Positions 1 to 64,000 of a DNA stretch of 64,000 nucleotides are shown here, in pieces. How positions within the stretch are numbered: position 1 is the stretch's first letter; every line of letters begins with the position of its first letter. The notes beneath the pieces were generated by a model. That model did not search any database and was not told the origin of the DNA. It saw only the letters and a list, made by a program, of their open reading frames with translations. This DNA comes from Sediminibacterium sp. (lineage in GTDB: Bacteria > Bacteroidota > Bacteroidia > Chitinophagales > Chitinophagaceae), in assembly GCA_017983845.1 (NCBI GenBank), contig JAGOAO010000001.1:134136-198135 (forward strand), given 5' to 3'. The translations under genes were made by a program, and so were the position numbers.

Positions 1-820
1 TGGATCCTTTTTTTTCTGTTGCATAAAATGAATTCACTAAAACAGTACCATTGGCATTATTTATTTTTAAGCGGACGTCGTCCAATAATAAACTATTGTT
101 TACAATAGGTGTCTCAATGACTTCGGATCCGTCTGCAGCCATATACAATAAACTCACTACTGGAGCAGCTTTCGGCTGATCCACGTTTCTTAAACAGAAT
201 AAATTTCCTTTATTGTCAATTGCAAAATCAGAAAGATGACTTTTTTTATTTTGTGCATTAATACTGATAGTCGCTTCGTTCAATAAACCAAAAGGTGTAC
301 TCAATGCCATGGTTTTAATTTTGATTGAAGTAGGATTCGTTGTGTTGACACTAAATAAAAGTAGTTTGGAACGATCCTGACTCTCTACTAAATTAAATAT
401 TTTATTTCCAGCACCCGGTCTAATTTTTTCGGCTGTATCTACCACAGTTGGCGTTCCTACTAATTGTGCTTTTTCATCTAATTCCGCCACCATCGCATAC
501 ACCGTTGTAGCTACTTGAAATTGATAGAATGCATAGACCCTATTGGCCTTAGTGATAAATTCTATTGCATTTAATTTTTTGGGTAAAAACGCTAAATCGT
601 TTTGTTGCACCAATTGCATTTGGTCATTGTACTGCGCAATGGTTGCAATACCCTCATTGTTTTTATAAATCCAATAACGACCATCCACTTTTCCCAATAC
701 TTCGTATTGCATCTGGTCTTTATCTGTTTTTTCAATGCCAGATAAAACATAAGATTGCGCTGCAACAACTTGCAGGCCTGCCAAAACAAAAGCGATAATA
801 GATAAAAATGATTTTAGCAT
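1..820 (-). CDS. secreted protein of unknown function, C-terminus cut by window edge
   Basis: The minus-strand frame opens with ATG at 820 and stays open for 273 codons to the left edge, so the gene is incomplete at its 3' end. The N-terminus (MLKSFLSIIAFVLAGLQ, then VVAAQS) is a typical signal peptide with a likely cleavage after Ala-Ala. The remaining visible part has alternating short hydrophobic and polar stretches, such as YVLSG, GRYWIYKNNEG, KSHLSDFAIDNKGNLFCL. This is the pattern of a secreted beta-propeller-like or repeated beta-sheet protein (inference). I do not recognise the family. It is separated from ldcA (same strand, upstream in transcription) by 48 bp, so it may be co-transcribed. 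The call as a real gene is firm; the function is not assigned. Confidence 0.75.
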   Translation of the reverse strand, partial: MLKSFLSIIAFVLAGLQVVAAQSYVLSGIEKTDKDQMQYEVLGKVDGRYWIYKNNEGIATIAQYNDQMQLVQQNDLAFLPKKLNAIEFITKANRVYAFYQFQVATTVYAMVAELDEKAQLVGTPTVVDTAEKIRPGAGNKIFNLVESQDRSKLLLFSVNTTNPTSIKIKTMALSTPFGLLNEATISINAQNKKSHLSDFAIDNKGNLFCLRNVDQPKAAPVVSLLYMAADGSEVIETPIVNNSLLLDDVRLKINNANGTVLVNSFYATEKKGS

Positions 821-868
821 AGGATACAATTTAGAATACAAATTTAATGTATTAATGTATCGAAGGCT

Positions 869-1771
869 TTAGATTTTTGTTAAAAGGGCTTCAGTTTCAG
901 TTACGGACAAACGATAAGTTGCTCCTAGCTGTAGCGGCATATTGTCCAGCTCATGGCTCAATGGGAAATTAAAGCAAATAGGATAATTTGCACCTTTCGT
1001 AAGCCGTTGTACAATTTCTGTAACGGTTTCCCCAAAAGCGGTTGCTTCATCCTGCATATCGGTAAATCCACCTACCACAAGACCCGCCAATCCATCCAAT
1101 AAACCTGCATTTTTACATTGAATCAGCATGCGATCTACATTGTAATGATATTCACCTACGTCTTCAATACATAAAATTTTTCCTTGGGTATCTAATTGAT
1201 TTTCGCTCCCAATTAAATGAGCGATGAGGCATAAATTTCCTCCTACTAGTACCCCCTTTGCACTACCCAACAAATTGGCTGGGTTTGCTTTTGCTTGCAC
1301 TGGCTGTGCATCCCCCTCTAGCATTTTTCTTAAGGCGTCAATATAAGGTTGCCCTTGCTCGCCCTTACCAAAGCCAGCAGCCATTGGCCCATGAATACTC
1401 TGTATGCCCTGTTTTTGCAATGCAGCATGCAACACGGTAATATCGCTAAAGCCAATAACCCATTTTGGATTGGCCTTGAATTTTGTAAAATCTAGCCCTG
1501 CCACAATCCTACTCAATCCATATCCCCCACGGGCACATAAGATGGTATTAATTTCTGGATCGTCCATCATCGACTGAAGCTCTTTTTGTCTATCCGAATC
1601 TGAGGCCGAAAAATGACCAAATTTAGTCCCTACTGTGTTCCCAATACGAACCTGATAACCCCAGGATTCAAGGATATGCGCACAAAAAGTCACTTTTTCC
1701 ATAGGGATCGCGCCAGCTGGACAAAGAATGCCAATGGTGAACCCAGGTGCCAATCGAGGAGGTTGAATCAT
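869..1771 (-). CDS. ldcA: LD-carboxypeptidase, peptidase family S66 (muramoyltetrapeptide carboxypeptidase)
   Basis: Predicted to remove the terminal D-Ala from murein tetrapeptides (L,D-bond) during peptidoglycan recycling. The 300-residue length is normal for S66. Visible family landmarks are the N-terminal PPRLAPGFTIGILCPAGAI, the ARGGYGLSRI motif near residue 80, the nucleophile-bearing GFSDIT with Ser109, Glu203 in CIEDVGE and His283 in PLSHELDN. These fit the Ser-Glu-His triad of P. aeruginosa LdcA. There is no signal peptide, so it is probably cytoplasmic, consistent with a recycling role. The ATG at 1769-1771 is the only reasonable start, because the protein begins directly with the family's first beta strand. 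The gene is divergent from metG, with only 27 bp between the start codons, so its own start overlaps the metG promoter region. Confidence 0.93.
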   Translation of the reverse strand: MIQPPRLAPGFTIGILCPAGAIPMEKVTFCAHILESWGYQVRIGNTVGTKFGHFSASDSDRQKELQSMMDDPEINTILCARGGYGLSRIVAGLDFTKFKANPKWVIGFSDITVLHAALQKQGIQSIHGPMAAGFGKGEQGQPYIDALRKMLEGDAQPVQAKANPANLLGSAKGVLVGGNLCLIAHLIGSENQLDTQGKILCIEDVGEYHYNVDRMLIQCKNAGLLDGLAGLVVGGFTDMQDEATAFGETVTEIVQRLTKGANYPICFNFPLSHELDNMPLQLGATYRLSVTETEALLTKI

Positions 1772-1793
1772 ACCGCAATATTAAGTACTTTTG
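1763..1793 (+). promoter_or_regulatory. Bacteroidota-type promoter of metG
   Basis: TTG at 1763-1765 and TACTTTTG at 1786-1793 match the Bacteroidota -33 (TTG) and -7 (TAnnTTTG) elements with a 20-nt spacer, within the known range. The box ends 5 nt before the metG ATG (1799), so the predicted transcription start lies about 2 nt before the start codon. The -33 element is almost on top of the divergent ldcA start codon (1769-1771). Confidence 0.65.
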
Positions 1794-1798
1794 CAGGA

Positions 1799-3946
1799 AT
1801 GAACACGCCAAAAAGATATTTGATTACAGCAGCACTTCCTTATGCAAATGGTTTAAAGCATATTGGCCATTTAGCGGGTGCTTATTTACCAGCCGACATC
1901 TATGTACGTTATTTAAAAGCGCAGCAAAGAGATGTAGTTTTTGTTTGCGGAAGTGATGAACATGGCACTGCCATTCCTATCCAAGCAACCAAGGAGGGCA
2001 CAACTGCTCAAGCGATTATTGACAAATACCATCCCATCATTGAACAAAACTTCAAGGACTTGGGGATTGCCTTTGACATCTACCATAGAACCAGCGATCC
2101 TTTGCACCATGCAACCGCTTCTGAATTCTTCAAGAACCTAGAAGCAAAGGGTGATTTAGAAACAAAAACATCGGAGCAATATTTTGATGAAGCTGCAAAC
2201 ACTTTCTTAGCAGATCGTTATATCAAGGGCACTTGTCCTAGCTGTGGTCATAAAGAAGCATATGGGGATCAATGTGAAAAATGTGGCAAAACTTTAAGCC
2301 CAGAAGAATTGATTAACCCAGTGAGCACATTAAGTGGTCAAGCACCTATCAAAAAAGAGACAACACATTGGTACCTTCCCCTAAATAGACATGAGGACTT
2401 TTTACGCGAATGGATATTAAAAGAGCATGCGAATGATTGGCGTCCTGCGGTGGTAGGTCAATGTAAAAGCTGGATTGACGGCGGTTTACAGCCAAGAGCG
2501 GTTACTCGTGATTTGGATTGGGGTATTAAAGTACCCGTACAAGGCGGGGAAGGAAAAGTATTGTACGTATGGTTTGATGCACCAATAGGTTATATCAGTG
2601 CAACCAAACAATGGGCTATAAATAACAACAAAGACTGGTCTCCATACTGGAATGACAAGGATACTAAATTGGTACACTTTATTGGCAAAGACAATATTGT
2701 TTTCCATTGCATCATCTTCCCTGTCATGTTAAAATTAAACGGACATATCTTACCAGAGAATGTGCCTGCCAATGAGTTCATGAATTTAGAAGGAGACAAA
2801 ATGAGTACTTCTAGAGGATGGAGCATCGAGATGGATGATTATATTAACAAGTGGATCAAGAAGGAAAACGGTGGAGATGGATTAGCGGATAGCTTACGTT
2901 TTTACTTGACTTCCATTGCGCCCGAATCTAAAGATAGCGAATTTACATGGAAAGGTTTTCAGGAATCTGTGAATGGAGAATTGGTAAGCATCTTTGCGAA
3001 TTTCGTGAATAGAACTTGGGTATTGATGCATAAATTATGCAATGGCAAAGTACCTCCATTCCATACAGACTTAATTACTGCAGAAGACGCAAGTGACAAC
3101 GCGACGGATAGCTTTAAAGGCATGATGGAAGCGGTGAAAGTATCCAAAGAAAAAATCACGAACTTACTAGAGCAATATAAATTTAGAGAAGCACAATTTG
3201 AATTGATTGACCTTGCAAGAAAAGGTAACCAATATATGCAAAAGCAAGAGCCTTGGATTGTAGCTAAAACAATAGATCAAAATCCAGAGGCACAAAAGAT
3301 CATTGATAATACAATGCATTGCTGCTTACAGTTATGTGCTAACCTAGCAATCCTTGCACAACCATTCATTCCATTTACTGCAAAGAAAATGTGTTCTATG
3401 ATGAAGGTGGTAGATAAAATGTTAGACTGGGAAAATGCAGGCAGATTTGATTTATTAAAAGTGGGTTATACCTTACGTGCTCCTGAATTATTATTTAGGA
3501 AGATAGAGAACGAAGAAATTGAAGCAGAACTAGCTCAACTACAAGCCAATGTAGCCGCTAAAAAAACAACTATGGAAAATACAGTAGCAGTAGAAAATAC
3601 AAAAGACAATGCTTTAAAACCAGAAATCATATTTGATGATTTTGGCAAGATTGATTTACGTGTAGGCACAATTATTGAAGCTAAAAAAGTAGAGAAAGCC
3701 GACAAATTATTAGAACTATTAGTAGACCTTGGCTTTGAGCAAAGAACCATCTTATCAGGCATCGCAATGCATTTTAAGCCAGAAGAGATTGTAGGTAAGC
3801 AAGTAACGATTGTAGCCAACCTAGCCCCACGTAAAATGCGTGGTATCGAAAGCAAAGGGATGATTTTAATGGCCGAAGACGCTGCTGGAAAATTATTCTT
3901 TGTGAGTCCAAGCGAAGCCATCGCTGCCGGAAGCACAATTGCTTAG
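1799..3946 (+). CDS. metG: methionyl-tRNA synthetase with C-terminal tRNA-binding domain
   Basis: Charges tRNA-Met with methionine (class I aminoacyl-tRNA synthetase, cytoplasm). The 715-residue protein shows the HIGH signature at residues 21-24. A zinc-knuckle insertion follows at about 145-163 (CPSCGHKEAYGDQCEKC). The KMSKS-type loop KMSTS is at 334-338. A C-terminal EMAP/Trbp111-like tRNA-binding domain starts near residue 615 (KIDLRVGTIIEAKKV). The frame is open upstream to 1613, but that stretch lies inside ldcA on the other strand. The protein homologous to MetG begins at the ATG at 1799 (MNTPKRYLITAALPYANG), so I chose that start. There is no room for a Shine-Dalgarno leader: the -7 promoter box ends at 1793. 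A strong terminator follows 45 bp after the stop. Confidence 0.97.
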   Translation: MNTPKRYLITAALPYANGLKHIGHLAGAYLPADIYVRYLKAQQRDVVFVCGSDEHGTAIPIQATKEGTTAQAIIDKYHPIIEQNFKDLGIAFDIYHRTSDPLHHATASEFFKNLEAKGDLETKTSEQYFDEAANTFLADRYIKGTCPSCGHKEAYGDQCEKCGKTLSPEELINPVSTLSGQAPIKKETTHWYLPLNRHEDFLREWILKEHANDWRPAVVGQCKSWIDGGLQPRAVTRDLDWGIKVPVQGGEGKVLYVWFDAPIGYISATKQWAINNNKDWSPYWNDKDTKLVHFIGKDNIVFHCIIFPVMLKLNGHILPENVPANEFMNLEGDKMSTSRGWSIEMDDYINKWIKKENGGDGLADSLRFYLTSIAPESKDSEFTWKGFQESVNGELVSIFANFVNRTWVLMHKLCNGKVPPFHTDLITAEDASDNATDSFKGMMEAVKVSKEKITNLLEQYKFREAQFELIDLARKGNQYMQKQEPWIVAKTIDQNPEAQKIIDNTMHCCLQLCANLAILAQPFIPFTAKKMCSMMKVVDKMLDWENAGRFDLLKVGYTLRAPELLFRKIENEEIEAELAQLQANVAAKKTTMENTVAVENTKDNALKPEIIFDDFGKIDLRVGTIIEAKKVEKADKLLELLVDLGFEQRTILSGIAMHFKPEEIVGKQVTIVANLAPRKMRGIESKGMILMAEDAAGKLFFVSPSEAIAAGSTIA

Positions 3947-3991
3947 AGCAGGAATTTGCTTATCGAAAAAGTAAATTAGAAAGAACTGAAT

Positions 3992-4027
3992 AAAACAAAG
4001 GCCCCAAATAATTGGGGCCTTTGTTTT
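3992..4027. terminator. bidirectional intrinsic terminator after metG
   Basis: AAAACAAAGGCCCC (3992-4005), an 8-nt AAATAATT loop, then GGGGCCTTTGTTTT (4014-4027) form a 14-bp perfect stem. The A/T tracts at the two ends make it usable from either strand. It ends the metG transcript. Confidence 0.9.
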
Positions 4028-4037
4028 ATAAAAAGAT

Positions 4038-4150
4038 AATGAGAAAATATACTATTCCGTAGCGAACGAGAAGACGCGACCAAGCGTCTGATGGAAGCCC
4101 GTAAATTCCTTTGCGAGCCGAGAGCCTAGGGATAGGTATAATTTCTCATT
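4038..4150. repeat. 113-nt inverted-repeat, cloverleaf-like intergenic element
   Basis: The ends AATGAGAAA (4038-4046) and TTTCTCATT (4142-4150) are perfect inverted repeats. The complementarity continues inward imperfectly, with TATAC at 4049-4053 opposite GTATA at 4136-4140, and CTATTCCGTAGC opposite GCCTAGGGATAG. This gives a stem of about 20 pairs. The inner part holds a perfect 6-bp hairpin, AGACGC (4072-4077) with GCGTCT (4084-4089), and a weaker GGAA/TTCC arm (4093-4109). The inside is more GC-rich than the surroundings. It lies between the convergent genes metG and the GMC small subunit. It could be a MITE/REP-like mobile element or a structured RNA; no second copy was seen in this window. 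Confidence 0.5.
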
Positions 4151-4159
4151 TATTAGTTG

Positions 4160-4795
4160 CTAAATACATTCTTTGAGCTCTTTCTCTGTATAAGCGAGTC
4201 CATGATGTTTCAACACATCATCCGGTACGCCCTGCCATTGATTTGGCACATTACCCATATAGCCAAGGTCTTTCACACCAATTTCGGAAGTATAATAACC
4301 AGTCGTTACTAAGTCTCTCATTTTATTAAAGAAGCTCACCCCTTGTGCTACTTCTGGTTTCGCTTTTTTTGGATAAGCAATCTCGTCTACGATTCCTATT
4401 TGTTGCGCGTGTGTGCAGCTCACAAAAGATTTACCATGCTTATTATAGGTATGCAAATCCAACCATCTCAATCCTCCTCTAACTGGCACTTGGTGCTCAG
4501 GCATGTCCTTTACAATGAACTCAATGAACTCTGGCACTTTCGCTTCTGAGGCAGAACCACTAGCTTCATCTTTTGGCATGATGATATCCCCCAACACCGT
4601 GATGGTCGCCATTTCATGCTCGTCAAAGAATTTAGGTTCGGCATTTACTTTTACCAAATAATCCTTCTCTTCCTGCATGCGGTCTTCCAAATTATATTCC
4701 GTCACCGTTGTCTTCTCACTCTTACAAGCATCCAATACAACGCTAGCTGTAACTGTGCCAAGAATCAACGCCTTAATGGATTTTCTTCTGTCCAT
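4160..4795 (-). CDS. gluconate 2-dehydrogenase subunit 3 family protein (small subunit of GMC dehydrogenase)
   Basis: Small (gamma) subunit that pairs with the GMC flavoprotein encoded 50 bp upstream on the same strand. The 211-residue protein starts with MDRRKSIKALILG, a twin-arginine-like n-region followed by a hydrophobic core. This runs into VVLDACKS at 19-26, a plausible lipobox, so the protein is probably exported through Tat and lipid-anchored. The body (EMATITVLGDIIMPKDEASGSA, EFIEFIVKDMP, LRWLD, FFNKMRDLVTTGYYTS) carries the usual features of the gluconate 2-dehydrogenase subunit 3 family. In characterised homologues (FAD-glucose dehydrogenase gamma subunit) the small subunit carries the export signal for the catalytic subunit, which lacks one. 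That matches this pair. No cytochrome c subunit is encoded nearby. Confidence 0.85.
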   Translation of the reverse strand: MDRRKSIKALILGTVTASVVLDACKSEKTTVTEYNLEDRMQEEKDYLVKVNAEPKFFDEHEMATITVLGDIIMPKDEASGSASEAKVPEFIEFIVKDMPEHQVPVRGGLRWLDLHTYNKHGKSFVSCTHAQQIGIVDEIAYPKKAKPEVAQGVSFFNKMRDLVTTGYYTSEIGVKDLGYMGNVPNQWQGVPDDVLKHHGLAYTEKELKECI

Positions 4796-4845
4796 AATAT
4801 TTAGTTTAACAAAATCATTTAATTAATAAATTTCAACAATTACAG

Positions 4846-6588
4846 TTATAGATTTTGCTTCTGTAACTGATCCAAAATGTATTCCGATGTACGCATCGAT
4901 AATGCCAAGATAGTCCACGTGATATTCTTATCCGCCTGAGACGTAAACACAGAGCCATCTACACAGAATAAGTTTTTACAATCATGTGCTTGTCCCCATG
5001 CATTCAAAGGCGATGTCTTTTTATCATTACCCATACGCACTGTTCCAGCTTCGTGAATGATATTACCCGGATTTGATAAGCCATATTTATTGCTTGCATC
5101 ATCTTGGTCGCCCCATGTAATCACTGCACCCATTTCGTGCATGATTTCACGGAAAGTTTCTTTCATGTGCTTGGCTTGATTGATTTCATATTCTGAATTC
5201 TTACAATCAAAATTCAATACAGGAATACCATATTTGTCTACTACATCCGGATCGATCTTACAATGATTTTCGAAACGTGGCACTGCTTCTCCACGGCCAC
5301 CCATACCCACGCTAGCACCGTAGAAGAAACGAACGTCTTCTTTTAATGAACTACCATACCCGCCTTCTTCTTTTGTTTTACCATTGACTTGGAACTTGCC
5401 GTTTAATCCTTGCATGCCCATTCCAAAACCATAATTAGGCTGACTCATTCCACCCCAATATTCAATATGATAACCACGTGGGAAATCTAATTTTTTATTA
5501 TCCAACCACCATGGTGTATACACGTGCATGCCGCCTACGCCATCTTCGTTGTAACGCTTACGGCCCATTAAATTTGGTATCACGCCACCCAATGCAGCAC
5601 CTGTTGAATCATGTAAGTAGTGCCCCACTACACCAGAACTATTTGCCAATCCGTTTGGATGTTTTTGTGATTTTGAATTCAACAATAAACGCGCAGTCTC
5701 ACAAGTACTTGCACCAAGGATCACTATTTTGGCATTGATCTGGTATTCTTGTTTATCAGTTTTGTTGACATAAGAAATTCCTTTTGCTTTTCCTTCACTA
5801 TCTGTCAATACTTCACGTGCCATTGCCCCAGTGATTAGATCCACATTCCCTGTCATCACAGCCGGTTTTACCAAGACAGATGATGAAGAAAAGTCACCAT
5901 ACACTTTACAAGAACGATTACATTGACCACAATAAAAACAAGCACCACGCTCGTCGTTGATTTTTTTTGTTAGAATAGATAAACGAGAAGGGATCACGGG
6001 AATATTAATTCCAGTTGCTGCTTTCTTAAACATCAATTCATGTAAACGAGGTTTGGGTGGTGGCAAAAAGATACCATCTGGATCGTTCTCCAAACCTTCG
6101 TTCGTTCCGTACACACCAATTAATCTATCTATTTTATCATAGTAAGGCTTTACGTCTTCATAACCGATTGGCCAATCATCCCCTAAGCCGTCAATACTTT
6201 TTCTTTTAAAATCTCGAGGACCAAATCTTAAAGAGATACGTCCCCAGTGGTTGGTACGTCCGCCCACCATTCTTGCTCTCCACCAATCAAAATGATCGGA
6301 TCCTTTTGTTTGTGTATAAGGTTCTCCATCGATTTCCCATCCCCAAAAACAACCATCAAATTCTCCAAAGGGACGGTATTTTGAGCTTGCTCCACGACGA
6401 GGTGAATCCCATGGATTTTTTAATTGTGCAGAATGCTTAGCAGGATCAAAATCTGGACCTGCTTCTAGTAAGCACACTTTCAAACCTGCTTTGGCTAAAA
6501 CATAAGCCGCCATTCCGCCACCAGCACCAGAACCTACTATGACTGCGTCATAGGTTTTTGGTGCTACTTTAACTTGAAAATCAGACAT
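4846..6588 (-). CDS. GMC-family FAD-dependent oxidoreductase with Fe-S-like cysteine cluster
   Basis: Predicted flavoprotein alcohol/sugar dehydrogenase, catalytic subunit of the complex with the downstream small subunit. In 580 residues it shows the Rossmann FAD motif GSGAGG at 19-24 followed by LLEAG near 40. The GMC C-terminal domain has the catalytic His in IIHEAGTVRMG and the final NITWTILALSMR. Around residues 216-226 it has CFYCGQCNRSC, that is C-x2-C-x2-C-x3-C. This is close in position to the cysteines binding a 3Fe-4S cluster in the FAD-dependent glucose dehydrogenase alpha subunit. It has no signal peptide of its own. The substrate cannot be read from the sequence. The ATG at 6586-6588 is used because FAD-binding begins only 14 residues later. 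It is first in a two-gene operon, and no cytochrome gene accompanies it. Confidence 0.9.
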   Translation of the reverse strand: MSDFQVKVAPKTYDAVIVGSGAGGGMAAYVLAKAGLKVCLLEAGPDFDPAKHSAQLKNPWDSPRRGASSKYRPFGEFDGCFWGWEIDGEPYTQTKGSDHFDWWRARMVGGRTNHWGRISLRFGPRDFKRKSIDGLGDDWPIGYEDVKPYYDKIDRLIGVYGTNEGLENDPDGIFLPPPKPRLHELMFKKAATGINIPVIPSRLSILTKKINDERGACFYCGQCNRSCKVYGDFSSSSVLVKPAVMTGNVDLITGAMAREVLTDSEGKAKGISYVNKTDKQEYQINAKIVILGASTCETARLLLNSKSQKHPNGLANSSGVVGHYLHDSTGAALGGVIPNLMGRKRYNEDGVGGMHVYTPWWLDNKKLDFPRGYHIEYWGGMSQPNYGFGMGMQGLNGKFQVNGKTKEEGGYGSSLKEDVRFFYGASVGMGGRGEAVPRFENHCKIDPDVVDKYGIPVLNFDCKNSEYEINQAKHMKETFREIMHEMGAVITWGDQDDASNKYGLSNPGNIIHEAGTVRMGNDKKTSPLNAWGQAHDCKNLFCVDGSVFTSQADKNITWTILALSMRTSEYILDQLQKQNL

Positions 6589-6710
6589 AAGACAATCGTT
6601 TTTCTAGTGATAATTTGAACTATGAATTTACTTGATTTTATGTATGGTTGGTTATTTTTTACATGAATGTTTTGGACAAAAAAAACAACATGCCTACTTA
6701 ATAAAAACAA

Positions 6711-6739
6711 CAATGCCACCCGTTTATGGGGTGGCATTG
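6711..6739 (-). terminator. intrinsic terminator of nrdJ
   Basis: Read on the minus strand, CAATGCCACC and GGTGGCATTG form a 10-bp stem around a short loop, followed by TTGTTTTTATT. It lies 60 bp after the nrdJ stop and before the GMC operon. Confidence 0.85.
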
Positions 6740-6798
6740 AAAAATCATAAGAGGTTATGGTTTCGAGGCCCTACTTTTCAAAGAAAGGGCCGAGAAAT

Positions 6799-9700
6799 CT
6801 AACTGCAACCCATAGAAGTTCCACAGTTCAAACATTTGTAACAAGTACCGCTACGAATAGTGATATGTCCACAAGTGCTACATGCTGGCGCATCGCTTTG
6901 CATACTCTTTGCTGCTGCAGTGACATTGTCCATTGAACCACCTTCATTCACCGCTGCTGCTACGTTTGCTTTTGCAGCTGGAGCTGGAGTAGCAGGTGCT
7001 GTTACGCGAATGCTACTCAATTCAGGCTTTCCCACAAGGGTAATGTCTCCCTCCTCTCCCAAGTTCTCTACTGTAGGCTTGTCTAATACATGTACTAAAT
7101 CTGTTCTGCCTAAGTATTCGTATGCCAAGGCGCGGAAGATAAAGTCTACAATAGATGTAGTTGTCTTAATATTTGGATGATCCACCATTCCTGATGGTTC
7201 AAATTTCGTGAATACAAATTTGTCTACGAACTCTTCTAATGGCACACCATATTGTAAACCAACAGAGATAGAGATCGCGAAGCAGTTCATTAAGCTACGT
7301 AATGTAGATCCTTCTTTTGCTAAGTCAATGAACAATTCACCAACTGTACCATCTGCATATTCTCCAGTTCTTAAGAACAATACTTGACCGCCAATTCTAG
7401 CTTTTTGTGTAAATCCACGACGCTTCGCTGGCAAAGATTTGCGCTCAACAATACGAGACAATTGACGCTTGAACTTCGTGTCAGTAGAAGTCGCCATACG
7501 CTTTTGTACTTCTTCTAATAATTCATCCACAGTTAAGTTGCCTAAGTCTACCATTTGAGAAGCGGTTGCCTCTTCTGTAGCTTCTGCTTCTGCGCCGTCT
7601 GCTTTTTTCTTTTTATCAGATTTAGTACTCAATGGTTGGCTCAATTTAGATCCGTCGCGGTATAAAGCATTTGCTTTTAAACCTAACTGCCAGCTCATTA
7701 AATAACAATCTGCAATTTCTTCAACAGTTGCTTCATGTGGTAAATTGATTGTTTTAGAAATCGCACCAGATAAGAATGGTTGACATGCTGCCATCATTCT
7801 AATATGACCGTGTGCGTGGATATATCTAACCCCTTTTTTACCATTTTTATTTGCACAATCAAATACTGATAAATGCTCATCTTTTAATTCAGGCGCACCT
7901 TCCACTGTCATGGTACCGCAAACATAATCGTTCGCTGCATCAATTTCGTCTTCAGTGAATCCTAAAGATTCTAATAAGTTAAAGCTCCAATCTGCAAATA
8001 CTTCTTCCTTGAATCCTAATCTTGTTAAACAAGCATCACCTAAAGTGAAACGGTTAAAGATGAATCCAATTTCAAATGCAGATTTTGCTGCGCCATTTAA
8101 TTTGTCAATTTCTTCTTGTGTGAAACCTTTCGCCAATAAGCTTTTGTTATTGATATAAGGAGCACCTTCGAAGCTTGCATGACCTACTGCAAAGTTGACG
8201 ATTGCGTCTACCTGTGCAGGTGTATATTTTAAATTCTTTAATGCTTGTGGAACAGACTGGTTGATGATTTTAAAGTATCCACCACCAGATAATTTCTTGA
8301 ACTTCACCAATGCGAAATCTGGCTCAACACCTGTTGTATCGCAATCCATTACTAAACCAATGGTTCCAGTTGGAGCAATTACAGTTGTCTGTGCGTTTCT
8401 GTAACCATATTTTTCACCTAATTGAACTGCGTCATCCCAAGCTTTGGTAGCCGCTTTCAATAAGTAGTCAGGTGTGAATTGTGCCTTGATACCTTGTGGC
8501 TTGATTTCTATACCTACATAAGCATCTTCTGCATCATAAGCAGCCGCACGGTGGTTACGCATTACACGTAACATGTCTTCCTTATTCTCTTGATATTTAT
8601 CAAATGTGCCTAAGAATGAAGCCATCTCTGCAGATGTTTTGTAAGCAATACCTGTCATGATCGCAGAAATTGCACCGGCAATACCACGTGCTTCTTCACT
8701 GTCATAAGCAATACCACTTACCATTAACATAGAACCTAAGTTGGCAAAACCTAAACCTGTAGTTCTATAGTCATAAGATAATTGTGCAACTTCTCTAGAA
8801 GGGAACTGCGCCATTAAAATAGATACTTCTAAAACAGTCTGCCATAATCTTGTAGTATATTCAAAACCTTCAACGTCGAATGAGTTATCAGACTCGTCAA
8901 AGAATTTTCTCAAGTTAATAGAAGCCAAGTTACATGCTGTGTTGTCTAAGAACATGTACTCAGAACATGGGTTAGATGCATTGATACGGCCACCTTGAGG
9001 ACAAGTATGCCATTCGTTGATGGTAGTGTCATATTGTGTACCAGGATCCGCACAACGCCATGCAGCATTTGCAATTTGCTCCCACACTTCTCTTGCTGGA
9101 ACTGACTTCATTACACGACCATCGGTACGCGCGATTAAATCCCAGTTGCCATCTTCAGACAATGCTTTAAAGAAGCTATTTGGAATACGAACAGAGTTGT
9201 TTGAGTTTTGACCTGAAACAGTTGCATACGCTTCTCCTTCATATCCGTTATCATATCCTGCAGCTACCAATGCAGCTACCTTATCTTCTTCCTGTACTTT
9301 CCAGTTGATGAATTCTAAAATTTCTGGGTGATCTAAATCTAGACAAACCATTTTAGCAGCACGACGTGTTGTACCACCAGATTTGATTGCACCAGCGGCG
9401 CGGTCACCAATTTTCAAGAAGCTCATCAAGCCACTTGAAGAACCACCACCAGATAATTTTTCGTTTGCTCCACGAATTTGAGAGAAGTTCGTACCTACAC
9501 CAGAACCGTATTTGAAAATTCTAGCTTCTCTTGTCCATAAGTCCATGATACCACCCTCGTTTACTAAATCATCGCTCACACTCAAGATAAAACATGCGTG
9601 TGGTTGTGGACGCTCGTAAGCACTTGTAGACCTTTTCAATTGCTTATCCTTAGGATCTACATAATAGTGTCCTTGTGCGCCACCAGTAATACCATAGCTC

Positions 9701-10131
9701 TCGTGTAACCCAGTGTTAAACCATTGTGGCGAGTTAGGCACACAAGCTTGGTTTAAAATACTATATACTAATTCTTCGTAAAATACTTGTGCATCATTTG
9801 CAGTCGCGAAATAGCCATAACGCTCTCCCCATACTCTCCAACAATTGGCCATACGGTGTGCTACTTGCTTCACCGTTGTTTCTCTACCCAATGAACCATC
9901 GGCTTGAGGAACACCTGCTTTTCTGAAATACTTTTGTGCAAGGATATCCGTTGCAATTTGGCTCCATTGTTTTGGAACTTCTACATTCGTCATTTCGAAC
10001 ACTTTCTCTCCGTTTGGATTTTTGATTACACTGTCTCTGTAATCGTACTCGAATTGTTCAAATGGACTCACACCGTCGATCGTGAATCTGCGCTTAAATT
10101 CTAAGCCTTTTTTTGTTTTTGGGTTAGCCAT
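6799..10131 (-). CDS. nrdJ: adenosylcobalamin-dependent (class II) ribonucleoside-diphosphate reductase
   Basis: Reduces ribonucleotides to deoxyribonucleotides using vitamin B12, so it works with or without oxygen. The 1110-residue protein contains an N-terminal RNR region (KVFEMTNVEVPKQWSQIA). The conserved active-site stretch includes NASNPCSEY and NTACNLASINL, and APTGTIGLVMDCDTTG is in the barrel. The very C-terminus has a zinc-ribbon-like CSTCGHITIRSGTCYKCLNC ending in two further cysteines, used for disulfide reduction in this family. A longer frame begins at a TTG (10143), but the ATG at 10129-10131 (MANPKTKKG) gives the more natural start. It is transcribed alone, with its own terminator at 6711-6739. 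Its upstream region has an inverted repeat and DnaA-box-like nonamers. No other RNR class is in the window. Confidence 0.95.
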   Translation of the reverse strand: MANPKTKKGLEFKRRFTIDGVSPFEQFEYDYRDSVIKNPNGEKVFEMTNVEVPKQWSQIATDILAQKYFRKAGVPQADGSLGRETTVKQVAHRMANCWRVWGERYGYFATANDAQVFYEELVYSILNQACVPNSPQWFNTGLHESYGITGGAQGHYYVDPKDKQLKRSTSAYERPQPHACFILSVSDDLVNEGGIMDLWTREARIFKYGSGVGTNFSQIRGANEKLSGGGSSSGLMSFLKIGDRAAGAIKSGGTTRRAAKMVCLDLDHPEILEFINWKVQEEDKVAALVAAGYDNGYEGEAYATVSGQNSNNSVRIPNSFFKALSEDGNWDLIARTDGRVMKSVPAREVWEQIANAAWRCADPGTQYDTTINEWHTCPQGGRINASNPCSEYMFLDNTACNLASINLRKFFDESDNSFDVEGFEYTTRLWQTVLEVSILMAQFPSREVAQLSYDYRTTGLGFANLGSMLMVSGIAYDSEEARGIAGAISAIMTGIAYKTSAEMASFLGTFDKYQENKEDMLRVMRNHRAAAYDAEDAYVGIEIKPQGIKAQFTPDYLLKAATKAWDDAVQLGEKYGYRNAQTTVIAPTGTIGLVMDCDTTGVEPDFALVKFKKLSGGGYFKIINQSVPQALKNLKYTPAQVDAIVNFAVGHASFEGAPYINNKSLLAKGFTQEEIDKLNGAAKSAFEIGFIFNRFTLGDACLTRLGFKEEVFADWSFNLLESLGFTEDEIDAANDYVCGTMTVEGAPELKDEHLSVFDCANKNGKKGVRYIHAHGHIRMMAACQPFLSGAISKTINLPHEATVEEIADCYLMSWQLGLKANALYRDGSKLSQPLSTKSDKKKKADGAEAEATEEATASQMVDLGNLTVDELLEEVQKRMATSTDTKFKRQLSRIVERKSLPAKRRGFTQKARIGGQVLFLRTGEYADGTVGELFIDLAKEGSTLRSLMNCFAISISVGLQYGVPLEEFVDKFVFTKFEPSGMVDHPNIKTTTSIVDFIFRALAYEYLGRTDLVHVLDKPTVENLGEEGDITLVGKPELSSIRVTAPATPAPAAKANVAAAVNEGGSMDNVTAAAKSMQSDAPACSTCGHITIRSGTCYKCLNCGTSMGCS

Positions 10132-10215
10132 GGTCTTATTCAATTTTTTATAGTAATTCGGGGAACTCCCGCTTCAGTTTCAAAAACCTTAACGGGTAGA
10201 CGAAAATATCTTAGT

Positions 10216-10314
10216 CTGTTGATACTTTGTCCACTGAAATATCAACAGCTGTGGAAAATCTATCTGAACAATTCCAAACCCTACACTCCAGTTGATTTGC
10301 GTGATTTATCCCCA
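10216..10314. promoter_or_regulatory. nrdJ/pcrB intergenic region: inverted repeat and DnaA-box-like sites
   Basis: CTGTTGATA (10216-10224) and TATCAACAG (10240-10248) form a perfect 9-bp inverted repeat with a 15-nt loop. Three sequences resemble the DnaA box TTATCCACA: TTGTCCACT (10227-10235, 7 of 9), TGTGGAAAA (10250-10258, 8 of 9 on the minus strand) and TTATCCCCA (10306-10314, 8 of 9). They lie upstream of nrdJ. Whether DnaA binds is unknown; E. coli nrdAB is a precedent for such control. Confidence 0.35.
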
Positions 10315-10405
10315 GACCATGTTAGTTTCTTAAGAAAAAAAACCTTGATTTATAATTATTTTTTGTAATAAATGGAGTTCGGGGGGATTGTATGCGTAAA
10401 ATTGA

Positions 10406-10413
10406 TAATTTTG
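10406..10413 (+). promoter_or_regulatory. TAnnTTTG -7 box directly before the PcrB-like gene
   Basis: TAATTTTG is an exact match to the Bacteroidota -7 element and ends 6 nt before the ATG at 10420. A TTG at 10388-10390 lies upstream, but its 15-nt spacing is shorter than usual. If used, the 5' leader would be about 3 nt. Confidence 0.5.
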
Positions 10414-10419
10414 CAAAAG

Positions 10420-11166
10420 ATGAAGCAGCAAGTATATCAAAGTATCCTAGACAAAAAAAAGCAACAACAAAAAGCATTCGCAGTCTTAATTGACCCCGAC
10501 AAGCTTGATACCGTTGGTTTACAGAAGACGATTGATCTTGCTGTCCAATCCAAAGTGGACTATATTTTTGTAGGAGGAAGCTTAGTGGTCACAGATACAT
10601 TGGACCAAATGGTTGCCCAAATCAAAGCACACTGTACTATTCCTGTGGTGCTTTTTCCTGGATCTCCTGATCAGATTACCCCAAAAGCGGACGCATTGTT
10701 ATACCTGTCTTTAATTTCTGGACGAAATCCAGAATTATTGATTGGGCAACACGTGATCAGTGCTCCTTTTGTAAAGCAAAGTGGATTGGAAATTATTCCT
10801 GTAGGATATATGTTGATAGACGGAGGAACGCCAACGACTGTTTCTTATATCTCTAATACCAACCCTATCCCAGCTAATAAGAATGATATTGCAGCTTGTA
10901 CTGCCATGGCAGGTGAAATGCTAGGCTTAAAGTTGACTTATATGGATGCAGGCAGCGGTGCTAAAAATGCCATTCCTGCGAGTATGATTCAACAAGTGGC
11001 TAAGCATACCCAAACACCCTTGATTGTAGGGGGCGGAATCACAACACCTGAAAAAGCCATTGAAAATTGCAAAGCAGGTGCGGATATTATTGTAATAGGC
11101 AATGCGGTTGAAAAAGACCCAAGTTTAATCCAATTGATTGCAGACGCAATTCATAGCTTGAATTAA
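10420..11166 (+). CDS. geranylgeranylglyceryl phosphate synthase family protein (PcrB/GGGPS-like)
   Basis: A TIM-barrel prenyltransferase of the GGGPS/PcrB family, which joins a polyprenyl diphosphate to glycerol-1-phosphate. Family marks are the early AVLIDPDKLD (phosphate/Mg region), VGGSLVV, the FPGSPDQI loop, PVGYMLIDGG, MDAGSGA, VGGGI and the terminal VIGNAVEKDPSL, which supply the phosphate-binding loops. The 248-residue length is normal. The frame is open from an ATG at 10372, but that places 16 odd residues before the family start; the ATG at 10420 (MKQQVYQSIL) follows a -7 box directly and is preferred. Bacteroidota homologues have been shown to make archaeal-type GGGP in vitro; the chain length preferred here cannot be told. 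It is convergent with the LytTR regulator and the stops are 17 bp apart. Confidence 0.88.
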   Translation: MKQQVYQSILDKKKQQQKAFAVLIDPDKLDTVGLQKTIDLAVQSKVDYIFVGGSLVVTDTLDQMVAQIKAHCTIPVVLFPGSPDQITPKADALLYLSLISGRNPELLIGQHVISAPFVKQSGLEIIPVGYMLIDGGTPTTVSYISNTNPIPANKNDIAACTAMAGEMLGLKLTYMDAGSGAKNAIPASMIQQVAKHTQTPLIVGGGITTPEKAIENCKAGADIIVIGNAVEKDPSLIQLIADAIHSLN

Positions 11167-11183
11167 GTTTTTACTCCTTTTAG

Positions 11184-11915
11184 TTAGAAGCTCATCATTT
11201 CCTTGAACTTCACCGTTTGGCGTCTACTGATTTCAATCTTCTCCCCTCCTTTTAATTCTACCAACAAACCTCCATTAAAGTAAGGTTCAATTTTTTCAAT
11301 CCAATGTAGGTTGATAATGTGTTTTCTATTGGCTCTGAAAAAGACGCGATCATCTAATCTTTCTTCTAGCGCATTCAATGATTTTAAGATCAAAGGTTTA
11401 TTGGTAGAGAAATATACTTTCGCATAATTACCCACACTTTCAAACAACCTGATTTCAGCTAATTTAACAAACCAACAACGCTCCCCATCTTTTACAAATA
11501 CTTGATCTATCTCTGTTAGTGGACCTCTATTTACACCTAACAAACTTGCTTGCTCTAAGGCCATTTCTGTTTGTAATTTCTGAATGGCATCTGCCAATCT
11601 TTTTGGATCAATTGGTTTTAATAAATAATCCAAAGCGTTTACTTCAAAGGCTTTTAAGGCAAATTCATCATAAGCGGTTGTAAAAATAACTCGAGGAGAT
11701 TTCTCGATTTCGGCGAGTAAATCAAAGCCGGTTTTGCCTGGCATTTGAATGTCTAAAAAAATAAGGTCTGGTCTTGATAAGTCAATCTTCTCGATGGCTT
11801 CATCCACATTACTTGCTTCGTCAATTATATTAATATCTGGATGCTGCTCCAGTAATTTTTTTAATTCATTACGGGCTAATCTTTCGTCATCGATGATAAT
11901 TGCTTTTATTGGCAT
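11184..11915 (-). CDS. LytTR-family response regulator
   Basis: DNA-binding response regulator of the LytR/AlgR type. The receiver domain (residues 1-120) has the acidic pocket DDE at 9-11, the phospho-acceptor Asp55 in FLDIQMPG, and Lys in YLLKPID near 104. The C-terminal LytTR domain (about 140-243) shows IRLFESVGNYAKVYF, FFRANRKHIINL and EISRRQTVKFKEMM. The 243-residue length is standard. It lies 18 bp after the histidine kinase gene on the same strand and is surely its partner. Target genes cannot be read directly. Confidence 0.95.
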   Translation of the reverse strand: MPIKAIIIDDERLARNELKKLLEQHPDINIIDEASNVDEAIEKIDLSRPDLIFLDIQMPGKTGFDLLAEIEKSPRVIFTTAYDEFALKAFEVNALDYLLKPIDPKRLADAIQKLQTEMALEQASLLGVNRGPLTEIDQVFVKDGERCWFVKLAEIRLFESVGNYAKVYFSTNKPLILKSLNALEERLDDRVFFRANRKHIINLHWIEKIEPYFNGGLLVELKGGEKIEISRRQTVKFKEMMSF

Positions 11916-11933
11916 GTTTCCAGTTTTATGCTA

Positions 11934-12974
11934 TTAGGCGATAGGTATAATTAATTTTGCTGTCACTTGTGTAGGCTGGCTTTGGTAAATATCAAATACG
12001 GCATTGCCACGGTATAAAATATTCAATCTGTTTTTAGTACTCTGTAACCCAAATCCATCCTGTCCCATTTCTTTATCCAACACCCCCGTATTTTGTACCA
12101 TCAACAAATGCTTGCCCTCCTCAAATTTTGATACTATTTTTATCAAGCAATTACCTGGTTGTTTACTCAACCCATGCTTGATTGCATTTTCAACCAATGT
12201 TTGCAACATCATAGGCGGCATTTGATTGCTCAAAGTTGCTGCCTCAATTTCGTATTCCACCACTAAACGATCTGCAAATCGAATGTACTCCAGCGCAAGA
12301 TAGTCCTTCACAATATTCAACTCTTTTTCTAAACTTGTTACTTCGGCTTGGTCTGCTTGTATACTACTTCTAAGGATATTACTCAACTCTGTAATGGCTT
12401 GTCTGGCTCTTTGGGGATCCTCGTCTACTAAGGCTCTAATGCTATTCAAGGCATTGAAAATAAAATGAGGATTCATTTGAGACTTAATCGTCTTTAATTG
12501 CAATTCTTTAATTAAACTTTCTAATTTAATTTTTTGAATAGCTTCTGAATTAGTGAATTCGATATAATGCCAAAGAATATAAATAGACAACCATACAAAA
12601 ATAATCGGCGTATCAATAACAAGACTAATTAAAAAACGTTTTTCTATACTCACTTTTTTTGTCGCGTCATATAGTTTAAGCATCTCTACAGTATAACTCG
12701 TAAAAAAACTATACAGGCTCGCAAAAGTCAATAACAACAGTAATAATTTCCACCACTTAAATTTAGGCATAGGGGGGTGCAAAGCAAAAGCAAGCATTGC
12801 TTTTCTAAACAAATGGGTAAGAATAATACCAATCAATATATTTACCAATAAACGTGGGTAAAAGACAGGGTTTAACTTTTTCTCTAGCATATAAGAGAAA
12901 AAAATGATAGTAAACCCATAGGTCATCCAGCCTCCTATTTGACAGATCCAATAAATTGATTGATGTTTTTTCAC
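11934..12974 (-). CDS. LytS/YehU-type sensor histidine kinase
   Basis: Membrane sensor kinase of the His_kinase (PF06580) class. Four hydrophobic segments (about 8-29, 40-57, 73-94 and 113-137) are followed by a short helix. The phosphorylated His170 is in SQMNPHFIFNALNSI. The ATPase domain has an N-box at 261-268 (VENAIKHG) and a G-box near 306-317 (DGFGLQSTKNRL). There is no extra sensory domain beyond the membrane helices. The start is a GTG at 12972-12974: the resulting N-terminus MKKHQSIYWICQIGGW is the usual beginning of this family. An exact -7 promoter box (12979-12986) sits 4 nt upstream, predicting an almost leaderless GTG-started mRNA. It forms an operon with the LytTR regulator. 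Confidence 0.92.
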   Translation of the reverse strand: MKKHQSIYWICQIGGWMTYGFTIIFFSYMLEKKLNPVFYPRLLVNILIGIILTHLFRKAMLAFALHPPMPKFKWWKLLLLLLTFASLYSFFTSYTVEMLKLYDATKKVSIEKRFLISLVIDTPIIFVWLSIYILWHYIEFTNSEAIQKIKLESLIKELQLKTIKSQMNPHFIFNALNSIRALVDEDPQRARQAITELSNILRSSIQADQAEVTSLEKELNIVKDYLALEYIRFADRLVVEYEIEAATLSNQMPPMMLQTLVENAIKHGLSKQPGNCLIKIVSKFEEGKHLLMVQNTGVLDKEMGQDGFGLQSTKNRLNILYRGNAVFDIYQSQPTQVTAKLIIPIA

Positions 12975-12978
12975 TATT

Positions 12979-12986
12979 CAAATTTA
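12979..12986 (-). promoter_or_regulatory. TAnnTTTG -7 box of the histidine kinase operon
   Basis: On the minus strand TAAATTTG matches the Bacteroidota -7 element exactly, ending 4 nt before the GTG start at 12974. No good -33 TTG is seen at the usual distance. Confidence 0.45.
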
Positions 12987-13122
12987 AACTCAAATCAACG
13001 ATATTGGGTTTGATTATTGGATTAATGGTCAAATTGTAGTTTCATCGGCAAGTGCAAATAACATTGAACTTTTGACTCATATTTCTGTTAATAACTTACA
13101 TTTACATTACTAAAAATTGAAC

Positions 13123-15045
13123 ATGCTGATTGAGGCCGGACCATTATTAAAAAACATTGACAACCCTGATGACCTAAAAAAAGTCTCAAGGGAAAAATTA
13201 CATCAGGTATGCGACGAATTACGTCAATATATCATTGATATTGTCAGTGTGCATGGGGGCCATTTTGCTGCCAGCCTTGGCGTCGTAGAACTCAGCGTAG
13301 CATTGCATTACGTATACAACACACCTTACGATCAATTAGTGTGGGATGTAGGGCATCAAGCCTATGGACATAAGATTTTAACCGGTCGTCGTGATGCTTT
13401 TGTAACGAACAGAAAATACAATGGATTAAGTGGTTTTCCAAAGAGGAGCGAGAGCCCTTATGACACTTTTGGCGTTGGACACTCATCTACTTCTATTTCT
13501 GCCGCATTGGGTATGTCTATGGCAGCCAAATACAAAGGCGAAAACAGGAAATCAGTAGCCATTATTGGAGATGGCTCCATGACGGCAGGGATGGCTTTCG
13601 AAGCCATGAACCATGCCGGAGTAGCCGATAGTGATGTGTTGATTATTTTGAACGACAACTGTATGAGCATCGACCCAAATGTGGGCGCGCTTAAAGAATA
13701 TTTAACCGATATCAGCACTTCCCCAACCTATAATAAGTTTAGAGACGAGTTATGGGAATTGATGGGTAAATTGCCTATTGGCAAAACTTTTACTAGAGAG
13801 ATGGCTTCCAAGGTGGAAGCAGGTTTAAAAGGAATGGTTTCCAAAAGCAGCAATTTATTTGAAGCTTTACAATTGCGCTATTTTGGCCCAATCGACGGAC
13901 ACAATATCACCAACTTAGTAGATACTTTAAGAGACTTAAGAGAAATACCTGGTCCAAAAATTTTACATATCCTAACTGTCAAAGGCAAAGGATACGAACT
14001 CGCAGAGAAAGACCAAACCAAATGGCATGCCCCAGGCTTGTTTGATAAATTGACTGGAGAAATTATTAAGAAAAAAATTGAAACACCTCAGCCACCAAAA
14101 TACCAAGACGTATTTGGATTGACCCTAGTGGAATTGGCCGAGATGAACCCAATGATCATGGGCGTTACACCCGCGATGCCTAGCGGATCTTCTATGAAAT
14201 TTATGATGGAAGCAATGCCAGACCGCGCATTCGACGTAGGCATTTGCGAACAGCATGCTGTGACTTTAAGTGCAGGCCTTGCAACACAGGGTGTGAAAGC
14301 CTTTTGTAATATTTATTCTTCTTTCATGCAACGTGCTTATGACCAAGTGATTCACGATGTAGCATTGCAAAAATTACCTGTTGTATTTTGCTTAGACCGT
14401 GCTGGATTGGTTGGAGAAGATGGACCAACACACCATGGTTGTTATGATATTGCATTTTTTAGATGTATTCCTAATTTAATCATTGCCGCTCCAATGAACG
14501 AGCAAGAATTAAGGAACATGATGTATACGGCACAATTGCCATCCACTGATTTGCCTTTTGTCATTCGATACCCAAGAGGTGAGGGTGTAATGGTGGACTG
14601 GAAAAAACCATTCGAACAATTTACAATTGGACAAGGACGCAGATTAAAAGAAGGTAAGGATGTCGCTATTTTGACTTTTGGTCACCCTGGAAACAATGCA
14701 CAAACTGCGATTCGTAATTTAAGAGCAGAAGGTGTTGATCCAGCGCATTATGATATGCGTTTTGTCAAACCAATTGACGAAGCTTTATTACACGAAGTCT
14801 TCCAAAACTATGAACTAGTAGTGACTGTGGAAGATGCGACCGTAGTGGGCGGATTAGGATCTGCTGTGTTGGAATTCATGAATGCACACAATTATAAAGC
14901 CCAAGTGCGCATCTTAGGTATCCCTGACGCAATTGTTGAACATGGTTCTGTAAAAGAATTGCAGCAAGAATGTCATTACGACGCACAAGCGATTGCCAAT
15001 GCAGTAAAAAGTCTTTTAGGAAAATCTGTTTTGACAGAAGGATAG
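13123..15045 (+). CDS. dxs: 1-deoxy-D-xylulose-5-phosphate synthase
   Basis: Condenses pyruvate with glyceraldehyde-3-phosphate, the first step of the MEP isoprenoid pathway; thiamine-diphosphate dependent, cytoplasmic. In 640 residues it shows SVHGGHFAASLGVVEL, VWDVGHQAYGHKILTG and the TPP site GDGSMTAGMAFEAMNHAG (about 149-166) with NDN. The middle transketolase-like domain has FDVGICEQHAVTLSAGLA, and DRAGLVGEDGPTHHG. The C-terminal domain ends VPDAIVEHG-like (GIPDAIVEHGS). The start is the ATG at 13123 (MLIEAGPLLKNIDNPDD); a TTG two codons earlier is less likely. It is divergent from the kinase operon (148 bp apart) and convergent with scpA with a single base between the stops. With the GGGPS-like gene it gives this region an isoprenoid/lipid flavour. 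Confidence 0.97.
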   Translation: MLIEAGPLLKNIDNPDDLKKVSREKLHQVCDELRQYIIDIVSVHGGHFAASLGVVELSVALHYVYNTPYDQLVWDVGHQAYGHKILTGRRDAFVTNRKYNGLSGFPKRSESPYDTFGVGHSSTSISAALGMSMAAKYKGENRKSVAIIGDGSMTAGMAFEAMNHAGVADSDVLIILNDNCMSIDPNVGALKEYLTDISTSPTYNKFRDELWELMGKLPIGKTFTREMASKVEAGLKGMVSKSSNLFEALQLRYFGPIDGHNITNLVDTLRDLREIPGPKILHILTVKGKGYELAEKDQTKWHAPGLFDKLTGEIIKKKIETPQPPKYQDVFGLTLVELAEMNPMIMGVTPAMPSGSSMKFMMEAMPDRAFDVGICEQHAVTLSAGLATQGVKAFCNIYSSFMQRAYDQVIHDVALQKLPVVFCLDRAGLVGEDGPTHHGCYDIAFFRCIPNLIIAAPMNEQELRNMMYTAQLPSTDLPFVIRYPRGEGVMVDWKKPFEQFTIGQGRRLKEGKDVAILTFGHPGNNAQTAIRNLRAEGVDPAHYDMRFVKPIDEALLHEVFQNYELVVTVEDATVVGGLGSAVLEFMNAHNYKAQVRILGIPDAIVEHGSVKELQQECHYDAQAIANAVKSLLGKSVLTEG

Positions 15046-15046
15046 C

Positions 15047-15916
15047 TTAGTTCAAGCTAGGGTCAAAATCACCTTCTTCTTCAGGCGCGTCTGCAAATGA
15101 AGTTTGGTCAAATTTTGTTTCGTAAGAATCTGTTTGCTCGATATAACCAGGCTCTAAATCATCTTCTCTGTTTTCATTCCATTCGATGATAAAGTTGTTG
15201 CGTCCTTCGCCTACCATTAATTTCATGTATTTCTGTTGCGCTAATTCTAAGATGGACAAGAACAAAAACAAAGCGTGTACACGGTCTTCGCAAATGTCAA
15301 ATACTTTCTCGAATGCCACTGTCTTTCCTTCTTTCACCATTGTAAGCAAATGAGTTCTGCTGCCTTCCATGGTATAATTGTATCGAACTACAGTATGAAC
15401 AGGTTTGTTTTGACGATCTTGAACACGGGTCATCACTTTCTCAAAAGCTTTCATCAATTTGAACAAAGTCACCGTCTGCAATTCCGTTCCTTCTGCTGCT
15501 TCTTCACCTACCAATGACATTTCTTTTTGAATATTACCACGCTTCAACATCAACATCCTCATGGCTTCTAAATCGGCCATTTGAACGGCAGCTTCTTTGT
15601 ACTTTTTGTACTCTAAAATTTTGTCGATCAATTCTTGTCTAGGATCAATTTCATTGCCAGACGCGTCAATCTCTTTTCTTGGCAACAATAATTTTGCCTT
15701 AATACGCATCAAAGTAGAAACGAATAAAATGAACTCACTACTTAATTCAATATTTAACTTGTCTTGCGCATGGATGAATTCCAAGAAATCTTTAATGATT
15801 TTAGTAATCTGGATATTGTAAATATCCATCTCGTCACGCTCAATAAAGAACAATAAAAGGTCAAATGGACCTTCAAATTGGTCTACTTTAATCGAATAAT
15901 TAGTATGCTGATTCAT
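15047..15916 (-). CDS. scpA: segregation and condensation protein A
   Basis: Kleisin subunit of the SMC-ScpAB condensin complex that organises and segregates the chromosome. The 289-residue protein has the classic ScpA beginning KVDQFEGPFDLLLFFIERDEMDI, then a helical region (SSEFILFVSTLMRIKAKLLLP at about 60-80) and a C-terminal winged-helix part (CEDRVHALFLFLSILELAQQ). The last 40 residues are acidic. The frame continues upstream to a TTG at 16006, but this runs into the divergent transporter gene. The ATG at 15914-15916 (MNQHTNYSIKVDQF) matches the family start. A near-consensus -7 box ends 5 nt before it. scpB is not in the window. Confidence 0.94.
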   Translation of the reverse strand: MNQHTNYSIKVDQFEGPFDLLLFFIERDEMDIYNIQITKIIKDFLEFIHAQDKLNIELSSEFILFVSTLMRIKAKLLLPRKEIDASGNEIDPRQELIDKILEYKKYKEAAVQMADLEAMRMLMLKRGNIQKEMSLVGEEAAEGTELQTVTLFKLMKAFEKVMTRVQDRQNKPVHTVVRYNYTMEGSRTHLLTMVKEGKTVAFEKVFDICEDRVHALFLFLSILELAQQKYMKLMVGEGRNNFIIEWNENREDDLEPGYIEQTDSYETKFDQTSFADAPEEEGDFDPSLN

Positions 15917-15921
15917 CCCTG

Positions 15922-15929
15922 CAAAGAAA
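15922..15929 (-). promoter_or_regulatory. near-consensus -7 box before scpA
   Basis: TTTCTTTG on the minus strand matches TAnnTTTG at 5 of the 6 fixed positions and is followed by CAGGG and the ATG. The spacing and the following bases are like those at metG (TACTTTTG, CAGGA, ATG). Confidence 0.35.
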
Positions 15930-15986
15930 GTGATATTTATCCATTTTTTAGCCAAAATGAGGCATCTTTGTTCAAAACCAGTACGG

Positions 15987-16895
15987 ATGCAACAGAAGTG
16001 GACCAATTGGCTTGTATTTGCCTTATTATCAATTGTATGGGGCAGCTCCTTTATCCTAATGAAAGAAGGCCTTAGGGCTTTTACACCCTACCAAGTTGCT
16101 TCTTTAAGAATGCTTTCGGCAGGACTGGTTTTACTCCCATTTGCAATCAAAGCTTTTCGAAAAATACCCAAGGATAAAATGGGCTTAGTCATTGTTTCTG
16201 GGGTAGTAGGCAATTTTATTCCAGCCTACCTTTTTTGTATTGCTGAAACAAGAATAGATAGTGCACTAGCCGGTATTTTAAACTCATTAACGCCCTTGTT
16301 TACAATTATTGTAGGCGTTTTGTTTTATCAGGTTCAAACAAGTGCCATCAAAGTCTTGGGGATTTTGATTGGATTTATTGGTTTAACGTTTTTAATGCTT
16401 ACAGGAAAAGAAATGCATTTTGAACACCTTTCCTATGCAGGCCTAGTGCTTATTGCCACCATGATGTATGGCATCAATGTACATACCGTGGGCAGGTATT
16501 TAAAGGAAATAGGATCCATTCAAATTGCCTCAGTGGCTTTTTCTTTTTTAATCTTACCTAGTGCTGCGGTTTTATATTTTACAGGTTTTTTTAACAACGA
16601 TTTTACAAACCCATTGGTGATTCATAGCACCATTACAAGTAGTGTCTTAGGGATGATAGGCACTTCTATGGCATCCATCCTCTTTTATTATTTAGTCAAA
16701 AAAGCAGGTATTTTGTTTGGTTCATTGGTAACTTATGGCATCCCAATCGTCGCTGTGGCATGGGGTATTGGCTATGGGGAATCATTGGCCCCTTTGCAAG
16801 TGCTTTGCCTTGGAGTGATTTTGCTAGGCGTATATATTGTCAATAGGGGCAATATAAATTTCCTTTCTTTTTTAAAACAAAAAGGCCCTCAATAA
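15987..16895 (+). CDS. EamA/DMT-superfamily transporter
   Basis: Predicted inner-membrane exporter with ten transmembrane helices in two EamA repeats. Family landmarks are LVFALLSIVWGSSFILMKEG at the start, FTPYQVASLRMLSAG, AGILNSLTPLFTIIVGVL at the end of the first repeat, and GMIGTSMASILFYYLVKKAG in the second. The 302-residue length is normal. The substrate cannot be predicted. The frame is open from 15930, but the ATG at 15987 (MQQKWTNWLVFALL) places the first helix directly at the N-terminus; an ATG ten codons upstream is possible. A CATCTTTG box (15963-15970) lies 16 nt upstream. Its last codons overlap the terminator hairpin of the convergent frr gene. Confidence 0.88.
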   Translation: MQQKWTNWLVFALLSIVWGSSFILMKEGLRAFTPYQVASLRMLSAGLVLLPFAIKAFRKIPKDKMGLVIVSGVVGNFIPAYLFCIAETRIDSALAGILNSLTPLFTIIVGVLFYQVQTSAIKVLGILIGFIGLTFLMLTGKEMHFEHLSYAGLVLIATMMYGINVHTVGRYLKEIGSIQIASVAFSFLILPSAAVLYFTGFFNNDFTNPLVIHSTITSSVLGMIGTSMASILFYYLVKKAGILFGSLVTYGIPIVAVAWGIGYGESLAPLQVLCLGVILLGVYIVNRGNINFLSFLKQKGPQ

Positions 16896-16909
16896 AATGA
16901 TTGAAGGCC
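16884..16909 (-). terminator. terminator of frr, overlapping the end of the EamA gene
   Basis: On the minus strand GGCCTTCAAT and ATTGAGGGCC (one mismatch) form a 10-bp stem followed by TTTTTGTTTT. The stem starts inside the last codons of the convergent transporter gene (stop at 16893-16895), so the hairpin does double duty as coding sequence. Confidence 0.7.
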
Positions 16910-16944
16910 AATAGTATGTGGTAAAAAAATCAGTTTGACTCAGA

Positions 16945-17508
16945 TTATACAGTCATGATTTCTTTTTCCTTTGCTTCTAAATGTTTTTCGACAAATGCAA
17001 TATGCTTATCCGTTAAGGCCTGTATGACTTCTTCTGCCCCTTTACAAATGTCTTCACTCATCCCGTCTTTTTGCAACTTTTTCACTTGCTCAATATGGTC
17101 TCTTCTAATATTGCGAATCGCTACTTTGCTTTGCTCTCCTTCACCACCTGCTTTTTTCACCATTTCTTTTCTGCGCTCTTCGGTCAATGGAGGCATAAAT
17201 AAACGAATATTGACCCCGTCGTTCTGTGGGGTAATACCAATATTCGCGCCCATAATGGCTCTTTCAATAAGGGCCAACATGTTTTTCTCCCAAGGTTGGA
17301 TACTAATTGTTCTTGCATCCAACACTTGCACGTTTGCCACCTGACTGATGGGTGTTGGGGCGCCATAATAATCCACGTTTACGCCTTCTAAAATGGACGG
17401 AGTCGCCTTGCCTGCTCTGATTTTGGATAATTCTATTTCTAAGTGATTGATGGCTTTTTTCATGCCATTTTCCGCTTCTGTACTAATTTTTGATAATTCT
17501 TCTGACAT
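16945..17508 (-). CDS. frr: ribosome recycling factor
   Basis: Releases ribosomes from mRNA after termination together with EF-G. The 187 residues are typical (E. coli 185). Recognisable are the N-terminal helix (MKKAINHLEIELSKIRAGKA), the domain II strands (VDYYGAPTPISQVANVQV, DARTISIQPWEKNM) and IGITPQNDGVNIRLFMPPLTEERR. The C-terminal helix is KHIAFVEKHLEAKEKEIMTV. The start ATG is at 17506-17508. It is divergent from the transketolase gene; a TAGCTTTG -7 box lies 20 nt upstream. It has its own terminator at 16884-16909. Confidence 0.97.
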   Translation of the reverse strand: MSEELSKISTEAENGMKKAINHLEIELSKIRAGKATPSILEGVNVDYYGAPTPISQVANVQVLDARTISIQPWEKNMLALIERAIMGANIGITPQNDGVNIRLFMPPLTEERRKEMVKKAGGEGEQSKVAIRNIRRDHIEQVKKLQKDGMSEDICKGAEEVIQALTDKHIAFVEKHLEAKEKEIMTV

Positions 17509-17528
17509 AATTCAATGTTTTGCGAAGA

Positions 17529-17536
17529 CAAAGCTA
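17529..17536 (-). promoter_or_regulatory. TAnnTTTG -7 box of frr
   Basis: TAGCTTTG on the minus strand is an exact -7 match, 20 nt upstream of the frr ATG, giving an ordinary short leader. Confidence 0.45.
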
Positions 17537-17586
17537 ATAAATCCTTGGTATTCTTCCCCGACCTTTTTTTGTGGCGCTAATTTTTC

Positions 17587-17594
17587 TATCTTTG
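17587..17594 (+). promoter_or_regulatory. TAnnTTTG -7 box of the transketolase gene
   Basis: TATCTTTG is an exact -7 match, 22 nt before the ATG at 17617. A run TTTTTTTG (17564-17571) ends 15 nt upstream and could be the -33 element, at a slightly short spacing. Confidence 0.5.
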
Positions 17595-17616
17595 TCCATA
17601 TCGTTAAAATAACATT

Positions 17617-18456
17617 ATGTCTACTGCCGAATTAAATAGAACAGCATCTCAAGTAAGAAGAGATATCGTAAGAATGGTGCATGCACAACAAAGTGGTCAT
17701 CCAGGTGGCTCATTGGGCTGTACAGATTTTTTAACGGCGCTTTATTTCAAAGTGTTAAAGCATGATCCTTCATTTAATATGGATGGAAAAGGGGAAGACC
17801 TTTTCTTTTTATCCAATGGACATATCTCTCCAGTATTTTATTCTGTGTTAGCAAGATCTGGTTATTTTGATGTAAAAGAATTGGCTACTTTTAGAATGAT
17901 CAATTCTCGTTTACAAGGCCATCCAACAACACACGAGCATTTGCCTGGTATACGTATTGCGAGTGGTTCTTTAGGACAAGGCATGAGCGTAGCGATTGGT
18001 GCTGCACTAGCTAAAAAATACAATAACGACGATCGCATTGTTTATTCATTACATGGCGATGGCGAATTACAAGAAGGGCAGAACTGGGAAGCGATTATGT
18101 TTGCAGCGCACAATAAAGTAGACAACTACATTGCTACAGTGGATGTGAACGGACAACAAATTGACGGACCATTAAGTAAGGTATTGAACCTAGATAATTT
18201 AGAAGATAAGTTTAAAGCTTTCCATTGGACTGTGTTACATATGGATGGGCACAATATGGACGAAATTGTTGCTACTCTTGAACACGCAAAAACATTGACT
18301 GGACAAGGCAAGCCGATTGTAATTTTAATGAAAACGACCATGGGTAAGGGTGTTGACTTTATGGAGACTGGCCACGAATGGCATGGTATCGCACCTAACG
18401 ATGCACAATTAGAAAATGCATTAGGTCAATTAGAAATGACTTTAGGAGATTATTAA
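17617..18456 (+). CDS. transketolase, N-terminal (TPP-binding) subunit
   Basis: Encodes only the N-terminal third to half of transketolase (279 residues, against about 660 for the full-length enzyme). It contains the TPP/Mg site: SGHPGGSLGCTDFLTALYF near residue 26, GSLGQGMSVAIGAALA near 115, and GDGELQEGQNWEA at about 147. It ends at VDFMETGHEWHGIAPND, the natural border to the pyrimidine-binding domain. Split transketolases are normal in many bacteria, with the C-terminal subunit gene usually directly downstream. Here the gene is followed by a strong terminator and an opposing permease gene, so the partner must be elsewhere. There is no frameshift or decayed C-terminal half after the stop. 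Confidence 0.93.
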   Translation: MSTAELNRTASQVRRDIVRMVHAQQSGHPGGSLGCTDFLTALYFKVLKHDPSFNMDGKGEDLFFLSNGHISPVFYSVLARSGYFDVKELATFRMINSRLQGHPTTHEHLPGIRIASGSLGQGMSVAIGAALAKKYNNDDRIVYSLHGDGELQEGQNWEAIMFAAHNKVDNYIATVDVNGQQIDGPLSKVLNLDNLEDKFKAFHWTVLHMDGHNMDEIVATLEHAKTLTGQGKPIVILMKTTMGKGVDFMETGHEWHGIAPNDAQLENALGQLEMTLGDY

Positions 18457-18486
18457 TCTACGCTATTGATTTAGTTAAGTCATATA

Positions 18487-18514
18487 AAAAAAGGGAAGCA
18501 TGCTTCCCTTTTTT
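18487..18514. terminator. bidirectional intrinsic terminator after the transketolase gene
   Basis: AAAAAAGGGAAGCA followed by TGCTTCCCTTTTTT is a perfect palindrome with A and T tracts, between two convergent genes. It can end transcripts from both strands. Confidence 0.85.
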
Positions 18515-18576
18515 GTTTCAATCTTATTTTATGATTTTATTGTGCCACTATATTTCACTATTTAAAATATCCAACA

Positions 18577-19791
18577 CTACCCTATTTTTTCAAAAACCCT
18601 AGCACCTGCTTTTCGCGCAGGAATCCATCCGGCAACAATGGCAATACATATCACCAATCCAATCACTGCCAAGTAATCTGTCCACACTGCTTTTACAGGG
18701 TAATAGTCAATGACAAAACTAGCGCCTTGTAATTTGATAAAATGAAATTGGGATTGTAAAAAAATCAATGCTGATGCAATCAAGCCACCAATCAAAGCAC
18801 CCGTCATGGACATCACAATAGATAAACTAAGAAATATTTTTTGAATTGTTCCTGCCGTTGCGCCCATCGCATGCAATACATGAATGTCCTTTTGCTTTTC
18901 TAAAACCAACATAGTTAAAGCCCCTACCAAATTAAAAGAAGCCACTACCATAATCAATGCGAGGATTGCAAAAATGATCCATTTTTCTATTTGCATAATT
19001 TTATACAAATCTGCGTTTTGCTGGTATTTGTTCTGTACTAAAAAATCGGGACCAAGTATGGACTGTATCGCTGCTTTGATTGTACTCTCTTGCTCAAGAT
19101 CTATCGCCAGTTCAACGCCGGAATATTGATTGCTATCCAAGTCAAATAAATATTGGGCGAATTGGTTCGATGTAAACACATATTCTGCGTCAAATTCCTG
19201 TTGTACAGAAAAAGCCCCAGATTGCACTGCCACTAAGTGGTTCAGCTGATCTAAAGAACGCAAGGATTTGCCAGAACGTCCAACTGCAATGAGCTCCAGG
19301 CTATCTCCAAGCTCCGTATTAAAGAGTAATAAATTTTCTTCCACTCCAATACCTAATACCAATTTAGGCGAATCCAAATTGCCAACAGAAAACGATCCTC
19401 GTTTTAAATATTGGTTGACTTGATTAATATGCACATAATTGGCATCTACTCCTTTTACAAACACAACAGCTTGTTGTGCATTGCGCACTAAGATGGCTTT
19501 ATTTTCTACGACACCAGTGGCATAACGCACGCCTGGAATATTCCGCAGGTCGCTTAATTGCTCTGGCGTGAGTGAAATGAATTTGGCTGCTTTAGGCACT
19601 ACACGCAAGTCGGCATAGAAATCGGCATACAGCCCTTTTACAATATCTGAAAACCCATTGGATACACTTAGTATTGTCAGCAAAGCTGCTGTTCCAATGG
19701 CAATGGCAAAGACGCTAACCCAAGCAATCCATTGAATTGCCTGAAAGGAATATTTTCCCCTAAAATAACGCCAAGCAAATAGAAAATGCAA
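18577..19791 (-). CDS. FtsX-like ABC transporter permease (LolC/LolE type)
   Basis: Inner-membrane permease of the MacB/FtsX/LolCE class, possibly for lipoprotein release. The 404-residue protein starts FLFAWRYFRGKYSFQAIQWI, with a first membrane helix at about 21-46. A long periplasmic domain (about 47-270) follows, then three C-terminal helices ending with the PARKAG motif, as in LolC/E. There is no in-frame ATG before residue 280, so the start must be the TTG at 19789-19791, one base after the rbfA stop. Translational coupling to rbfA is therefore likely. No ATPase subunit (LolD) is adjacent. Confidence 0.88.
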   Translation of the reverse strand: MHFLFAWRYFRGKYSFQAIQWIAWVSVFAIAIGTAALLTILSVSNGFSDIVKGLYADFYADLRVVPKAAKFISLTPEQLSDLRNIPGVRYATGVVENKAILVRNAQQAVVFVKGVDANYVHINQVNQYLKRGSFSVGNLDSPKLVLGIGVEENLLLFNTELGDSLELIAVGRSGKSLRSLDQLNHLVAVQSGAFSVQQEFDAEYVFTSNQFAQYLFDLDSNQYSGVELAIDLEQESTIKAAIQSILGPDFLVQNKYQQNADLYKIMQIEKWIIFAILALIMVVASFNLVGALTMLVLEKQKDIHVLHAMGATAGTIQKIFLSLSIVMSMTGALIGGLIASALIFLQSQFHFIKLQGASFVIDYYPVKAVWTDYLAVIGLVICIAIVAGWIPARKAGARVFEKIG

Positions 19792-19792
19792 C

Positions 19793-20137
19793 TTATAGTT
19801 TTTTTAAGATCTCTTCCATTTTAAATACATAATCCAATGTGTCATCTAAATAAAAATGCAATACAGGAATACGTCTTAATTGATGCTTCATGGCCTCTTG
19901 TAGCTGCTTTTTGATATCCCACTGCTTTGATTCAATCATCTTAAAGCAGGCTTGCTGGTCGGCCACCTGAAATAAACTCAAATAGATTCTAGCTTCTAAT
20001 AAATCTGGCGTCACTTTCACGGTGGAGATGGAAATCATCCCGCCTTGTAAATGGTTCAAGCCCAATTTTAGAAAAATATCATTCATAGTGCTTTGAATCG
20101 CACCAGCTACTTGTTTCTGTCTTTTACCCTCTTCCAT
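19793..20137 (-). CDS. rbfA: ribosome-binding factor A
   Basis: Small KH-type factor for 16S rRNA maturation and cold adaptation. The 114 residues match the family: N-terminal EGKRQKQVAGAIQSTMNDIF, then ISISTVKVTPDLLEARIYLS, and the C-terminal RRIPVLHFYLDDTLDYVFKM. ATG at 20135-20137. It is first in a two-gene unit with the LolC/E-like permease. The ABC exporter gene is divergent, with 70 bp between the start codons. Confidence 0.95.
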   Translation of the reverse strand: MEEGKRQKQVAGAIQSTMNDIFLKLGLNHLQGGMISISTVKVTPDLLEARIYLSLFQVADQQACFKMIESKQWDIKKQLQEAMKHQLRRIPVLHFYLDDTLDYVFKMEEILKKL

Positions 20138-20207
20138 ATAATCAAAGTCGTTGATTCGCTGTAAAATTAGTTACTTTGCTGATTATTCTGAGGGAATAGT
20201 TTTAATT

Positions 20208-22025
20208 ATGAAGAAATTTTTTCGCATCGTAAGTTATATCAAGGAATACAAGACCTATATGGGCTGGTATGGTCTATTTATCTTGTTATCGATCCTTTTT
20301 AGCTTGTTTTCATTGGGTATGCTGACCCCTTTCTTAGACCTTATCTTTGGAAACAACGCTTTTGCAAGTTTTACTCCGGTTTCAGTTACAGATTCTGCCA
20401 ACATCAAAGATGTGATTTATCAGTTTCTTCAAGACATTATCAAGACCAATGGCAAAGCTTATGCCTTGGGATGGATCTGTTTATTCATTATTGTTTCCAT
20501 CTTTTTCAAGAATCTATTTTTATACCTCGCATTCTATTTTTTAGCACCCATTAGAAATATGGTCACTAAGAAATACTCCAAGTTATTGTACGATAAGATT
20601 TTACAATTGCCAGTGGGGTATTTTACAGAAAAAAGAAAAGGAGATATTTTAAGTAGGGCCTCCAATGATATTGCTGAATTAGAAAGCTCTGTAATAAGCG
20701 CATTGGAAGGATTGATTAAAGAGCCACTAACTATTATTGGGATTTTAATTTTCTTGTTTTTAATTAGTGCCAAGCTGACTTTGTTTGTATTTGTTTTACT
20801 GCCTTTGGCAGGATTTATTGTGGGCCGTATTGGTCGTAGCTTAAAAAAACATACAACGAGTGCACAAGTAAAATGGGGAGAGATATTAAGTCAGATGGAA
20901 GAAACTTTATCTGGATTAAGAATCATCAAAGCATTCAACGCAGAAGGAAAAGTAAAAGGACAATTTTACGGATTGGTAGAAGATATATTTACACTAAAAA
21001 ATAGAATCTTAAATCGTCGTGACCTTGCGTCACCTGTCTCTGAATTTTTAGGGGTCACTATTTTATGTGGCGTACTTTGGTTTGGTGGTAAGTTGGTTTT
21101 GAGCGGAGACATCTTATCTCCTGGTTCATTCATTACTTATGTAGCTTTATTTTCACAAATTATCAATCCTGCGAAAGCCTTGTCCCAGGCTATTTACAAC
21201 GTCAACAGAGGAACAGCTACCCTAGACCGTTTGAATGAAATATTAGAAGCACCTAATACCGTAGAAGAAGCTGCGCGTCCAATATTCATCCATGGATTCA
21301 ACGAAACGATTCATTTTGATCATGTGGGATTTGCATATCAAGATGCAAGCATTTTAAATGATATTGATTTAACCATCAAAAAAGGAACCACGGTGGCATT
21401 GGTAGGTTCTTCTGGTGCAGGAAAGAGTACCCTTGCCGATTTAGTACCAAGATTTCATGATGTGACCACAGGTAATTTATGGATTGACGGAAAAAATATC
21501 AAAGACTATAGTTTACATAGTTTAAGACAACTCATCAGTATTGTAACACAAGAACCTATCTTATTCAATGATACTATTGCAGCCAATATTGCATTAGGCA
21601 AACCAGAAGCAAGCATGGAGGAAATAATTGCAGCTGCAAAGATTGCCAATGCCTATGATTTTATCATTAAAAAAGAAGGTGGTTTCCAATCCATGATTGG
21701 GGATAGAGGAAGCAAATTAAGCGGTGGCGAACGTCAACGTTTAACCATTGCAAGAGCTGTACTTAAAAATCCTCCAATCTTAATCTTAGACGAAGCGACT
21801 TCTGCATTAGATACAGAAAGTGAAAGATTAGTGCAAGATGCAATAAATAATATGATGCAGAACAGAACCTCTATTGTGATTGCGCATCGCTTATCCACCA
21901 TCCGACACGCAGACGAAATTATTGTATTACAGAAGGGCAGCATCGTAGAACGCGGCAACCACGAGACTTTGCTAGCACAGGGCGGCTACTATAAGAAGTT
22001 GATTGAGATGCAGGAAGTGAAATAA
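20208..22025 (+). CDS. ABC transporter, fused permease and ATPase (MsbA-like)
   Basis: Half-size exporter that works as a homodimer in the inner membrane; MsbA-type proteins flip lipids or export drugs, but the cargo here is unknown. In 605 residues the first 330 hold six membrane helices with the ABC_membrane signature (KLLYDKILQLPVGYFTEKRK). The ATPase domain has Walker A GSSGAGKST, Q-loop in VTQEPILFND, signature LSGGERQRL, Walker B ILILDEATSALD and the H-loop IAHRLST. The frame opens at a TTG (20151), but the ATG at 20208 (MKKFFRIVSYIKEYK) fits the family. A TTACTTTG box (20170-20177) may be the -7 element. Confidence 0.93.
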   Translation: MKKFFRIVSYIKEYKTYMGWYGLFILLSILFSLFSLGMLTPFLDLIFGNNAFASFTPVSVTDSANIKDVIYQFLQDIIKTNGKAYALGWICLFIIVSIFFKNLFLYLAFYFLAPIRNMVTKKYSKLLYDKILQLPVGYFTEKRKGDILSRASNDIAELESSVISALEGLIKEPLTIIGILIFLFLISAKLTLFVFVLLPLAGFIVGRIGRSLKKHTTSAQVKWGEILSQMEETLSGLRIIKAFNAEGKVKGQFYGLVEDIFTLKNRILNRRDLASPVSEFLGVTILCGVLWFGGKLVLSGDILSPGSFITYVALFSQIINPAKALSQAIYNVNRGTATLDRLNEILEAPNTVEEAARPIFIHGFNETIHFDHVGFAYQDASILNDIDLTIKKGTTVALVGSSGAGKSTLADLVPRFHDVTTGNLWIDGKNIKDYSLHSLRQLISIVTQEPILFNDTIAANIALGKPEASMEEIIAAAKIANAYDFIIKKEGGFQSMIGDRGSKLSGGERQRLTIARAVLKNPPILILDEATSALDTESERLVQDAINNMMQNRTSIVIAHRLSTIRHADEIIVLQKGSIVERGNHETLLAQGGYYKKLIEMQEVK

Positions 22026-22268
22026 GTAGCAGATCTACTATTCCCTAAAACGGCCACATTTAAAACCAAACATGCTTCTCTCCTATAAGCCCTATTTATA
22101 TTTTCAATCTACTTATTAGACTTTTTTCGAATAGCATTTCCATACTTTTCAAAAAATTAGGTATAAATACTGAATTTATTGAAATTGCTAAATACTAATT
22201 TCACACTAGCTCCATTTGAGTTGTTCAATATTATTATTGACAAATTAAAAACCATAAAAAAGTTAGTC

Positions 22269-23522
22269 ATGAAAAAAATCTTGATTTACCTGCTTTTAAT
22301 TAGCACAATTAGTTCTTGTAAAAAAGAATTTACCACACAAATTGAATCATCCGCAATTAAAGAAAAAACGATTGAATGGATGATTTCAAAAAAAGCAAAT
22401 GCAAGTCCCTTGCAAGTTGCAATAATTGATTCCGTAATGAATAATTTAAATTGGGACTTAGTTTTTACTGACAAAATTAATGACAGCTTAATAACCGCTT
22501 ATGTTCCGATCAATAGCAATGAAGACAAAAAACTATTAGTGTTATATAATACCAGGCGAATGAGTATTGATTCCGGGAATTTAGTTTTAATACAAACCCC
22601 ATTTAATAGAAATTATCGAAATGATATCAATATTTATAAAGGGAACTTGACTAATGATTTTACTGGTACAATTTCAGTTTTTTCTATCCATAATGAGTTT
22701 CAAAATAAATTAGGATTTGCAAATGGTAAAAAGATATTTACTGCAGAAAAAAGAACTAAAATAAATGGAGGAAGTATAGAAAATAAAAACCCAAATAAGA
22801 AAAGTTTTGTAGAGACATGTACTTATAATTACTTAGTGACTACTTATAATGATGGATCACAAGATTGGACTTATATAGGTAAAACCTGTTCAAATTCAAC
22901 AGGATGTGAAATAACATCCATCAATCAAATCGCAAATGAGACTTACATTAAAATAAATAGCTGCGCAGGGGGTGGTTCGGGACCAGGTACACCAGGTTAT
23001 GCAGAAGACTTATATGACGCAGAATTACAATATTTTGAAAAATACTATTACAGGCCTAAAATGTCTGAATTAGAATTAAAAATTTTTGATAACGAAATGA
23101 ACTTTGTTCAAAAAGTTTTATATTTAATAAATGCCCGGATTGCCTATAAAACCGCAGAAGCTCAATTTCCAAATACAACTTTAAATGGCAAGGGAGATGC
23201 TTATAGGCATTCATTATTTATTGCATTGAATGCTAAAGCATTAGGTCCTGATTTAGCTCAAAGACTTGCTGACGCACATGAATTAAATCCAAGTCAAGGA
23301 ATTCTAAGTAAAGAAATGGATCAAAGAAATAATTTGATTGGATTAACAGTTTATCATACTTTAAATTCTATGGGTGTTGATTATATTTCATATCCAGGAA
23401 TGTTACATGTTTTAATATATGAAAAATTAGATAATGGAGGATTATGGATAATTAGTAATTTAAGTCCAGATGGAAAGGAAACAAATTTATCACGATTAAT
23501 TAGATCCAATGAAATACAATAA
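22269..23522 (+). CDS. lipoprotein with C-terminal RH/DAHE/MDxxNN domain (DUF6973-like), putative effector
   Basis: A 417-residue lipoprotein. MKKILIYLLLISTISSCKKE is a clear type II signal with its lipobox Cys at residue 17. The frame is open further upstream, but only the ATG at 22269 gives this signal. The middle (about 30-240) is unassigned and ends in a TYNDGSQDWTYIG region and a flexible GGGSGPGTPG linker. The last 160 residues carry GDAYRHSL (Asp310, Arg313, His314), LADAHEL (Asp335, His337, Glu338) and EMDQRNNLIG (Asp351, Asn354, Asn355). This spacing of charged, probably catalytic residues resembles the uncharacterised DUF6973 type, as I recall it. Base composition is visibly AT-richer than the neighbours. 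It overlaps the next gene by 14 bp. Function unknown; a toxin or hydrolase role is inference. Confidence 0.8.
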   Translation: MKKILIYLLLISTISSCKKEFTTQIESSAIKEKTIEWMISKKANASPLQVAIIDSVMNNLNWDLVFTDKINDSLITAYVPINSNEDKKLLVLYNTRRMSIDSGNLVLIQTPFNRNYRNDINIYKGNLTNDFTGTISVFSIHNEFQNKLGFANGKKIFTAEKRTKINGGSIENKNPNKKSFVETCTYNYLVTTYNDGSQDWTYIGKTCSNSTGCEITSINQIANETYIKINSCAGGGSGPGTPGYAEDLYDAELQYFEKYYYRPKMSELELKIFDNEMNFVQKVLYLINARIAYKTAEAQFPNTTLNGKGDAYRHSLFIALNAKALGPDLAQRLADAHELNPSQGILSKEMDQRNNLIGLTVYHTLNSMGVDYISYPGMLHVLIYEKLDNGGLWIISNLSPDGKETNLSRLIRSNEIQ

Positions 23523-23853
23523 TTTTATACTTTTATTTGCGCTAATTACAGCATTGCTTTTAACTAGTTGCGAACAGAGAGGCACAATCGTACTGAATAA
23601 TCTACAAAATGACACTACAATTGTAGTTCCCATTAAATGGATTACGTCAGATCCGACAAATGTTATTTTGAAAATTAAGGGCTATGCAGATGATACTTGC
23701 AAGTTATATGGCTATTTAGTTTTACCGAAAGGAAAGATAGATACTACTTTTTCTGACGAAACATATGATCCTAATAGGTTTTGGATTTCATATAAAAAAT
23801 ATAAATCAAAAAACACTTCTTTGACAATCGAATACTCAATTCCCGGATTCTAA
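23509..23853 (+). CDS. small lipoprotein, copy 1 of a tandem pair (putative immunity/partner protein)
   Basis: A 114-residue lipoprotein, MKYNNFILLFALITALLLTSC, with its lipobox Cys at 21. The mature part of about 90 residues is beta-rich: GTIVLNNLQNDTTIVVPIKW, then a GYADDTC motif and the end KKYKSKNTSL...PGF. It has no family I recognise. Its ATG lies inside the last codons of the upstream lipoprotein gene (14-bp overlap), so translation is coupled. It is duplicated directly downstream. Small lipoproteins placed right behind a possible periplasmic effector are often its immunity or anchoring partners, but this is inference. Confidence 0.78.
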   Translation: MKYNNFILLFALITALLLTSCEQRGTIVLNNLQNDTTIVVPIKWITSDPTNVILKIKGYADDTCKLYGYLVLPKGKIDTTFSDETYDPNRFWISYKKYKSKNTSLTIEYSIPGF

Positions 23854-23860
23854 AAAATCA

Positions 23861-23899
23861 GATTTATCACGATTAATTAAATCCAATGAAAAACAATAA
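23861..23899 (+). pseudogene. remnant of the 3' end of the upstream lipoprotein gene
   Basis: Read in the right frame, this stretch encodes SDLSRLIKSNEKQ and a stop. It corresponds to the true end of the large lipoprotein gene, TNLSRLIRSNEIQ and stop, 377 bp upstream. It has no start codon and no body. It was carried along when the small lipoprotein gene was duplicated, and overlaps the start of copy 2 just as the real gene overlaps copy 1. Confidence 0.75.
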
Positions 23900-24230
23900 T
23901 TTTTTACCATTTTTTATCCTTGTAATAATAGTAACACTATCAAGTTGCTCACAAAAAGACACAATCGTACTGAATCATCTACAAAATGACACTACAATTG
24001 TAGTTCCCATTAAATGGATTACTGCAGGCCCATCAAATGTTATATTAAATATCAATGGTTATGCAGATGATACTTGTAAAATTGGTGATTTTATTTTTTT
24101 ACCAAAGGGAAAAATAAATATGACTATTGACAATGATTGGTATGATAATGAAAAGTTTGTATTTTATTATAAGAAATATAAATCGAAAAATACAAGCTTG
24201 AAAATTGATTACTATTTTCCCGGATTCTAA
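23886..24230 (+). CDS. small lipoprotein, copy 2 of a tandem pair
   Basis: A 114-residue paralogue of the preceding gene with the same length and layout. The signal peptide (MKNNNFLPFFILVIIVTLSSC) has diverged, while the segment DTIVLNHLQNDTTIVVPIKW, the GYADDTC motif and the C-terminal YKSKNTSLKIDYYFPGF are nearly the same. The middle (IGDFIFLPKGKINMTIDNDWY) differs most, as would be expected if the two copies recognise different partners. A bidirectional terminator follows 54 bp after the stop. Confidence 0.78.
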   Translation: MKNNNFLPFFILVIIVTLSSCSQKDTIVLNHLQNDTTIVVPIKWITAGPSNVILNINGYADDTCKIGDFIFLPKGKINMTIDNDWYDNEKFVFYYKKYKSKNTSLKIDYYFPGF

Positions 24231-24284
24231 CTAATTCTAGTCCTACTACAACCTTTAGTTACAATTTCAAAAAGTTTCACCAAC

Positions 24285-24313
24285 AAAAAACCCGATCGAT
24301 GATCGGGTTTTTT
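24285..24313. terminator. bidirectional intrinsic terminator
   Basis: AAAAAACCCGATC, loop GAT, GATCGGGTTTTTT: a 13-bp perfect stem with A/T tracts between convergent genes. Confidence 0.9.
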
Positions 24314-24349
24314 AATATCACAACTAAAGCAATTGGCTCACTTAAATTA

Positions 24350-25408
24350 TTATTGTTCGCTGCTATTTTTAACGTAGCCTAATTTTGCTTCTAAGCTTAA
24401 AGTAGCATGCGGCACAGCACGTAAACGCGCTTTGTCGATCAAGCGACCTGTTACTCTACAAATACCGTAGGTTTTGTTTTCGATACGCATTAAAGCTTTC
24501 TCTAAGTGGTCAATGAATGTGATTTGACGGCTAGCCATTTGACCCATTTGCTCTCTTTCCATGCTCACACTACCATCTTCCATCGTCATGTATCTAGCGT
24601 CGTCATTGTCGCCACCCATTTCATCCTTACGAGTGATTAAGCCTTGTAAGTAGACTAATTCTTTCTTAGCTGCATCTAATTTCTTAGAAATCAAATCTCT
24701 AAACTCTGCTAATTCAGCATCAGAATATTTTACTAAAGTCTCTGTTGATCTTTCTACTTCCTTTCTCTTCTCCATTGGTACATACCCTGGCTGATAAGGG
24801 ACACTGCTCTTGGCATTGATCTTTGGTACTTTAATATCCTTGATTGGTTCTGCTGCCTTACGCACTGGTTTAACCGGTGGCGTAGGGATTACAGGAACTG
24901 GCTTTGCAGGAGGTACATATTTTTCAACTGGCTTTGGTGCCACCACTGGTTTCACTGGTGCTTTCGCAACTGGCTTAACAGGGGCTTTTACCGGAGCCGC
25001 TTTTTTTGCTGGCGCTGCTACCACTTTCGCAGGTGCTTTTGCTGGAGCTACTTTAACAGGAGCCGCTTTTTTTGCAGGCGCTACCACCTTTTTAACAGGG
25101 GCTGCTTTCTTTGCAGGTACCGCTTTTGCTGGAGCCGCTTTTTTTGCGGGCGCTACCACCTTTTTAACAGGGGCTGCTTTCTTTGCAGGTGCTGCTACTT
25201 TTTTAACAGGAGCCGCTTTTTTCGCTGGCGCTGCTTTCTTAGCAGGTGCTGCTTTTTTTACCGGAGCTGCCTTTTTTGCTGGAGCCGCTTTTTTCGCTGG
25301 CGCTGCTTTTTTTGCAGGAGCCGCTTTTTTCGCAGGTGCCGCTTTTTTTGCTGGCGCTGCTTTTTTTGCTGGAGCCGCTTTCTTAGGTGCTGGTTTTTTT
25401 GTAGCCAT
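24350..25408 (-). CDS. TraR/DksA-like protein with long Lys-Ala-Pro (histone H1-like) N-terminal tail
   Basis: A 352-residue fusion. Residues 1 to about 170 are repeats of the type KKAAPAK and KKVVAPA, highly basic and low in complexity like the tails of bacterial H1-like and AlgP proteins. A Pro-rich spacer follows. The last 130 residues form a DksA-type module: a coiled-coil (ELAEFRDLISKKLDAAKKEL) with acidic tip region (DEMGGDNDDARYMTMEDGS), then YGICRVTGRLIDKARLRAVP. The four-Cys zinc finger is reduced to a single Cys, as in other Bacteroidota relatives. The repeated DNA is prone to length change. The gene starts 2 bp after the ileS stop, in the conserved order ileS - dksA-like - lspA of this phylum (here with lspA upstream). 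A role in transcription or nucleoid binding is inferred. Confidence 0.88.
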   Translation of the reverse strand: MATKKPAPKKAAPAKKAAPAKKAAPAKKAAPAKKAAPAKKAAPAKKAAPVKKAAPAKKAAPAKKAAPVKKVAAPAKKAAPVKKVVAPAKKAAPAKAVPAKKAAPVKKVVAPAKKAAPVKVAPAKAPAKVVAAPAKKAAPVKAPVKPVAKAPVKPVVAPKPVEKYVPPAKPVPVIPTPPVKPVRKAAEPIKDIKVPKINAKSSVPYQPGYVPMEKRKEVERSTETLVKYSDAELAEFRDLISKKLDAAKKELVYLQGLITRKDEMGGDNDDARYMTMEDGSVSMEREQMGQMASRQITFIDHLEKALMRIENKTYGICRVTGRLIDKARLRAVPHATLSLEAKLGYVKNSSEQ

Positions 25409-25410
25409 AA

Positions 25411-28400
25411 TTATCCTTTTTGTCTAACTAAAATCCTTAGTTTTTGTTCATTTATTTCAATATCAACGCCTTCTTCAAGACTAGAGACCCAATCAATCTG
25501 AGTCGCCAATATTTCGCGGCAAATATAGGCTGAAAATTCATTAATGGAATCTTTCATATTAGGGTTATCCACAATTTGGAGTAAAATCTTGTCTGTGAGC
25601 TCAAAATTGGCCTCTTTTCTAATGTTTTGGACCCTATTTACCAATTCTCGAGCATTTCCTTCCTTTAAAAGGGCTTCAGATAGGCTAATATCCAATGCAA
25701 CTGTCAAATTGCCCTTTACCGCCACACTCCAACCTGGAATATCTTCTGCAATTATATCTACCTCATTGATTAACAATGCGATAGATGTTCCATCCACCTC
25801 AATTTGAAGGCTTCCATTGCGCTCCAACTCGGAAATTGCCTGTTGACTCAATTCCGCAATCACCGCCGAAGCCTGCTTCATCTTCGTACCCAATTTAGCA
25901 CCCAATAATTTAAAGTTCGGTTTTAGCTTCTTACTAATCACACCCTCCGTCTCGGTGATATAATTAATTTCTTTCACGTTTACTTCTGCAAGAATTAATT
26001 CCTCCATTTGCTCAATGGCCAATTTCATTGCAGGGTCTAAAACAGGTATTAATATTTTTTGTAATGGCTGTCTAACTTTGATATTTACCTTTTTACGTAT
26101 AGATAAAACCAAAGAACAAATATCCTGTGCCAATTGCATTCTTGTTTCTAAAGCAGCATCCATTTTAGACGGATCGGCTTTTGGAAAATCAATATGATGT
26201 ATTGAAGTTGCTTCGAATTTTTTAGTGATGCCATTTAAATTTCTAAACAATTGATCACAGAAGAATGGAGCAATTGGCGCCATCAATCTTGCAATCGTCT
26301 CTATACATTCATATAAAGTTTGGTAAGCCGAAATTTTATCCTCTGTATACGTACCTTTCCAGAATCGTCTTCTACATAAACGCACATACCAGTTACTTAA
26401 ATGTTCGTCTACGAATGTCTCAATCGCACGTCCAGCAATGGTTGGCTCAAAGTCATCCATCGCTACCGTCACAGTTTGTACTAAACTATTTAATGAAGAA
26501 ATGACCCAACGATCAATCTCTGGGCGATCTTTTACTGGAATATAATTTTGTTCAAATTTGAATCCATCCACATTGGCATACAATACAAAAAATTGATAGG
26601 TATTGTACAATGTGCCAAAGAATTTTCTTTGCACTTCTTGTATCCCTGATAAATCAAATTTTAAATTATCCCAAGGAGAAGCGTTGGTTACCAAATACCA
26701 TCTTGTCGCATCTGCACCATAGGTTTCTAAAGTTTCAAATGGATTCACCACGTTGCCTAAACGCTTACTCATTTTGTTGCCGTTCTTATCTAACACCAGT
26801 CCATTACTCACCACGGCCTTGTAAGCCACTTTATCAAATAGCAATACGCCCAACGCGTGCAATGTATAGAACCAGCCTCTTGTTTGATCCACACCCTCTG
26901 CGATAAAATCTGCTGGGAAGGCCAATCCTTTTTCTATTAAATCTTTGTTTTCAAATGGATAATGCCATTGTGCATAAGGCATTGCACCTGAATCAAACCA
27001 TACATCCACTAAGTCAGACACACGCTTCATGGGCTGTCCTGATGGACTTAGAATTTCTATTTGGTCTACGAATGGCTTATGTAAATCGACGTCTAATTTG
27101 CCGTCCACAATTTGCAATTGCACATCCTTGTTCAATCCTTTTTCTTTTGCTGCTAAAAATCCTGCAGTCAATTCGTCTATGGATCCAATACAAACTTCTT
27201 CTGTTCCATCTTCTGTTCTCCAGATAGGTAACGGCGTTCCCCAATACCTACTTCTAGATAAATTCCAGTCCACCATATTCTCCAACCAATTTCCAAAACG
27301 ACCTTCGCCTGTACTCTTTGGTTTCCAATTGATGGTCTTATTTAATTCTACCATCCTGTCTTTAACTGCAGTCGTTTTGATAAACCATGCATCCAATGGA
27401 TAATATAAAATAGGTTTGTCTGTTCTCCAACAATGCGGATAATTGTGTTCGTATTTCTCTACTTTAAAAGCACGATTTTCTTTCTTTAATTTCACAGAAA
27501 TATCTACGTTAACATCTTGGAAATCTTTTTCGTCTTTGTAATTCTTAACGAATCTTCCAGCGAATTCTCCTACACCATCAATGAATTTGCCTTCTCTATC
27601 TACTAATGTGATAATTCCTAAATTGTTCTTTTGTCCTACCTTATAGTCATCTGCACCAAAAGCTGGCGAAGTATGTACAATACCCGTTCCATCCTCTGTT
27701 GTCACAAAATCTCCTAAGATAATCTTAAATGGATCTCCTTCGATATTTGCAGGATTGTTGGCGTCAAAAGGCATCAACTGCTCATAACGCAATCCGTTTA
27801 ATTGAGTCCCTTTAAATGTAGCTAGTTCTTTCCATGGTAAAATTTTATCTCCTTCTGCAAAGCTTGTTAAGCTCAAACCCTCTTCTTTGAAATACTTTGA
27901 TACCAAGGCTTTGGCAACAATGACATTGACTGGTAATGCGGTGTATGGATTGTAAGTTGCGATTAAAGCATAGTCAATATTTGGACCAACAGTCAAACCT
28001 AAGTTAGATGGCAAAGTCCATGGGGTTGTTGTCCAAGCCATATAATACACTTCCTTGGTCAATGCATTCGCAGCTGCAGCATCAAAAATAAATTGGCTTT
28101 CTGCAGAAGCAATTGCTTTAAACATCGCTACTACCGAAGTGTCTTTTACGTCTTTATAAGTGCCTGGCTGATTCAACTCGTGTGAACTCAATCCTGTGCC
28201 TGCTGCTGGTGAGTAAGGCTGAATGCTTACACTTTGATACAGGTATCCTTTTTTATAAAGGGTACTTAATATCCACCATAATGTTTCTATATAATTGTTT
28301 TCAAAAGTGATGTATGGATTGTTTAAGTCCACCCAATAGCCCATTTTATTGGTGATATCGTCCCACTCTTTTTTATAACGCAATACGGCTTCTCTACACT

Positions 28401-28761
28401 TTTTGTTGTAGTCTTCTACGGATATTGTCTTTCCTATATCTTCTTTAGTAATTCCTAATTCTTTTTCAACACCTAATTCTACTGGCAAACCATGGGTATC
28501 CCATCCACCCTTACGCTTTACTTGAAAACCCTGCATGGTTTTATAACGACAAACCATGTCCTTTAAAGTTCTTGAAATAACGTGGTGAATACCAGGCATC
28601 CCGTTGGCGCTTGGAGGACCTTCATAAAACACGAACGGTGTTTTACCTTCTCTTAATTGAACGGATTGTTCAAATGCTTGTTCTTTTTTCCAAGCTGCTA
28701 AAATTTCCGCCTCTATTGTTGGCAAATGTAAGCCACTGAATTCTGGATATTGATTACTCAT
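25411..28761 (-). CDS. ileS: isoleucyl-tRNA synthetase
   Basis: Charges tRNA-Ile; class I synthetase with an editing domain. The 1116 residues are long for bacteria and fit the larger, eukaryote-like subclass. The catalytic signature is PPSANGMPGIHH at 49-60, where the first His of the HIGH box is replaced by Gly, as in related Bacteroidota enzymes. KMSKR is at 663-667. Between them lie the editing domain (TTPWTLPSNLGLTVGP; TEDGTGIVHTSPAFGADDY) and the GWDTHGLPVELGVEKELGI motif. The anticodon-binding C-terminal part starts near 720 (RPEIDRWVISSLNSLVQTV). ATG at 28759-28761. The dksA-like gene follows with 2 bp between; lspA lies 68 bp upstream on the same strand. Confidence 0.97.
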   Translation of the reverse strand: MSNQYPEFSGLHLPTIEAEILAAWKKEQAFEQSVQLREGKTPFVFYEGPPSANGMPGIHHVISRTLKDMVCRYKTMQGFQVKRKGGWDTHGLPVELGVEKELGITKEDIGKTISVEDYNKKCREAVLRYKKEWDDITNKMGYWVDLNNPYITFENNYIETLWWILSTLYKKGYLYQSVSIQPYSPAAGTGLSSHELNQPGTYKDVKDTSVVAMFKAIASAESQFIFDAAAANALTKEVYYMAWTTTPWTLPSNLGLTVGPNIDYALIATYNPYTALPVNVIVAKALVSKYFKEEGLSLTSFAEGDKILPWKELATFKGTQLNGLRYEQLMPFDANNPANIEGDPFKIILGDFVTTEDGTGIVHTSPAFGADDYKVGQKNNLGIITLVDREGKFIDGVGEFAGRFVKNYKDEKDFQDVNVDISVKLKKENRAFKVEKYEHNYPHCWRTDKPILYYPLDAWFIKTTAVKDRMVELNKTINWKPKSTGEGRFGNWLENMVDWNLSRSRYWGTPLPIWRTEDGTEEVCIGSIDELTAGFLAAKEKGLNKDVQLQIVDGKLDVDLHKPFVDQIEILSPSGQPMKRVSDLVDVWFDSGAMPYAQWHYPFENKDLIEKGLAFPADFIAEGVDQTRGWFYTLHALGVLLFDKVAYKAVVSNGLVLDKNGNKMSKRLGNVVNPFETLETYGADATRWYLVTNASPWDNLKFDLSGIQEVQRKFFGTLYNTYQFFVLYANVDGFKFEQNYIPVKDRPEIDRWVISSLNSLVQTVTVAMDDFEPTIAGRAIETFVDEHLSNWYVRLCRRRFWKGTYTEDKISAYQTLYECIETIARLMAPIAPFFCDQLFRNLNGITKKFEATSIHHIDFPKADPSKMDAALETRMQLAQDICSLVLSIRKKVNIKVRQPLQKILIPVLDPAMKLAIEQMEELILAEVNVKEINYITETEGVISKKLKPNFKLLGAKLGTKMKQASAVIAELSQQAISELERNGSLQIEVDGTSIALLINEVDIIAEDIPGWSVAVKGNLTVALDISLSEALLKEGNARELVNRVQNIRKEANFELTDKILLQIVDNPNMKDSINEFSAYICREILATQIDWVSSLEEGVDIEINEQKLRILVRQKG

Positions 28762-28829
28762 AAAACGCTTGTCCTATCTGATTTTTAGGCCATGAAGGTA
28801 CGAATAAGCGCTCAAAAAAGGAAACGAAA

Positions 28830-29465
28830 TTATGCTTGCTCTTCGGAAGGGAAAAACTTGCTTTGAAATACAAATAAAGCGATCACCCCCGAACTGATGG
28901 CCATATCGGCAAAATTGAAGACTGGACGGAAGAATTCAAAGGATTCTCCACCCCAAATTGGGACCCAATTAGGGAATTGCGCATCTGTGATGATTGGGAA
29001 ATAGAACATATCCACCACTTTGCCATGTAGGAAACTAGCATAACCGCCTCCTTCCGGCAAAAACTGAGCGACCATGGTCGTATAGGGAATACTCGCATCA
29101 AAAAGTAGCCCGTAAAACATACTATCAATTAAATTCCCCAATGCACCAGCATAAATGAGTGCCGAACAAATGATAAATCCATTATGGTATTGCTTTTGTA
29201 TAAATCCTTTAATCAAAAATGTGCCCCAAATTACTGCAATCAATCTAAACAAGGTTAAGGCAATCTTACCAAACCCTCCTCCAAATTTCAAGCCCCAGGC
29301 CATGCCCTCGTTTTCTACAAAATGCAACCTGAACCAAGAACCCATCACTTGATGTTCTTCTCCCAAGAAAAAATTCAATTTGATATAAAACTTTAGCAAC
29401 TGATCGATTGCGATAATGGCAATGATCAATGCAGCTACTTTTTTCCCATTCATCTGTAGATTCAT
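28830..29465 (-). CDS. lspA: lipoprotein signal peptidase (signal peptidase II)
   Basis: Cleaves the signal peptide of lipoproteins after lipid attachment; an aspartyl protease in the inner membrane. In 211 residues the four helices are visible, with active-site Asp114 in GALGNLIDSMF and Asp187 in VFNFADMAI. Between these Asp residues the protein carries an insertion of about 45 residues (PYTTMVAQFLPEGGGYASF region) compared with E. coli LspA, which makes it longer than the usual 160-170. Two in-frame ATGs (codons 1 and 5) are possible starts. It is 3 bp downstream of terC. Its substrates are plentiful in this window. Confidence 0.95.
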   Translation of the reverse strand: MNLQMNGKKVAALIIAIIAIDQLLKFYIKLNFFLGEEHQVMGSWFRLHFVENEGMAWGLKFGGGFGKIALTLFRLIAVIWGTFLIKGFIQKQYHNGFIICSALIYAGALGNLIDSMFYGLLFDASIPYTTMVAQFLPEGGGYASFLHGKVVDMFYFPIITDAQFPNWVPIWGGESFEFFRPVFNFADMAISSGVIALFVFQSKFFPSEEQA

Positions 29466-29468
29466 ATA

Positions 29469-30437
29469 TTAAAGAGTATTGTCCTTGAAGTCCTTTGGAA
29501 GGTTCTTTTGACGATTTGAGAAGATAGAATATAAAATAGATCCTGTAATGGAGAACACAATCACTAGTAAAGACAAAAGCACTTGTGTGTTTTTATCCAT
29601 GACCATATTGATATAATGTTCACCTAGCATTTTAACGCCAATGAAAATTAATACGATTGCAATACCTTGCTGTAAATGCTCAAACTCATTCACTGCACCT
29701 CTTAGTAAAAAGAATAAAGAACGCAGACCAAGTATGGCAAAAATATTAGAAGTGTAAATCACTAAACTACTCATAGAAATACCCATCACTGCAGGAATAG
29801 AATCCAATGCAAATACTAAATCAATTGCAGCCAATAATACGACCACCACGAAAAGGCTTGTGTACATTGGTTTTCCACCAATACGCATCATGAATTTTCC
29901 ATTCCCATCTTCGTTGGTGATTGGTAAAAACTTTTTTAAGAAATGGTAAATTTTTGAATTGTGTGGATCAAATGCTTCATCCTCACTCGCTGTAAACATC
30001 TTGTATCCGGTGTACAATAAAAACACGCCAAATAGGTATAAAATCCAAGCGAACTTGGCAACCAATGCCACACCTACTGTGATAAAGATGACCCTAAAGA
30101 CTATCGCTATTAAAATACCTATTAATAAAGCCCTTGAAATATGTTGTTCTTTTACTTTGAAGGCATCAAAAATTAAAATAAAAACAAAAATATTGTCAAT
30201 ACTTAAACTCCACTCCATTAAGTATCCGCTTAAATATTCAAATGCTAATTTCTGGCCTTCTTCTACCCACATGAAAACAAAAAATCCCAAAGCAAGCATC
30301 ACCCAAATAAATGTTTGTTTAAGTGCTTGACGAATGGTGATGGTGGTGTTTTTTTTACTAAGAAACCCTAAGTCTAGTATTAACGCAGTCACAACGACTA
30401 CCCCAAATACGGCATATACAATTTGATCTGTTGTCAT
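29469..30437 (-). CDS. TerC family integral membrane protein
   Basis: A polytopic membrane protein of the TerC/Alx family, with roles in metal (manganese) export or tellurite resistance in relatives. The 322 residues hold about eight helices. Family marks are EYLSGYLMEWSLSIDNIFVF near 75 and AAIDLVFALDSIPAVMGIS near 205, each with conserved acidic residues in the membrane. ATG at 30435-30437. It lies between gldFG (14 bp upstream) and lspA (3 bp downstream), so all three are likely one transcript. Confidence 0.93.
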   Translation of the reverse strand: MTTDQIVYAVFGVVVVTALILDLGFLSKKNTTITIRQALKQTFIWVMLALGFFVFMWVEEGQKLAFEYLSGYLMEWSLSIDNIFVFILIFDAFKVKEQHISRALLIGILIAIVFRVIFITVGVALVAKFAWILYLFGVFLLYTGYKMFTASEDEAFDPHNSKIYHFLKKFLPITNEDGNGKFMMRIGGKPMYTSLFVVVVLLAAIDLVFALDSIPAVMGISMSSLVIYTSNIFAILGLRSLFFLLRGAVNEFEHLQQGIAIVLIFIGVKMLGEHYINMVMDKNTQVLLSLLVIVFSITGSILYSIFSNRQKNLPKDFKDNTL

Positions 30438-30451
30438 GCCGTAAAGATAAG

Positions 30452-32902
30452 CTATGATTTAGATTCGACAAATCGAGATTGACGGTAATAATGCCAGCCC
30501 CAGTAGCCTATACCCAATAAAAATAAAGGAGCACCCAATAAAAACAATTGTATCCATCTTCTGTTGGCTGCCACTTTCCCTGGATCTAACTGCCTTAATA
30601 CTAGATTTTTTTTACGCGCTTCCAATAAGCGCACTGGCTCATTTAAATAGGCTATGGCATTTTGAAAAAAGACATTGTTGGCAAATTGAATTGCTTCATA
30701 AGGTATCACTCCCATCGGTAAAGGGCCTTTTTGCGGGTCTACAAAATTGGTCATTAAATTAGCATCAGCAAGCACTATCTGTTTTGCCGGCTTATCTCCC
30801 GAAGCTTTAAACGCTTTACCTGTAGCCATTTGAACCGAGTCCATCAAAGCTTTTGTGAGCCTACCGCTAAAAGCAGATTTGAATGACCCTTCCAATAAAA
30901 CTGCAACAGGGATATGTTGTTGAGTGAAACTTGCCAAAGCGCCCTCCTGCTGACCACTATTGATTTGGATCATGGTTGGACTACTAATAATCCTACTTGT
31001 GGTATCGGTAGTCAATAAAATTGTTTTAGTGATGCCTATTGCGCGCACTGTATCTATACTTGCCGGAAAAGCGGTCAGTACCCTGTCCATATTTTGCACC
31101 ATTGGGTGTTCGGATCCTGCTTGTACAAATGGATAATAAGGCCAAGGCACCCTTTGTATAATGGGCGCTCCTGCTGCATCGACACCCACTACCATGGGCA
31201 GCTTTACACAATTTAAGTCTTGAACTAAATTAGGATTCACCCTTACGCCATATTTAAACAACTGCGCGTCCAATCCTAGCCCTCGGTCATAAGCCAGGTA
31301 TTCGCCAGCTGTATTGCGTAAACTATCATATTCTGCATACAAAGGATCTAGCGCCCAGATCACATTCCCTCCGCCTAAAACAAATTGGTCAATTTTTAAT
31401 TGATCTAATTCTGTAAATCGTTGTGTTGGTTTTACAATTAATAAAGTGTTGATTTTTGAAGGGTCTGGGAATCCTTTTTGCAAATCAAAGACGCCCAAAT
31501 TGTATTGATTTTTGATTGACTTTCCTAAATCATTCACCGTATAATCCAAAGGCTCTCCATTGCCAACAAGATAGGCGATACTAGGTCGCACTGTTCTATT
31601 CAATAAATAAATAGCTTGGACAATTTTGTATTCCAATAAGGCTTCTGCTGCATTATAGCTCGCTTCTACATCTATTTCTGGAATGTCTTTAATGACATTG
31701 TAGGGTTTGAAATATTGTTTACTACTTCTTAAATCAATTGCGATTGGTTTTTGTCCTTCTACTTCTATCAACAAACCTGGCACCAATAATTGATCTAGTT
31801 TTTTATCTGTTATGGTGGCTGAATTTTGAAAACGATCTATTGGCAAACCTTGCTTTTGTAAACTATCATAAAAATTCAACAAGGCAGTATCCTTGTACAT
31901 TTCACCAGGCACCGTCTGCTCCCAACTAATCCATGTTGGATTCAACTGCTGTAATTTCTCAAGAAATTGCGTAGTGGAGATTTCTAATTTTTTATAATGT
32001 GCTGGCAATTCCCCACCCAAATAAACATGAATTTTAACAGGCTGATTCACTTGCTGAATCAATGTCTTGGATTGAGTACTAATGGTATAACGCTGGTCTT
32101 TTGTTAAATCAATTTGTAAAGGATATAGGTAGCTTAAATAGTTGAGTAATAATAGGACAAATAAAATCCAACTATACTTAAACTTTCCTGACAACTGTTC
32201 TATACAACCCAGCCCAAATAAAAGGATGATGGTTTTGAAATACAATACATCCTGAAGTACAATGGCACCCTTGTTTAGATTTTGATAATGTGCTGAGAGG
32301 CCTAGTTGACGAATATAATAATCATATCCATTTTGGAAAAAACTCAACTCCGCTATCCAATCAAACCCTTTGTATAAAAAAATACAAATTAAAACCGAGG
32401 CCAATAATGCGACGATAGTATGCTTGGTCGTACTACTTACAAAAACACCCACAGCTACATACACTGCAGCCAATGAAAACAGGCCTATATAAGAGCCAAT
32501 GGTTGCGCCCCAGTCAATCCCACCTACTGCACTCAAACTATTTAATGCAATTGCGTAAAGGAAAGTAGGCAGGATAGCTAAAATAGTAATACTTACTACA
32601 CCTAAGTATTTCCCCATCAAGATAGACCTAGTAGTGATAGGCAAACTCTTTAAAATCTCATAGGTACCTTGATTGAATTCTTCTGAAAAGCTCCTCATGG
32701 TGATGGCAGGGATCAATAAAACCAACACCCATGGCGCAAAATCAAAATAGACTTGCAAGCTTGTATAGCCAAAGTCTAAAACATTAAAATTGGGCAGCAC
32801 AAATAATAGCACCCCATTCACCAGTAAGTAAAAACTAATAATCAGGTAGCCAGATAAGCTTCCAAAATAATGCACCCACTCTTTTTTACATATTGCCCAC
32901 AT
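30452..32902 (-). CDS. gldFG: GldF-GldG fusion: gliding-motility-type ABC transporter permease plus auxiliary subunit
   Basis: A single 816-residue frame covers two proteins that are separate in Flavobacterium johnsoniae. Residues 1-240 are GldF-like: an ABC-2 permease with SLSGYLIISFYLLVNGVLLF, FDFAPWVLVLLIPAITMRSF and EEFNQGTYEILKSLPI. From about 245 the GldG part starts with a helix and YPLQIDLTKDQRYTIS. It continues with IHVYLGGELPAHYKK, GLLIEVEGQ and NRTVRPSIAYLVGNGE (a periplasmic domain), and ends in a C-terminal membrane anchor (WIQLFLLGAPLFLLGIGYWG). There is no stop or frameshift at the junction. The ATPase GldA is not adjacent. GldFG is needed for gliding in flavobacteria, but it occurs in non-gliding members too, so motility should not be assumed. 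A -7 box lies 4 nt before the ATG. Confidence 0.9.
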   Translation of the reverse strand: MWAICKKEWVHYFGSLSGYLIISFYLLVNGVLLFVLPNFNVLDFGYTSLQVYFDFAPWVLVLLIPAITMRSFSEEFNQGTYEILKSLPITTRSILMGKYLGVVSITILAILPTFLYAIALNSLSAVGGIDWGATIGSYIGLFSLAAVYVAVGVFVSSTTKHTIVALLASVLICIFLYKGFDWIAELSFFQNGYDYYIRQLGLSAHYQNLNKGAIVLQDVLYFKTIILLFGLGCIEQLSGKFKYSWILFVLLLLNYLSYLYPLQIDLTKDQRYTISTQSKTLIQQVNQPVKIHVYLGGELPAHYKKLEISTTQFLEKLQQLNPTWISWEQTVPGEMYKDTALLNFYDSLQKQGLPIDRFQNSATITDKKLDQLLVPGLLIEVEGQKPIAIDLRSSKQYFKPYNVIKDIPEIDVEASYNAAEALLEYKIVQAIYLLNRTVRPSIAYLVGNGEPLDYTVNDLGKSIKNQYNLGVFDLQKGFPDPSKINTLLIVKPTQRFTELDQLKIDQFVLGGGNVIWALDPLYAEYDSLRNTAGEYLAYDRGLGLDAQLFKYGVRVNPNLVQDLNCVKLPMVVGVDAAGAPIIQRVPWPYYPFVQAGSEHPMVQNMDRVLTAFPASIDTVRAIGITKTILLTTDTTSRIISSPTMIQINSGQQEGALASFTQQHIPVAVLLEGSFKSAFSGRLTKALMDSVQMATGKAFKASGDKPAKQIVLADANLMTNFVDPQKGPLPMGVIPYEAIQFANNVFFQNAIAYLNEPVRLLEARKKNLVLRQLDPGKVAANRRWIQLFLLGAPLFLLGIGYWGWHYYRQSRFVESKS

Positions 32903-32906
32903 GCCT

Positions 32907-32914
32907 CAAAGCTA
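32907..32914 (-). promoter_or_regulatory. TAnnTTTG -7 box directly before gldFG
   Basis: TAGCTTTG on the minus strand is an exact -7 match ending 4 nt before the gldFG ATG (32902). It follows immediately on the T-tract of the terminator for the isc genes, so the -33 region would fall in that hairpin. Confidence 0.45.
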
Positions 32915-32915
32915 C

Positions 32916-32942
32916 AAAAAAGCCCCCGAGTTTCGGGGGCTT
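32916..32942 (-). terminator. intrinsic terminator of the isc operon
   Basis: On the minus strand AAGCCCCCGA, a 3-nt loop and TCGGGGGCTT form a 10-bp stem followed by TTTTTG. It lies 68 bp after the iscA-like stop. Confidence 0.9.
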
Positions 32943-33010
32943 GTAAATATTCTTTAGTAGGGACTATGGATTTCGAAAAATTTTCAATTTTTTGAAAAAA
33001 ATCATAAAAG

Positions 33011-33364
33011 CTACACTGCGAAACTTTCTCCACATCCACAACTTCTACTTGCGTTGGGATTGTTGAAATAAAATCCTTTTCCATTCAATCCGTCCGAAAA
33101 TTCTAATTCTGTGTTGACCAAGTATAAAAAGCTTTTCAAGTCGGTCACAATTTTCACGCCGTTGTCTTCAAATACCTGATCCATTGGCTTAATCTCGTTG
33201 TCAAAATCTAATTTGTAACTCAATCCTGAGCAGCCGCCGCCCACGACACCTACTCTTAAAAAATAGTTGGGGTCTTCCGCGACACCAGCATCCAGCATCA
33301 GTTGTTTTACTTTTGCTTTTGCCTTTTCGCTTACATAAATGGTATTTTCTAGTACTTCGCTCAT
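33011..33364 (-). CDS. iron-sulfur cluster assembly A-type carrier (IscA/SufA/ErpA-like)
   Basis: A-type carrier that receives Fe-S clusters and delivers them to target proteins. The 117 residues hold the three ligand cysteines: Cys45 in GGGCSGLSYKLDF, and Cys109 and Cys111 in SRSCGCGESF. ATG at 33362-33364. It is third in the order iscS - iscU - this gene, 12 bp after iscU. Confidence 0.95.
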   Translation of the reverse strand: MSEVLENTIYVSEKAKAKVKQLMLDAGVAEDPNYFLRVGVVGGGCSGLSYKLDFDNEIKPMDQVFEDNGVKIVTDLKSFLYLVNTELEFSDGLNGKGFYFNNPNASRSCGCGESFAV

Positions 33365-33376
33365 GCTACTTAAAAA

Positions 33377-33793
33377 TTAGTGGATACGCTCTTCAAACAC
33401 CAATTGCTCCAAACCATTCTTAGCACGGTAGTCATTGATGGCTGCCTTGATAGCATCTTCTGCCAATACTGAACAGTGAATCTTCACTGGAGGCAAGTTT
33501 AATTCTTCTACTAAATCCATGTTGTCAATTTTAACTGCTTCGTCAACTGACTTTCCTTTTAACCACTCTGTAGCTAAAGAAGAAGAAGCAATTGCAGATC
33601 CGCAACCAAATGTTTTGAATTTAGCATCAGTGATGATACCTGTAGCGTCGTCTACTTGAATTTGTAAACGCATTACGTCACCACATTCTGGTGCACCAAC
33701 TAAACCAGTACCTACTGTTTTAGATGCTTTATCTAATGTTCCTACATTTTTAGGATTAGAATAATGATCGATTACTTTATCTGAATATGCCAT
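33377..33793 (-). CDS. iscU: Fe-S cluster scaffold protein
   Basis: Scaffold on which IscS-derived sulfur and iron are assembled. The 138 residues show all cluster ligands: Cys37 and Asp39 in GAPECGDVM, Cys64 in FGCGSAIASSS, and His106-Cys107 in KIHCSVLAEDAI. The C-terminal VFEERIH extends slightly beyond the E. coli length of 128. It is 78 bp downstream of iscS; that gap holds a 7-bp hairpin (AGTATTT/AAATACT) and a 12-nt repeat of the iscS end. The chaperones HscA/HscB and ferredoxin of the proteobacterial isc operon are absent. Confidence 0.95.
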   Translation of the reverse strand: MAYSDKVIDHYSNPKNVGTLDKASKTVGTGLVGAPECGDVMRLQIQVDDATGIITDAKFKTFGCGSAIASSSLATEWLKGKSVDEAVKIDNMDLVEELNLPPVKIHCSVLAEDAIKAAINDYRAKNGLEQLVFEERIH

Positions 33794-33871
33794 GATTGAA
33801 AATTTTTAATTGTTAATTTTAAAATGCTAAGTATTTTGAAATACTAGTGATGTGCCTTTCGGAACACCTTA

Positions 33872-35089
33872 TTAGTGATGTGCCCATTGAATAGCATCGA
33901 TATCGATTCCTTCTTTGAACATTTCCCATAATGGGCTCATCTCTCTTAGTTTCAACACAGTATCCGTCACTGCCTTGATCGTAAAATCGATTTGCTCTTC
34001 TGTGGTATATCTTCCTAAACCAAAACGCAATGAGCTATGTGCTAAATCATCCCCTAAGCCTAAAGCTTTCAATACATAGCTAGGTTCTAATGAAGCCGAT
34101 GTACAAGCCGAACCAGAAGACAATGCGATGTCTTGGTTAAAGCCCATCATCAAACCTTCACCTTCTACATATTTGAAAGAAATATTGCTCACATGTGGCA
34201 AACGATGCAATGGATTTCCATTTACATATGACTCATCAATTTGTTTCAATGCATTCTCTAACTTATCTCTTAACTTAGAAATACGCTCCGTATCAGAAGC
34301 CATTTCTAGTCTTGCTAATTCGCATGCTTTACCAAAACCAACAATACCAGGCACGTTTAAAGTACCGCTACGCATCCCTCTTTCGTGTCCACCACCGTCT
34401 AATTGTGCAGTTACTTTTACTCTTGGATTTTTACGACGAACATATAAAGCACCCACCCCTTTAGGGCCGTACATTTTATGTGCTGTAAACGCCATTAAGT
34501 CAATACCATCTGCATTTACATCAACAGGTATTTTACCTACTGCTTGTACTGCATCTGTGAAAAACAATGCACCATGCTTTTTAGCAATCGCACTGATTTC
34601 TTTCACTGGCTGAACTACACCAATTTCGTTATTTGCATACATGATGGCTACTAATATTGTAGTAGGTCTCATAGCAGCTTCTAATTCTTTTAAGTCAACC
34701 AATCCGTCAGGTTGTACTTCTAAATAAGTCACTTCAGCACCCAATTTCTCTAAGTGCTTACAAGTATCTAATACGGCTTTATGTTCTGTAGTACAAGTGA
34801 TAATGTGGTTGCCCTTGCTTGCGTACATTTCATATACACCCTTGATGCCTAAATTATCTCCTTCAGTTGCTCCTGAAGTAAAAATGATCTCTTTTGGATC
34901 GGCGCCAATTAATTGAGCAATTTGCTCACGAGCATAATCAACTGCCTCTTCTGCATGCCATCCGAATGAATGGTTTCTACTAGCTGCATTTCCGAAATTT
35001 TCGGTAAAATATGGAATCATCGCCTCCAAAACCCTTGGATCCATTGGAGTAGTGGCATTATGATCAAGATAAATTGGTAATTTTAACAT
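33872..35089 (-). CDS. iscS: cysteine desulfurase
   Basis: PLP enzyme that takes sulfur from cysteine for Fe-S clusters and tRNA thiolation. The 405 residues match IscS length. Marks are the N-terminal [34 protein letters not shown] near 73, the PLP lysine in [10 protein letters not shown], and the mobile catalytic Cys in [16 protein letters not shown] at 35087-35089. It leads the isc operon. A TAACTTTG -7 box lies 28 nt upstream, giving a normal leader. Confidence 0.97.
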
Positions 35090-35117
35090 AGTTCTATTTT
35101 ATATTTGTCTAAGACCA

Positions 35118-35125
35118 CAAAGTTA
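35118..35125 (-). promoter_or_regulatory. TAnnTTTG -7 box of the isc operon
   Basis: TAACTTTG on the minus strand is an exact -7 match, 28 nt before the iscS start. No IscR-like operator was recognised nearby. Confidence 0.45.
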
Positions 35126-35200
35126 AAGATTGAACAGCAATATGTAGGATTTCGTTAGCTTTAGAGCTCAATTTTTTCCCAATTCGTAAAACAAGCAGAG

Positions 35201-35605
35201 ATGGATTATAAGGTAGACCATATTGGCATTGCAGTGAATAGCTTAAAAACAAGTATCCCATTATACGAGCGCCTTCTTGGTAGCAATTGTTATAAAACCG
35301 AACAAGTGTCTGGGGAGCAGGTAGAAACCGCGTTTTTTTTACAAAACGGGGCTAAAATCGAATTGCTAGAAAGCATCGATCCCAATGGCGTGATTGCTAA
35401 ATTTATTGCCAAAAAAGGAGAAGGACTCCACCATATTGCATTTGAAGTGCCTGATATTCAGGCCGAAATGGAAAGATTGAAAAAAGAAGGATTTACCTTG
35501 TTAAATGAAACGCCAAAATCGGGCGCGGATAATAAATGGGTTTGTTTTGTGCATCCCAAGGACACAAATGGCGTGCTGATTGAATTGTGTCAGTCAAAAT
35601 TATAA
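35201..35605 (+). CDS. mce: methylmalonyl-CoA epimerase (VOC family)
   Basis: Interconverts the (R) and (S) forms of methylmalonyl-CoA in propionate metabolism. The 134 residues form two VOC modules, with metal ligands suggested by His7 in KVDHIGIAV, Glu in KIELLES, His in GEGLHHIAFEV and the terminal Glu in GVLIELCQ. The length is typical. A TAGCTTTA sequence about 40 nt upstream is near the -7 consensus. The mutase genes are not in the window. It is divergent from iscS and convergent with rnc. Confidence 0.88.
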   Translation: MDYKVDHIGIAVNSLKTSIPLYERLLGSNCYKTEQVSGEQVETAFFLQNGAKIELLESIDPNGVIAKFIAKKGEGLHHIAFEVPDIQAEMERLKKEGFTLLNETPKSGADNKWVCFVHPKDTNGVLIELCQSKL

Positions 35606-35687
35606 ACTAAGTAAAAATTCACACAAGTATAGCGGACATTTGCAGAATAACTAGATCGATAACTAGCAAAATGGATCAAGTATATGA

Positions 35688-36398
35688 TTAGGTAATCTGT
35701 AAAATCTCAATGGCTTTTTGAGCTGCAACTTGGCTTGCGTCTTTCTTGGTAAACCCTTTTTGAGAGGTGATGGTTTCTCCATCTATCACAATATCTATGG
35801 TGAACAATCTTCTTCTACCTTCAATTTTTTCGTCCGCTAAAACAAAGTCAATTTGCTTGCCTTGTTTTAATGCCCAGCCTATAATTTTATTTTTAATATT
35901 GATGTCTATTTGTTCTAATTCATCCATGAACAAATACGGCTGAATCATTTTTTCGATGATCCATTTTTTTGTAAAATTATATTGCTTGTCTAGGTAAATA
36001 GCGCCCACTAAGGCTTCTAGCGTGTTACCAAAAATTTGACTGCTCTTTAAACCACCATCTAGTTTATTGAAGCGCGTCATTTTTTTTAACCCCATTTGAA
36101 TGGCTATATGATTCAGCTGTTGCCTGTTGACCATCTTGCTTCGCATCTCTGTTAAAAATCCTTCCCCTTTATATGGATACTTTTTAAACAAATATTCTGC
36201 TACAACAGAACTGATAATTGCATCGCCCAAAAACTCCATTCGCTCATTGTTCTCAGCAGGATTGTCTTTAATAGATCGATGATTCAGTGCCGTATGAAAT
36301 AGCACCATCTTTGTTGTTTGATAGCCAATTAGCATGTAAACACTTTTTTCGAATTCAGATTTCCTGAATGAAAAAATAAGATGGTATAAGCGTTTCAC
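35688..36398 (-). CDS. rnc: ribonuclease III
   Basis: Cuts double-stranded RNA in rRNA and mRNA processing. In 236 residues the catalytic signature NERMEFLGDA is at 51-60, and a second acidic site follows in GNTLEALVGAIYLD. The C-terminal double-stranded-RNA-binding domain starts near 165 and ends KKDASQVAAQKAIEILQ. The start is a GTG at 36396-36398; a later ATG at codon 22 would also leave the catalytic domain intact. It lies 11 bp after fabF in the conserved order acpP - fabF - rnc. Confidence 0.95.
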   Translation of the reverse strand: MKRLYHLIFSFRKSEFEKSVYMLIGYQTTKMVLFHTALNHRSIKDNPAENNERMEFLGDAIISSVVAEYLFKKYPYKGEGFLTEMRSKMVNRQQLNHIAIQMGLKKMTRFNKLDGGLKSSQIFGNTLEALVGAIYLDKQYNFTKKWIIEKMIQPYLFMDELEQIDINIKNKIIGWALKQGKQIDFVLADEKIEGRRRLFTIDIVIDGETITSQKGFTKKDASQVAAQKAIEILQIT

Positions 36399-36409
36399 TT
36401 TGGGGTTTG

Positions 36410-37663
36410 TTAAGCTTTGTATTTCTTAACAATCACACAAGCATTGTGGCCACCGAATCCAAAAGTATTACTCAAAGCAGCATTCACAGTGCGTTTTACT
36501 GCTTTGTTGAAAGTGAAGTTTAAACGTGGATCTAAATCTGGATCGTCTGTAAAGTGGTTAATGGTTGGCGGGATGATGTCGTGTATCACAGTTTGAATAC
36601 AAGCGATTGCTTCAATCACACCGGCTGCACCCAAGCAATGACCTGTCATTGACTTAGTGGAGCTAATATTTAAATTGTACGCATGTTCTCCAAACACTTC
36701 GGTGATTGCTTTAGCTTCTGCAATATCACCCAATGGTGTAGAAGTACCATGTGTATTGATATAATCAATTTCATTTGCCTGCATGCCCGCATCTCTCAAC
36801 GCAGCATTCATGACATTCTTTGCACCCAAACCTTCTGGATGCGGCGCTGTTAAGTGGTAGGCATCTGCTGTTGCTCCGCCACCAACTACTTCGCAATATA
36901 TTTTTGCACCACGACGAATCGCGTGCTCTAATTCTTCTAAAACCAACACCCCACTCGCTTCACCCATGATAAAACCATCGCGGTCTTTATCATAAGGACG
37001 GCTTGCTGTTTTTGGATCATCGTTGCGCTCACTCATGGCTTTCATCGCGTTGAATCCACCCATACCTGCCACACCGATTACTGCTTCTGATCCACCAGTA
37101 ATGATAATGTCCGCCTTGCCTAATTTTAAATTATCCATTGCAGAGATAATGGCGTTTGTACTAGAAGCACAAGCACTTACCACCGCATAGTTTGGACCTC
37201 TAAACCCATGCTTCATGGAGATTTGACCAGCTGCAATGTCCAAGATCATTTTAGGAATAAAGAAAGGATTGAATCTTGGTGTACCATCTCCATTCACAAA
37301 ATTCGTTACCTCTTCTGTGAAAGTGGTTAAGCCACCAATACCACTTGCGAAAATGACACCCACTCTATCGTGGTCTACATTTTCTTTAGTAATACCTGCA
37401 TCTAATACCGCCTGGTCACTTGCTACCAAAGCAATCTGCGCAAAGCGATCTAGCTTTCTAGCTTCTTTGCGATCCATGAATTCTGTTGGATCAAAGCCTT
37501 TAATTTCACATGCAAATTTGGTCTTAAACTTAGACGCATCAAATTGCGTAATCATGTCTGCACCAGAAACTCCATTGATAAGACTGTTCCAATAAGTTTC
37601 TACATTATTCCCTATGGGTGTAAGGGCACCGATTCCTGTAACAACAATACGTCTAGCTTGCAT
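36410..37663 (-). CDS. fabF: beta-ketoacyl-ACP synthase II
   Basis: Elongating condensing enzyme of type II fatty acid synthesis. The 417 residues have the catalytic Cys165 in VVSACASSTNA, His305 in YINTHGTSTP, Lys337 in SSTKSMTG and His342 in GHCLGAAG; the N-terminus is RRIVVTGIGALTPIG. ATG at 37661-37663. It is downstream of acpP, with 96 bp between that hold a long hairpin, and upstream of rnc. Confidence 0.97.
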   Translation of the reverse strand: MQARRIVVTGIGALTPIGNNVETYWNSLINGVSGADMITQFDASKFKTKFACEIKGFDPTEFMDRKEARKLDRFAQIALVASDQAVLDAGITKENVDHDRVGVIFASGIGGLTTFTEEVTNFVNGDGTPRFNPFFIPKMILDIAAGQISMKHGFRGPNYAVVSACASSTNAIISAMDNLKLGKADIIITGGSEAVIGVAGMGGFNAMKAMSERNDDPKTASRPYDKDRDGFIMGEASGVLVLEELEHAIRRGAKIYCEVVGGGATADAYHLTAPHPEGLGAKNVMNAALRDAGMQANEIDYINTHGTSTPLGDIAEAKAITEVFGEHAYNLNISSTKSMTGHCLGAAGVIEAIACIQTVIHDIIPPTINHFTDDPDLDPRLNFTFNKAVKRTVNAALSNTFGFGGHNACVIVKKYKA

Positions 37664-37684
37664 GTAAAATGTTTTTAAAATAAG

Positions 37685-37720
37685 AATCCGCCTTTAAAGC
37701 AAGGCTCAAAAAGGCGGATT
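37685..37720 (-). terminator. hairpin between acpP and fabF (attenuator-like)
   Basis: AATCCGCCTTT (37685-37695) and AAAGGCGGATT (37710-37720) form a perfect 11-bp stem with a 14-nt loop. On the minus strand a T-rich stretch follows. It would partly terminate or protect the acpP mRNA, in keeping with the need for much more ACP than FabF. Confidence 0.6.
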
Positions 37721-37759
37721 AAATATGCCGAAGGTTCAGCTTCTAAAATAATAAGTTTA

Positions 37760-37996
37760 TTATTTTGCGTGCTCTTCTAAATAAGCAACAGCTTGACCAA
37801 CAGTAGTAATAGTTTCTGCTTGTTCGTCTGGAATAGAAATATTGAACTCCTTTTCGAATTCCATGATTAATTCCACTGTGTCTAATGAATCCGCGCCCAA
37901 ATCATTCGTAAATGAAGCCTCGTTTGTAACTTCTGCTTCATCAACACCTAATTTGTCAACGATAATTTTTTTAACTCTAGTTGCGATGTCTGACAT
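37760..37996 (-). CDS. acpP: acyl carrier protein
   Basis: Carries acyl chains on a phosphopantetheine arm during fatty acid synthesis. The 78-residue acidic protein has the attachment Ser37 in [10 protein letters not shown] and the usual helices ([24 protein letters not shown]). The frame is open to 38023, but the ATG at 37994-37996 ([10 protein letters not shown]) is the canonical ACP start. A promoter with TATTTTTG lies 24 nt upstream. It is first of acpP - fabF - rnc. Confidence 0.97.
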
Positions 37997-38020
37997 TGTA
38001 AAAAGTTTTTGTTTACGCGG

Positions 38021-38049
38021 CAAAAATATACTTTTTGTTAAAATACCAA
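38021..38049 (-). promoter_or_regulatory. promoter of acpP
   Basis: On the minus strand TTG (38047-38049), an 18-nt spacer and TATTTTTG (38021-38028) give a full Bacteroidota promoter, 24 nt before the acpP start. Confidence 0.6.
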
Positions 38050-38150
38050 TAGTTTATTTGCCTTTTTGTTTTCACATTTTGCAATCTTATGCAATAACTG
38101 CATTTTTAACGCCTTTTTAAGCCCGAATTGGCCTTAAATGCTAACAATTG

Positions 38151-38615
38151 CTAATTATTTTTGAAATAACTCCTGATCATTTGCTGGTCTTCGAAGCTGA
38201 AATTTGCTTTTGGAAGGATGAAAAAGGATTTTGGCGCAAAATAGAAATGAAAAAACAAGGGGCTTTCAAAAAATCGAGTCACTTCACTCCAAGTCCATTC
38301 TGCCCTGCCAGTCTCTGATTCTAGCCCTGCTCCAGTTTCGTTAAAACTAAAAATCCAGTCCTGTTTAAACATGTTCGTTCTTCTGTAAAACAACCAGGGC
38401 AATAGATACCAAAAGAACACCATCAACACAATCCACAATATTGAACCTAACAGGAATAATTCGGGTCTTATTTTTTTGTAAAACAACAATACTGCTGTAA
38501 CAATCGCATAGGCATTGACAAATAGCATTAATCCCTTGATTTCCGACTGCTTGATAAAGTGGTACCTAAGCCCCTGAATGACTTGATTTTTTTGGTATTG
38601 AATGGATATGGACAT
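38151..38615 (-). CDS. YcxB-like membrane protein of unknown function
   Basis: A 154-residue protein with two adjacent membrane helices (about 28-47 and 51-73). A cytoplasmic C-terminal domain follows: FSFNETGAGLESETGRAEWT, WSEVTRFFESPLFFHFYFAP, KSFFILPKANFSFEDQQ. This last pattern is that of the YcxB-like domain, whose function is unknown. ATG at 38613-38615. It is transcribed alone from a TATCTTTG box 23 nt upstream; acpP is downstream. Confidence 0.8.
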   Translation of the reverse strand: MSISIQYQKNQVIQGLRYHFIKQSEIKGLMLFVNAYAIVTAVLLFYKKIRPELFLLGSILWIVLMVFFWYLLPWLFYRRTNMFKQDWIFSFNETGAGLESETGRAEWTWSEVTRFFESPLFFHFYFAPKSFFILPKANFSFEDQQMIRSYFKNN

Positions 38616-38638
38616 ATGCTAAATGTGAAGATTGACCG

Positions 38639-38666
38639 CAAAGATACAAAGCGCAAAGGTTTGCGC
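38639..38666 (-). promoter_or_regulatory. -7 box and adjoining inverted repeat before the YcxB-like gene
   Basis: TATCTTTG (38639-38646, minus strand) is an exact -7 match. Just upstream of it, between the -7 and -33 positions, GCGCAAA-GG-TTTGCGC (38651-38666) is a perfect 7-bp inverted repeat. Its place suggests an operator, though no regulator is linked. Confidence 0.4.
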
Positions 38667-38767
38667 TAAAAAAATAGCTTTAAAATGTTGAATTATGCCT
38701 CCACATTATTTAGGAAAAATAACAAAATGCCTATATTTAGAGAACGCATTGCTTAAACACCATACCT

Positions 38768-40105
38768 ATGTCTTTTAAACCAAGGTTATCCTTTTCACAG
38801 ATCATCAACATGAATGTTGGATTTTTTGGCATTCAATACAGTTTTGGATTACAACAATCCGCCGTAAACCCAATTTATGATATGTTAGGGGCAAGTCCAG
38901 ACCAGATCCCCATGCTCAATTTAGCAGGCCCAATGACAGGTTTACTCATTCAACCCATTATTGGAGCAATGAGTGATAAAACTTGGTCGCCTAGATTTGG
39001 AAGACGTAAGCCCTACTTTTTAATTGGTGCATTACTTTGTAGTATCTGTTTATTTTTATACCCTTTTAGTAGTGCCTTGTGGATGGCCGTTGGTTTATTA
39101 TGGGTACTAGATGCGGCAAATAACACTGCGATGGAACCTTATCGTGCATTCATTGCAGACAAATTGCCAAGTGAGCAACACGCTTCAGGGTTTTTAACAC
39201 AAAGTTTTTTTACCGGACTTGGTATCACTTTAGCGAATATTTCTTTGTATTTCTTTAGAGAGCATATTCCAGGCAGTTTTGGCAGCTTACCTTATTGGGT
39301 ATATGCAAGTTTCTTTTTAGGAAGTGTCTGTTCTATTGCAACAGTAGGATGGTCTGTTTTTAAAACGCCTGAGATTCCTCCAACAGAGGAAGAGCTTGCA
39401 GCTTTGAAAGCAGAAAAAATAAATATTTTCACTCCGTTTAAAGAAATTGGTGCGGCCATTGGAGATATGCCTAAAGTGATGTGGCAATTGGCCTTGGTCT
39501 ACTTGTTTCAGTGGTATGCGCTTTTTTGTTATTGGCAAAATGCATCAAAAAGTATTGCAAAATCTGTTTGGAATACCACCATTTATCAAAACAATCCTGC
39601 TTATGAAGATGCTGTAGCTTGGTCTGGCTTAGTCAATGGCTGGTATAATATTGTCACCTTCTTGTCTGCCTTCTTCTTACTTTGGTTGGCAAAAAAAATA
39701 AGTCCAAAAATGATCCATGTAATTTGTTTGATCATGGCAGCTGTTGGTTTACTGGTCTTCCCGCATATCACAGACAAGAATTTATTATTTGTTCCTATGG
39801 CCGGTTTTGGTATCGCATGGGCAAGCATGATGGGGATTCCTTACTTACTTGTAGTACATAAAATTCCAAAGGAAAGATATGGTGTCTATATGGGCATTAT
39901 CAATATGATGATTGTAATACCTATGTTATTGCAGACAACCACATTTGGTTATATTTTGAAAAACTACCTTGACAATGATCCCGGCAAGGCAATTAGTTTT
40001 GCAGGTGTTTTGTTACTATTTGCTGCTTTTGCAACCTTATTGATTCAAAGTTCTGCAACGAAACAAAACGATGCATCTATGTCCATGGGCGGAGGTCATT
40101 CATAA
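38768..40105 (+). CDS. MFS transporter, SLC45-like (predicted sucrose/maltoside importer)
   Basis: Twelve-helix major facilitator protein, 445 residues. The SLC45/plant-sucrose-carrier style is seen in NVGFFGIQYSFGLQQSAVNP in helix 1, the loop GAMSDKTWSPRFGRRKPYF near 75-95, and ANNTAMEPYRAFIADKLP near 120. It is followed by a sugar kinase (24 bp) and an amylosucrase (15 bp after that) in the same direction, so the most likely substrate is sucrose (inference from context). The upstream TATATTTA is one base off the -7 consensus. Confidence 0.88.
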   Translation: MSFKPRLSFSQIINMNVGFFGIQYSFGLQQSAVNPIYDMLGASPDQIPMLNLAGPMTGLLIQPIIGAMSDKTWSPRFGRRKPYFLIGALLCSICLFLYPFSSALWMAVGLLWVLDAANNTAMEPYRAFIADKLPSEQHASGFLTQSFFTGLGITLANISLYFFREHIPGSFGSLPYWVYASFFLGSVCSIATVGWSVFKTPEIPPTEEELAALKAEKINIFTPFKEIGAAIGDMPKVMWQLALVYLFQWYALFCYWQNASKSIAKSVWNTTIYQNNPAYEDAVAWSGLVNGWYNIVTFLSAFFLLWLAKKISPKMIHVICLIMAAVGLLVFPHITDKNLLFVPMAGFGIAWASMMGIPYLLVVHKIPKERYGVYMGIINMMIVIPMLLQTTTFGYILKNYLDNDPGKAISFAGVLLLFAAFATLLIQSSATKQNDASMSMGGGHS

Positions 40106-40129
40106 ATTAAGTATTTAAATGAAATAGCA

Positions 40130-41083
40130 ATGAAAGTATTGTGTATTGGGGAAGCATTGATTGATATGATTTGTACCGACAGAGGTAGTCGCTTGGCGGA
40201 TGGTCAAAATTTTTTAAAAAAAGCAGGCGGGGCACCAGCGAATGTAGCAGCTGCAATTGCAGCACTAGGTGGCAAAGTAGATATGGCAGCCAAAGTGGGC
40301 AAAGATCCTTTTGGCCAACATTTAATCGATTTATTAAATGAGATGGGTGTGTCTACACAATGGATGATTCAAGACCCCAACTCATTCACCACTTTTGCAT
40401 TTGTATCCTTGATGGAAGATAGCGAACGTGATTTTTATTTTAACAGAGGCGCAGATGGCCAACTTTCTGTTTCAGATTTAGCTGACTTAAATTTAAATGA
40501 ATATAGTATTGTACACTTTGGTTCTGCTACTGGATTTTTACCTGGACCATTGCAAGCAACTTATTTAGATTTATTGAACAAAGCAAAAGCCGCAGGCGCG
40601 TTAATCAGTTTTGATCCCAATTATAGACATTTATTATTCCCCAATAATACAAATAGTTTCATCACGCAATCATGGCATTTTATTCAAGCTTGTGATTTCT
40701 TTAAACTAAGTGACGAAGAAGCTATGTTGATTACCGGTTTGACTTCTGTTCAAGCTGCTGCTGATGCATTGCGCGCTAAAACAAAAGCAATATTTGCCAT
40801 TACATTAGGCAAAGAAGGTACTTTATTGTCCACCAGTCAGGGGACTGAACTTATAGGCAGCATCCCGATCACACCTATTGACGCAACAGGAGCTGGTGAT
40901 GCATTTGTGGGCGCAGTGTTGTATCAATTACTAGACACTAAAGCCGCAGATCTTCCTAGTTTATCACTTGATGCTTGGCGCAAAATAATTACCAATGCAA
41001 ATAAAGCAGGTGCAAGAACCTGTGAATACATGGGCGCAATGGAAGCCTTCAAACATTTAAACAATACCATTTTCAATTCTTAA
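40130..41083 (+). CDS. PfkB-family carbohydrate kinase (predicted fructokinase)
   Basis: Phosphorylates a sugar at the expense of ATP. The 317 residues have the N-terminal LCIGEALIDMIC, the substrate-binding KAGGAPANVAAAIAALGG with the following GKDPFG, and the PfkB signature DATGAGDAFVGAVL with catalytic Asp257. Family-level evidence alone does not fix the sugar. The position between a sucrose-type transporter and an amylosucrase, which releases free fructose, points to fructokinase. Confidence 0.88.
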   Translation: MKVLCIGEALIDMICTDRGSRLADGQNFLKKAGGAPANVAAAIAALGGKVDMAAKVGKDPFGQHLIDLLNEMGVSTQWMIQDPNSFTTFAFVSLMEDSERDFYFNRGADGQLSVSDLADLNLNEYSIVHFGSATGFLPGPLQATYLDLLNKAKAAGALISFDPNYRHLLFPNNTNSFITQSWHFIQACDFFKLSDEEAMLITGLTSVQAAADALRAKTKAIFAITLGKEGTLLSTSQGTELIGSIPITPIDATGAGDAFVGAVLYQLLDTKAADLPSLSLDAWRKIITNANKAGARTCEYMGAMEAFKHLNNTIFNS

Positions 41084-41098
41084 AATTGTAACCGAACT

Positions 41099-43048
41099 GT
41101 GAACTTGACCCCATTACACCAATTTGGAACTGACTTATTAGCTACCCATAAAATTGACGCTAAGAAAAAAGATGCAAATTTTAGCCAAAGATTTTTTGCG
41201 CATTTAGATGCCATCGAAAATTTATTTGATGAAGTTTATGCTTGGCACCCAAAAAGAAACGAAGCATTTGAAGGCTTGTTAAGGACCATCATTCAACAAT
41301 ACAAAGACAGGTCGGCAGTCTTATTGAAAAAAGACCTTCAAAAAGCCAAGACAGGTCATTGGTTTTTAAGCAACGAGATTACTGGGATGAGCTTGTATGT
41401 TGATCGTTTCGCAGAAAACATCCAAGGGGTACAAAAAAAATTAGACTACTTTAAAGAATTGGGTGTGAATTTTTTACACCTCATGCCCATTTTTGAAAGC
41501 CCTGAAGGTGAGAGTGATGGCGGGTATGCAGTGTCTGATTTTAGAAAAGTAGCGAGTAGATTCGGCAGTTTAACTGATTTGAAAAATTTAATTGCCGACA
41601 TGCATACTGCAGACATGTATTTAATGTTGGACATTGTATTGAACCATACTTCTTATCATCATGAATGGGCGCAGAAAGCAAAAGCGGGCGACCCTTATTA
41701 CCAAGATTTTTTCTATTTCTATGACCATCGAGGCATTCCAGACCAATTAGATCAAACAATGCCAGAGATATTCCCTGAGTCTTCACCAGGCAGTTTTTCT
41801 TATGTCCCTGAATGCGACAAATGGGTGATGACCGTGTTTCACCAATACCAATGGGATTTAAACTATAGCAATCCAGATGTGCTGGTTGCCATGATGGACA
41901 CCATTTTATTTTATGCCAACCTAGGTGTAGATATATTACGTATTGATGCCCCTGCTTTTATTTGGAAAGAACTAGGTACGACATGCCAAAATTTGCCCAA
42001 AGCACATACCCTTCTTAGATTGATTAAACAATGTACTTTGGTTGCGAGCCCGGGCATGGCCTTGTTAGGAGAAGCCATTGTTGCTCCAAAAGAAATCATC
42101 AAATATTTTGGAACAGATGCCTATACTGCAAATGAATGTGATGTGGCTTACAATGCAACTCAGATGGCATTGCAATGGGATGCTTTGGCTACCGGCGACA
42201 CAAGAATCATGCTTACTGCACAACATGATATTTTACAAAAACCTTTTGGTTGTACTTGGATCTCTTACACAAGATGCCACGACGATATTGGATTAGGTTA
42301 CGACGATGAGATGATTGCAAGAGTTGGATTCAATCCCTACCACCATCGAACTTATTTGAAAAATTATTTTTCAGGCAACCATGATGGATCGGTTGCAGCT
42401 GGTGCTTTATTCTCAGTGAATCCAAAAACAAACGATGCCCGTATAAGTGGATCCCTTGCGTCCCTATGTGGATTAGAGAAGGCGAAAGCATGGAACAATG
42501 CTGGTGAAATTGAAAATGCTTTAAGAAAAATCATTTTAATGCAGGCACACTCGATGTTTATGGGTGGTATTCCTATGTTGTATTATGGAGACGAAATGGC
42601 ATATACCAATGATTATAGCTACTTAAACGATACTGGAAAAAGTTATGACAATCGATGGATGCACCGACCTGTGATAGATTGGAATAAAAACGAGCAGAGG
42701 CACCAAGAGGGCAGTATGGAACATCGAATTTTTAATGAAACCAAACAATTGATTCAACTTAGAAAAGGATTGCCAATTTGTAGCGACCTTAAAAATATTA
42801 CTTGGATGACGCCACATAATATCCATGTTGCAGGATTCATCCGTTCATTTGAAAACAAGAAATTATTTTGTTTATTTAACTACAAACACACCGATTCTTT
42901 TATCACTTGGTTTGCTTTTAAAGAACATGGCATAAGGCCAGCGCAATTAAAAGATCATTGGACTGGCCTTACACACAATGTTGGAAATGACAATGAATAT
43001 TTCGTGTTAGGAGGATATCAGTTTGGCATTTTGGAAGTGGTTGACTAG
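41099..43048 (+). CDS. amylosucrase (glycoside hydrolase family 13, subfamily 4-like)
   Basis: Predicted to transfer the glucosyl unit of sucrose onto an alpha-1,4-glucan, releasing fructose. The 649-residue length fits amylosucrase (about 640). Catalytic residues can be aligned: nucleophile Asp283 in GVDILRIDAPAFIWK, acid/base Glu325 in ALLGEAIVAPKEI, and Asp395 in RCHDDIGLGY. These correspond to Asp286, Glu328 and Asp393 of the Neisseria polysaccharea enzyme. The helical N-terminal domain (AIENLFDEVYAWHPKRNEAF) is present. There is no signal peptide, so it acts in the cytoplasm on imported sucrose. The start is a GTG at 41099-41101; no ATG is available before residue 98. A sucrose hydrolase or phosphorylase of the same subfamily is the alternative. 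Its stop overlaps that of the next, opposing gene. Confidence 0.9.
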   Translation: MNLTPLHQFGTDLLATHKIDAKKKDANFSQRFFAHLDAIENLFDEVYAWHPKRNEAFEGLLRTIIQQYKDRSAVLLKKDLQKAKTGHWFLSNEITGMSLYVDRFAENIQGVQKKLDYFKELGVNFLHLMPIFESPEGESDGGYAVSDFRKVASRFGSLTDLKNLIADMHTADMYLMLDIVLNHTSYHHEWAQKAKAGDPYYQDFFYFYDHRGIPDQLDQTMPEIFPESSPGSFSYVPECDKWVMTVFHQYQWDLNYSNPDVLVAMMDTILFYANLGVDILRIDAPAFIWKELGTTCQNLPKAHTLLRLIKQCTLVASPGMALLGEAIVAPKEIIKYFGTDAYTANECDVAYNATQMALQWDALATGDTRIMLTAQHDILQKPFGCTWISYTRCHDDIGLGYDDEMIARVGFNPYHHRTYLKNYFSGNHDGSVAAGALFSVNPKTNDARISGSLASLCGLEKAKAWNNAGEIENALRKIILMQAHSMFMGGIPMLYYGDEMAYTNDYSYLNDTGKSYDNRWMHRPVIDWNKNEQRHQEGSMEHRIFNETKQLIQLRKGLPICSDLKNITWMTPHNIHVAGFIRSFENKKLFCLFNYKHTDSFITWFAFKEHGIRPAQLKDHWTGLTHNVGNDNEYFVLGGYQFGILEVVD

Positions 43049-44139
43049 AACTTGTAACTCATCCCTACATTGATACTATAGTCCGCAAATGCAGCGTCTC
43101 CTCTAGCAAATACGCCGGTATCATTGGTCCTTAAAATATCGGCATAACTTTGTGGTCTTTCGCGTCTTAATACAATTGGGGTGTACAAAAAGAAATTATA
43201 CTTTTTATGCATCAACGTCACACCCGGTTCAGCAGATAAAACATTACCTGGCCTTCTGAATCCAGTGCTTTTACCAATCAAGTCAAATGTGGGTACACAC
43301 TCATACCTTAAGCCCAAAGAATAGGCCCAAGCTTGATTGCTATAATTTAAACCAGATCTAACCATATACTGATCTGCCACGCTCATCACATTCGAAGTAT
43401 ATTTTATTGCAGTTGCTGATGCCATGCCTCTTCTTGTGGTACTCACGCCGTTATTGTCTCTTGGATTCAATAAATAAAATGCATTTGCATAAGCACTCCA
43501 AGCGGTATTGATTTGTCTAAATCCATTTAATTCAACGCTAACCCCTAAGCCACCATCGCCAGGCTGAATGGATTGATCTACATAACCAATACGTTTTGCA
43601 GTGGGCGTATATTGAAAATCGTCCTGTGCTTTGTAATTTCCTGTAGGTAACTTGATACCTAAACCAGCCATTAGATTTCCTTTCTTATTTGCATCAGGTG
43701 CAATCAACCATCTATATGCAGAAAGACGTATATCCCCTAAGCCCCTTGCAGCTGTTGCAAATCGATAAGGACTTGTATTGCCTAAATGCTCGTACTTAGA
43801 AGTACGTTCATAATTCACCAATGGAATACTTACGCCAACCATCCATTTTTCATTTAGTATTCTTGTTAAGGAAAAATCCATTGCACTGCTGTAGTTGATT
43901 ACTTCAGAGCCTTCTTCTACTCTATATTTTTGTTCGTCCGTACCATTGAAATGTTTATAAGATTTAAAATACCTGTAATTGACATTCAAGGTCCAGTTTG
44001 AACTATCTGCTTGATGCATCCCTGCATGTTCCATGGTACATAAGCCACCAACAGTTCTAATGGCCACGCAACCTTGCGCGAATGAATAATGGATAAAGCC
44101 AAGGCATAGGAATGCCATTATGAAGATTGATTTTTTCAT
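43045..44139 (-). CDS. outer-membrane beta-barrel protein of unknown function
   Basis: A 364-residue protein with a signal peptide (MKKSIFIMAFLCLGFIHYSFA, cut before QG). It then shows many alternating amphipathic strands and ends in phenylalanine (SINVGMSYKF), as outer-membrane barrels do. Strands such as WTLNVNYRYFKSYKHF, WMVGVSIPLVNYE and AWAYSLGLRYECVP resemble the transporter/MetA-like barrel group of Bacteroidota. Four cysteines are near the mature N-terminus (GCVAIRTVGGLC). Cargo unknown. It lies 126 bp downstream of the haloperoxidase-like gene on the same strand, a pairing that suggests linked roles but proves none. Confidence 0.75.
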   Translation of the reverse strand: MKKSIFIMAFLCLGFIHYSFAQGCVAIRTVGGLCTMEHAGMHQADSSNWTLNVNYRYFKSYKHFNGTDEQKYRVEEGSEVINYSSAMDFSLTRILNEKWMVGVSIPLVNYERTSKYEHLGNTSPYRFATAARGLGDIRLSAYRWLIAPDANKKGNLMAGLGIKLPTGNYKAQDDFQYTPTAKRIGYVDQSIQPGDGGLGVSVELNGFRQINTAWSAYANAFYLLNPRDNNGVSTTRRGMASATAIKYTSNVMSVADQYMVRSGLNYSNQAWAYSLGLRYECVPTFDLIGKSTGFRRPGNVLSAEPGVTLMHKKYNFFLYTPIVLRRERPQSYADILRTNDTGVFARGDAAFADYSINVGMSYKF

Positions 44140-44265
44140 GAGTTTTTTTATTTAAATAACAGTAAACTGTATCGCTTTGCAGGCATCTGTGTGGAATGTA
44201 ACTGCAAAACACAGGCATGACAACCTTTTTAAGGGTTGACTTTGATAAAATAAACTTGAGGAACC

Positions 44266-45591
44266 TTATTTTTTCATTTTCAAATGATCGACAATGTAAT
44301 TGCCTACTTTTTGCCCCATTGCTGTACTAGTAATACAAGAATTATGGTAATGGATTCCGCCATAAAAACGTGCCCAATTGTTTTCGTCTGCTGCGTGTCT
44401 AAAAGATTTAAAACTTCTGTTTTCAATGCCGAATTCCAATTCGGTAGAATCCGTATAAGCTAAATTATCGCCATATACACTCGTCAAAGCTTCTGCTGCT
44501 GCAGATGAAATAGTGGAGTGCCCGCAGGTATATTCAGGAAATGCAGGGCTTTGTAAAAGTGGTCTCCAATTTGGATCGAAGTATTTATTGATTACTGTTT
44601 CTGGACGAACTGTCTTGTAAGTATATTTTGCATCCCATGAATTTATAAATGCATCAAAAAGTGCAATCGCGGTTTTTGCATAGGCATAGACTGCTGTATT
44701 AAAATCTTTTTTTGCAGTTTTATTCGCAATACCAACAATGCTCATCCAATGTCCTGGAGGTGAAAACTTTTTCGTACTAAACATCGCATGACCAGTTACA
44801 TTCACTTTAAATGGATTGTCATCCCAAAAATTGGCAATATGCTTTTGCTCTTCGGTCAGGCTATCTCCAGCATTCTTTACCATCATCACATTTTTATAGT
44901 ATTCGCTGTTTTTATCTGTAACGGTGAAAGTTGGGGGTGGCGCAGGTCTAAACTGGCTAGCACTGTCCAATACCATGGATCTAATTTCAGCCCAATGTGG
45001 TTCAGCAGCAGAGCCATACATTGGAGGAGTAGGCACCCAACGACCAGGGGAATCCTTTACAGTATACCTTTCGGCACTTCTTGTTTGTGCATAATTGTCT
45101 TTTTTACTCCATGAAATAATTGCATCACTAACTTCTTTGGCATAAGCTTCAGAAGCTTCCACCATTTTACTTGACATGCCATTTTGCTTTACCAAATTCC
45201 TTAAGCTATCTGAATAGTCTTCTAGACTGCCTTCAGGAAAAGTAACCGCCTGACCCACTGTAGTATATGCCACTAAAGCTGCATAAGGGAAATCTATATT
45301 GGCAGTATCTTTAGGAACAGGAATAATTTCAAGCCCCTTTAGCTGACCTGCCAAACTTTGGTATTCAGATGGCGCGCCTGCGGCAACAACCTCGTAACCT
45401 GCAATAGCAGCATAAGCATAATTTCTTGAAGCCACAATTGGACTAAAATTGTTGCCCATTACTACCTGATTTAATTCATGTACTGTATACGCATATAAGT
45501 CTGGATTGGAAGTGATTTTTTTATAGTCATTAGATTGTGTGCAAGCAAGCATTGTCATTGCAAGTAGCAAGACTGCAAATAATTTATTCAT
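44266..45591 (-). CDS. vanadium-haloperoxidase/PAP2-like lipoprotein
   Basis: A 441-residue lipoprotein: MNKLFAVLLLAMTMLACTQS has its lipobox Cys at 17. The frame is open 30 codons upstream, but the signal fixes the ATG at 45589-45591. The helical body carries the phosphate/vanadate-pocket motifs of the acid phosphatase/vanadium haloperoxidase superfamily in order: KTVRPETVI (Lys, Arg), FPEYTCGHSTISSAAAE (Gly-His-Ser) and ARFYGGIHYHNSC (Arg ... His). In many relatives the second motif is PSGHS; here it is TCGHS. Bacteroidota members of this group are mostly uncharacterised; whether it halogenates or dephosphorylates cannot be decided. Confidence 0.85.
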   Translation of the reverse strand: MNKLFAVLLLAMTMLACTQSNDYKKITSNPDLYAYTVHELNQVVMGNNFSPIVASRNYAYAAIAGYEVVAAGAPSEYQSLAGQLKGLEIIPVPKDTANIDFPYAALVAYTTVGQAVTFPEGSLEDYSDSLRNLVKQNGMSSKMVEASEAYAKEVSDAIISWSKKDNYAQTRSAERYTVKDSPGRWVPTPPMYGSAAEPHWAEIRSMVLDSASQFRPAPPPTFTVTDKNSEYYKNVMMVKNAGDSLTEEQKHIANFWDDNPFKVNVTGHAMFSTKKFSPPGHWMSIVGIANKTAKKDFNTAVYAYAKTAIALFDAFINSWDAKYTYKTVRPETVINKYFDPNWRPLLQSPAFPEYTCGHSTISSAAAEALTSVYGDNLAYTDSTELEFGIENRSFKSFRHAADENNWARFYGGIHYHNSCITSTAMGQKVGNYIVDHLKMKK

Positions 45592-45633
45592 TGAATTCAA
45601 TTGAAAAGTAAAAAAGTAAGTAATAAATAATAA

Positions 45634-45687
45634 GACATGTGCATTAATAGCGCATGTCGGGTATAGGTCATGCAATTGCATAGCCTA
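45634..45687. repeat. two adjacent inverted repeats upstream of the haloperoxidase-like gene
   Basis: GACATGTGC (45634-45642) pairs with GCGCATGTC (45650-45658) with one mismatch. Nine bases on, GGTCATGCAATTGCATAGCC (45667-45686) centres on the perfect 12-bp palindrome ATGCAATTGCAT. They lie between two same-strand genes and could be operators or a weak terminator; neither has a T-tract. Confidence 0.4.
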
Positions 45688-45703
45688 ATTTATTAAGCAA
45701 AAA

Positions 45704-46267
45704 TTAAACGATTGCTTTTGGAGGAGGCCCTTGTATCGTTAAATAATTGCTTATTAAACGCGCACTGTAACGATAACCAGTCGTCACATTCGCCGAATTT
45801 GCTGGGCTTAAATGCCAGCTATTATTTTGTTCAATGTAATCAAAGCTTAAAAACTTTGTCATTGATTTTCCTAAAGGCATCGACTTTTTATCTGCACCAT
45901 TGTTGGAAAGGTCTTGGGCTAATTTATAAAAATCTTCTCTTGCATTTTTAATATGCAAACGATCTTGGTTCGGAATCACTTTAAGTTCAAGGCTATCATT
46001 GAAAATTCTTCTTTGTACATATTGGTATACCATGCCCATAATGACAATCTCCCCATCCACTCTTTCGAATTGCGGGTTGTTAGCATAATATGGGAGATTG
46101 ATCGGCGTCTTAATTACGACCAAAGAAGATTCGTCATACTCGTTTTCTTCAATCAATTGTACCAATTGATTGGTTGCTTTTTGGTCAAAGTAATTCGAAA
46201 CCAATCGGTATCCGAATCCGTTAAAAAGCAAAATGCCCAAAAATAATATGGCGCCTATTTTTTTCAA
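45704..46267 (-). CDS. membrane-anchored protein of unknown function
   Basis: A 187-residue protein with one N-terminal hydrophobic segment (KKIGAILFLGILLFNGFGYRL) acting as signal anchor. A predicted extracytoplasmic domain follows (LVQLIEENEYDESSLVVIKT, GEIVIMGMVYQYVQRRIFND), and it ends PPPKAIV. I recognise no family. The start appears to be a TTG (46265-46267), because no ATG precedes the hydrophobic segment and the reading fits perfectly from there. It is 112 bp upstream of the haloperoxidase-like gene and divergent from the GyrI-like gene. Confidence 0.65.
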   Translation of the reverse strand: MKKIGAILFLGILLFNGFGYRLVSNYFDQKATNQLVQLIEENEYDESSLVVIKTPINLPYYANNPQFERVDGEIVIMGMVYQYVQRRIFNDSLELKVIPNQDRLHIKNAREDFYKLAQDLSNNGADKKSMPLGKSMTKFLSFDYIEQNNSWHLSPANSANVTTGYRYSARLISNYLTIQGPPPKAIV

Positions 46268-46354
46268 TAACCTAAATTAAACATTTTTATTAAAATTGAG
46301 CGATTACAGAGGGTAGATTTTTTGTATTTTCACTTCCTTAAATCCTTTGATCCT

Positions 46355-47254
46355 ATGCGCAAAATAGCACTGTCCATTTTAGCAACCCTAGTTTTAAGCC
46401 TTGTGGCAATCTATTTGATCATACCCAGTCAAATCATCATCAAGGGTGCTCAGATGGTTTATCAGCCTACAACAAGCGTAAATAGAGGGATAATGCAGAC
46501 TTCAAAATGGGCAGAGTGGATGCCGAATGACATTGAACTTACTGCAAAGAGCAGTCTTGTAGCGACGATCGAGGCGAAATTGAACCAAGACGGCATTCAA
46601 GTTCCCGTATTGTTCTCTGTCATGAATGGAGAAGGCAAAAACGCCCTAATTGGTTTTGAAACCAACATGGACAATAGCCATTGGTCTCCAATTACAAAAA
46701 TTCAATATTATATTTTTGCAAAAAAAATTCAACACAAATTAGACCGTGCTTTATCTGCCGCGTGCAGTTATTACAATTATAGCAAGGGTATTTATGGATT
46801 TGATATTGTAGAAACAGTCGTAAAAGATTCTAGCTATATCGCAATTGATCAAACCTTAGCTGATACCCCTTCTATTGACAGAGTATATCAAATGGTGCAT
46901 CAATTAGAGCAGTATATTATTCAAAAAAATGGCAGGGCTAAAGGTGCCCCAATGGTAAATATAACAAGAGTGGATGAAGGAGCTGTCTATACACAAGTAG
47001 CAACCCCTCTTGAAAGAGACATTCAAGTCGAAGGAGCTTTTACGATAAAAAAAATGGTGTTAGGTAATTTACTTTCTGTAACCGTGCAAGGGGACCAAGC
47101 AAAAGTCAATCAGGCTTTAGAAGCAACAAAACAATATATCAACGACAAACAAAAGTCATCCCCTGCTATTCCATTTGTGATTTATAACACCAATAGATTA
47201 TCTGAAAAAGACCCAAGTAAATGGCAGTCAACAATCAATTACCCCATCTATTAA
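46355..47254 (+). CDS. membrane-anchored protein with C-terminal GyrI-like effector-binding domain
   Basis: A 299-residue protein starting MRKIALSILATLVLSLVAIYLIIPSQ (signal anchor). A middle SRPBCC-like region of about 110 residues follows, then a GyrI-like small-molecule-binding domain from about 190. In that domain VNITRVDEGAVYTQVATPL opens, and PFVIYNTNRLSEKDPSKWQ with the final TINYPIY closes. In transcription factors such domains bind drugs; a membrane-bound form with no DNA-binding part must do something else. The frame opens at a TTG (46322), but the ATG at 46355 is directly before the signal anchor. Confidence 0.75.
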   Translation: MRKIALSILATLVLSLVAIYLIIPSQIIIKGAQMVYQPTTSVNRGIMQTSKWAEWMPNDIELTAKSSLVATIEAKLNQDGIQVPVLFSVMNGEGKNALIGFETNMDNSHWSPITKIQYYIFAKKIQHKLDRALSAACSYYNYSKGIYGFDIVETVVKDSSYIAIDQTLADTPSIDRVYQMVHQLEQYIIQKNGRAKGAPMVNITRVDEGAVYTQVATPLERDIQVEGAFTIKKMVLGNLLSVTVQGDQAKVNQALEATKQYINDKQKSSPAIPFVIYNTNRLSEKDPSKWQSTINYPIY

Positions 47255-47293
47255 ACCTAGATTGACGAGTCGACTCTTTCATTTGTAAGCAGT

Positions 47294-50200
47294 TTAGTTT
47301 TTAAAGGAAATGATTCTTAAGCTATCGGAATTCATCCCCAATACATATGCTTGTTGTTGATTCAATTGAATAGACGCAATTTTTCTTACCTGCCCTTTAA
47401 TACTTAAACCATTCAAGGGTGCTGGTTTGAATTCTTGTTTTCCAGTATTGATTAAAAGTGTGCCATAGTCTGCATCATACCTGCCCATTTGTACATTGTT
47501 GTCGTAGAAATTACCCATCATTAAAATGTCAGGCCACTTGTCTCCATTGGCATCAAGCGTAACAGCCGCTTTGTATGCGGTGATTTGGGCCTCCCAAGGC
47601 AATACTTTGGCCGTGAATTGCCCCTTGCCATCATTGATGAATAATGTATTTGCAAAATGATACGCACGCACCACACTGGAAGACTTTAATTTTTCCTTTG
47701 TAAAAATGTCATACAAATTTGCTTTCGCAAAGTCTTCCGCATATAAGAATGATTTTTTAATTTTAGGAATCTGTCTTTGAATTTCATCTTTATTGGCAAA
47801 TGGAATTTCCTTGCCTTGCAAATAAAAAGTGATGATTTGTTCAAACTTCCCATTGTCATCAAAATCATTGTAATACATACTGATTGGCTCTTTCTCAGTC
47901 GCTTTTAATCTTGTATTTAACCCTAGATTGCCCGCTATAAAATCCATGTCACCATCTAAATCGATGTCAATAGGCAGCGTGAAATTCCACCATCCTGGCA
48001 AATTTGTAACAGTCACTTTCTTCCATTTTTTCGCAGATGGATATAAAACATCTATACCGCCCCATTGATGCGTTAATAAAATTTCTAATTTGCCATCTTT
48101 GTCGATATCTATTTCTGTTGCATTTGTAATGAATCCAATACCTAACAAATCGGGTGCAACACTTGCTGTAACGTCTTTAAAATGTCCGTCGCCCGTATTG
48201 TACAATAAATAACTATCAGTTGGGGCGCCATAATCCATCGCAGTAACCCTACTCGTAATCAAAAGGTCAATAGCTCCGTCTTGATTGAAGTCTCTAGCAA
48301 TCATGGATGAGCTTTGATTGTAAACAGGGATTGCATCTTTTAATACACTGAACTGACCACTTGCACTATTTAAGTAAACTCTTGGCATCATGTGCTTGTC
48401 TTTTCCAAAATATTCATTTCCGCCGGAGCCTACAATAATGTCTTGAAGTCCATCTTTATTCACATCTACCATCACAGAATAAACATCTTCATAATTGCTA
48501 TCTACTCTAAATGCTTCTTGTTTAGAAAGTATAAACTTGCCGTTAGATTGTTGTTGGTATAGTGCCGCGCTGAACCCTCTAGCGCCACCAATAAAAATAT
48601 CTTCTAATCCATCTTTGTTGATATCCCCCACTGACAAAGCTGGACCTTCCGTTGAATTCATCTGAGGGATTAATTGCTCCCTGTTAAATTCTTGGAAAAT
48701 ATTTTCTTGATGCTTAAAACGAATGCCTGAATTAGCTGTAAGGTCTATCGCTTGCTTGGTTGTCTGTGGCCAATGCTGGTTGATTAAATTATAATCAAAC
48801 TTTGGCAAGCCAATTTGATAGGAATAAACCAATTCTTTTTTCTTAAAATCTTTCGGGTTAATTTTTTGACTTGTATTATCTGGCCATACCAAGTATGCTG
48901 AATCTACTATTGCGCCTTTTAATCCAATGGATAATGGAACTTCCATGCTTGACAAAAATCCTTTAACAGGAAACTTTTCATAGGTTCTGATTTCGCCTGG
49001 TGTAAATAAAACCAATTTCGCTCCAATGGCGTTGATGTTTTTAGCGGCCCCTTTCAATGAAACCGATACAGCATGCGCTGCGGTATCTTGATTCGTTTTG
49101 TTTTCGTAAATAAAGGATTTGTCATTCACATTATTGACCACCAAATCTAAATCACCATCATTATCAAAGTCTGCGTAAGCAGCACCATTTGAATAAGAAG
49201 ATGGATTGTTTACAATCGCCTTTTCTTTGTCATCGAATGACAAGCCTTTTTTATTTAAAAAGAACTGGTTCGGTATTTTGATTTCAGGGAAACGATCTAT
49301 GAGCGCCATATCCTTTTCTCCCATTTTATTATCCCTAATTTTTTCCTGAATTTCCTGATTGGACACGTAGTTCACATAATCCATATCATTCATTCGCTTT
49401 GGTATGCCATTGGCAATAAAAATATCCTTATAACCATCATTGTCAAAATCCATTAAGAGTGTTGCCCATGACCAATCAGTTGCAAACATTCCTGAATACA
49501 TTCCTACTTCACTAAACTTACCGTTGCGTCGATTCCATTGCAAATTATTACGCGTAAACTGATAGTCGTATCCTACCGAAATTTTATATTGAAAGATATC
49601 GTAATCATCCTCACCTAGAGACCTTTTTAAAATATAAGGATCCTTTGGCAACATATCCATAGAGACAATCTCAGGAAACCCGTCGTTGTTTAAATCTGCA
49701 GCGTCAACCCCCATGGAGTATTGACTGGTATGCATGAGTCTTTCTTTTTGCTCGTCTTTGAAGCTGCCGTTTTTTTGATTAATGTATAGATAATCATTTT
49801 CATGAAAATCGTTACCAGCATAAATGTCTACCCATCCATCTAAATTAATATCACTCATCACCACGCCTAAACCATAACTAATTGCCGTGCTATTGATTTT
49901 GGAAGCCTTGGTTACATCTTCAAAATGGCCATTGTTATTGGCAAAAATACGATCACCAGATAGTGGATCAAATGTACCCATGAAACTTGTTCTGGGTGCA
50001 AAAGTGCCATTCTGATGTACCGAATGGTTCAATAAGAATACATCTAAATCGCCGTCCTGATCGTAATCAAAGAAACTTGCTTGCGTACTAAAGCCAGAAA
50101 AATCTAAACCATACTCAGCAGCTGCTTCTTTGTATGTAGGAATTCCATTTTCAATTGTTTGACAAACCAATAGTTGGTTCTTTGATACAAACTTTTCAAA

Positions 50201-50629
50201 ATTTCCTAGTCTACAAATATAAATGTCCAATAGTCCATCGTTATTGATATCCACTACAGACACCCCTGTATTCCATGCGCTATCCTGAGGAATCTGGGCC
50301 TGCTTGCTCACTTCTTCGAATTGCAACTTGCCCTTATTTAAATACAACTGATTATCGCCCTCATTGGAAGCAAAAAAGATATCCGCCTTTCCATCATTAT
50401 TAAAATCCCCCGTTGCGACTCCTGCTCCATTGTAATAATACATATAATGAAACATATTGAATTGCTCATTGGGATGCAATTTGTTTTCAAATTGAATACC
50501 TGTCTTTTCCGCTGTTAAAGCTTCAAACAAAGGTGCTTCCTTGGTTGACTTATTGCATGCAAGCAATATTGTACCCGATGCCAAAATGGACAGGATCAGC
50601 TTGATGCTATTGGTATATTTGAACAACAT
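47294..50629 (-). CDS. FG-GAP/VCBS repeat and ASPIC/UnbV lipoprotein (CRTAC1-like), paralogue 2
   Basis: A very large (1111-residue) lipoprotein; IKLILSILASGTILLACNKS supplies the lipobox Cys. Many repeats carry the calcium-loop consensus D-x-[ND]-x-D-G-x-x-D, for example GDFNNDGKADIFF, VDINNDGLLDIYI and SDINLDGWVDIYAGND, which build one or two beta-propellers. Between the repeat blocks at about 540-640 is an ASPIC/UnbV module (GAKLVLFTPGEIRTYEKFPV, GFLSS, YLVWPDN). Such proteins sit on the cell surface of Bacteroidota and often lie with susCD, but the exact role is unknown. It is 4 bp after its paralogue and is surely co-transcribed. Confidence 0.88.
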   Translation of the reverse strand: MLFKYTNSIKLILSILASGTILLACNKSTKEAPLFEALTAEKTGIQFENKLHPNEQFNMFHYMYYYNGAGVATGDFNNDGKADIFFASNEGDNQLYLNKGKLQFEEVSKQAQIPQDSAWNTGVSVVDINNDGLLDIYICRLGNFEKFVSKNQLLVCQTIENGIPTYKEAAAEYGLDFSGFSTQASFFDYDQDGDLDVFLLNHSVHQNGTFAPRTSFMGTFDPLSGDRIFANNNGHFEDVTKASKINSTAISYGLGVVMSDINLDGWVDIYAGNDFHENDYLYINQKNGSFKDEQKERLMHTSQYSMGVDAADLNNDGFPEIVSMDMLPKDPYILKRSLGEDDYDIFQYKISVGYDYQFTRNNLQWNRRNGKFSEVGMYSGMFATDWSWATLLMDFDNDGYKDIFIANGIPKRMNDMDYVNYVSNQEIQEKIRDNKMGEKDMALIDRFPEIKIPNQFFLNKKGLSFDDKEKAIVNNPSSYSNGAAYADFDNDGDLDLVVNNVNDKSFIYENKTNQDTAAHAVSVSLKGAAKNINAIGAKLVLFTPGEIRTYEKFPVKGFLSSMEVPLSIGLKGAIVDSAYLVWPDNTSQKINPKDFKKKELVYSYQIGLPKFDYNLINQHWPQTTKQAIDLTANSGIRFKHQENIFQEFNREQLIPQMNSTEGPALSVGDINKDGLEDIFIGGARGFSAALYQQQSNGKFILSKQEAFRVDSNYEDVYSVMVDVNKDGLQDIIVGSGGNEYFGKDKHMMPRVYLNSASGQFSVLKDAIPVYNQSSSMIARDFNQDGAIDLLITSRVTAMDYGAPTDSYLLYNTGDGHFKDVTASVAPDLLGIGFITNATEIDIDKDGKLEILLTHQWGGIDVLYPSAKKWKKVTVTNLPGWWNFTLPIDIDLDGDMDFIAGNLGLNTRLKATEKEPISMYYNDFDDNGKFEQIITFYLQGKEIPFANKDEIQRQIPKIKKSFLYAEDFAKANLYDIFTKEKLKSSSVVRAYHFANTLFINDGKGQFTAKVLPWEAQITAYKAAVTLDANGDKWPDILMMGNFYDNNVQMGRYDADYGTLLINTGKQEFKPAPLNGLSIKGQVRKIASIQLNQQQAYVLGMNSDSLRIISFKN

Positions 50630-50633
50630 AAGT

Positions 50634-53600
50634 TTATTTTAATTTCATGAATACCGGAACCTGATTGTTTCTAATAAACAAGATCCTTTTTTGAGTAGCC
50701 TGTTGAAACAATACCATATCCCTCACTTGGCCTGTAATAGCCAAGCCAGTTTGCTTATCCTCTACCACTTCAAGTACTCTTTTTCCTTTATTGATTAAGA
50801 CCAGTCCATAGTTGGCGTCTAAACGACCAAACTGAGGAAGAAATCCAAATTGATTGCCGCCCATGACTAAATCTGTTTTCCCATCTGCATTCACATCTGT
50901 ACTTACCATGGCGTTTAAAGAAGAAAATTGAACTTCGTTTGGTAAACGTTGAATGTCAAACTGACCATTCCCTTTGCCCCATGCAATGATTGAACTGGTA
51001 TAGTTGTACAATTTCATGGTTGCTTTTTCGATTAACTCTTTTTTAAACAATTCTTGGAATGCTTTTTTCGCATAGATTTCGTAATTCAGGTTTTCTTTTT
51101 TGAGTAATGGGATTTGCTCTTGCATCTCCCCTTTTAAAAACACAGGCACATCTCTGCCATTGATTGTTCTTGTTAAAATTTTATCGATACTTTCATTCCC
51201 ATCAAAATCATTGATCCATAATTTAACTGGTGCAGCTGGGTTGGGTTTTAAATATCCATTCTCCCCCATATTGCCCATGATTAAATCCTGGAATCCATCT
51301 CCATCTATATCAGCCATCTGAATCGTCTGCCACCAACCAAACATGTCTTTTAAATTAGACGCCTGCTCTACCATCTTCCCTTTGCTAAAAGCATATACCA
51401 TTGGATACATATATTCACCTACCACTACTAAACTTGGTTTACCCTGCTTGTTTACATTCCCCCAAACTGCACTGGTTACCATACCTAGTTTTGTAAAATC
51501 TGGTGCCACTGTAGAAGTGACGTCTTTGAATAGACCAAATCCATTGTTCTGATACAATGCACTTGCTGGCGTCACGCCATACTTTAAAGGCGTATTTCGA
51601 GCACCCACAAATACATCTAGGTCTCCATCCGAATCGTAATCCAATGGCACTATTACGCCTGTATTGTACTCGAATACAGGAAATGCATTGGCACTATATG
51701 CAAAATTGGCTTTGCCGTCATTTAAGAACAGTCTATGATTTAATTCTCCTCTTGTAGACAAGCGGTTATTACCCCCAGATCCCACCAATAAATCCATATC
51801 TCCATCTTTATCCGCATCCAAGAAAACAGCAGCAACATCTTCATAAGATTCAAATGCCTTAAATGAAGCCTGCGGCTTTGGATTAAAGTCCCCATTGCTA
51901 GTTTGCAGGTAGATTTGACTTCCCTTATTATTAGCCCCCCCAATAAATAAGTCAGCTAATCCATCTCCGTTGATGTCTGCAGTCGCTGCTTTAGGTCCTT
52001 CTTGAGACAGGATTCTTGGAATAATTCTTTCTGCATAAAAGTCCACATGATCATCCTCTGTATGTTTTTCGAAATTGGCTTTTACCTCCTCAAACAAAGG
52101 CGCAACTTTTTCTTGTACCACTACAAAAGGCTTTACAATTTGCTTTGCTTGTTCAATCGCATATACGGTGTCTAGCTTTTGTACTTTTAAAATACTTTGT
52201 GTTAGGTTCGGCCAAATCACTTGGATCGAATCAATTTTTTTAAATTGCCCTAAACCGAATATTTGCTTGTAGTCCACAGAAGACTGAAACCCTCTCGCTG
52301 GGATGACTTCCTTACTTAAAATCTGTCCCTGCACAAATACATTGATTTTCGCACCCACCGCATTCACATTCTGCGGCAAGCCTTTTAATTTGAATCCAAT
52401 GTATCCGTTTTTATTTTTCTCTCTACTTTTATTTTTAAACACAAAACTTGGCATGTTGTTATTGTTCACTACCATATCCAAATCCCCATCATTGTCTAGA
52501 TCGCCGTATGCTGCGCCATTTGAAAAACTTGGTATATCCAATCCCCAGTCCTTCCCCATGTCCTTAAAAGTTAAATCACCATTGTTCCTAAACATTTTAT
52601 TGGGAATGGGCTGACTGCTCATTTTTTCAATGATGCTACTGATTTCGTCTTTCTTGCCTGATAAGACCATTTTTTGAATCATGGTATTCGCAAAGAAATC
52701 AATAAAGTCTTGATTGGTTAGATCTCGATAAATGCCATTGCTTACATAAATATCATTGTACCCATCATTGTCCGCATCAAAAATCATTTCCCCCCAACTC
52801 CAATCACTTGCTTCCACGCCTGAAAAACGAGCTACTTCTTTATACTTGCCATTCTTGTTGTTTAACTGCAATGCATTATGCATGAACTGATGATAAAAAC
52901 CACTCGCTACTTTTAAACGATAAATATCAATATTGTCAAATGAACTAGTTGTCTTTAATCTAAAGTCATTGTCGGGCAACATTTCTGTAGTAAAAATATC
53001 AGGATAACCATCATTATTAACATCGGCCATGTCGGTACCCATGGAAGCGATACTATTGTGCTCGGTATAATTTTCAATCTCGTCTTTGAATGTGCCGTTT
53101 TTTTGATTGATGTATAAGTAATCTCTTTCAAAAAAATCATTCGATACATAGACGTCTGGCCAAGCATCTCCATTCACGTCTCCAATAGTTACTCCTAATC
53201 CAAAACTAATTAAAGTGCCATGTATTCCTGCTTCTGCAGAAACTTCCTTAAACTTACCCCCTTCGTTTTTATATAAATGATCGCCACCGCCTTTTAAGAA
53301 ATCGGCCACATCTGAATTTTCAGCTCTTATATCTCGCGCATTGGCATAGTTCAAAGTGTTTACAGGAATAGGACTATTGTTGACCATGAAACAATCTAAA
53401 TCACCATCCATGTCGTAATCAAAGAAAGAAGCATGTGTGGTATAGCCATTGTTCGCTAAGCCATAAGCTTCTGCACTATCCGTAAATGTTAGATCATGGT
53501 TATTGATGAACAATTGATTTTTGCGCAGGTCTTCCTGCATCATATGCCCTGCATTGGCTACATAAATATCTAACCAACCATCGTTATTGATATCCACCAT

Positions 53601-53939
53601 CGTTACTCCTGTACTCCATTGTTCTTTTTTGGGAAACCCTGCTTTATCAGAAATATCCTCGAATTTAAAATCACCTTTATTGAGGAATAATTTATTTGCG
53701 CCTTGATTGGCTGTAAAAAATACATCCGCTAACCCGTCATTATTGATATCACCAATACCTACACCGCCCCCGTTGTAAAAATTACGGTACTTAAAAATAT
53801 TATTGTCTTTTTCGTCTGTCACCGTATTGGTGAATTGGATCCCACTATTTTCTACTTGTTCAAAAAGCTGACCATCTTTTGACTTTGTACAAGCCATAAA
53901 AATAAAAGGAACGAAAAGTAGGAAGCATATTTTTTGCAT
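50634..53939 (-). CDS. FG-GAP/VCBS repeat and ASPIC/UnbV lipoprotein (CRTAC1-like), paralogue 1
   Basis: A 1101-residue lipoprotein with the same layout as the next gene: signal MQKICFLLFVPFIFMACTKS, FG-GAP repeats (IGDINNDGLADVFFTANQ, VDINNDGWLDIYVANAG, FDYDMDGDLDCFMV), a central ASPIC/UnbV module (GAKINVFVQGQILSKEVIPA; RGFQSS) and a second repeat block. The two clearly come from a tandem duplication and have diverged widely. The frame is open through the hairpin array to 54077, but those residues are not signal-like; the ATG at 53937-53939 gives a good lipoprotein signal and is the start. It is downstream of susC-susD, from which the hairpin array separates it. Confidence 0.88.
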   Translation of the reverse strand: MQKICFLLFVPFIFMACTKSKDGQLFEQVENSGIQFTNTVTDEKDNNIFKYRNFYNGGGVGIGDINNDGLADVFFTANQGANKLFLNKGDFKFEDISDKAGFPKKEQWSTGVTMVDINNDGWLDIYVANAGHMMQEDLRKNQLFINNHDLTFTDSAEAYGLANNGYTTHASFFDYDMDGDLDCFMVNNSPIPVNTLNYANARDIRAENSDVADFLKGGGDHLYKNEGGKFKEVSAEAGIHGTLISFGLGVTIGDVNGDAWPDVYVSNDFFERDYLYINQKNGTFKDEIENYTEHNSIASMGTDMADVNNDGYPDIFTTEMLPDNDFRLKTTSSFDNIDIYRLKVASGFYHQFMHNALQLNNKNGKYKEVARFSGVEASDWSWGEMIFDADNDGYNDIYVSNGIYRDLTNQDFIDFFANTMIQKMVLSGKKDEISSIIEKMSSQPIPNKMFRNNGDLTFKDMGKDWGLDIPSFSNGAAYGDLDNDGDLDMVVNNNNMPSFVFKNKSREKNKNGYIGFKLKGLPQNVNAVGAKINVFVQGQILSKEVIPARGFQSSVDYKQIFGLGQFKKIDSIQVIWPNLTQSILKVQKLDTVYAIEQAKQIVKPFVVVQEKVAPLFEEVKANFEKHTEDDHVDFYAERIIPRILSQEGPKAATADINGDGLADLFIGGANNKGSQIYLQTSNGDFNPKPQASFKAFESYEDVAAVFLDADKDGDMDLLVGSGGNNRLSTRGELNHRLFLNDGKANFAYSANAFPVFEYNTGVIVPLDYDSDGDLDVFVGARNTPLKYGVTPASALYQNNGFGLFKDVTSTVAPDFTKLGMVTSAVWGNVNKQGKPSLVVVGEYMYPMVYAFSKGKMVEQASNLKDMFGWWQTIQMADIDGDGFQDLIMGNMGENGYLKPNPAAPVKLWINDFDGNESIDKILTRTINGRDVPVFLKGEMQEQIPLLKKENLNYEIYAKKAFQELFKKELIEKATMKLYNYTSSIIAWGKGNGQFDIQRLPNEVQFSSLNAMVSTDVNADGKTDLVMGGNQFGFLPQFGRLDANYGLVLINKGKRVLEVVEDKQTGLAITGQVRDMVLFQQATQKRILFIRNNQVPVFMKLK

Positions 53940-53973
53940 AAAATCGGGTTCTTGTAGTAAGTCATAAAAATAC

Positions 53974-53999
53974 AAAAAGGCCGTGGTAAACCACGGCCT
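53974..53999 (-). terminator. terminator A of the hairpin array
   Basis: Read on the minus strand: AGGCCGTGG, loop TTTA, CCACGGCCT, then TTTT; 9-bp perfect stem. It lies 35 bp before the start of the first FG-GAP gene. Confidence 0.8.
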
Positions 54000-54056
54000 A
54001 AAATCATAATAGTTGTTTCCGGGGAGGTTTATATTTTTTAAAACCTTCCTAGAAAC

Positions 54057-54082
54057 AAAAAGGCCGTGGTAAACCACGGCCT
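54057..54082 (-). terminator. terminator B of the hairpin array
   Basis: Sequence identical to terminator A, including the preceding ACTATTATGATTTT, 83 bp upstream in the array. Confidence 0.8.
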
Positions 54083-54137
54083 AAAATCATAATAGTTTGT
54101 TGTCAGGAGCTTTAAATTCTATAAAGCTCCTGACAAC

Positions 54138-54166
54138 AAAAAGGCTGCCGTAAACGGCAGCCTTTT
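54138..54166 (-). terminator. terminator C of the hairpin array, directly after susD
   Basis: Minus strand: AGGCTGCCG, loop TTTA, CGGCAGCCT, TTTT. Same design and loop as A and B with a different stem; preceded by CTATTATAGAAA, similar to the linker of the others. It ends 30 bp after the susD stop. Confidence 0.85.
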
Positions 54167-54196
54167 CTATAATAGGTAAACTATTTAAAGTAAATC

Positions 54197-55771
54197 CTAG
54201 TAACCGAAGTTTTGCTTCAAATTAGGGTTTGAAGACACCGCTTGGTTAGGGATAGGGTAAACTACTCTGAAAGCATCAGACTTTGCAGCTCTTTCGTTTA
54301 CTGGATCGTTGTACTTTCCGAAACGGATTAAATCTGGACGTCTAACAGCTTCTAAGTATAATTCACGACCTCTTTCAGCTAAGATATCGCTCAATGTTAC
54401 AGCAGTTAATGCTGGTGCACCAGAACGAGCTCTAACGCTATTTACGATAGAAAGTGCAGTTTCACCGCCAGTAGCAGTACCACCTCTTAAGATCGCTTCT
54501 GCTTTCATCAATAACGCATCAGCGTAACGGAAGAACACATAGTCGTTTTTACCATTGAATGAATTGCTGCTTGCTACATACTCCATAGGATATTTCATTG
54601 TTCTGATACCCTTAGATTCTGTAGAGAAGAATAAAGATACATCAGGAGTGAATACTAAGTCAGAACCAGAACGGTCTTTAACTTTAACTCTAACACCATT
54701 TGTATATTTATATTGTTGACCTGCTAAGAAACCAGCATTGAAACCAGTTAACTCAGTGTAGCCAGCGATATCAGATTGTCTTCTTTTATCCACTTCTGGG
54801 AATGAATTGTAGAAATCAGCAGTAGTAGTGAAACCGTTCCAACCAGAGAAAGTTTGGTTGTAGTGCGTTCCCATACCAGTATACCAGTTTACATTGATTG
54901 TTCCACCTAATTGAGTAGCGCCATCGCCACCTCTAGAGTAGATCATCTCAGTAGACTTTGTGTGGTTGTCCCATACAAAGTTATCCCAGTAATTAGCAGA
55001 TAAAGAGAATTTACCGCTAGCTGTGATTGCATCCACCATTGCAATTACTGAATTCATATCAGCTGCTGCATGTGTGAAAGTAGTTGGTGCTTTAGGATCT
55101 GCTTTATAAACAGCCTTATTCAACATTAAACGAGCTTTCAAGAATTGAGCAGCTTGTTTTGTTGCTTTACGGCTATCAGTAATTGTAGCATTTGAAGGCA
55201 ATGCAGCAATAGCAGCATCTAGATCAGTCATGATCCAGTCAAAAGCTTCAGATCTTGTTTTTACTGCAGGGATAACATCTGGGCCATCAGCAGCAGCACG
55301 GTAAGGTACTTGACCAAACACGTCCATTACCTGAGTTGCTAAGAATGCTCTTAAGAACTTTGCAGCAGGTTGGTCAGCAGCAGCGCCTTTTTCAGCAACC
55401 AAAGTCGCTTTAAAAAGACCACCGTTTAAACCATTCCAAGTATCGAATAATTGATTGTGCGCTCCATCTACTGCATGTAAATGGATTTTTCTCCAAGTAC
55501 CGAAGTCATCCCAGTCAGTACCACGAGTTGGTCCAAGTAATTCGTCTGTAGAATGCTCTTGTAAAGCATACCAGTTTCCTTGGCCCATCAAAGCGTTTGT
55601 TGCATCATATACAGATGCAAGATTCGCAGAAGCTTCTCCGGCAGAAGATGCAGCTGCAATAGATTTAGATCCAAACACTTTCTCGTCTAATTTAGAACAA
55701 GAAGCTGCACCCAAACTCACTGCGATAGCAGCGGTATAGATTGCTGTTTGTTTGATGAAATTATTTTTCAT
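54197..55771 (-). CDS. SusD/RagB-family nutrient-binding outer-membrane lipoprotein
   Basis: Surface lipoprotein that binds the glycan or other ligand for its SusC partner. In 524 residues the signal is KQTAIYTAAIAVSLGAASCSK (Cys25 lipobox). The SusD start DEKVFG and the long helical TPR-like region (FLRAFLATQVMDVFGQVPYR near 140) follow. The C-terminal SusD domain has YVFFRYADALLMKAEAILRG, AERGRELYLEAVRRPDLIRFG and the final PIPNQAVSSNPNLKQNFGY. It is 20 bp downstream of susC. The ligand cannot be told from the sequence; the linked LacI regulator and sugar-phosphate mutase suggest a sugar. Confidence 0.95.
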   Translation of the reverse strand: MKNNFIKQTAIYTAAIAVSLGAASCSKLDEKVFGSKSIAAASSAGEASANLASVYDATNALMGQGNWYALQEHSTDELLGPTRGTDWDDFGTWRKIHLHAVDGAHNQLFDTWNGLNGGLFKATLVAEKGAAADQPAAKFLRAFLATQVMDVFGQVPYRAAADGPDVIPAVKTRSEAFDWIMTDLDAAIAALPSNATITDSRKATKQAAQFLKARLMLNKAVYKADPKAPTTFTHAAADMNSVIAMVDAITASGKFSLSANYWDNFVWDNHTKSTEMIYSRGGDGATQLGGTINVNWYTGMGTHYNQTFSGWNGFTTTADFYNSFPEVDKRRQSDIAGYTELTGFNAGFLAGQQYKYTNGVRVKVKDRSGSDLVFTPDVSLFFSTESKGIRTMKYPMEYVASSNSFNGKNDYVFFRYADALLMKAEAILRGGTATGGETALSIVNSVRARSGAPALTAVTLSDILAERGRELYLEAVRRPDLIRFGKYNDPVNERAAKSDAFRVVYPIPNQAVSSNPNLKQNFGY

Positions 55772-55791
55772 GTGTATAATTATTTATTAAT

Positions 55792-58700
55792 TTAAAAACG
55801 AGCATTGATACCTAATGTGAACACACGAGCTCTTGGAGTTGCAGTATAGTCAAATCCACGAGAAGGTACACCGTTTCTAGACTTGTCTACGTTCACTTCA
55901 GGATCTAAACCAGAATACTTAGTAAATAAGCCTAGGTTTTGACCAGAAAGAGAAAGATTCAAACCTTTGATGAAAGAACCTTTCTTCACATCTACAGCAT
56001 AGTTAATGCTAGCATTTGCAAAACGGATATAATCACCTTTTTCTAAGAAACGAGTTGAAACGTTACCTGGGTTGATTGAATTCTCAATAGAGTTCACTAC
56101 ATCTCTTGTAACATTCTTAGCATTCTTTAAGCTACCTTTTAATAATAACGCATTTGCTGTATTGTTGTAAACAACAAATCCAGTTACTGCATTAAAGAAG
56201 AAGCTTGCTGTAAATTTCTTATAAGAGAAACTGTTTGTTAAACCTGCGTTGAACTTAGGTAAAGCAGAACCTTGTAATTCGTCTTTAGCACCATTTGCAT
56301 AAACACCGTTTCCGAATGCGTCAAATCTTAAGAAAGTAGGCATTACGAAAGTGAATAAAGGATATCCATCGCGGATTGTCTGAGCATAAGCGCCAGATAA
56401 ACCTTGACCAGAAACTTCACCAGTGTTAACTACAGTTGAACCAAATCCTTCTACATTGTTCTTTAAGAAAGACATGTTATAGCTAACATCCCATCCAAAA
56501 GCACCTCTGTAAGCTGGACGAACTAATTGGTAGTCTAAACCAAATTCCCATCCTTTGTTCACTACATTTCCAGGTAAATTCACCCAACGATCAGCAGAAG
56601 CTGCTGGTTGAGGATAGCTGATCAAGAATAATAAATCTTGAGTAGACTTATTGAAATAATCAACCGTACCATTTAATCTACCATTGAACATAGAGAAGTC
56701 AACTCCTACACCTTGTGTAGTTGTTTGCTCCCATTTCAAATTAGGGTTAGAGTTAGTGATTACGCTTGTACCACCTGTAAAGTTAGATTGTTGTAATGCT
56801 AATGAAGCATAAGCAGGGAACTCTTGGTTACCAGTTACACCATAGTTTAATCTCAAGTCGAAGTTAGAGAAGATTTTACCCAAAGTATTTTGCGCAAATT
56901 TTTCTTCTAACATTCTCCATTTGAAACCAAACGCAGGGAATGTACCGTATTTGTTACCAGAGCTAAACTTAGAAGATCCGTCCACTCTCACCAATGCAGA
57001 TAAGATATACTTGTCTTTCATTGTGTAGTTCAAACGAGTGAAGTAAGACTGCAACTCAACTTGTGTACTATCACCATAAACAACAGTTTGACCACCAGTA
57101 TATTGATTGTAATTAGTCAACATCTTAGTAGCTCCAGGCTGACCCCATCTTTGAGAAGCTCTGTAATAGTCAGTTGTTTTTTGATAAGAATAAGCAGCTA
57201 AAGCTTGGAAGTTGTTGCCATTCTTGAAAGTTTTATCATAGTTCAAAGTGTGCTCAATCAAACTAGAAGATTGATCTAAGAATTGTTGAGCTGCTCTACC
57301 ACCTTTAAGAGCGAAATCAGATGTTGGATAGTTTCTACCACGAACATTGATTTGACCTTGGATATAAGCTCCTGGTAAACGAGGATCAACAAAAGTTAAA
57401 CGCTCAGATGCACCATTCTCCATACCAAAGATTGCCTTATAAGTTAAATTTTCTGTGATCTTATAAGATAAAGACACATTCGCTAATAATTTGTTATAAG
57501 TATCGTTGTCTTTATACCCTTCTAAAATTGCAACAGGGTTTCTGTTACCATCTTGGTTGTCAAACCAAAGGCCATTAGTACCGTAAATTGGGAAAGTTGG
57601 ATTAGCTCCAATCATAGCACCAATCAAAGAACCTTGATAACCAGCATTGTTCGTAACTTGAGCATAGCTGTTTTTAACAATAGATTGGTTAGCAGTTACA
57701 TCTAACTTTAATTTAGATGTCAATTGATTTGAATATTTCAAACCGAAAGTGAAACGCTTTAACCCTTGAGTTTTAACGATACCTTCTTGGTTATCATAAG
57801 AACCATTCAATTTCAAAGAAGTCTTTGAATTAGAATAACCCCAAGCTAAGTTGTAGCTATTAGAAACAGCAGTTTGGAACACCTGGTCTTGCCAGTTTGT
57901 GTTAAAACCTTTATCGTTGCTACCTACGCCAGAAGCGTCGATACCAGCACTCTCTAATGTCTTCTTGATACCATAAACAAATTCTTGAGGACTAGCTAAA
58001 TCATAACGATTAGCAGTTGTAGAAACAGATGTAGTAGCATTGAAAGTTAAGCTAGGCTTACCTTTACCAGACTTAGTAGTGATCAAAACAACACCATTCG
58101 CACCTCTAGCACCGTAGATCGCTGCAGAAGATGCATCTTTTAAGATAGAGATGTTCTCAATATCGTTAGGGTTTAAAAAAGACAATGGGTTTCTTGCAGT
58201 AGTACCACCTTCAACTGAGATAGCACTTCCTACTGTACCGCCACCATATAAAGGCACACCATCAACCACATATAATGGGTTGTTGTTACTTCTTACAGAA
58301 GAAGTACCTCTAATAGTAATGTTAACCGCACCTCCTGGCTCACCAGAATTAGATGTTACGTTAACACCAGCAACACGACCTTGTAACAATTGCTCTGGAG
58401 AAGAAATAACCCCTTTGTTAAAGGATTTCTCGCCCAAAGAAACAACTGCACCAGTCGCATCTTTTACTTTACGAGTACCATAACCCACTACAACAACTTC
58501 ATTCAATTGTTCGCTAGTTTGATTTAATGATACGGTTACGTTTCCTTCTGCAGCTACTTCTCTCGAAGAATAACCTACAGATGAAACAACTAATTTTGTT
58601 ACAGAAGAAGGTACAGTGATTGCAAAAGTTCCATCAGCCGCTGTTTTCGCGCCTGTGAAAGTTCCTTTAGCAACAACAGAAGCTGCTGCGATTGGAGAAC

Positions 58701-58818
58701 CGTCTTTTGCATCCAAAACCTTACCTGTAACTGTTTTGTTCTGCGCTTGTGCATTTAATGCAAGCAAGCCAAGAAACAGTCCTACAAAAGAGGACTTTAC
58801 AATTTTTGAAAAATTCAT
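55792..58818 (-). CDS. SusC/RagA-family TonB-linked outer-membrane transporter
   Basis: TonB-dependent channel for SusD-bound substrate. In 1008 residues it starts with a signal peptide (FVGLFLGLLALNAQAQ). A carboxypeptidase-like regulatory domain follows (VTGKVLDAKDGSPIAAASV). Next is a TonB-box-like LNEVVVVGYGTRK near 105, the plug (SPEQLLQGRVAGVNVTSNSG; RGTSSVRSNNNPLYVVDGVP), and the large beta-barrel ending in ARVFTLGINARF. No N-terminal FecR-interacting (STN) extension is present, so it is not controlled by an anti-sigma pair; regulation through the divergent LacI gene fits better. It is the first gene of susC - susD and possibly of the FG-GAP genes further on. Confidence 0.96.
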   Translation of the reverse strand: MNFSKIVKSSFVGLFLGLLALNAQAQNKTVTGKVLDAKDGSPIAAASVVAKGTFTGAKTAADGTFAITVPSSVTKLVVSSVGYSSREVAAEGNVTVSLNQTSEQLNEVVVVGYGTRKVKDATGAVVSLGEKSFNKGVISSPEQLLQGRVAGVNVTSNSGEPGGAVNITIRGTSSVRSNNNPLYVVDGVPLYGGGTVGSAISVEGGTTARNPLSFLNPNDIENISILKDASSAAIYGARGANGVVLITTKSGKGKPSLTFNATTSVSTTANRYDLASPQEFVYGIKKTLESAGIDASGVGSNDKGFNTNWQDQVFQTAVSNSYNLAWGYSNSKTSLKLNGSYDNQEGIVKTQGLKRFTFGLKYSNQLTSKLKLDVTANQSIVKNSYAQVTNNAGYQGSLIGAMIGANPTFPIYGTNGLWFDNQDGNRNPVAILEGYKDNDTYNKLLANVSLSYKITENLTYKAIFGMENGASERLTFVDPRLPGAYIQGQINVRGRNYPTSDFALKGGRAAQQFLDQSSSLIEHTLNYDKTFKNGNNFQALAAYSYQKTTDYYRASQRWGQPGATKMLTNYNQYTGGQTVVYGDSTQVELQSYFTRLNYTMKDKYILSALVRVDGSSKFSSGNKYGTFPAFGFKWRMLEEKFAQNTLGKIFSNFDLRLNYGVTGNQEFPAYASLALQQSNFTGGTSVITNSNPNLKWEQTTTQGVGVDFSMFNGRLNGTVDYFNKSTQDLLFLISYPQPAASADRWVNLPGNVVNKGWEFGLDYQLVRPAYRGAFGWDVSYNMSFLKNNVEGFGSTVVNTGEVSGQGLSGAYAQTIRDGYPLFTFVMPTFLRFDAFGNGVYANGAKDELQGSALPKFNAGLTNSFSYKKFTASFFFNAVTGFVVYNNTANALLLKGSLKNAKNVTRDVVNSIENSINPGNVSTRFLEKGDYIRFANASINYAVDVKKGSFIKGLNLSLSGQNLGLFTKYSGLDPEVNVDKSRNGVPSRGFDYTATPRARVFTLGINARF

Positions 58819-59122
58819 AATTGGCAGTTTATTGGTTTAATAAGCAGTTACAAAATACACATTTTTGATATCAAACAAATTTTTTGTTAAATAATTTTTA
58901 ACTTTTTAACGAAAGGAATTACAACTGTTAGTTTTTATAGGGCAAATCACCCCCTAACAGCCCTTGTAAATCAATAATAGATTGATTTATTGCGTTTTGA
59001 ATGTCCTATTGCCTCCTTTTCGCCCTAGTGCTCAAACCATTAAATATGTTTAAAATTGCAAACGTTTGCGGTAAATTTTGTGTTAATTTTCCTTAAATTG
59101 AACTTCATAAAGCTTGCTTGCT
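58819..59122. promoter_or_regulatory. 304-bp divergent regulatory region between susC and lacI
   Basis: No gene fits here. The half near susC is AT-rich, with CAAAATAC at 58851-58858 (GTATTTTG on the minus strand, loosely like a -7 box). The middle has CTGTTAG ... CTAACAG around a 22-nt loop (58925-58960). The half near lacI holds the LacI-type palindrome (59058-59069) and, just after it, TAAATTTTG (59072-59080), a -7-like box with one extra base. It must contain the promoters of both divergent units. Confidence 0.6.
59058..59069. promoter_or_regulatory. LacI-family operator
   Basis: GCAAACGTTTGC is a perfect 12-bp palindrome with the central CG and flanking AA/TT typical of LacI/GalR-family operators. 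It lies 53 bp before the LacI-family gene and 239 bp before susC, directly upstream of a -7-like box. Autoregulation and control of susCD are expected. Confidence 0.7.
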
Positions 59123-60115
59123 ATGACGAACACCACCCTTAAATTGTTGGCCCAACAATTGCAACTTAGTATCTCAACCGTATCTAGAGCATTGAAGGAC
59201 CATCCAGATATTTCGACTGCTACCAAAGAGAAAGTACATGCGCTTGCCAATAGCCTAGACTATGAGCCCAATGCCTACGCAATTCAATTGAGAACGCAGA
59301 GCAGTAAGATTTTTGGCGTGATTGTACCCGCAATTGCCAACTTGTTTTATGATAGTTTTATTGCTGCAATTGAAGAAGAGAGTAGAAAGAATGGATACGC
59401 GTTGATGATTTTACAATCCAGTAACAATACTGAAAACGAATTAAATAACTTGAAGATTTTTAGGCAGAACAGAGTGTCTGGTGTTTTCGCTTGCTTGTCT
59501 GCACACACACAGAATTTAGACGTGTATGAAAAAATGAGTGAAAGAGATATTCCCGTTGTATTTTTTGATATCGTACCCAAAGAAAATAAATACACTAAAG
59601 TAAGAATGGCCGATGAAAGATGCGCCATCATTGCCGCAGAAAATATCATTCAAAGAGGCGCTAAACGTGTGCTCGCATTATTTGGCGACCCGGCATTATC
59701 TATTAGTCAAAAAAGGAAACAAGCATTCCAACAATTCATGGAAAAGTATGCACCAAAGACACACTGTACTTATGCCCATACCAACAGTTCGATAGAGGCA
59801 GAAACAGTTTTCTCAAAACATTATAATAAAGCGCAGAAATTCGACACTGTATTTGCCATGACCGATGAAATATTAATTGGGGTGATGAAATCTATACAAG
59901 CATTGAATATTAGAGTACCTAATGAAATTGGTGTAATTAGTATTAGCAATGGATTTATTCCAAGTTTATACCATCCTAATATTAGTTACGTAGAAACAAG
60001 TGGATATGAATTAGGTAAATTAGCCTTTGTTCAGATGTTGGCAAATATCAAAGGAGGAAAGACCTTATCTGAATTAACAGTGGATGCTAAATTTGTAGAA
60101 GGTGGCTCTATGTAA
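59123..60115 (+). CDS. LacI-family transcriptional regulator
   Basis: Sugar-responsive regulator. The 330 residues have an N-terminal helix-turn-helix (TLKLLAQQLQLSISTVSRAL, then KDHPDISTATKEKVHALANS with the hinge LDYEPNAYAIQLRT). The periplasmic-binding-like core follows (IFGVIVPAIANLFYDSFIAA; FDIVPKENKY; EIGVISISNGFIPSLYHPNI). A TTG three codons upstream is in frame, but the ATG at 59123 (MTNTTLKLLA) is the better start. It is divergent from susC, with an operator palindrome between, and is followed after 20 bp by the mutase-like gene. Effector unknown. Confidence 0.95.
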   Translation: MTNTTLKLLAQQLQLSISTVSRALKDHPDISTATKEKVHALANSLDYEPNAYAIQLRTQSSKIFGVIVPAIANLFYDSFIAAIEEESRKNGYALMILQSSNNTENELNNLKIFRQNRVSGVFACLSAHTQNLDVYEKMSERDIPVVFFDIVPKENKYTKVRMADERCAIIAAENIIQRGAKRVLALFGDPALSISQKRKQAFQQFMEKYAPKTHCTYAHTNSSIEAETVFSKHYNKAQKFDTVFAMTDEILIGVMKSIQALNIRVPNEIGVISISNGFIPSLYHPNISYVETSGYELGKLAFVQMLANIKGGKTLSELTVDAKFVEGGSM

Positions 60116-60135
60116 ATTTAAAAGTTGAATACCCC

Positions 60136-60804
60136 ATGTTTAAATTAGATACCCATAAATACAAAGCTTTTCTTTTTGATTTAAATGGCACCATGATTCA
60201 CGACATGCCTTACCATGTTAGTGCTTGGCATAAAGTCATTCAATCATTAGGTGGCGCGTTATCCGAAGAAGCGATGAAGCAGGAATGCTATGGTAAGGGA
60301 GAAGAAATGTTAGAAAGAATTTTTCCTGGAAAATATAGTGTGCAAGAAAGAATAAAAATTAGTGAAGCAAAAGAGGCCAAATACAGAGCTGACTTTTTAC
60401 CTGAACTAAAACTAATCAATGGACTTGAGCAAACATTGCAACAAGCCAGCCTGCTAGACATTAAAATGGGTATAGGATCTGCTGCAAATAATTTAAATAT
60501 CGATTTTGTTGTAGACCATCTTGCAATTCGATATTTTATGCAAGCCATTATAAGTGGCGAGATGGTAAAAGAAAGCAAACCTCATCCAGAAACATTTATA
60601 CGTTGTGCTGCTGCCTTAAGAATAGCAACAAATCATTGTTTGGTTTTTGAAGATACGCCCAAAGGGGTCGCTTGTGCAGCAAATGCTGGCATGGATGTGT
60701 TTGTACTTACTACATCGCATCCTATTCATGATTTTGAAGGCTTTACTAATATCATTCATTTTGCAGACGACTACCAATGTATCGTTGACGGATTCTTAAC
60801 TTAA
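60136..60804 (+). CDS. HAD-superfamily beta-phosphoglucomutase-like enzyme
   Basis: Member of the beta-PGM-like HAD group, 222 residues. Motif I reads FLFDLNGTM: the nucleophile Asp15 is present, but the second Asp of DxDGT is Asn17. Motif II is GIGSAANN, motif III has Lys in VKESKPHPETF, and motif IV is VFEDTPKGVACAANAGM. The cap helices (MPYHVSAWHKVIQSLGG; YGKGEEMLERIFPGKY) match beta-PGM. Co-transcription with the LacI gene suggests conversion of beta-glucose-1-phosphate from disaccharide phosphorolysis, but Asn17 could mean a different reaction. Its stop overlaps that of mmuM on the other strand. Confidence 0.87.
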   Translation: MFKLDTHKYKAFLFDLNGTMIHDMPYHVSAWHKVIQSLGGALSEEAMKQECYGKGEEMLERIFPGKYSVQERIKISEAKEAKYRADFLPELKLINGLEQTLQQASLLDIKMGIGSAANNLNIDFVVDHLAIRYFMQAIISGEMVKESKPHPETFIRCAAALRIATNHCLVFEDTPKGVACAANAGMDVFVLTTSHPIHDFEGFTNIIHFADDYQCIVDGFLT

Positions 60805-61739
60805 TGCGCTTTAAGTTGACTTAGTTGTTGAATATCTAAAGGGCTTGTTCTGCAACAGCCTCCAACGATATGTGCACCTGTTTCAATCCATTCTTTTGCT
60901 TCTGCTGCAAAATTCGAATTACAAGTTGGATTCGAATTCCATTGTTTTAAAACAGCGTCATATTGTTCCCCTTTATTCGGGTAAACTACAATCAATTTGT
61001 TTGTTTTTTGTTTGGCCACTTGAATCAATGAAAGCATATATTGTGGCGCAGTGCAATTCACGCCTAATGCAATCACATTCTCGGCATCATTTAAATGATC
61101 AATTGCGTCTTCAAATTTTTCGCCACTTGACAATTGCATCTCATTCTTACAACTAAAACTCACCCAAGCTTGCACTTCGGGATACGCTTTTAAAATTGTT
61201 TTAATTGCTATCGCTTCATCAATACAGGGGATTGTTTCAAAAGCTATTAGATCTACTCCAGTTTGCACTAAAACAGCTAAACGTTCTTGATGAAAATGAA
61301 TCAATTCCTCTATACTTACATCCACATAGCCTGTGTATTCAGATCCGTCTGCCTGAGCTGCTCCATAAGGACCAATGGAAGCTGCAATTAATGGCTTTAC
61401 TGATTGGGGTTCTGTGGCATGCAATAGCAACTCTTCTCTTGCTTCTTTTGCGATGGATACACTTAATTGCATCAATTCAATTGCTGTTTGTTTTGAATAC
61501 CCTTGTTTTTCAAAGCCTTCAAAACTTGCTTGATAACTTGCAGTTGAAATAATATTTGCTCCCGCCTCTAAATAATCCTTATGCACTTGGCGAATCAATG
61601 CAGGTTGCTCTATCAATAATTTAGCGGACCATAAAGCATGATTTAAATTTGCTCCCCTTGCTTCCAATTCTGTAGCCAATGCGCCATCTAATACAACAAA
61701 ACCTTGTGATTGTATAAAAGGATCTAATAGAGTTGCCAT
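60801..61739 (-). CDS. mmuM: homocysteine S-methyltransferase
   Basis: Transfers a methyl group from S-methylmethionine (or similar donors) to homocysteine, making methionine. The 312-residue barrel has the zinc-binding cysteines Cys229 in GVNCTAPQ and Cys295-Cys296 in GGCCRTSP. Other marks are VLDGALATELEARGANLNHA at the start, AGANIISTASYQASFEGF near 60, and SIGPYGAAQADGSEYTG. ATG at 61737-61739. It lies 21 bp after mnmE on the same strand. Confidence 0.93.
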   Translation of the reverse strand: MATLLDPFIQSQGFVVLDGALATELEARGANLNHALWSAKLLIEQPALIRQVHKDYLEAGANIISTASYQASFEGFEKQGYSKQTAIELMQLSVSIAKEAREELLLHATEPQSVKPLIAASIGPYGAAQADGSEYTGYVDVSIEELIHFHQERLAVLVQTGVDLIAFETIPCIDEAIAIKTILKAYPEVQAWVSFSCKNEMQLSSGEKFEDAIDHLNDAENVIALGVNCTAPQYMLSLIQVAKQKTNKLIVVYPNKGEQYDAVLKQWNSNPTCNSNFAAEAKEWIETGAHIVGGCCRTSPLDIQQLSQLKAH

Positions 61740-61760
61740 AGTAAAAAATTTATTGCATGA

Positions 61761-63143
61761 TTACTTTCCGATACAAAATTTAGAGAAGATAAAGTCAAGT
61801 TGGTCTTCATTGGTGATCTCACCAGTAATCGTACCTAAATAATGTAATGCCTGTCGAATATCTAAGGCCAATAAATCGCCCGTTACATTTTGTATCAATC
61901 CAGTTTCCACGTCATTCAATGCTAGCATTAATTTTTTCAATGACGCCACATGTCTTGCATTGGTCACAATCGTGCCTTCCTTATTTAAAGCATCGCCTAC
62001 CACTTTTTGATTCAATGCATTTTCTAATGCAAGGATATTTTGTTTGTCTTTGGCAGAAATAAATATGACTTCTGCAAATGCCGGATCGGTTTGCATGGAT
62101 GGATTTAAAGCCAAGTCGATTTTATTCCCAACTAAAATTAATTTTTCATTGGCAACACCAATTTCTGACTGCCATGTTTTTATCTGCTCTATTGTGTGCG
62201 TACTTGCATCAAATAAAGCAACCACAATATCTGCTTCTTCAATTTTTTCCCTACTCTTTTCGATACCCATTTGTTCAATACTATCTTCCGTCTGCATTCT
62301 AATGCCTGCTGTATCAATTAATTTATACAACACGCCCTGTATATTCAAATACTCTTCTACCGTATCTCGAGTGGTTCCTGGAATATCACTCACCAATGCC
62401 CTGTTCTCGTTTAACAAAGCATTTAGCAAAGTAGACTTCCCTGCATTGGGTTTGCCTACAATGGCTACTTGTACACCGTTCTTAATGACGTTCCCTAATT
62501 TAAAAGAATCATATAATTCTTGTGTCTTTAATTGCAACTGATGCACCAAATTTTCTAACTCTTTTTTGTTGGCAAAAGCAACGTCTTCTTGAGAAAAATC
62601 CAATTCCAATTCAATCAATGCAGAAAACTTAATTAGCTTTTCACGCATCAATTGTAAATCAGTTGAGAACCCTCCCTTTAAATTATGCAATGCTGTTTTT
62701 CTTGCAGCTTCTGTATTACTCGCAATTAGATCTGCCACTGCTTCTGCTTGGGTTAAGTCCAATTTCGCGTTTAAAAATGCGCGTTGCGTAAATTCACCCG
62801 GCTTGGCCATTCTTGCGCCTCGCTCAATCATTAATTGTAAAATGGAGTCCTGAATAAATGGAGAGCCATGGCAGGAAATTTCTACTACTTCCTCGCCTGT
62901 ATAAGACTTTGGAGCTCTATAAATACTTGCTACTACTTCGTCTAGTACAATCCCCTTGTCCACTAATTTTCCAAAATGCACTGTATGCGAAGCTTGCTTG
63001 GCTAAATCCTTTTTCTCAAAAACGGTATTGACAATTTCAATGGCTTCTGGGCCACTCAATCGGATGACTGCAATGGCGCCAAGGCCAGGTGCGGTAGCCA
63101 GTGCTACAATCGTGTCATTCCAGGTACTTAAAGTGCTTTGCAT
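61761..63143 (-). CDS. mnmE: tRNA modification GTPase MnmE
   Basis: With MnmG makes the carboxymethylaminomethyl group on wobble uridine of certain tRNAs. The 460 residues begin with the folate-binding domain (TIVALATAPGLGAIAVIRLSG; YTGEEVVEISCHGSPFI). The G domain follows, with GKPNAGKSTLLNALL near 230, DIPGTTRD, DTAGIR and GNKIDL, and the protein ends with the catalytic FCIGK (Cys457). The frame opens at a TTG (63161), but the ATG at 63143 (MQSTLSTWNDTIVAL) fits the family. A TAATTTTG -7 box ends 5 nt before it, right after the terminator of the tonB gene. Confidence 0.97.
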   Translation of the reverse strand: MQSTLSTWNDTIVALATAPGLGAIAVIRLSGPEAIEIVNTVFEKKDLAKQASHTVHFGKLVDKGIVLDEVVASIYRAPKSYTGEEVVEISCHGSPFIQDSILQLMIERGARMAKPGEFTQRAFLNAKLDLTQAEAVADLIASNTEAARKTALHNLKGGFSTDLQLMREKLIKFSALIELELDFSQEDVAFANKKELENLVHQLQLKTQELYDSFKLGNVIKNGVQVAIVGKPNAGKSTLLNALLNENRALVSDIPGTTRDTVEEYLNIQGVLYKLIDTAGIRMQTEDSIEQMGIEKSREKIEEADIVVALFDASTHTIEQIKTWQSEIGVANEKLILVGNKIDLALNPSMQTDPAFAEVIFISAKDKQNILALENALNQKVVGDALNKEGTIVTNARHVASLKKLMLALNDVETGLIQNVTGDLLALDIRQALHYLGTITGEITNEDQLDFIFSKFCIGK

Positions 63144-63148
63144 GGATG

Positions 63149-63156
63149 CAAAATTA
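63149..63156 (-). promoter_or_regulatory. TAnnTTTG -7 box directly before mnmE
   Basis: TAATTTTG on the minus strand is an exact -7 match, 5 nt before the mnmE ATG. A TTG (63172-63174) lies 15 nt further up, inside the terminator stem. Confidence 0.5.
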
Positions 63157-63160
63157 CACA

Positions 63161-63188
63161 AAAAAGGCTCCCAATTGGGAGCCTTTTT
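63161..63188 (-). terminator. intrinsic terminator of the tonB-type gene
   Basis: AAAAAGGCTCCC, loop AATT, GGGAGCCTTTTT: 12-bp perfect stem, and on the minus strand a T-tract. It lies 20 bp after the tonB-type stop and 17 bp before the mnmE start. Confidence 0.9.
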
Positions 63189-63208
63189 ATATTGAATGCG
63201 ATTGAGTC

Positions 63209-64000
63209 TTAGTCTTCTGAAACCATGAAAACAATTGCTTGTCGATGTCTGTAAATTACATTACGTCCATTTTGGATAGCAGGCTTCCATTTTGGACCTC
63301 TTTGAATTACACGCACAGCTTCTTCTTTAGTACCATAACCAGGATCGTTCTCTGCTCTAACTTCAGAGATAGCACCATCCTTTGCTACGATGAAAGAAAC
63401 GACTACAGAATACTTTCCTGTAGGTGCACCATTTTCAACAGGCAAATCTCTATTCAAAGTACGCTCTAGGTATCTTACCCATCCACCTTGTCCACCTGGG
63501 AACTCAGCAGGGATTTGAACCACATTGAATACTTTATCATAGTCTTCATCCACTTTTGGGGCTTCAACTGGACCGGTGCTTTGCTCTACAGGAGCCACTA
63601 GTCCGTCGTCTTTAGAACCCTCTTGGTTGAATGAGCCAATCTTGGTGTCTTCTAATTTTTCAACTTCCTTGATCTCGTCTTCTTCCTTCACTTCCTCGTC
63701 TTTAACAATCTTTGGAGGAGTGAACTTAGTCACTTCTACCTTAGGAGGTTCTTGCTTTGGTGGTGGAGGTGGTGGAGGTGGTTCTGGCTTCTTTTCATCT
63801 TGATTTACGTTCTCTAAAGATAAATCTACAGCAACCACTTCTACTTTATCATTCTTAATAGAATTTGATAAAATTGCACCAACAGACAACGCCACAGTCA
63901 CAAGGATCATTCCTAATAGACCGTTTCTCAAACGCTTATTATACGTTCTACGTAAATCATAAGCGCCGTAAGCTTTGTTCTTGCCTTCGAAAAGGATATC
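63209..64000 (-). CDS. energy transducer TonB, N-terminus cut by window edge
   Basis: Links the proton gradient to outer-membrane transporters such as SusC. The frame is open to the right edge, where it reads ILFEGKNKAYGAYDLRRTYN just before the membrane helix. This is the usual cytoplasmic start of Bacteroidota TonB proteins, so perhaps 5-15 residues are missing. After the helix (GLLGMILVTVALSVGAILS) come a Pro-rich spacer with a run of eight prolines, an acidic linker, and the TonB C-terminal domain (EFPGGQGGWVRYLERTLNRD; YSVVVSFIVAKDGAISEV; WKPAIQNGRNVIYRHRQAI). The internal TTG at 63931 is not the start. It has its own terminator. Confidence 0.94.
   Translation of the reverse strand, partial: DILFEGKNKAYGAYDLRRTYNKRLRNGLLGMILVTVALSVGAILSNSIKNDKVEVVAVDLSLENVNQDEKKPEPPPPPPPPKQEPPKVEVTKFTPPKIVKDEEVKEEDEIKEVEKLEDTKIGSFNQEGSKDDGLVAPVEQSTGPVEAPKVDEDYDKVFNVVQIPAEFPGGQGGWVRYLERTLNRDLPVENGAPTGKYSVVVSFIVAKDGAISEVRAENDPGYGTKEEAVRVIQRGPKWKPAIQNGRNVIYRHRQAIVFMVSED

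Follow-up and report, generated by a model that had tools for sequence, protein, structure and literature searches.

Tandem intrinsic terminators, in which at least two U-tailed hairpins stand in series after a gene, are found at bacterial 3' ends, and strong terminators raise the abundance of the upstream transcript (PMC11696848). Stabilising hairpins and terminators of 3' untranslated regions (3'-UTRs) likewise place strong hairpins right after the coding region, REP/REPIN elements are short intergenic palindromes present in many copies and in tandem clusters (PMC3116915), and small RNA (sRNA) systems include terminator-ended RNAs from the end or the middle of a transcript. The hairpin array of Sediminibacterium sp. 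described here resembles each of these systems in the respects just named. It differs from tandem terminators in what lies between the terminators, where the constant feature is a conserved linker plus a hairpin that is not itself a terminator and whose loop is conserved, and from stabilising 3' hairpins in its conserved loop and linker sequences and genus-wide recurrence, which suggest specific recognition, stabilisation itself being a predicted role. Unlike those of REP/REPIN elements, its stems have no repeated sequence, and its copies are orthologues in different species that follow the orientation of the upstream gene; compared with sRNA systems, it showed neither a promoter nor a free variable seed.

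The array between susD and the FG-GAP genes

The array occupies positions 53974-54166 of the window (the whole 64,000-nucleotide stretch of DNA that was analysed) and reads, on the minus strand, T1-H1-linker-T2-H2-linker-T3, where T is an intrinsic terminator and H a long hairpin. On its 5' side lies a gene for a SusD/RagB-family lipoprotein (54197..55771, minus strand, stop at 54197; ORF of 524 aa, Pfam SusD_RagB, 1.5e-25), and on its 3' side a gene for an FG-GAP/ASPIC-UnbV lipoprotein (50634..53939, minus strand, ATG at 53939 from the translation; Pfam FG-GAP_3, 5.5e-72, and UnbV_ASPIC, 2.2e-15), after which comes a second FG-GAP paralogue (47294-50629). T1 (54139..54166, core 54143-54162, minus strand; AAAAGGCTGCCG-TTTA-CGGCAGCCTTTTT) was identified as an inverted repeat with a T-run and in the fold, and is T-tailed on the plus strand too. 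H1 (54096..54140, minus strand) is an inverted repeat of 19 perfect pairs, with fully (100%) complementary arms at 54122-54140 and 54096-54114 and a 7-nt A/T-rich loop. The first linker copy, ACTATTATGATTTT (54083..54096, minus strand), which is conserved among 11 species as well as elsewhere in these genomes, leads into T2 (54061..54082, core 54062-54081, minus strand; AGGCCGTGG-TTTA-CCACGGCCT followed by TTTTTG). H2 (54013..54058, minus strand) has an imperfect stem, with arms at 54041-54058 and 54013-54030 that are 83% complementary, and a 10-nt A/T-rich loop; it is followed by the second linker copy (54000..54013, minus strand) and by T3 (53978..53999, core 53979-53998, minus strand). T2 and T3, found by terminator scan as well as by inverted repeat, consist like T1 of a G+C-rich hairpin and a U tract on the transcribed strand.

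The repeat coordinates confirm the original prediction that three terminators with a common TTTA loop alternate with two long hairpins at spacings of 83 and 81 nt. The two units share linker and terminator exactly, as had also been noticed, given that ACTATTATGATTTT has two exact occurrences in the window and that T2 and T3 are identical in sequence, the T1 stem being different from theirs. The 257-nt array region has a folding energy of -111.6 kcal/mol, while shuffled versions average -49.1 (z about -15). The long hairpins had been taken as unrelated sequences of the same shape; the shape holds, but alignment after adding orthologues shows that H1 and H2 are diverged copies with a common frame, GTT...AGGA...TTT-loop-AAA...TCC...AAC. 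Sequence comparison makes them two forms of one hairpin, of which most sister species retain just one.

Ten sister species, whose FG-GAP proteins are 91-93% identical, keep the array with one or two units, the layout being T-H-L-T (L, linker) at nine of these loci and T-H-L-T-H-L-T in the genome under study and at locus L006. Across the eleven orthologous loci the structure is kept and the linker is constant, while stem sequences change by compensatory mutation. Terminator stems are swapped as blocks among the sisters (GGCTGCCG, GGCCGTGG, GGCCGCGG, GGCGGGCG, GCCTGCCG and GCCTACGG) and are nearly always perfect palindromes. T2 equals T3 within each of the two three-terminator species yet differs between them, which indicates local duplication or conversion, and since L005 and L006 have their flanks and first unit in common, one unit must have been gained or lost between them. 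Some terminator loops are inverted relative to sister copies (TAAA for TTTA at L068; GCTCATTGC/GCAATGAGC at L213), a sign of recombination within palindromes. Long-range pairing between T1 and T2 was considered as a working structure and dropped, T1 and T2 being different in most sister species.

In relatives with FG-GAP proteins about 50-76% identical the junction usually contains one ordinary terminator, and large-genome relatives have a single ordinary terminator there, without the module, which is therefore not essential to these genes.

A covarying module at other loci

The repeated unit is a hairpin with an A/T-rich loop, the AU-rich linker CTNTWATGATTTT and a terminator (H-L-T). DNA searches gave weak off-locus matches in three species, behind other genes, with the same T-H-L-T layout and linker. 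Since the default RNAalifold structure (model R1) missed H, explicit structures were used instead. A covariance model of T-H-L-T (R2) produced many further matches, which revealed the smaller unit H-L-T, occurring alone or in tandem and with or without a preceding terminator. A model built from 31 copies, mostly non-orthologous (R3), gave 88 matches in the loci fetched for inspection. In the window it recovers H1-linker-T2 (54054..54138, minus strand, G000:C21:188189-188273; E 8.5e-6) and H2-linker-T3 (53971..54057, minus strand; E 4.5e-7), both of which are copies in its training set. The linker-terminator junction is confined to the two array sites in the 2.03-Mb genome under study, even with 3 mismatches allowed; the covariance models found the module at many unrelated loci.

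Among 18 sequences, 21 pairs showed two-sided change, with 93 compensatory cells against 33 in shuffles; among the 31 mostly non-orthologous copies there were 25 such pairs and 117 compensatory cells against 47 in shuffles, above every slid register. Compensatory change above background in non-orthologous copies is expected of a structured cis-acting RNA family, and together with the copies at other loci it establishes that the combination of variable stem with constant linker and terminator, seen at first in the array only, is a real repeated design. Over 84 distinct copies the H stem core has about 35-55% identity per position with pairing kept, whereas the consensus loop (TTTtataaAAtaTAAa) and linker (CtcTaATGATTTTaA) have several columns at 98-100%. 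Near-invariant positions include A27 (99%), A28 (100%) and T31 (99%) in the loop, and the linker ATGATTTT is conserved at 92-100% per column, a figure that is partly a selection effect because R2 and R3 were trained on linker-containing copies; stem covariation and genomic placement are unaffected. The linker alone was rejected as a module marker, as 1-mismatch matches to a 16-nt linker mostly had no hairpin module and many were apparently coding.

The loop sequence 5'-RRRRU is complementary, with G-U allowed, to AUUUU of the linker in 74 of the 84 copies, against 42 in shuffles. This would fit loop-linker pairing, but also a loop that is merely conserved. Likeness of T1 and T2 was 0.66 within a locus and 0.53 between loci, with a rough automatic call of T1, and a likewise rough count gave 24 of 81 loci with at least two linkers. 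Many arrays of near-identical modules are situated near contig ends (L213, at the start of G135:C13, L233, L244 and others), and true array lengths may therefore be underestimated in short-read assemblies.

No Rfam family reached its gathering score in the window and 16 other loci, with the sole exception of one tRNA elsewhere in L172. At a loose E-value there were sub-threshold leader and sRNA matches only, which look like generic terminator matches and were discarded (the highest-scoring, Phe_leader, reached 50.7 of the required 55 bits and lies on the opposite strand). A literature search for this motif found no paper. The structured RNA element of which the array is one copy had not been catalogued before.

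Host genes and distribution of the module

In 70 of 78 copies the nearest upstream gene is a sense-strand ORF, and H mostly begins either 0-7 nt or about 43-67 nt after the stop codon, a few copies lying further away; the longer class leaves room for an extra terminator. In the fetched stretch 32 of the 78 copies had no adjacent co-directional gene, the next one being on the opposite strand or missing. Hosts identified by NCBIfam or Pfam include genes for ribosomal proteins (rplT, L20; rpsU, S21; rpsA, S1; rplY, L25), infC (IF-3), fusA (EF-G), tig (trigger factor) and sucC, as well as those for aconitase, ribonucleotide reductase (RNR), peroxiredoxin, an OmpA protein and SusD, including another SusD. 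From their identity, these hosts are expected to show high expression. A module also follows a tmRNA gene (tag GETNYAMAA; L170, 1124-1494), which shows that non-coding RNA genes may be hosts as well.

The window contains a second copy (6709..6799, minus strand; R3 E 0.0056) right behind a B12-dependent RNR gene, identified from its counterpart in a relative; the upstream ORF in the window ends ...YKCLNCGTSMGCS with a gap of -1. Other copies in the same genome (G000 C55:68591, C30:104236, C47:9217, C55:65341 and C55:24594) lie behind genes for peroxiredoxin, aconitase, topoisomerase I, ribosomal protein S1 and biotin carboxylase, the topoisomerase and biotin carboxylase names having been read from the sequence only.

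Of the 147 genomes of the genus, 65 were positive for R3 at E<=1e-4, none of them larger than 2.6 Mb, and some small genomes were negative under this strict filter. With laxer filters (E<=0.01), 22 small genomes chosen for earlier R2 matches carried 2-16 copies each, and 13 large-genome members of the genus (3.1-4.5 Mb) gave no match. In a sample of the family (394 genomes, 101 genera) the three positives all belonged to this genus, and in a sample of the class (395 genomes) the genome under study was the sole positive, so that the family and class samples, about 780 genomes in all, contained no module in other genera. Across these samples the module is lineage-specific, restricted to small-genome relatives of Sediminibacterium.

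Proposed roles in termination and insulation, and alternative readings

We consider it reasonably likely that the array is a tandem-amplified form of a structured 3'-UTR module, specific to this lineage, that terminates transcription and protects the mRNA. Each unit, as RNA, would stop transcription at its own terminator, and the stacked hairpins would protect the upstream message (here susCD) at its 3' end, with the constant loop and linker probably contacting each other or a common RNA-binding factor or nuclease. Repetition of the unit would then give near-complete termination and a tougher 3' end, and would separate susCD from the FG-GAP genes.

Transcription signals around the modules bear on this reading. 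No promoter of sigma-A type (TTTG-17..23-TAnnTTTG) was found in any of the 84 module regions, taking for Sediminibacterium the -7 consensus TAnnTTTG of Flavobacterium (PMC9723704), and this motif is rarer in these regions than in shuffles (5 against 11.5), which excludes internal promoters as far as the consensus allows. Between T3 and the FG-GAP start there is a promoter-like box, GTATTTTTAT (53964..53973, minus strand), matching the pattern GTAnTTTTAY, which occurs in 23 of 43 orthologous FG-GAP upstream regions, against 0.3 by shuffling, a count that overstates independence because these regions are related; distant orthologues have the box too, and it was found in 0 of 87 cases after other modules. 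The pattern lies about 35 nt before the FG-GAP ATG and resembles the Bacteroidota -7 element with its last G changed to A. It suggests that the FG-GAP gene probably has its own transcription start, in which case the array may mainly insulate.

The alternative that survives best, which we nevertheless regard as rather unlikely, is a graded intra-operon attenuator, in which FG-GAP transcription would depend entirely on read-through from susCD and a series of three leaky terminators would keep the ratio of large lipoproteins to SusCD low. The susD and FG-GAP genes are indeed co-directional and about 260 nt apart, a terminator stands between them in nearly all orthologues examined, distant ones included, and the number of units varies between species. 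The box after the last terminator suggests instead a separate start, and the module follows many unrelated genes, among them many housekeeping genes, irrespective of the direction of the next gene. The graded stop of the original prediction may exist but is not required to explain the array, and insulation or a role at the 3' end is no less likely.

Miniature mobile or recombinogenic palindromes (REP/MITE-like DNA elements) favouring sites behind genes would account for palindromic, intergenic, partly tandem copies, for the inverted loop at L068 and for copies near contig ends, but we think such an origin very unlikely. Instead of one highly similar palindrome throughout a genome, as in REP/REPIN families, the copies within a genome lack common arm sequences, their stem differences are compensatory, and most copies face the same way with respect to the upstream gene. 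Many module positions recur between species (for example rpsA, sucC, rplT and rplY), which points to vertical inheritance.

Tandem sRNA genes, each with a variable stem and a constant terminator, were the main idea of the original prediction, and a stem-loop with a U-tailed terminator is sRNA-like, the stems being variable as a targeting part could be. This idea finds no support, since consensus promoters are lacking inside the modules and most copies lie directly behind genes; moreover, the stems are largely paired and leave little free seed, and it is the unpaired loop and linker that are constant between loci. sRNAs might be cut from mRNA 3' ends, although for RNAs acting in trans as a whole, whether from their own genes or processed, we see slim prospects. 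That ordinary terminators were multiplied by replication slippage with a functionless H and linker would suit the fast turnover of unit number and stem sequences and the local identity of T2 and T3, but is the least probable, as neutral decay would break stems that here diverge yet stay paired, around a loop and linker constant across unrelated loci.

Within the favoured reading of a 3'-UTR module for termination and protection, a more specific and decidedly tentative proposal from the sequence pattern is that the loop 5'-RRRRU and the linker 5'-AUUUU fold together into a pseudoknot, whose core may be a U-A-rich triple helix and which would block 3'-to-5' exonucleases or recruit a clade-specific RNA-binding protein.

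To our knowledge, little is known about the control of mRNA 3' ends and stability in Bacteroidota. The module provides a defined covarying motif that lies behind core genes in one lineage of small genomes, where roughly 2-16 copies were detected in each; its absence from the tested large-genome members of the genus allows direct comparison, and the motif gives a way to find a protein or nuclease that may read it. Hairpin arrays that resemble sRNA clusters may be 3'-UTR modules, and the pseudoknot, if true, would represent a hitherto unknown class of element protecting bacterial 3' ends, found across housekeeping mRNAs of small-genome freshwater Bacteroidota.
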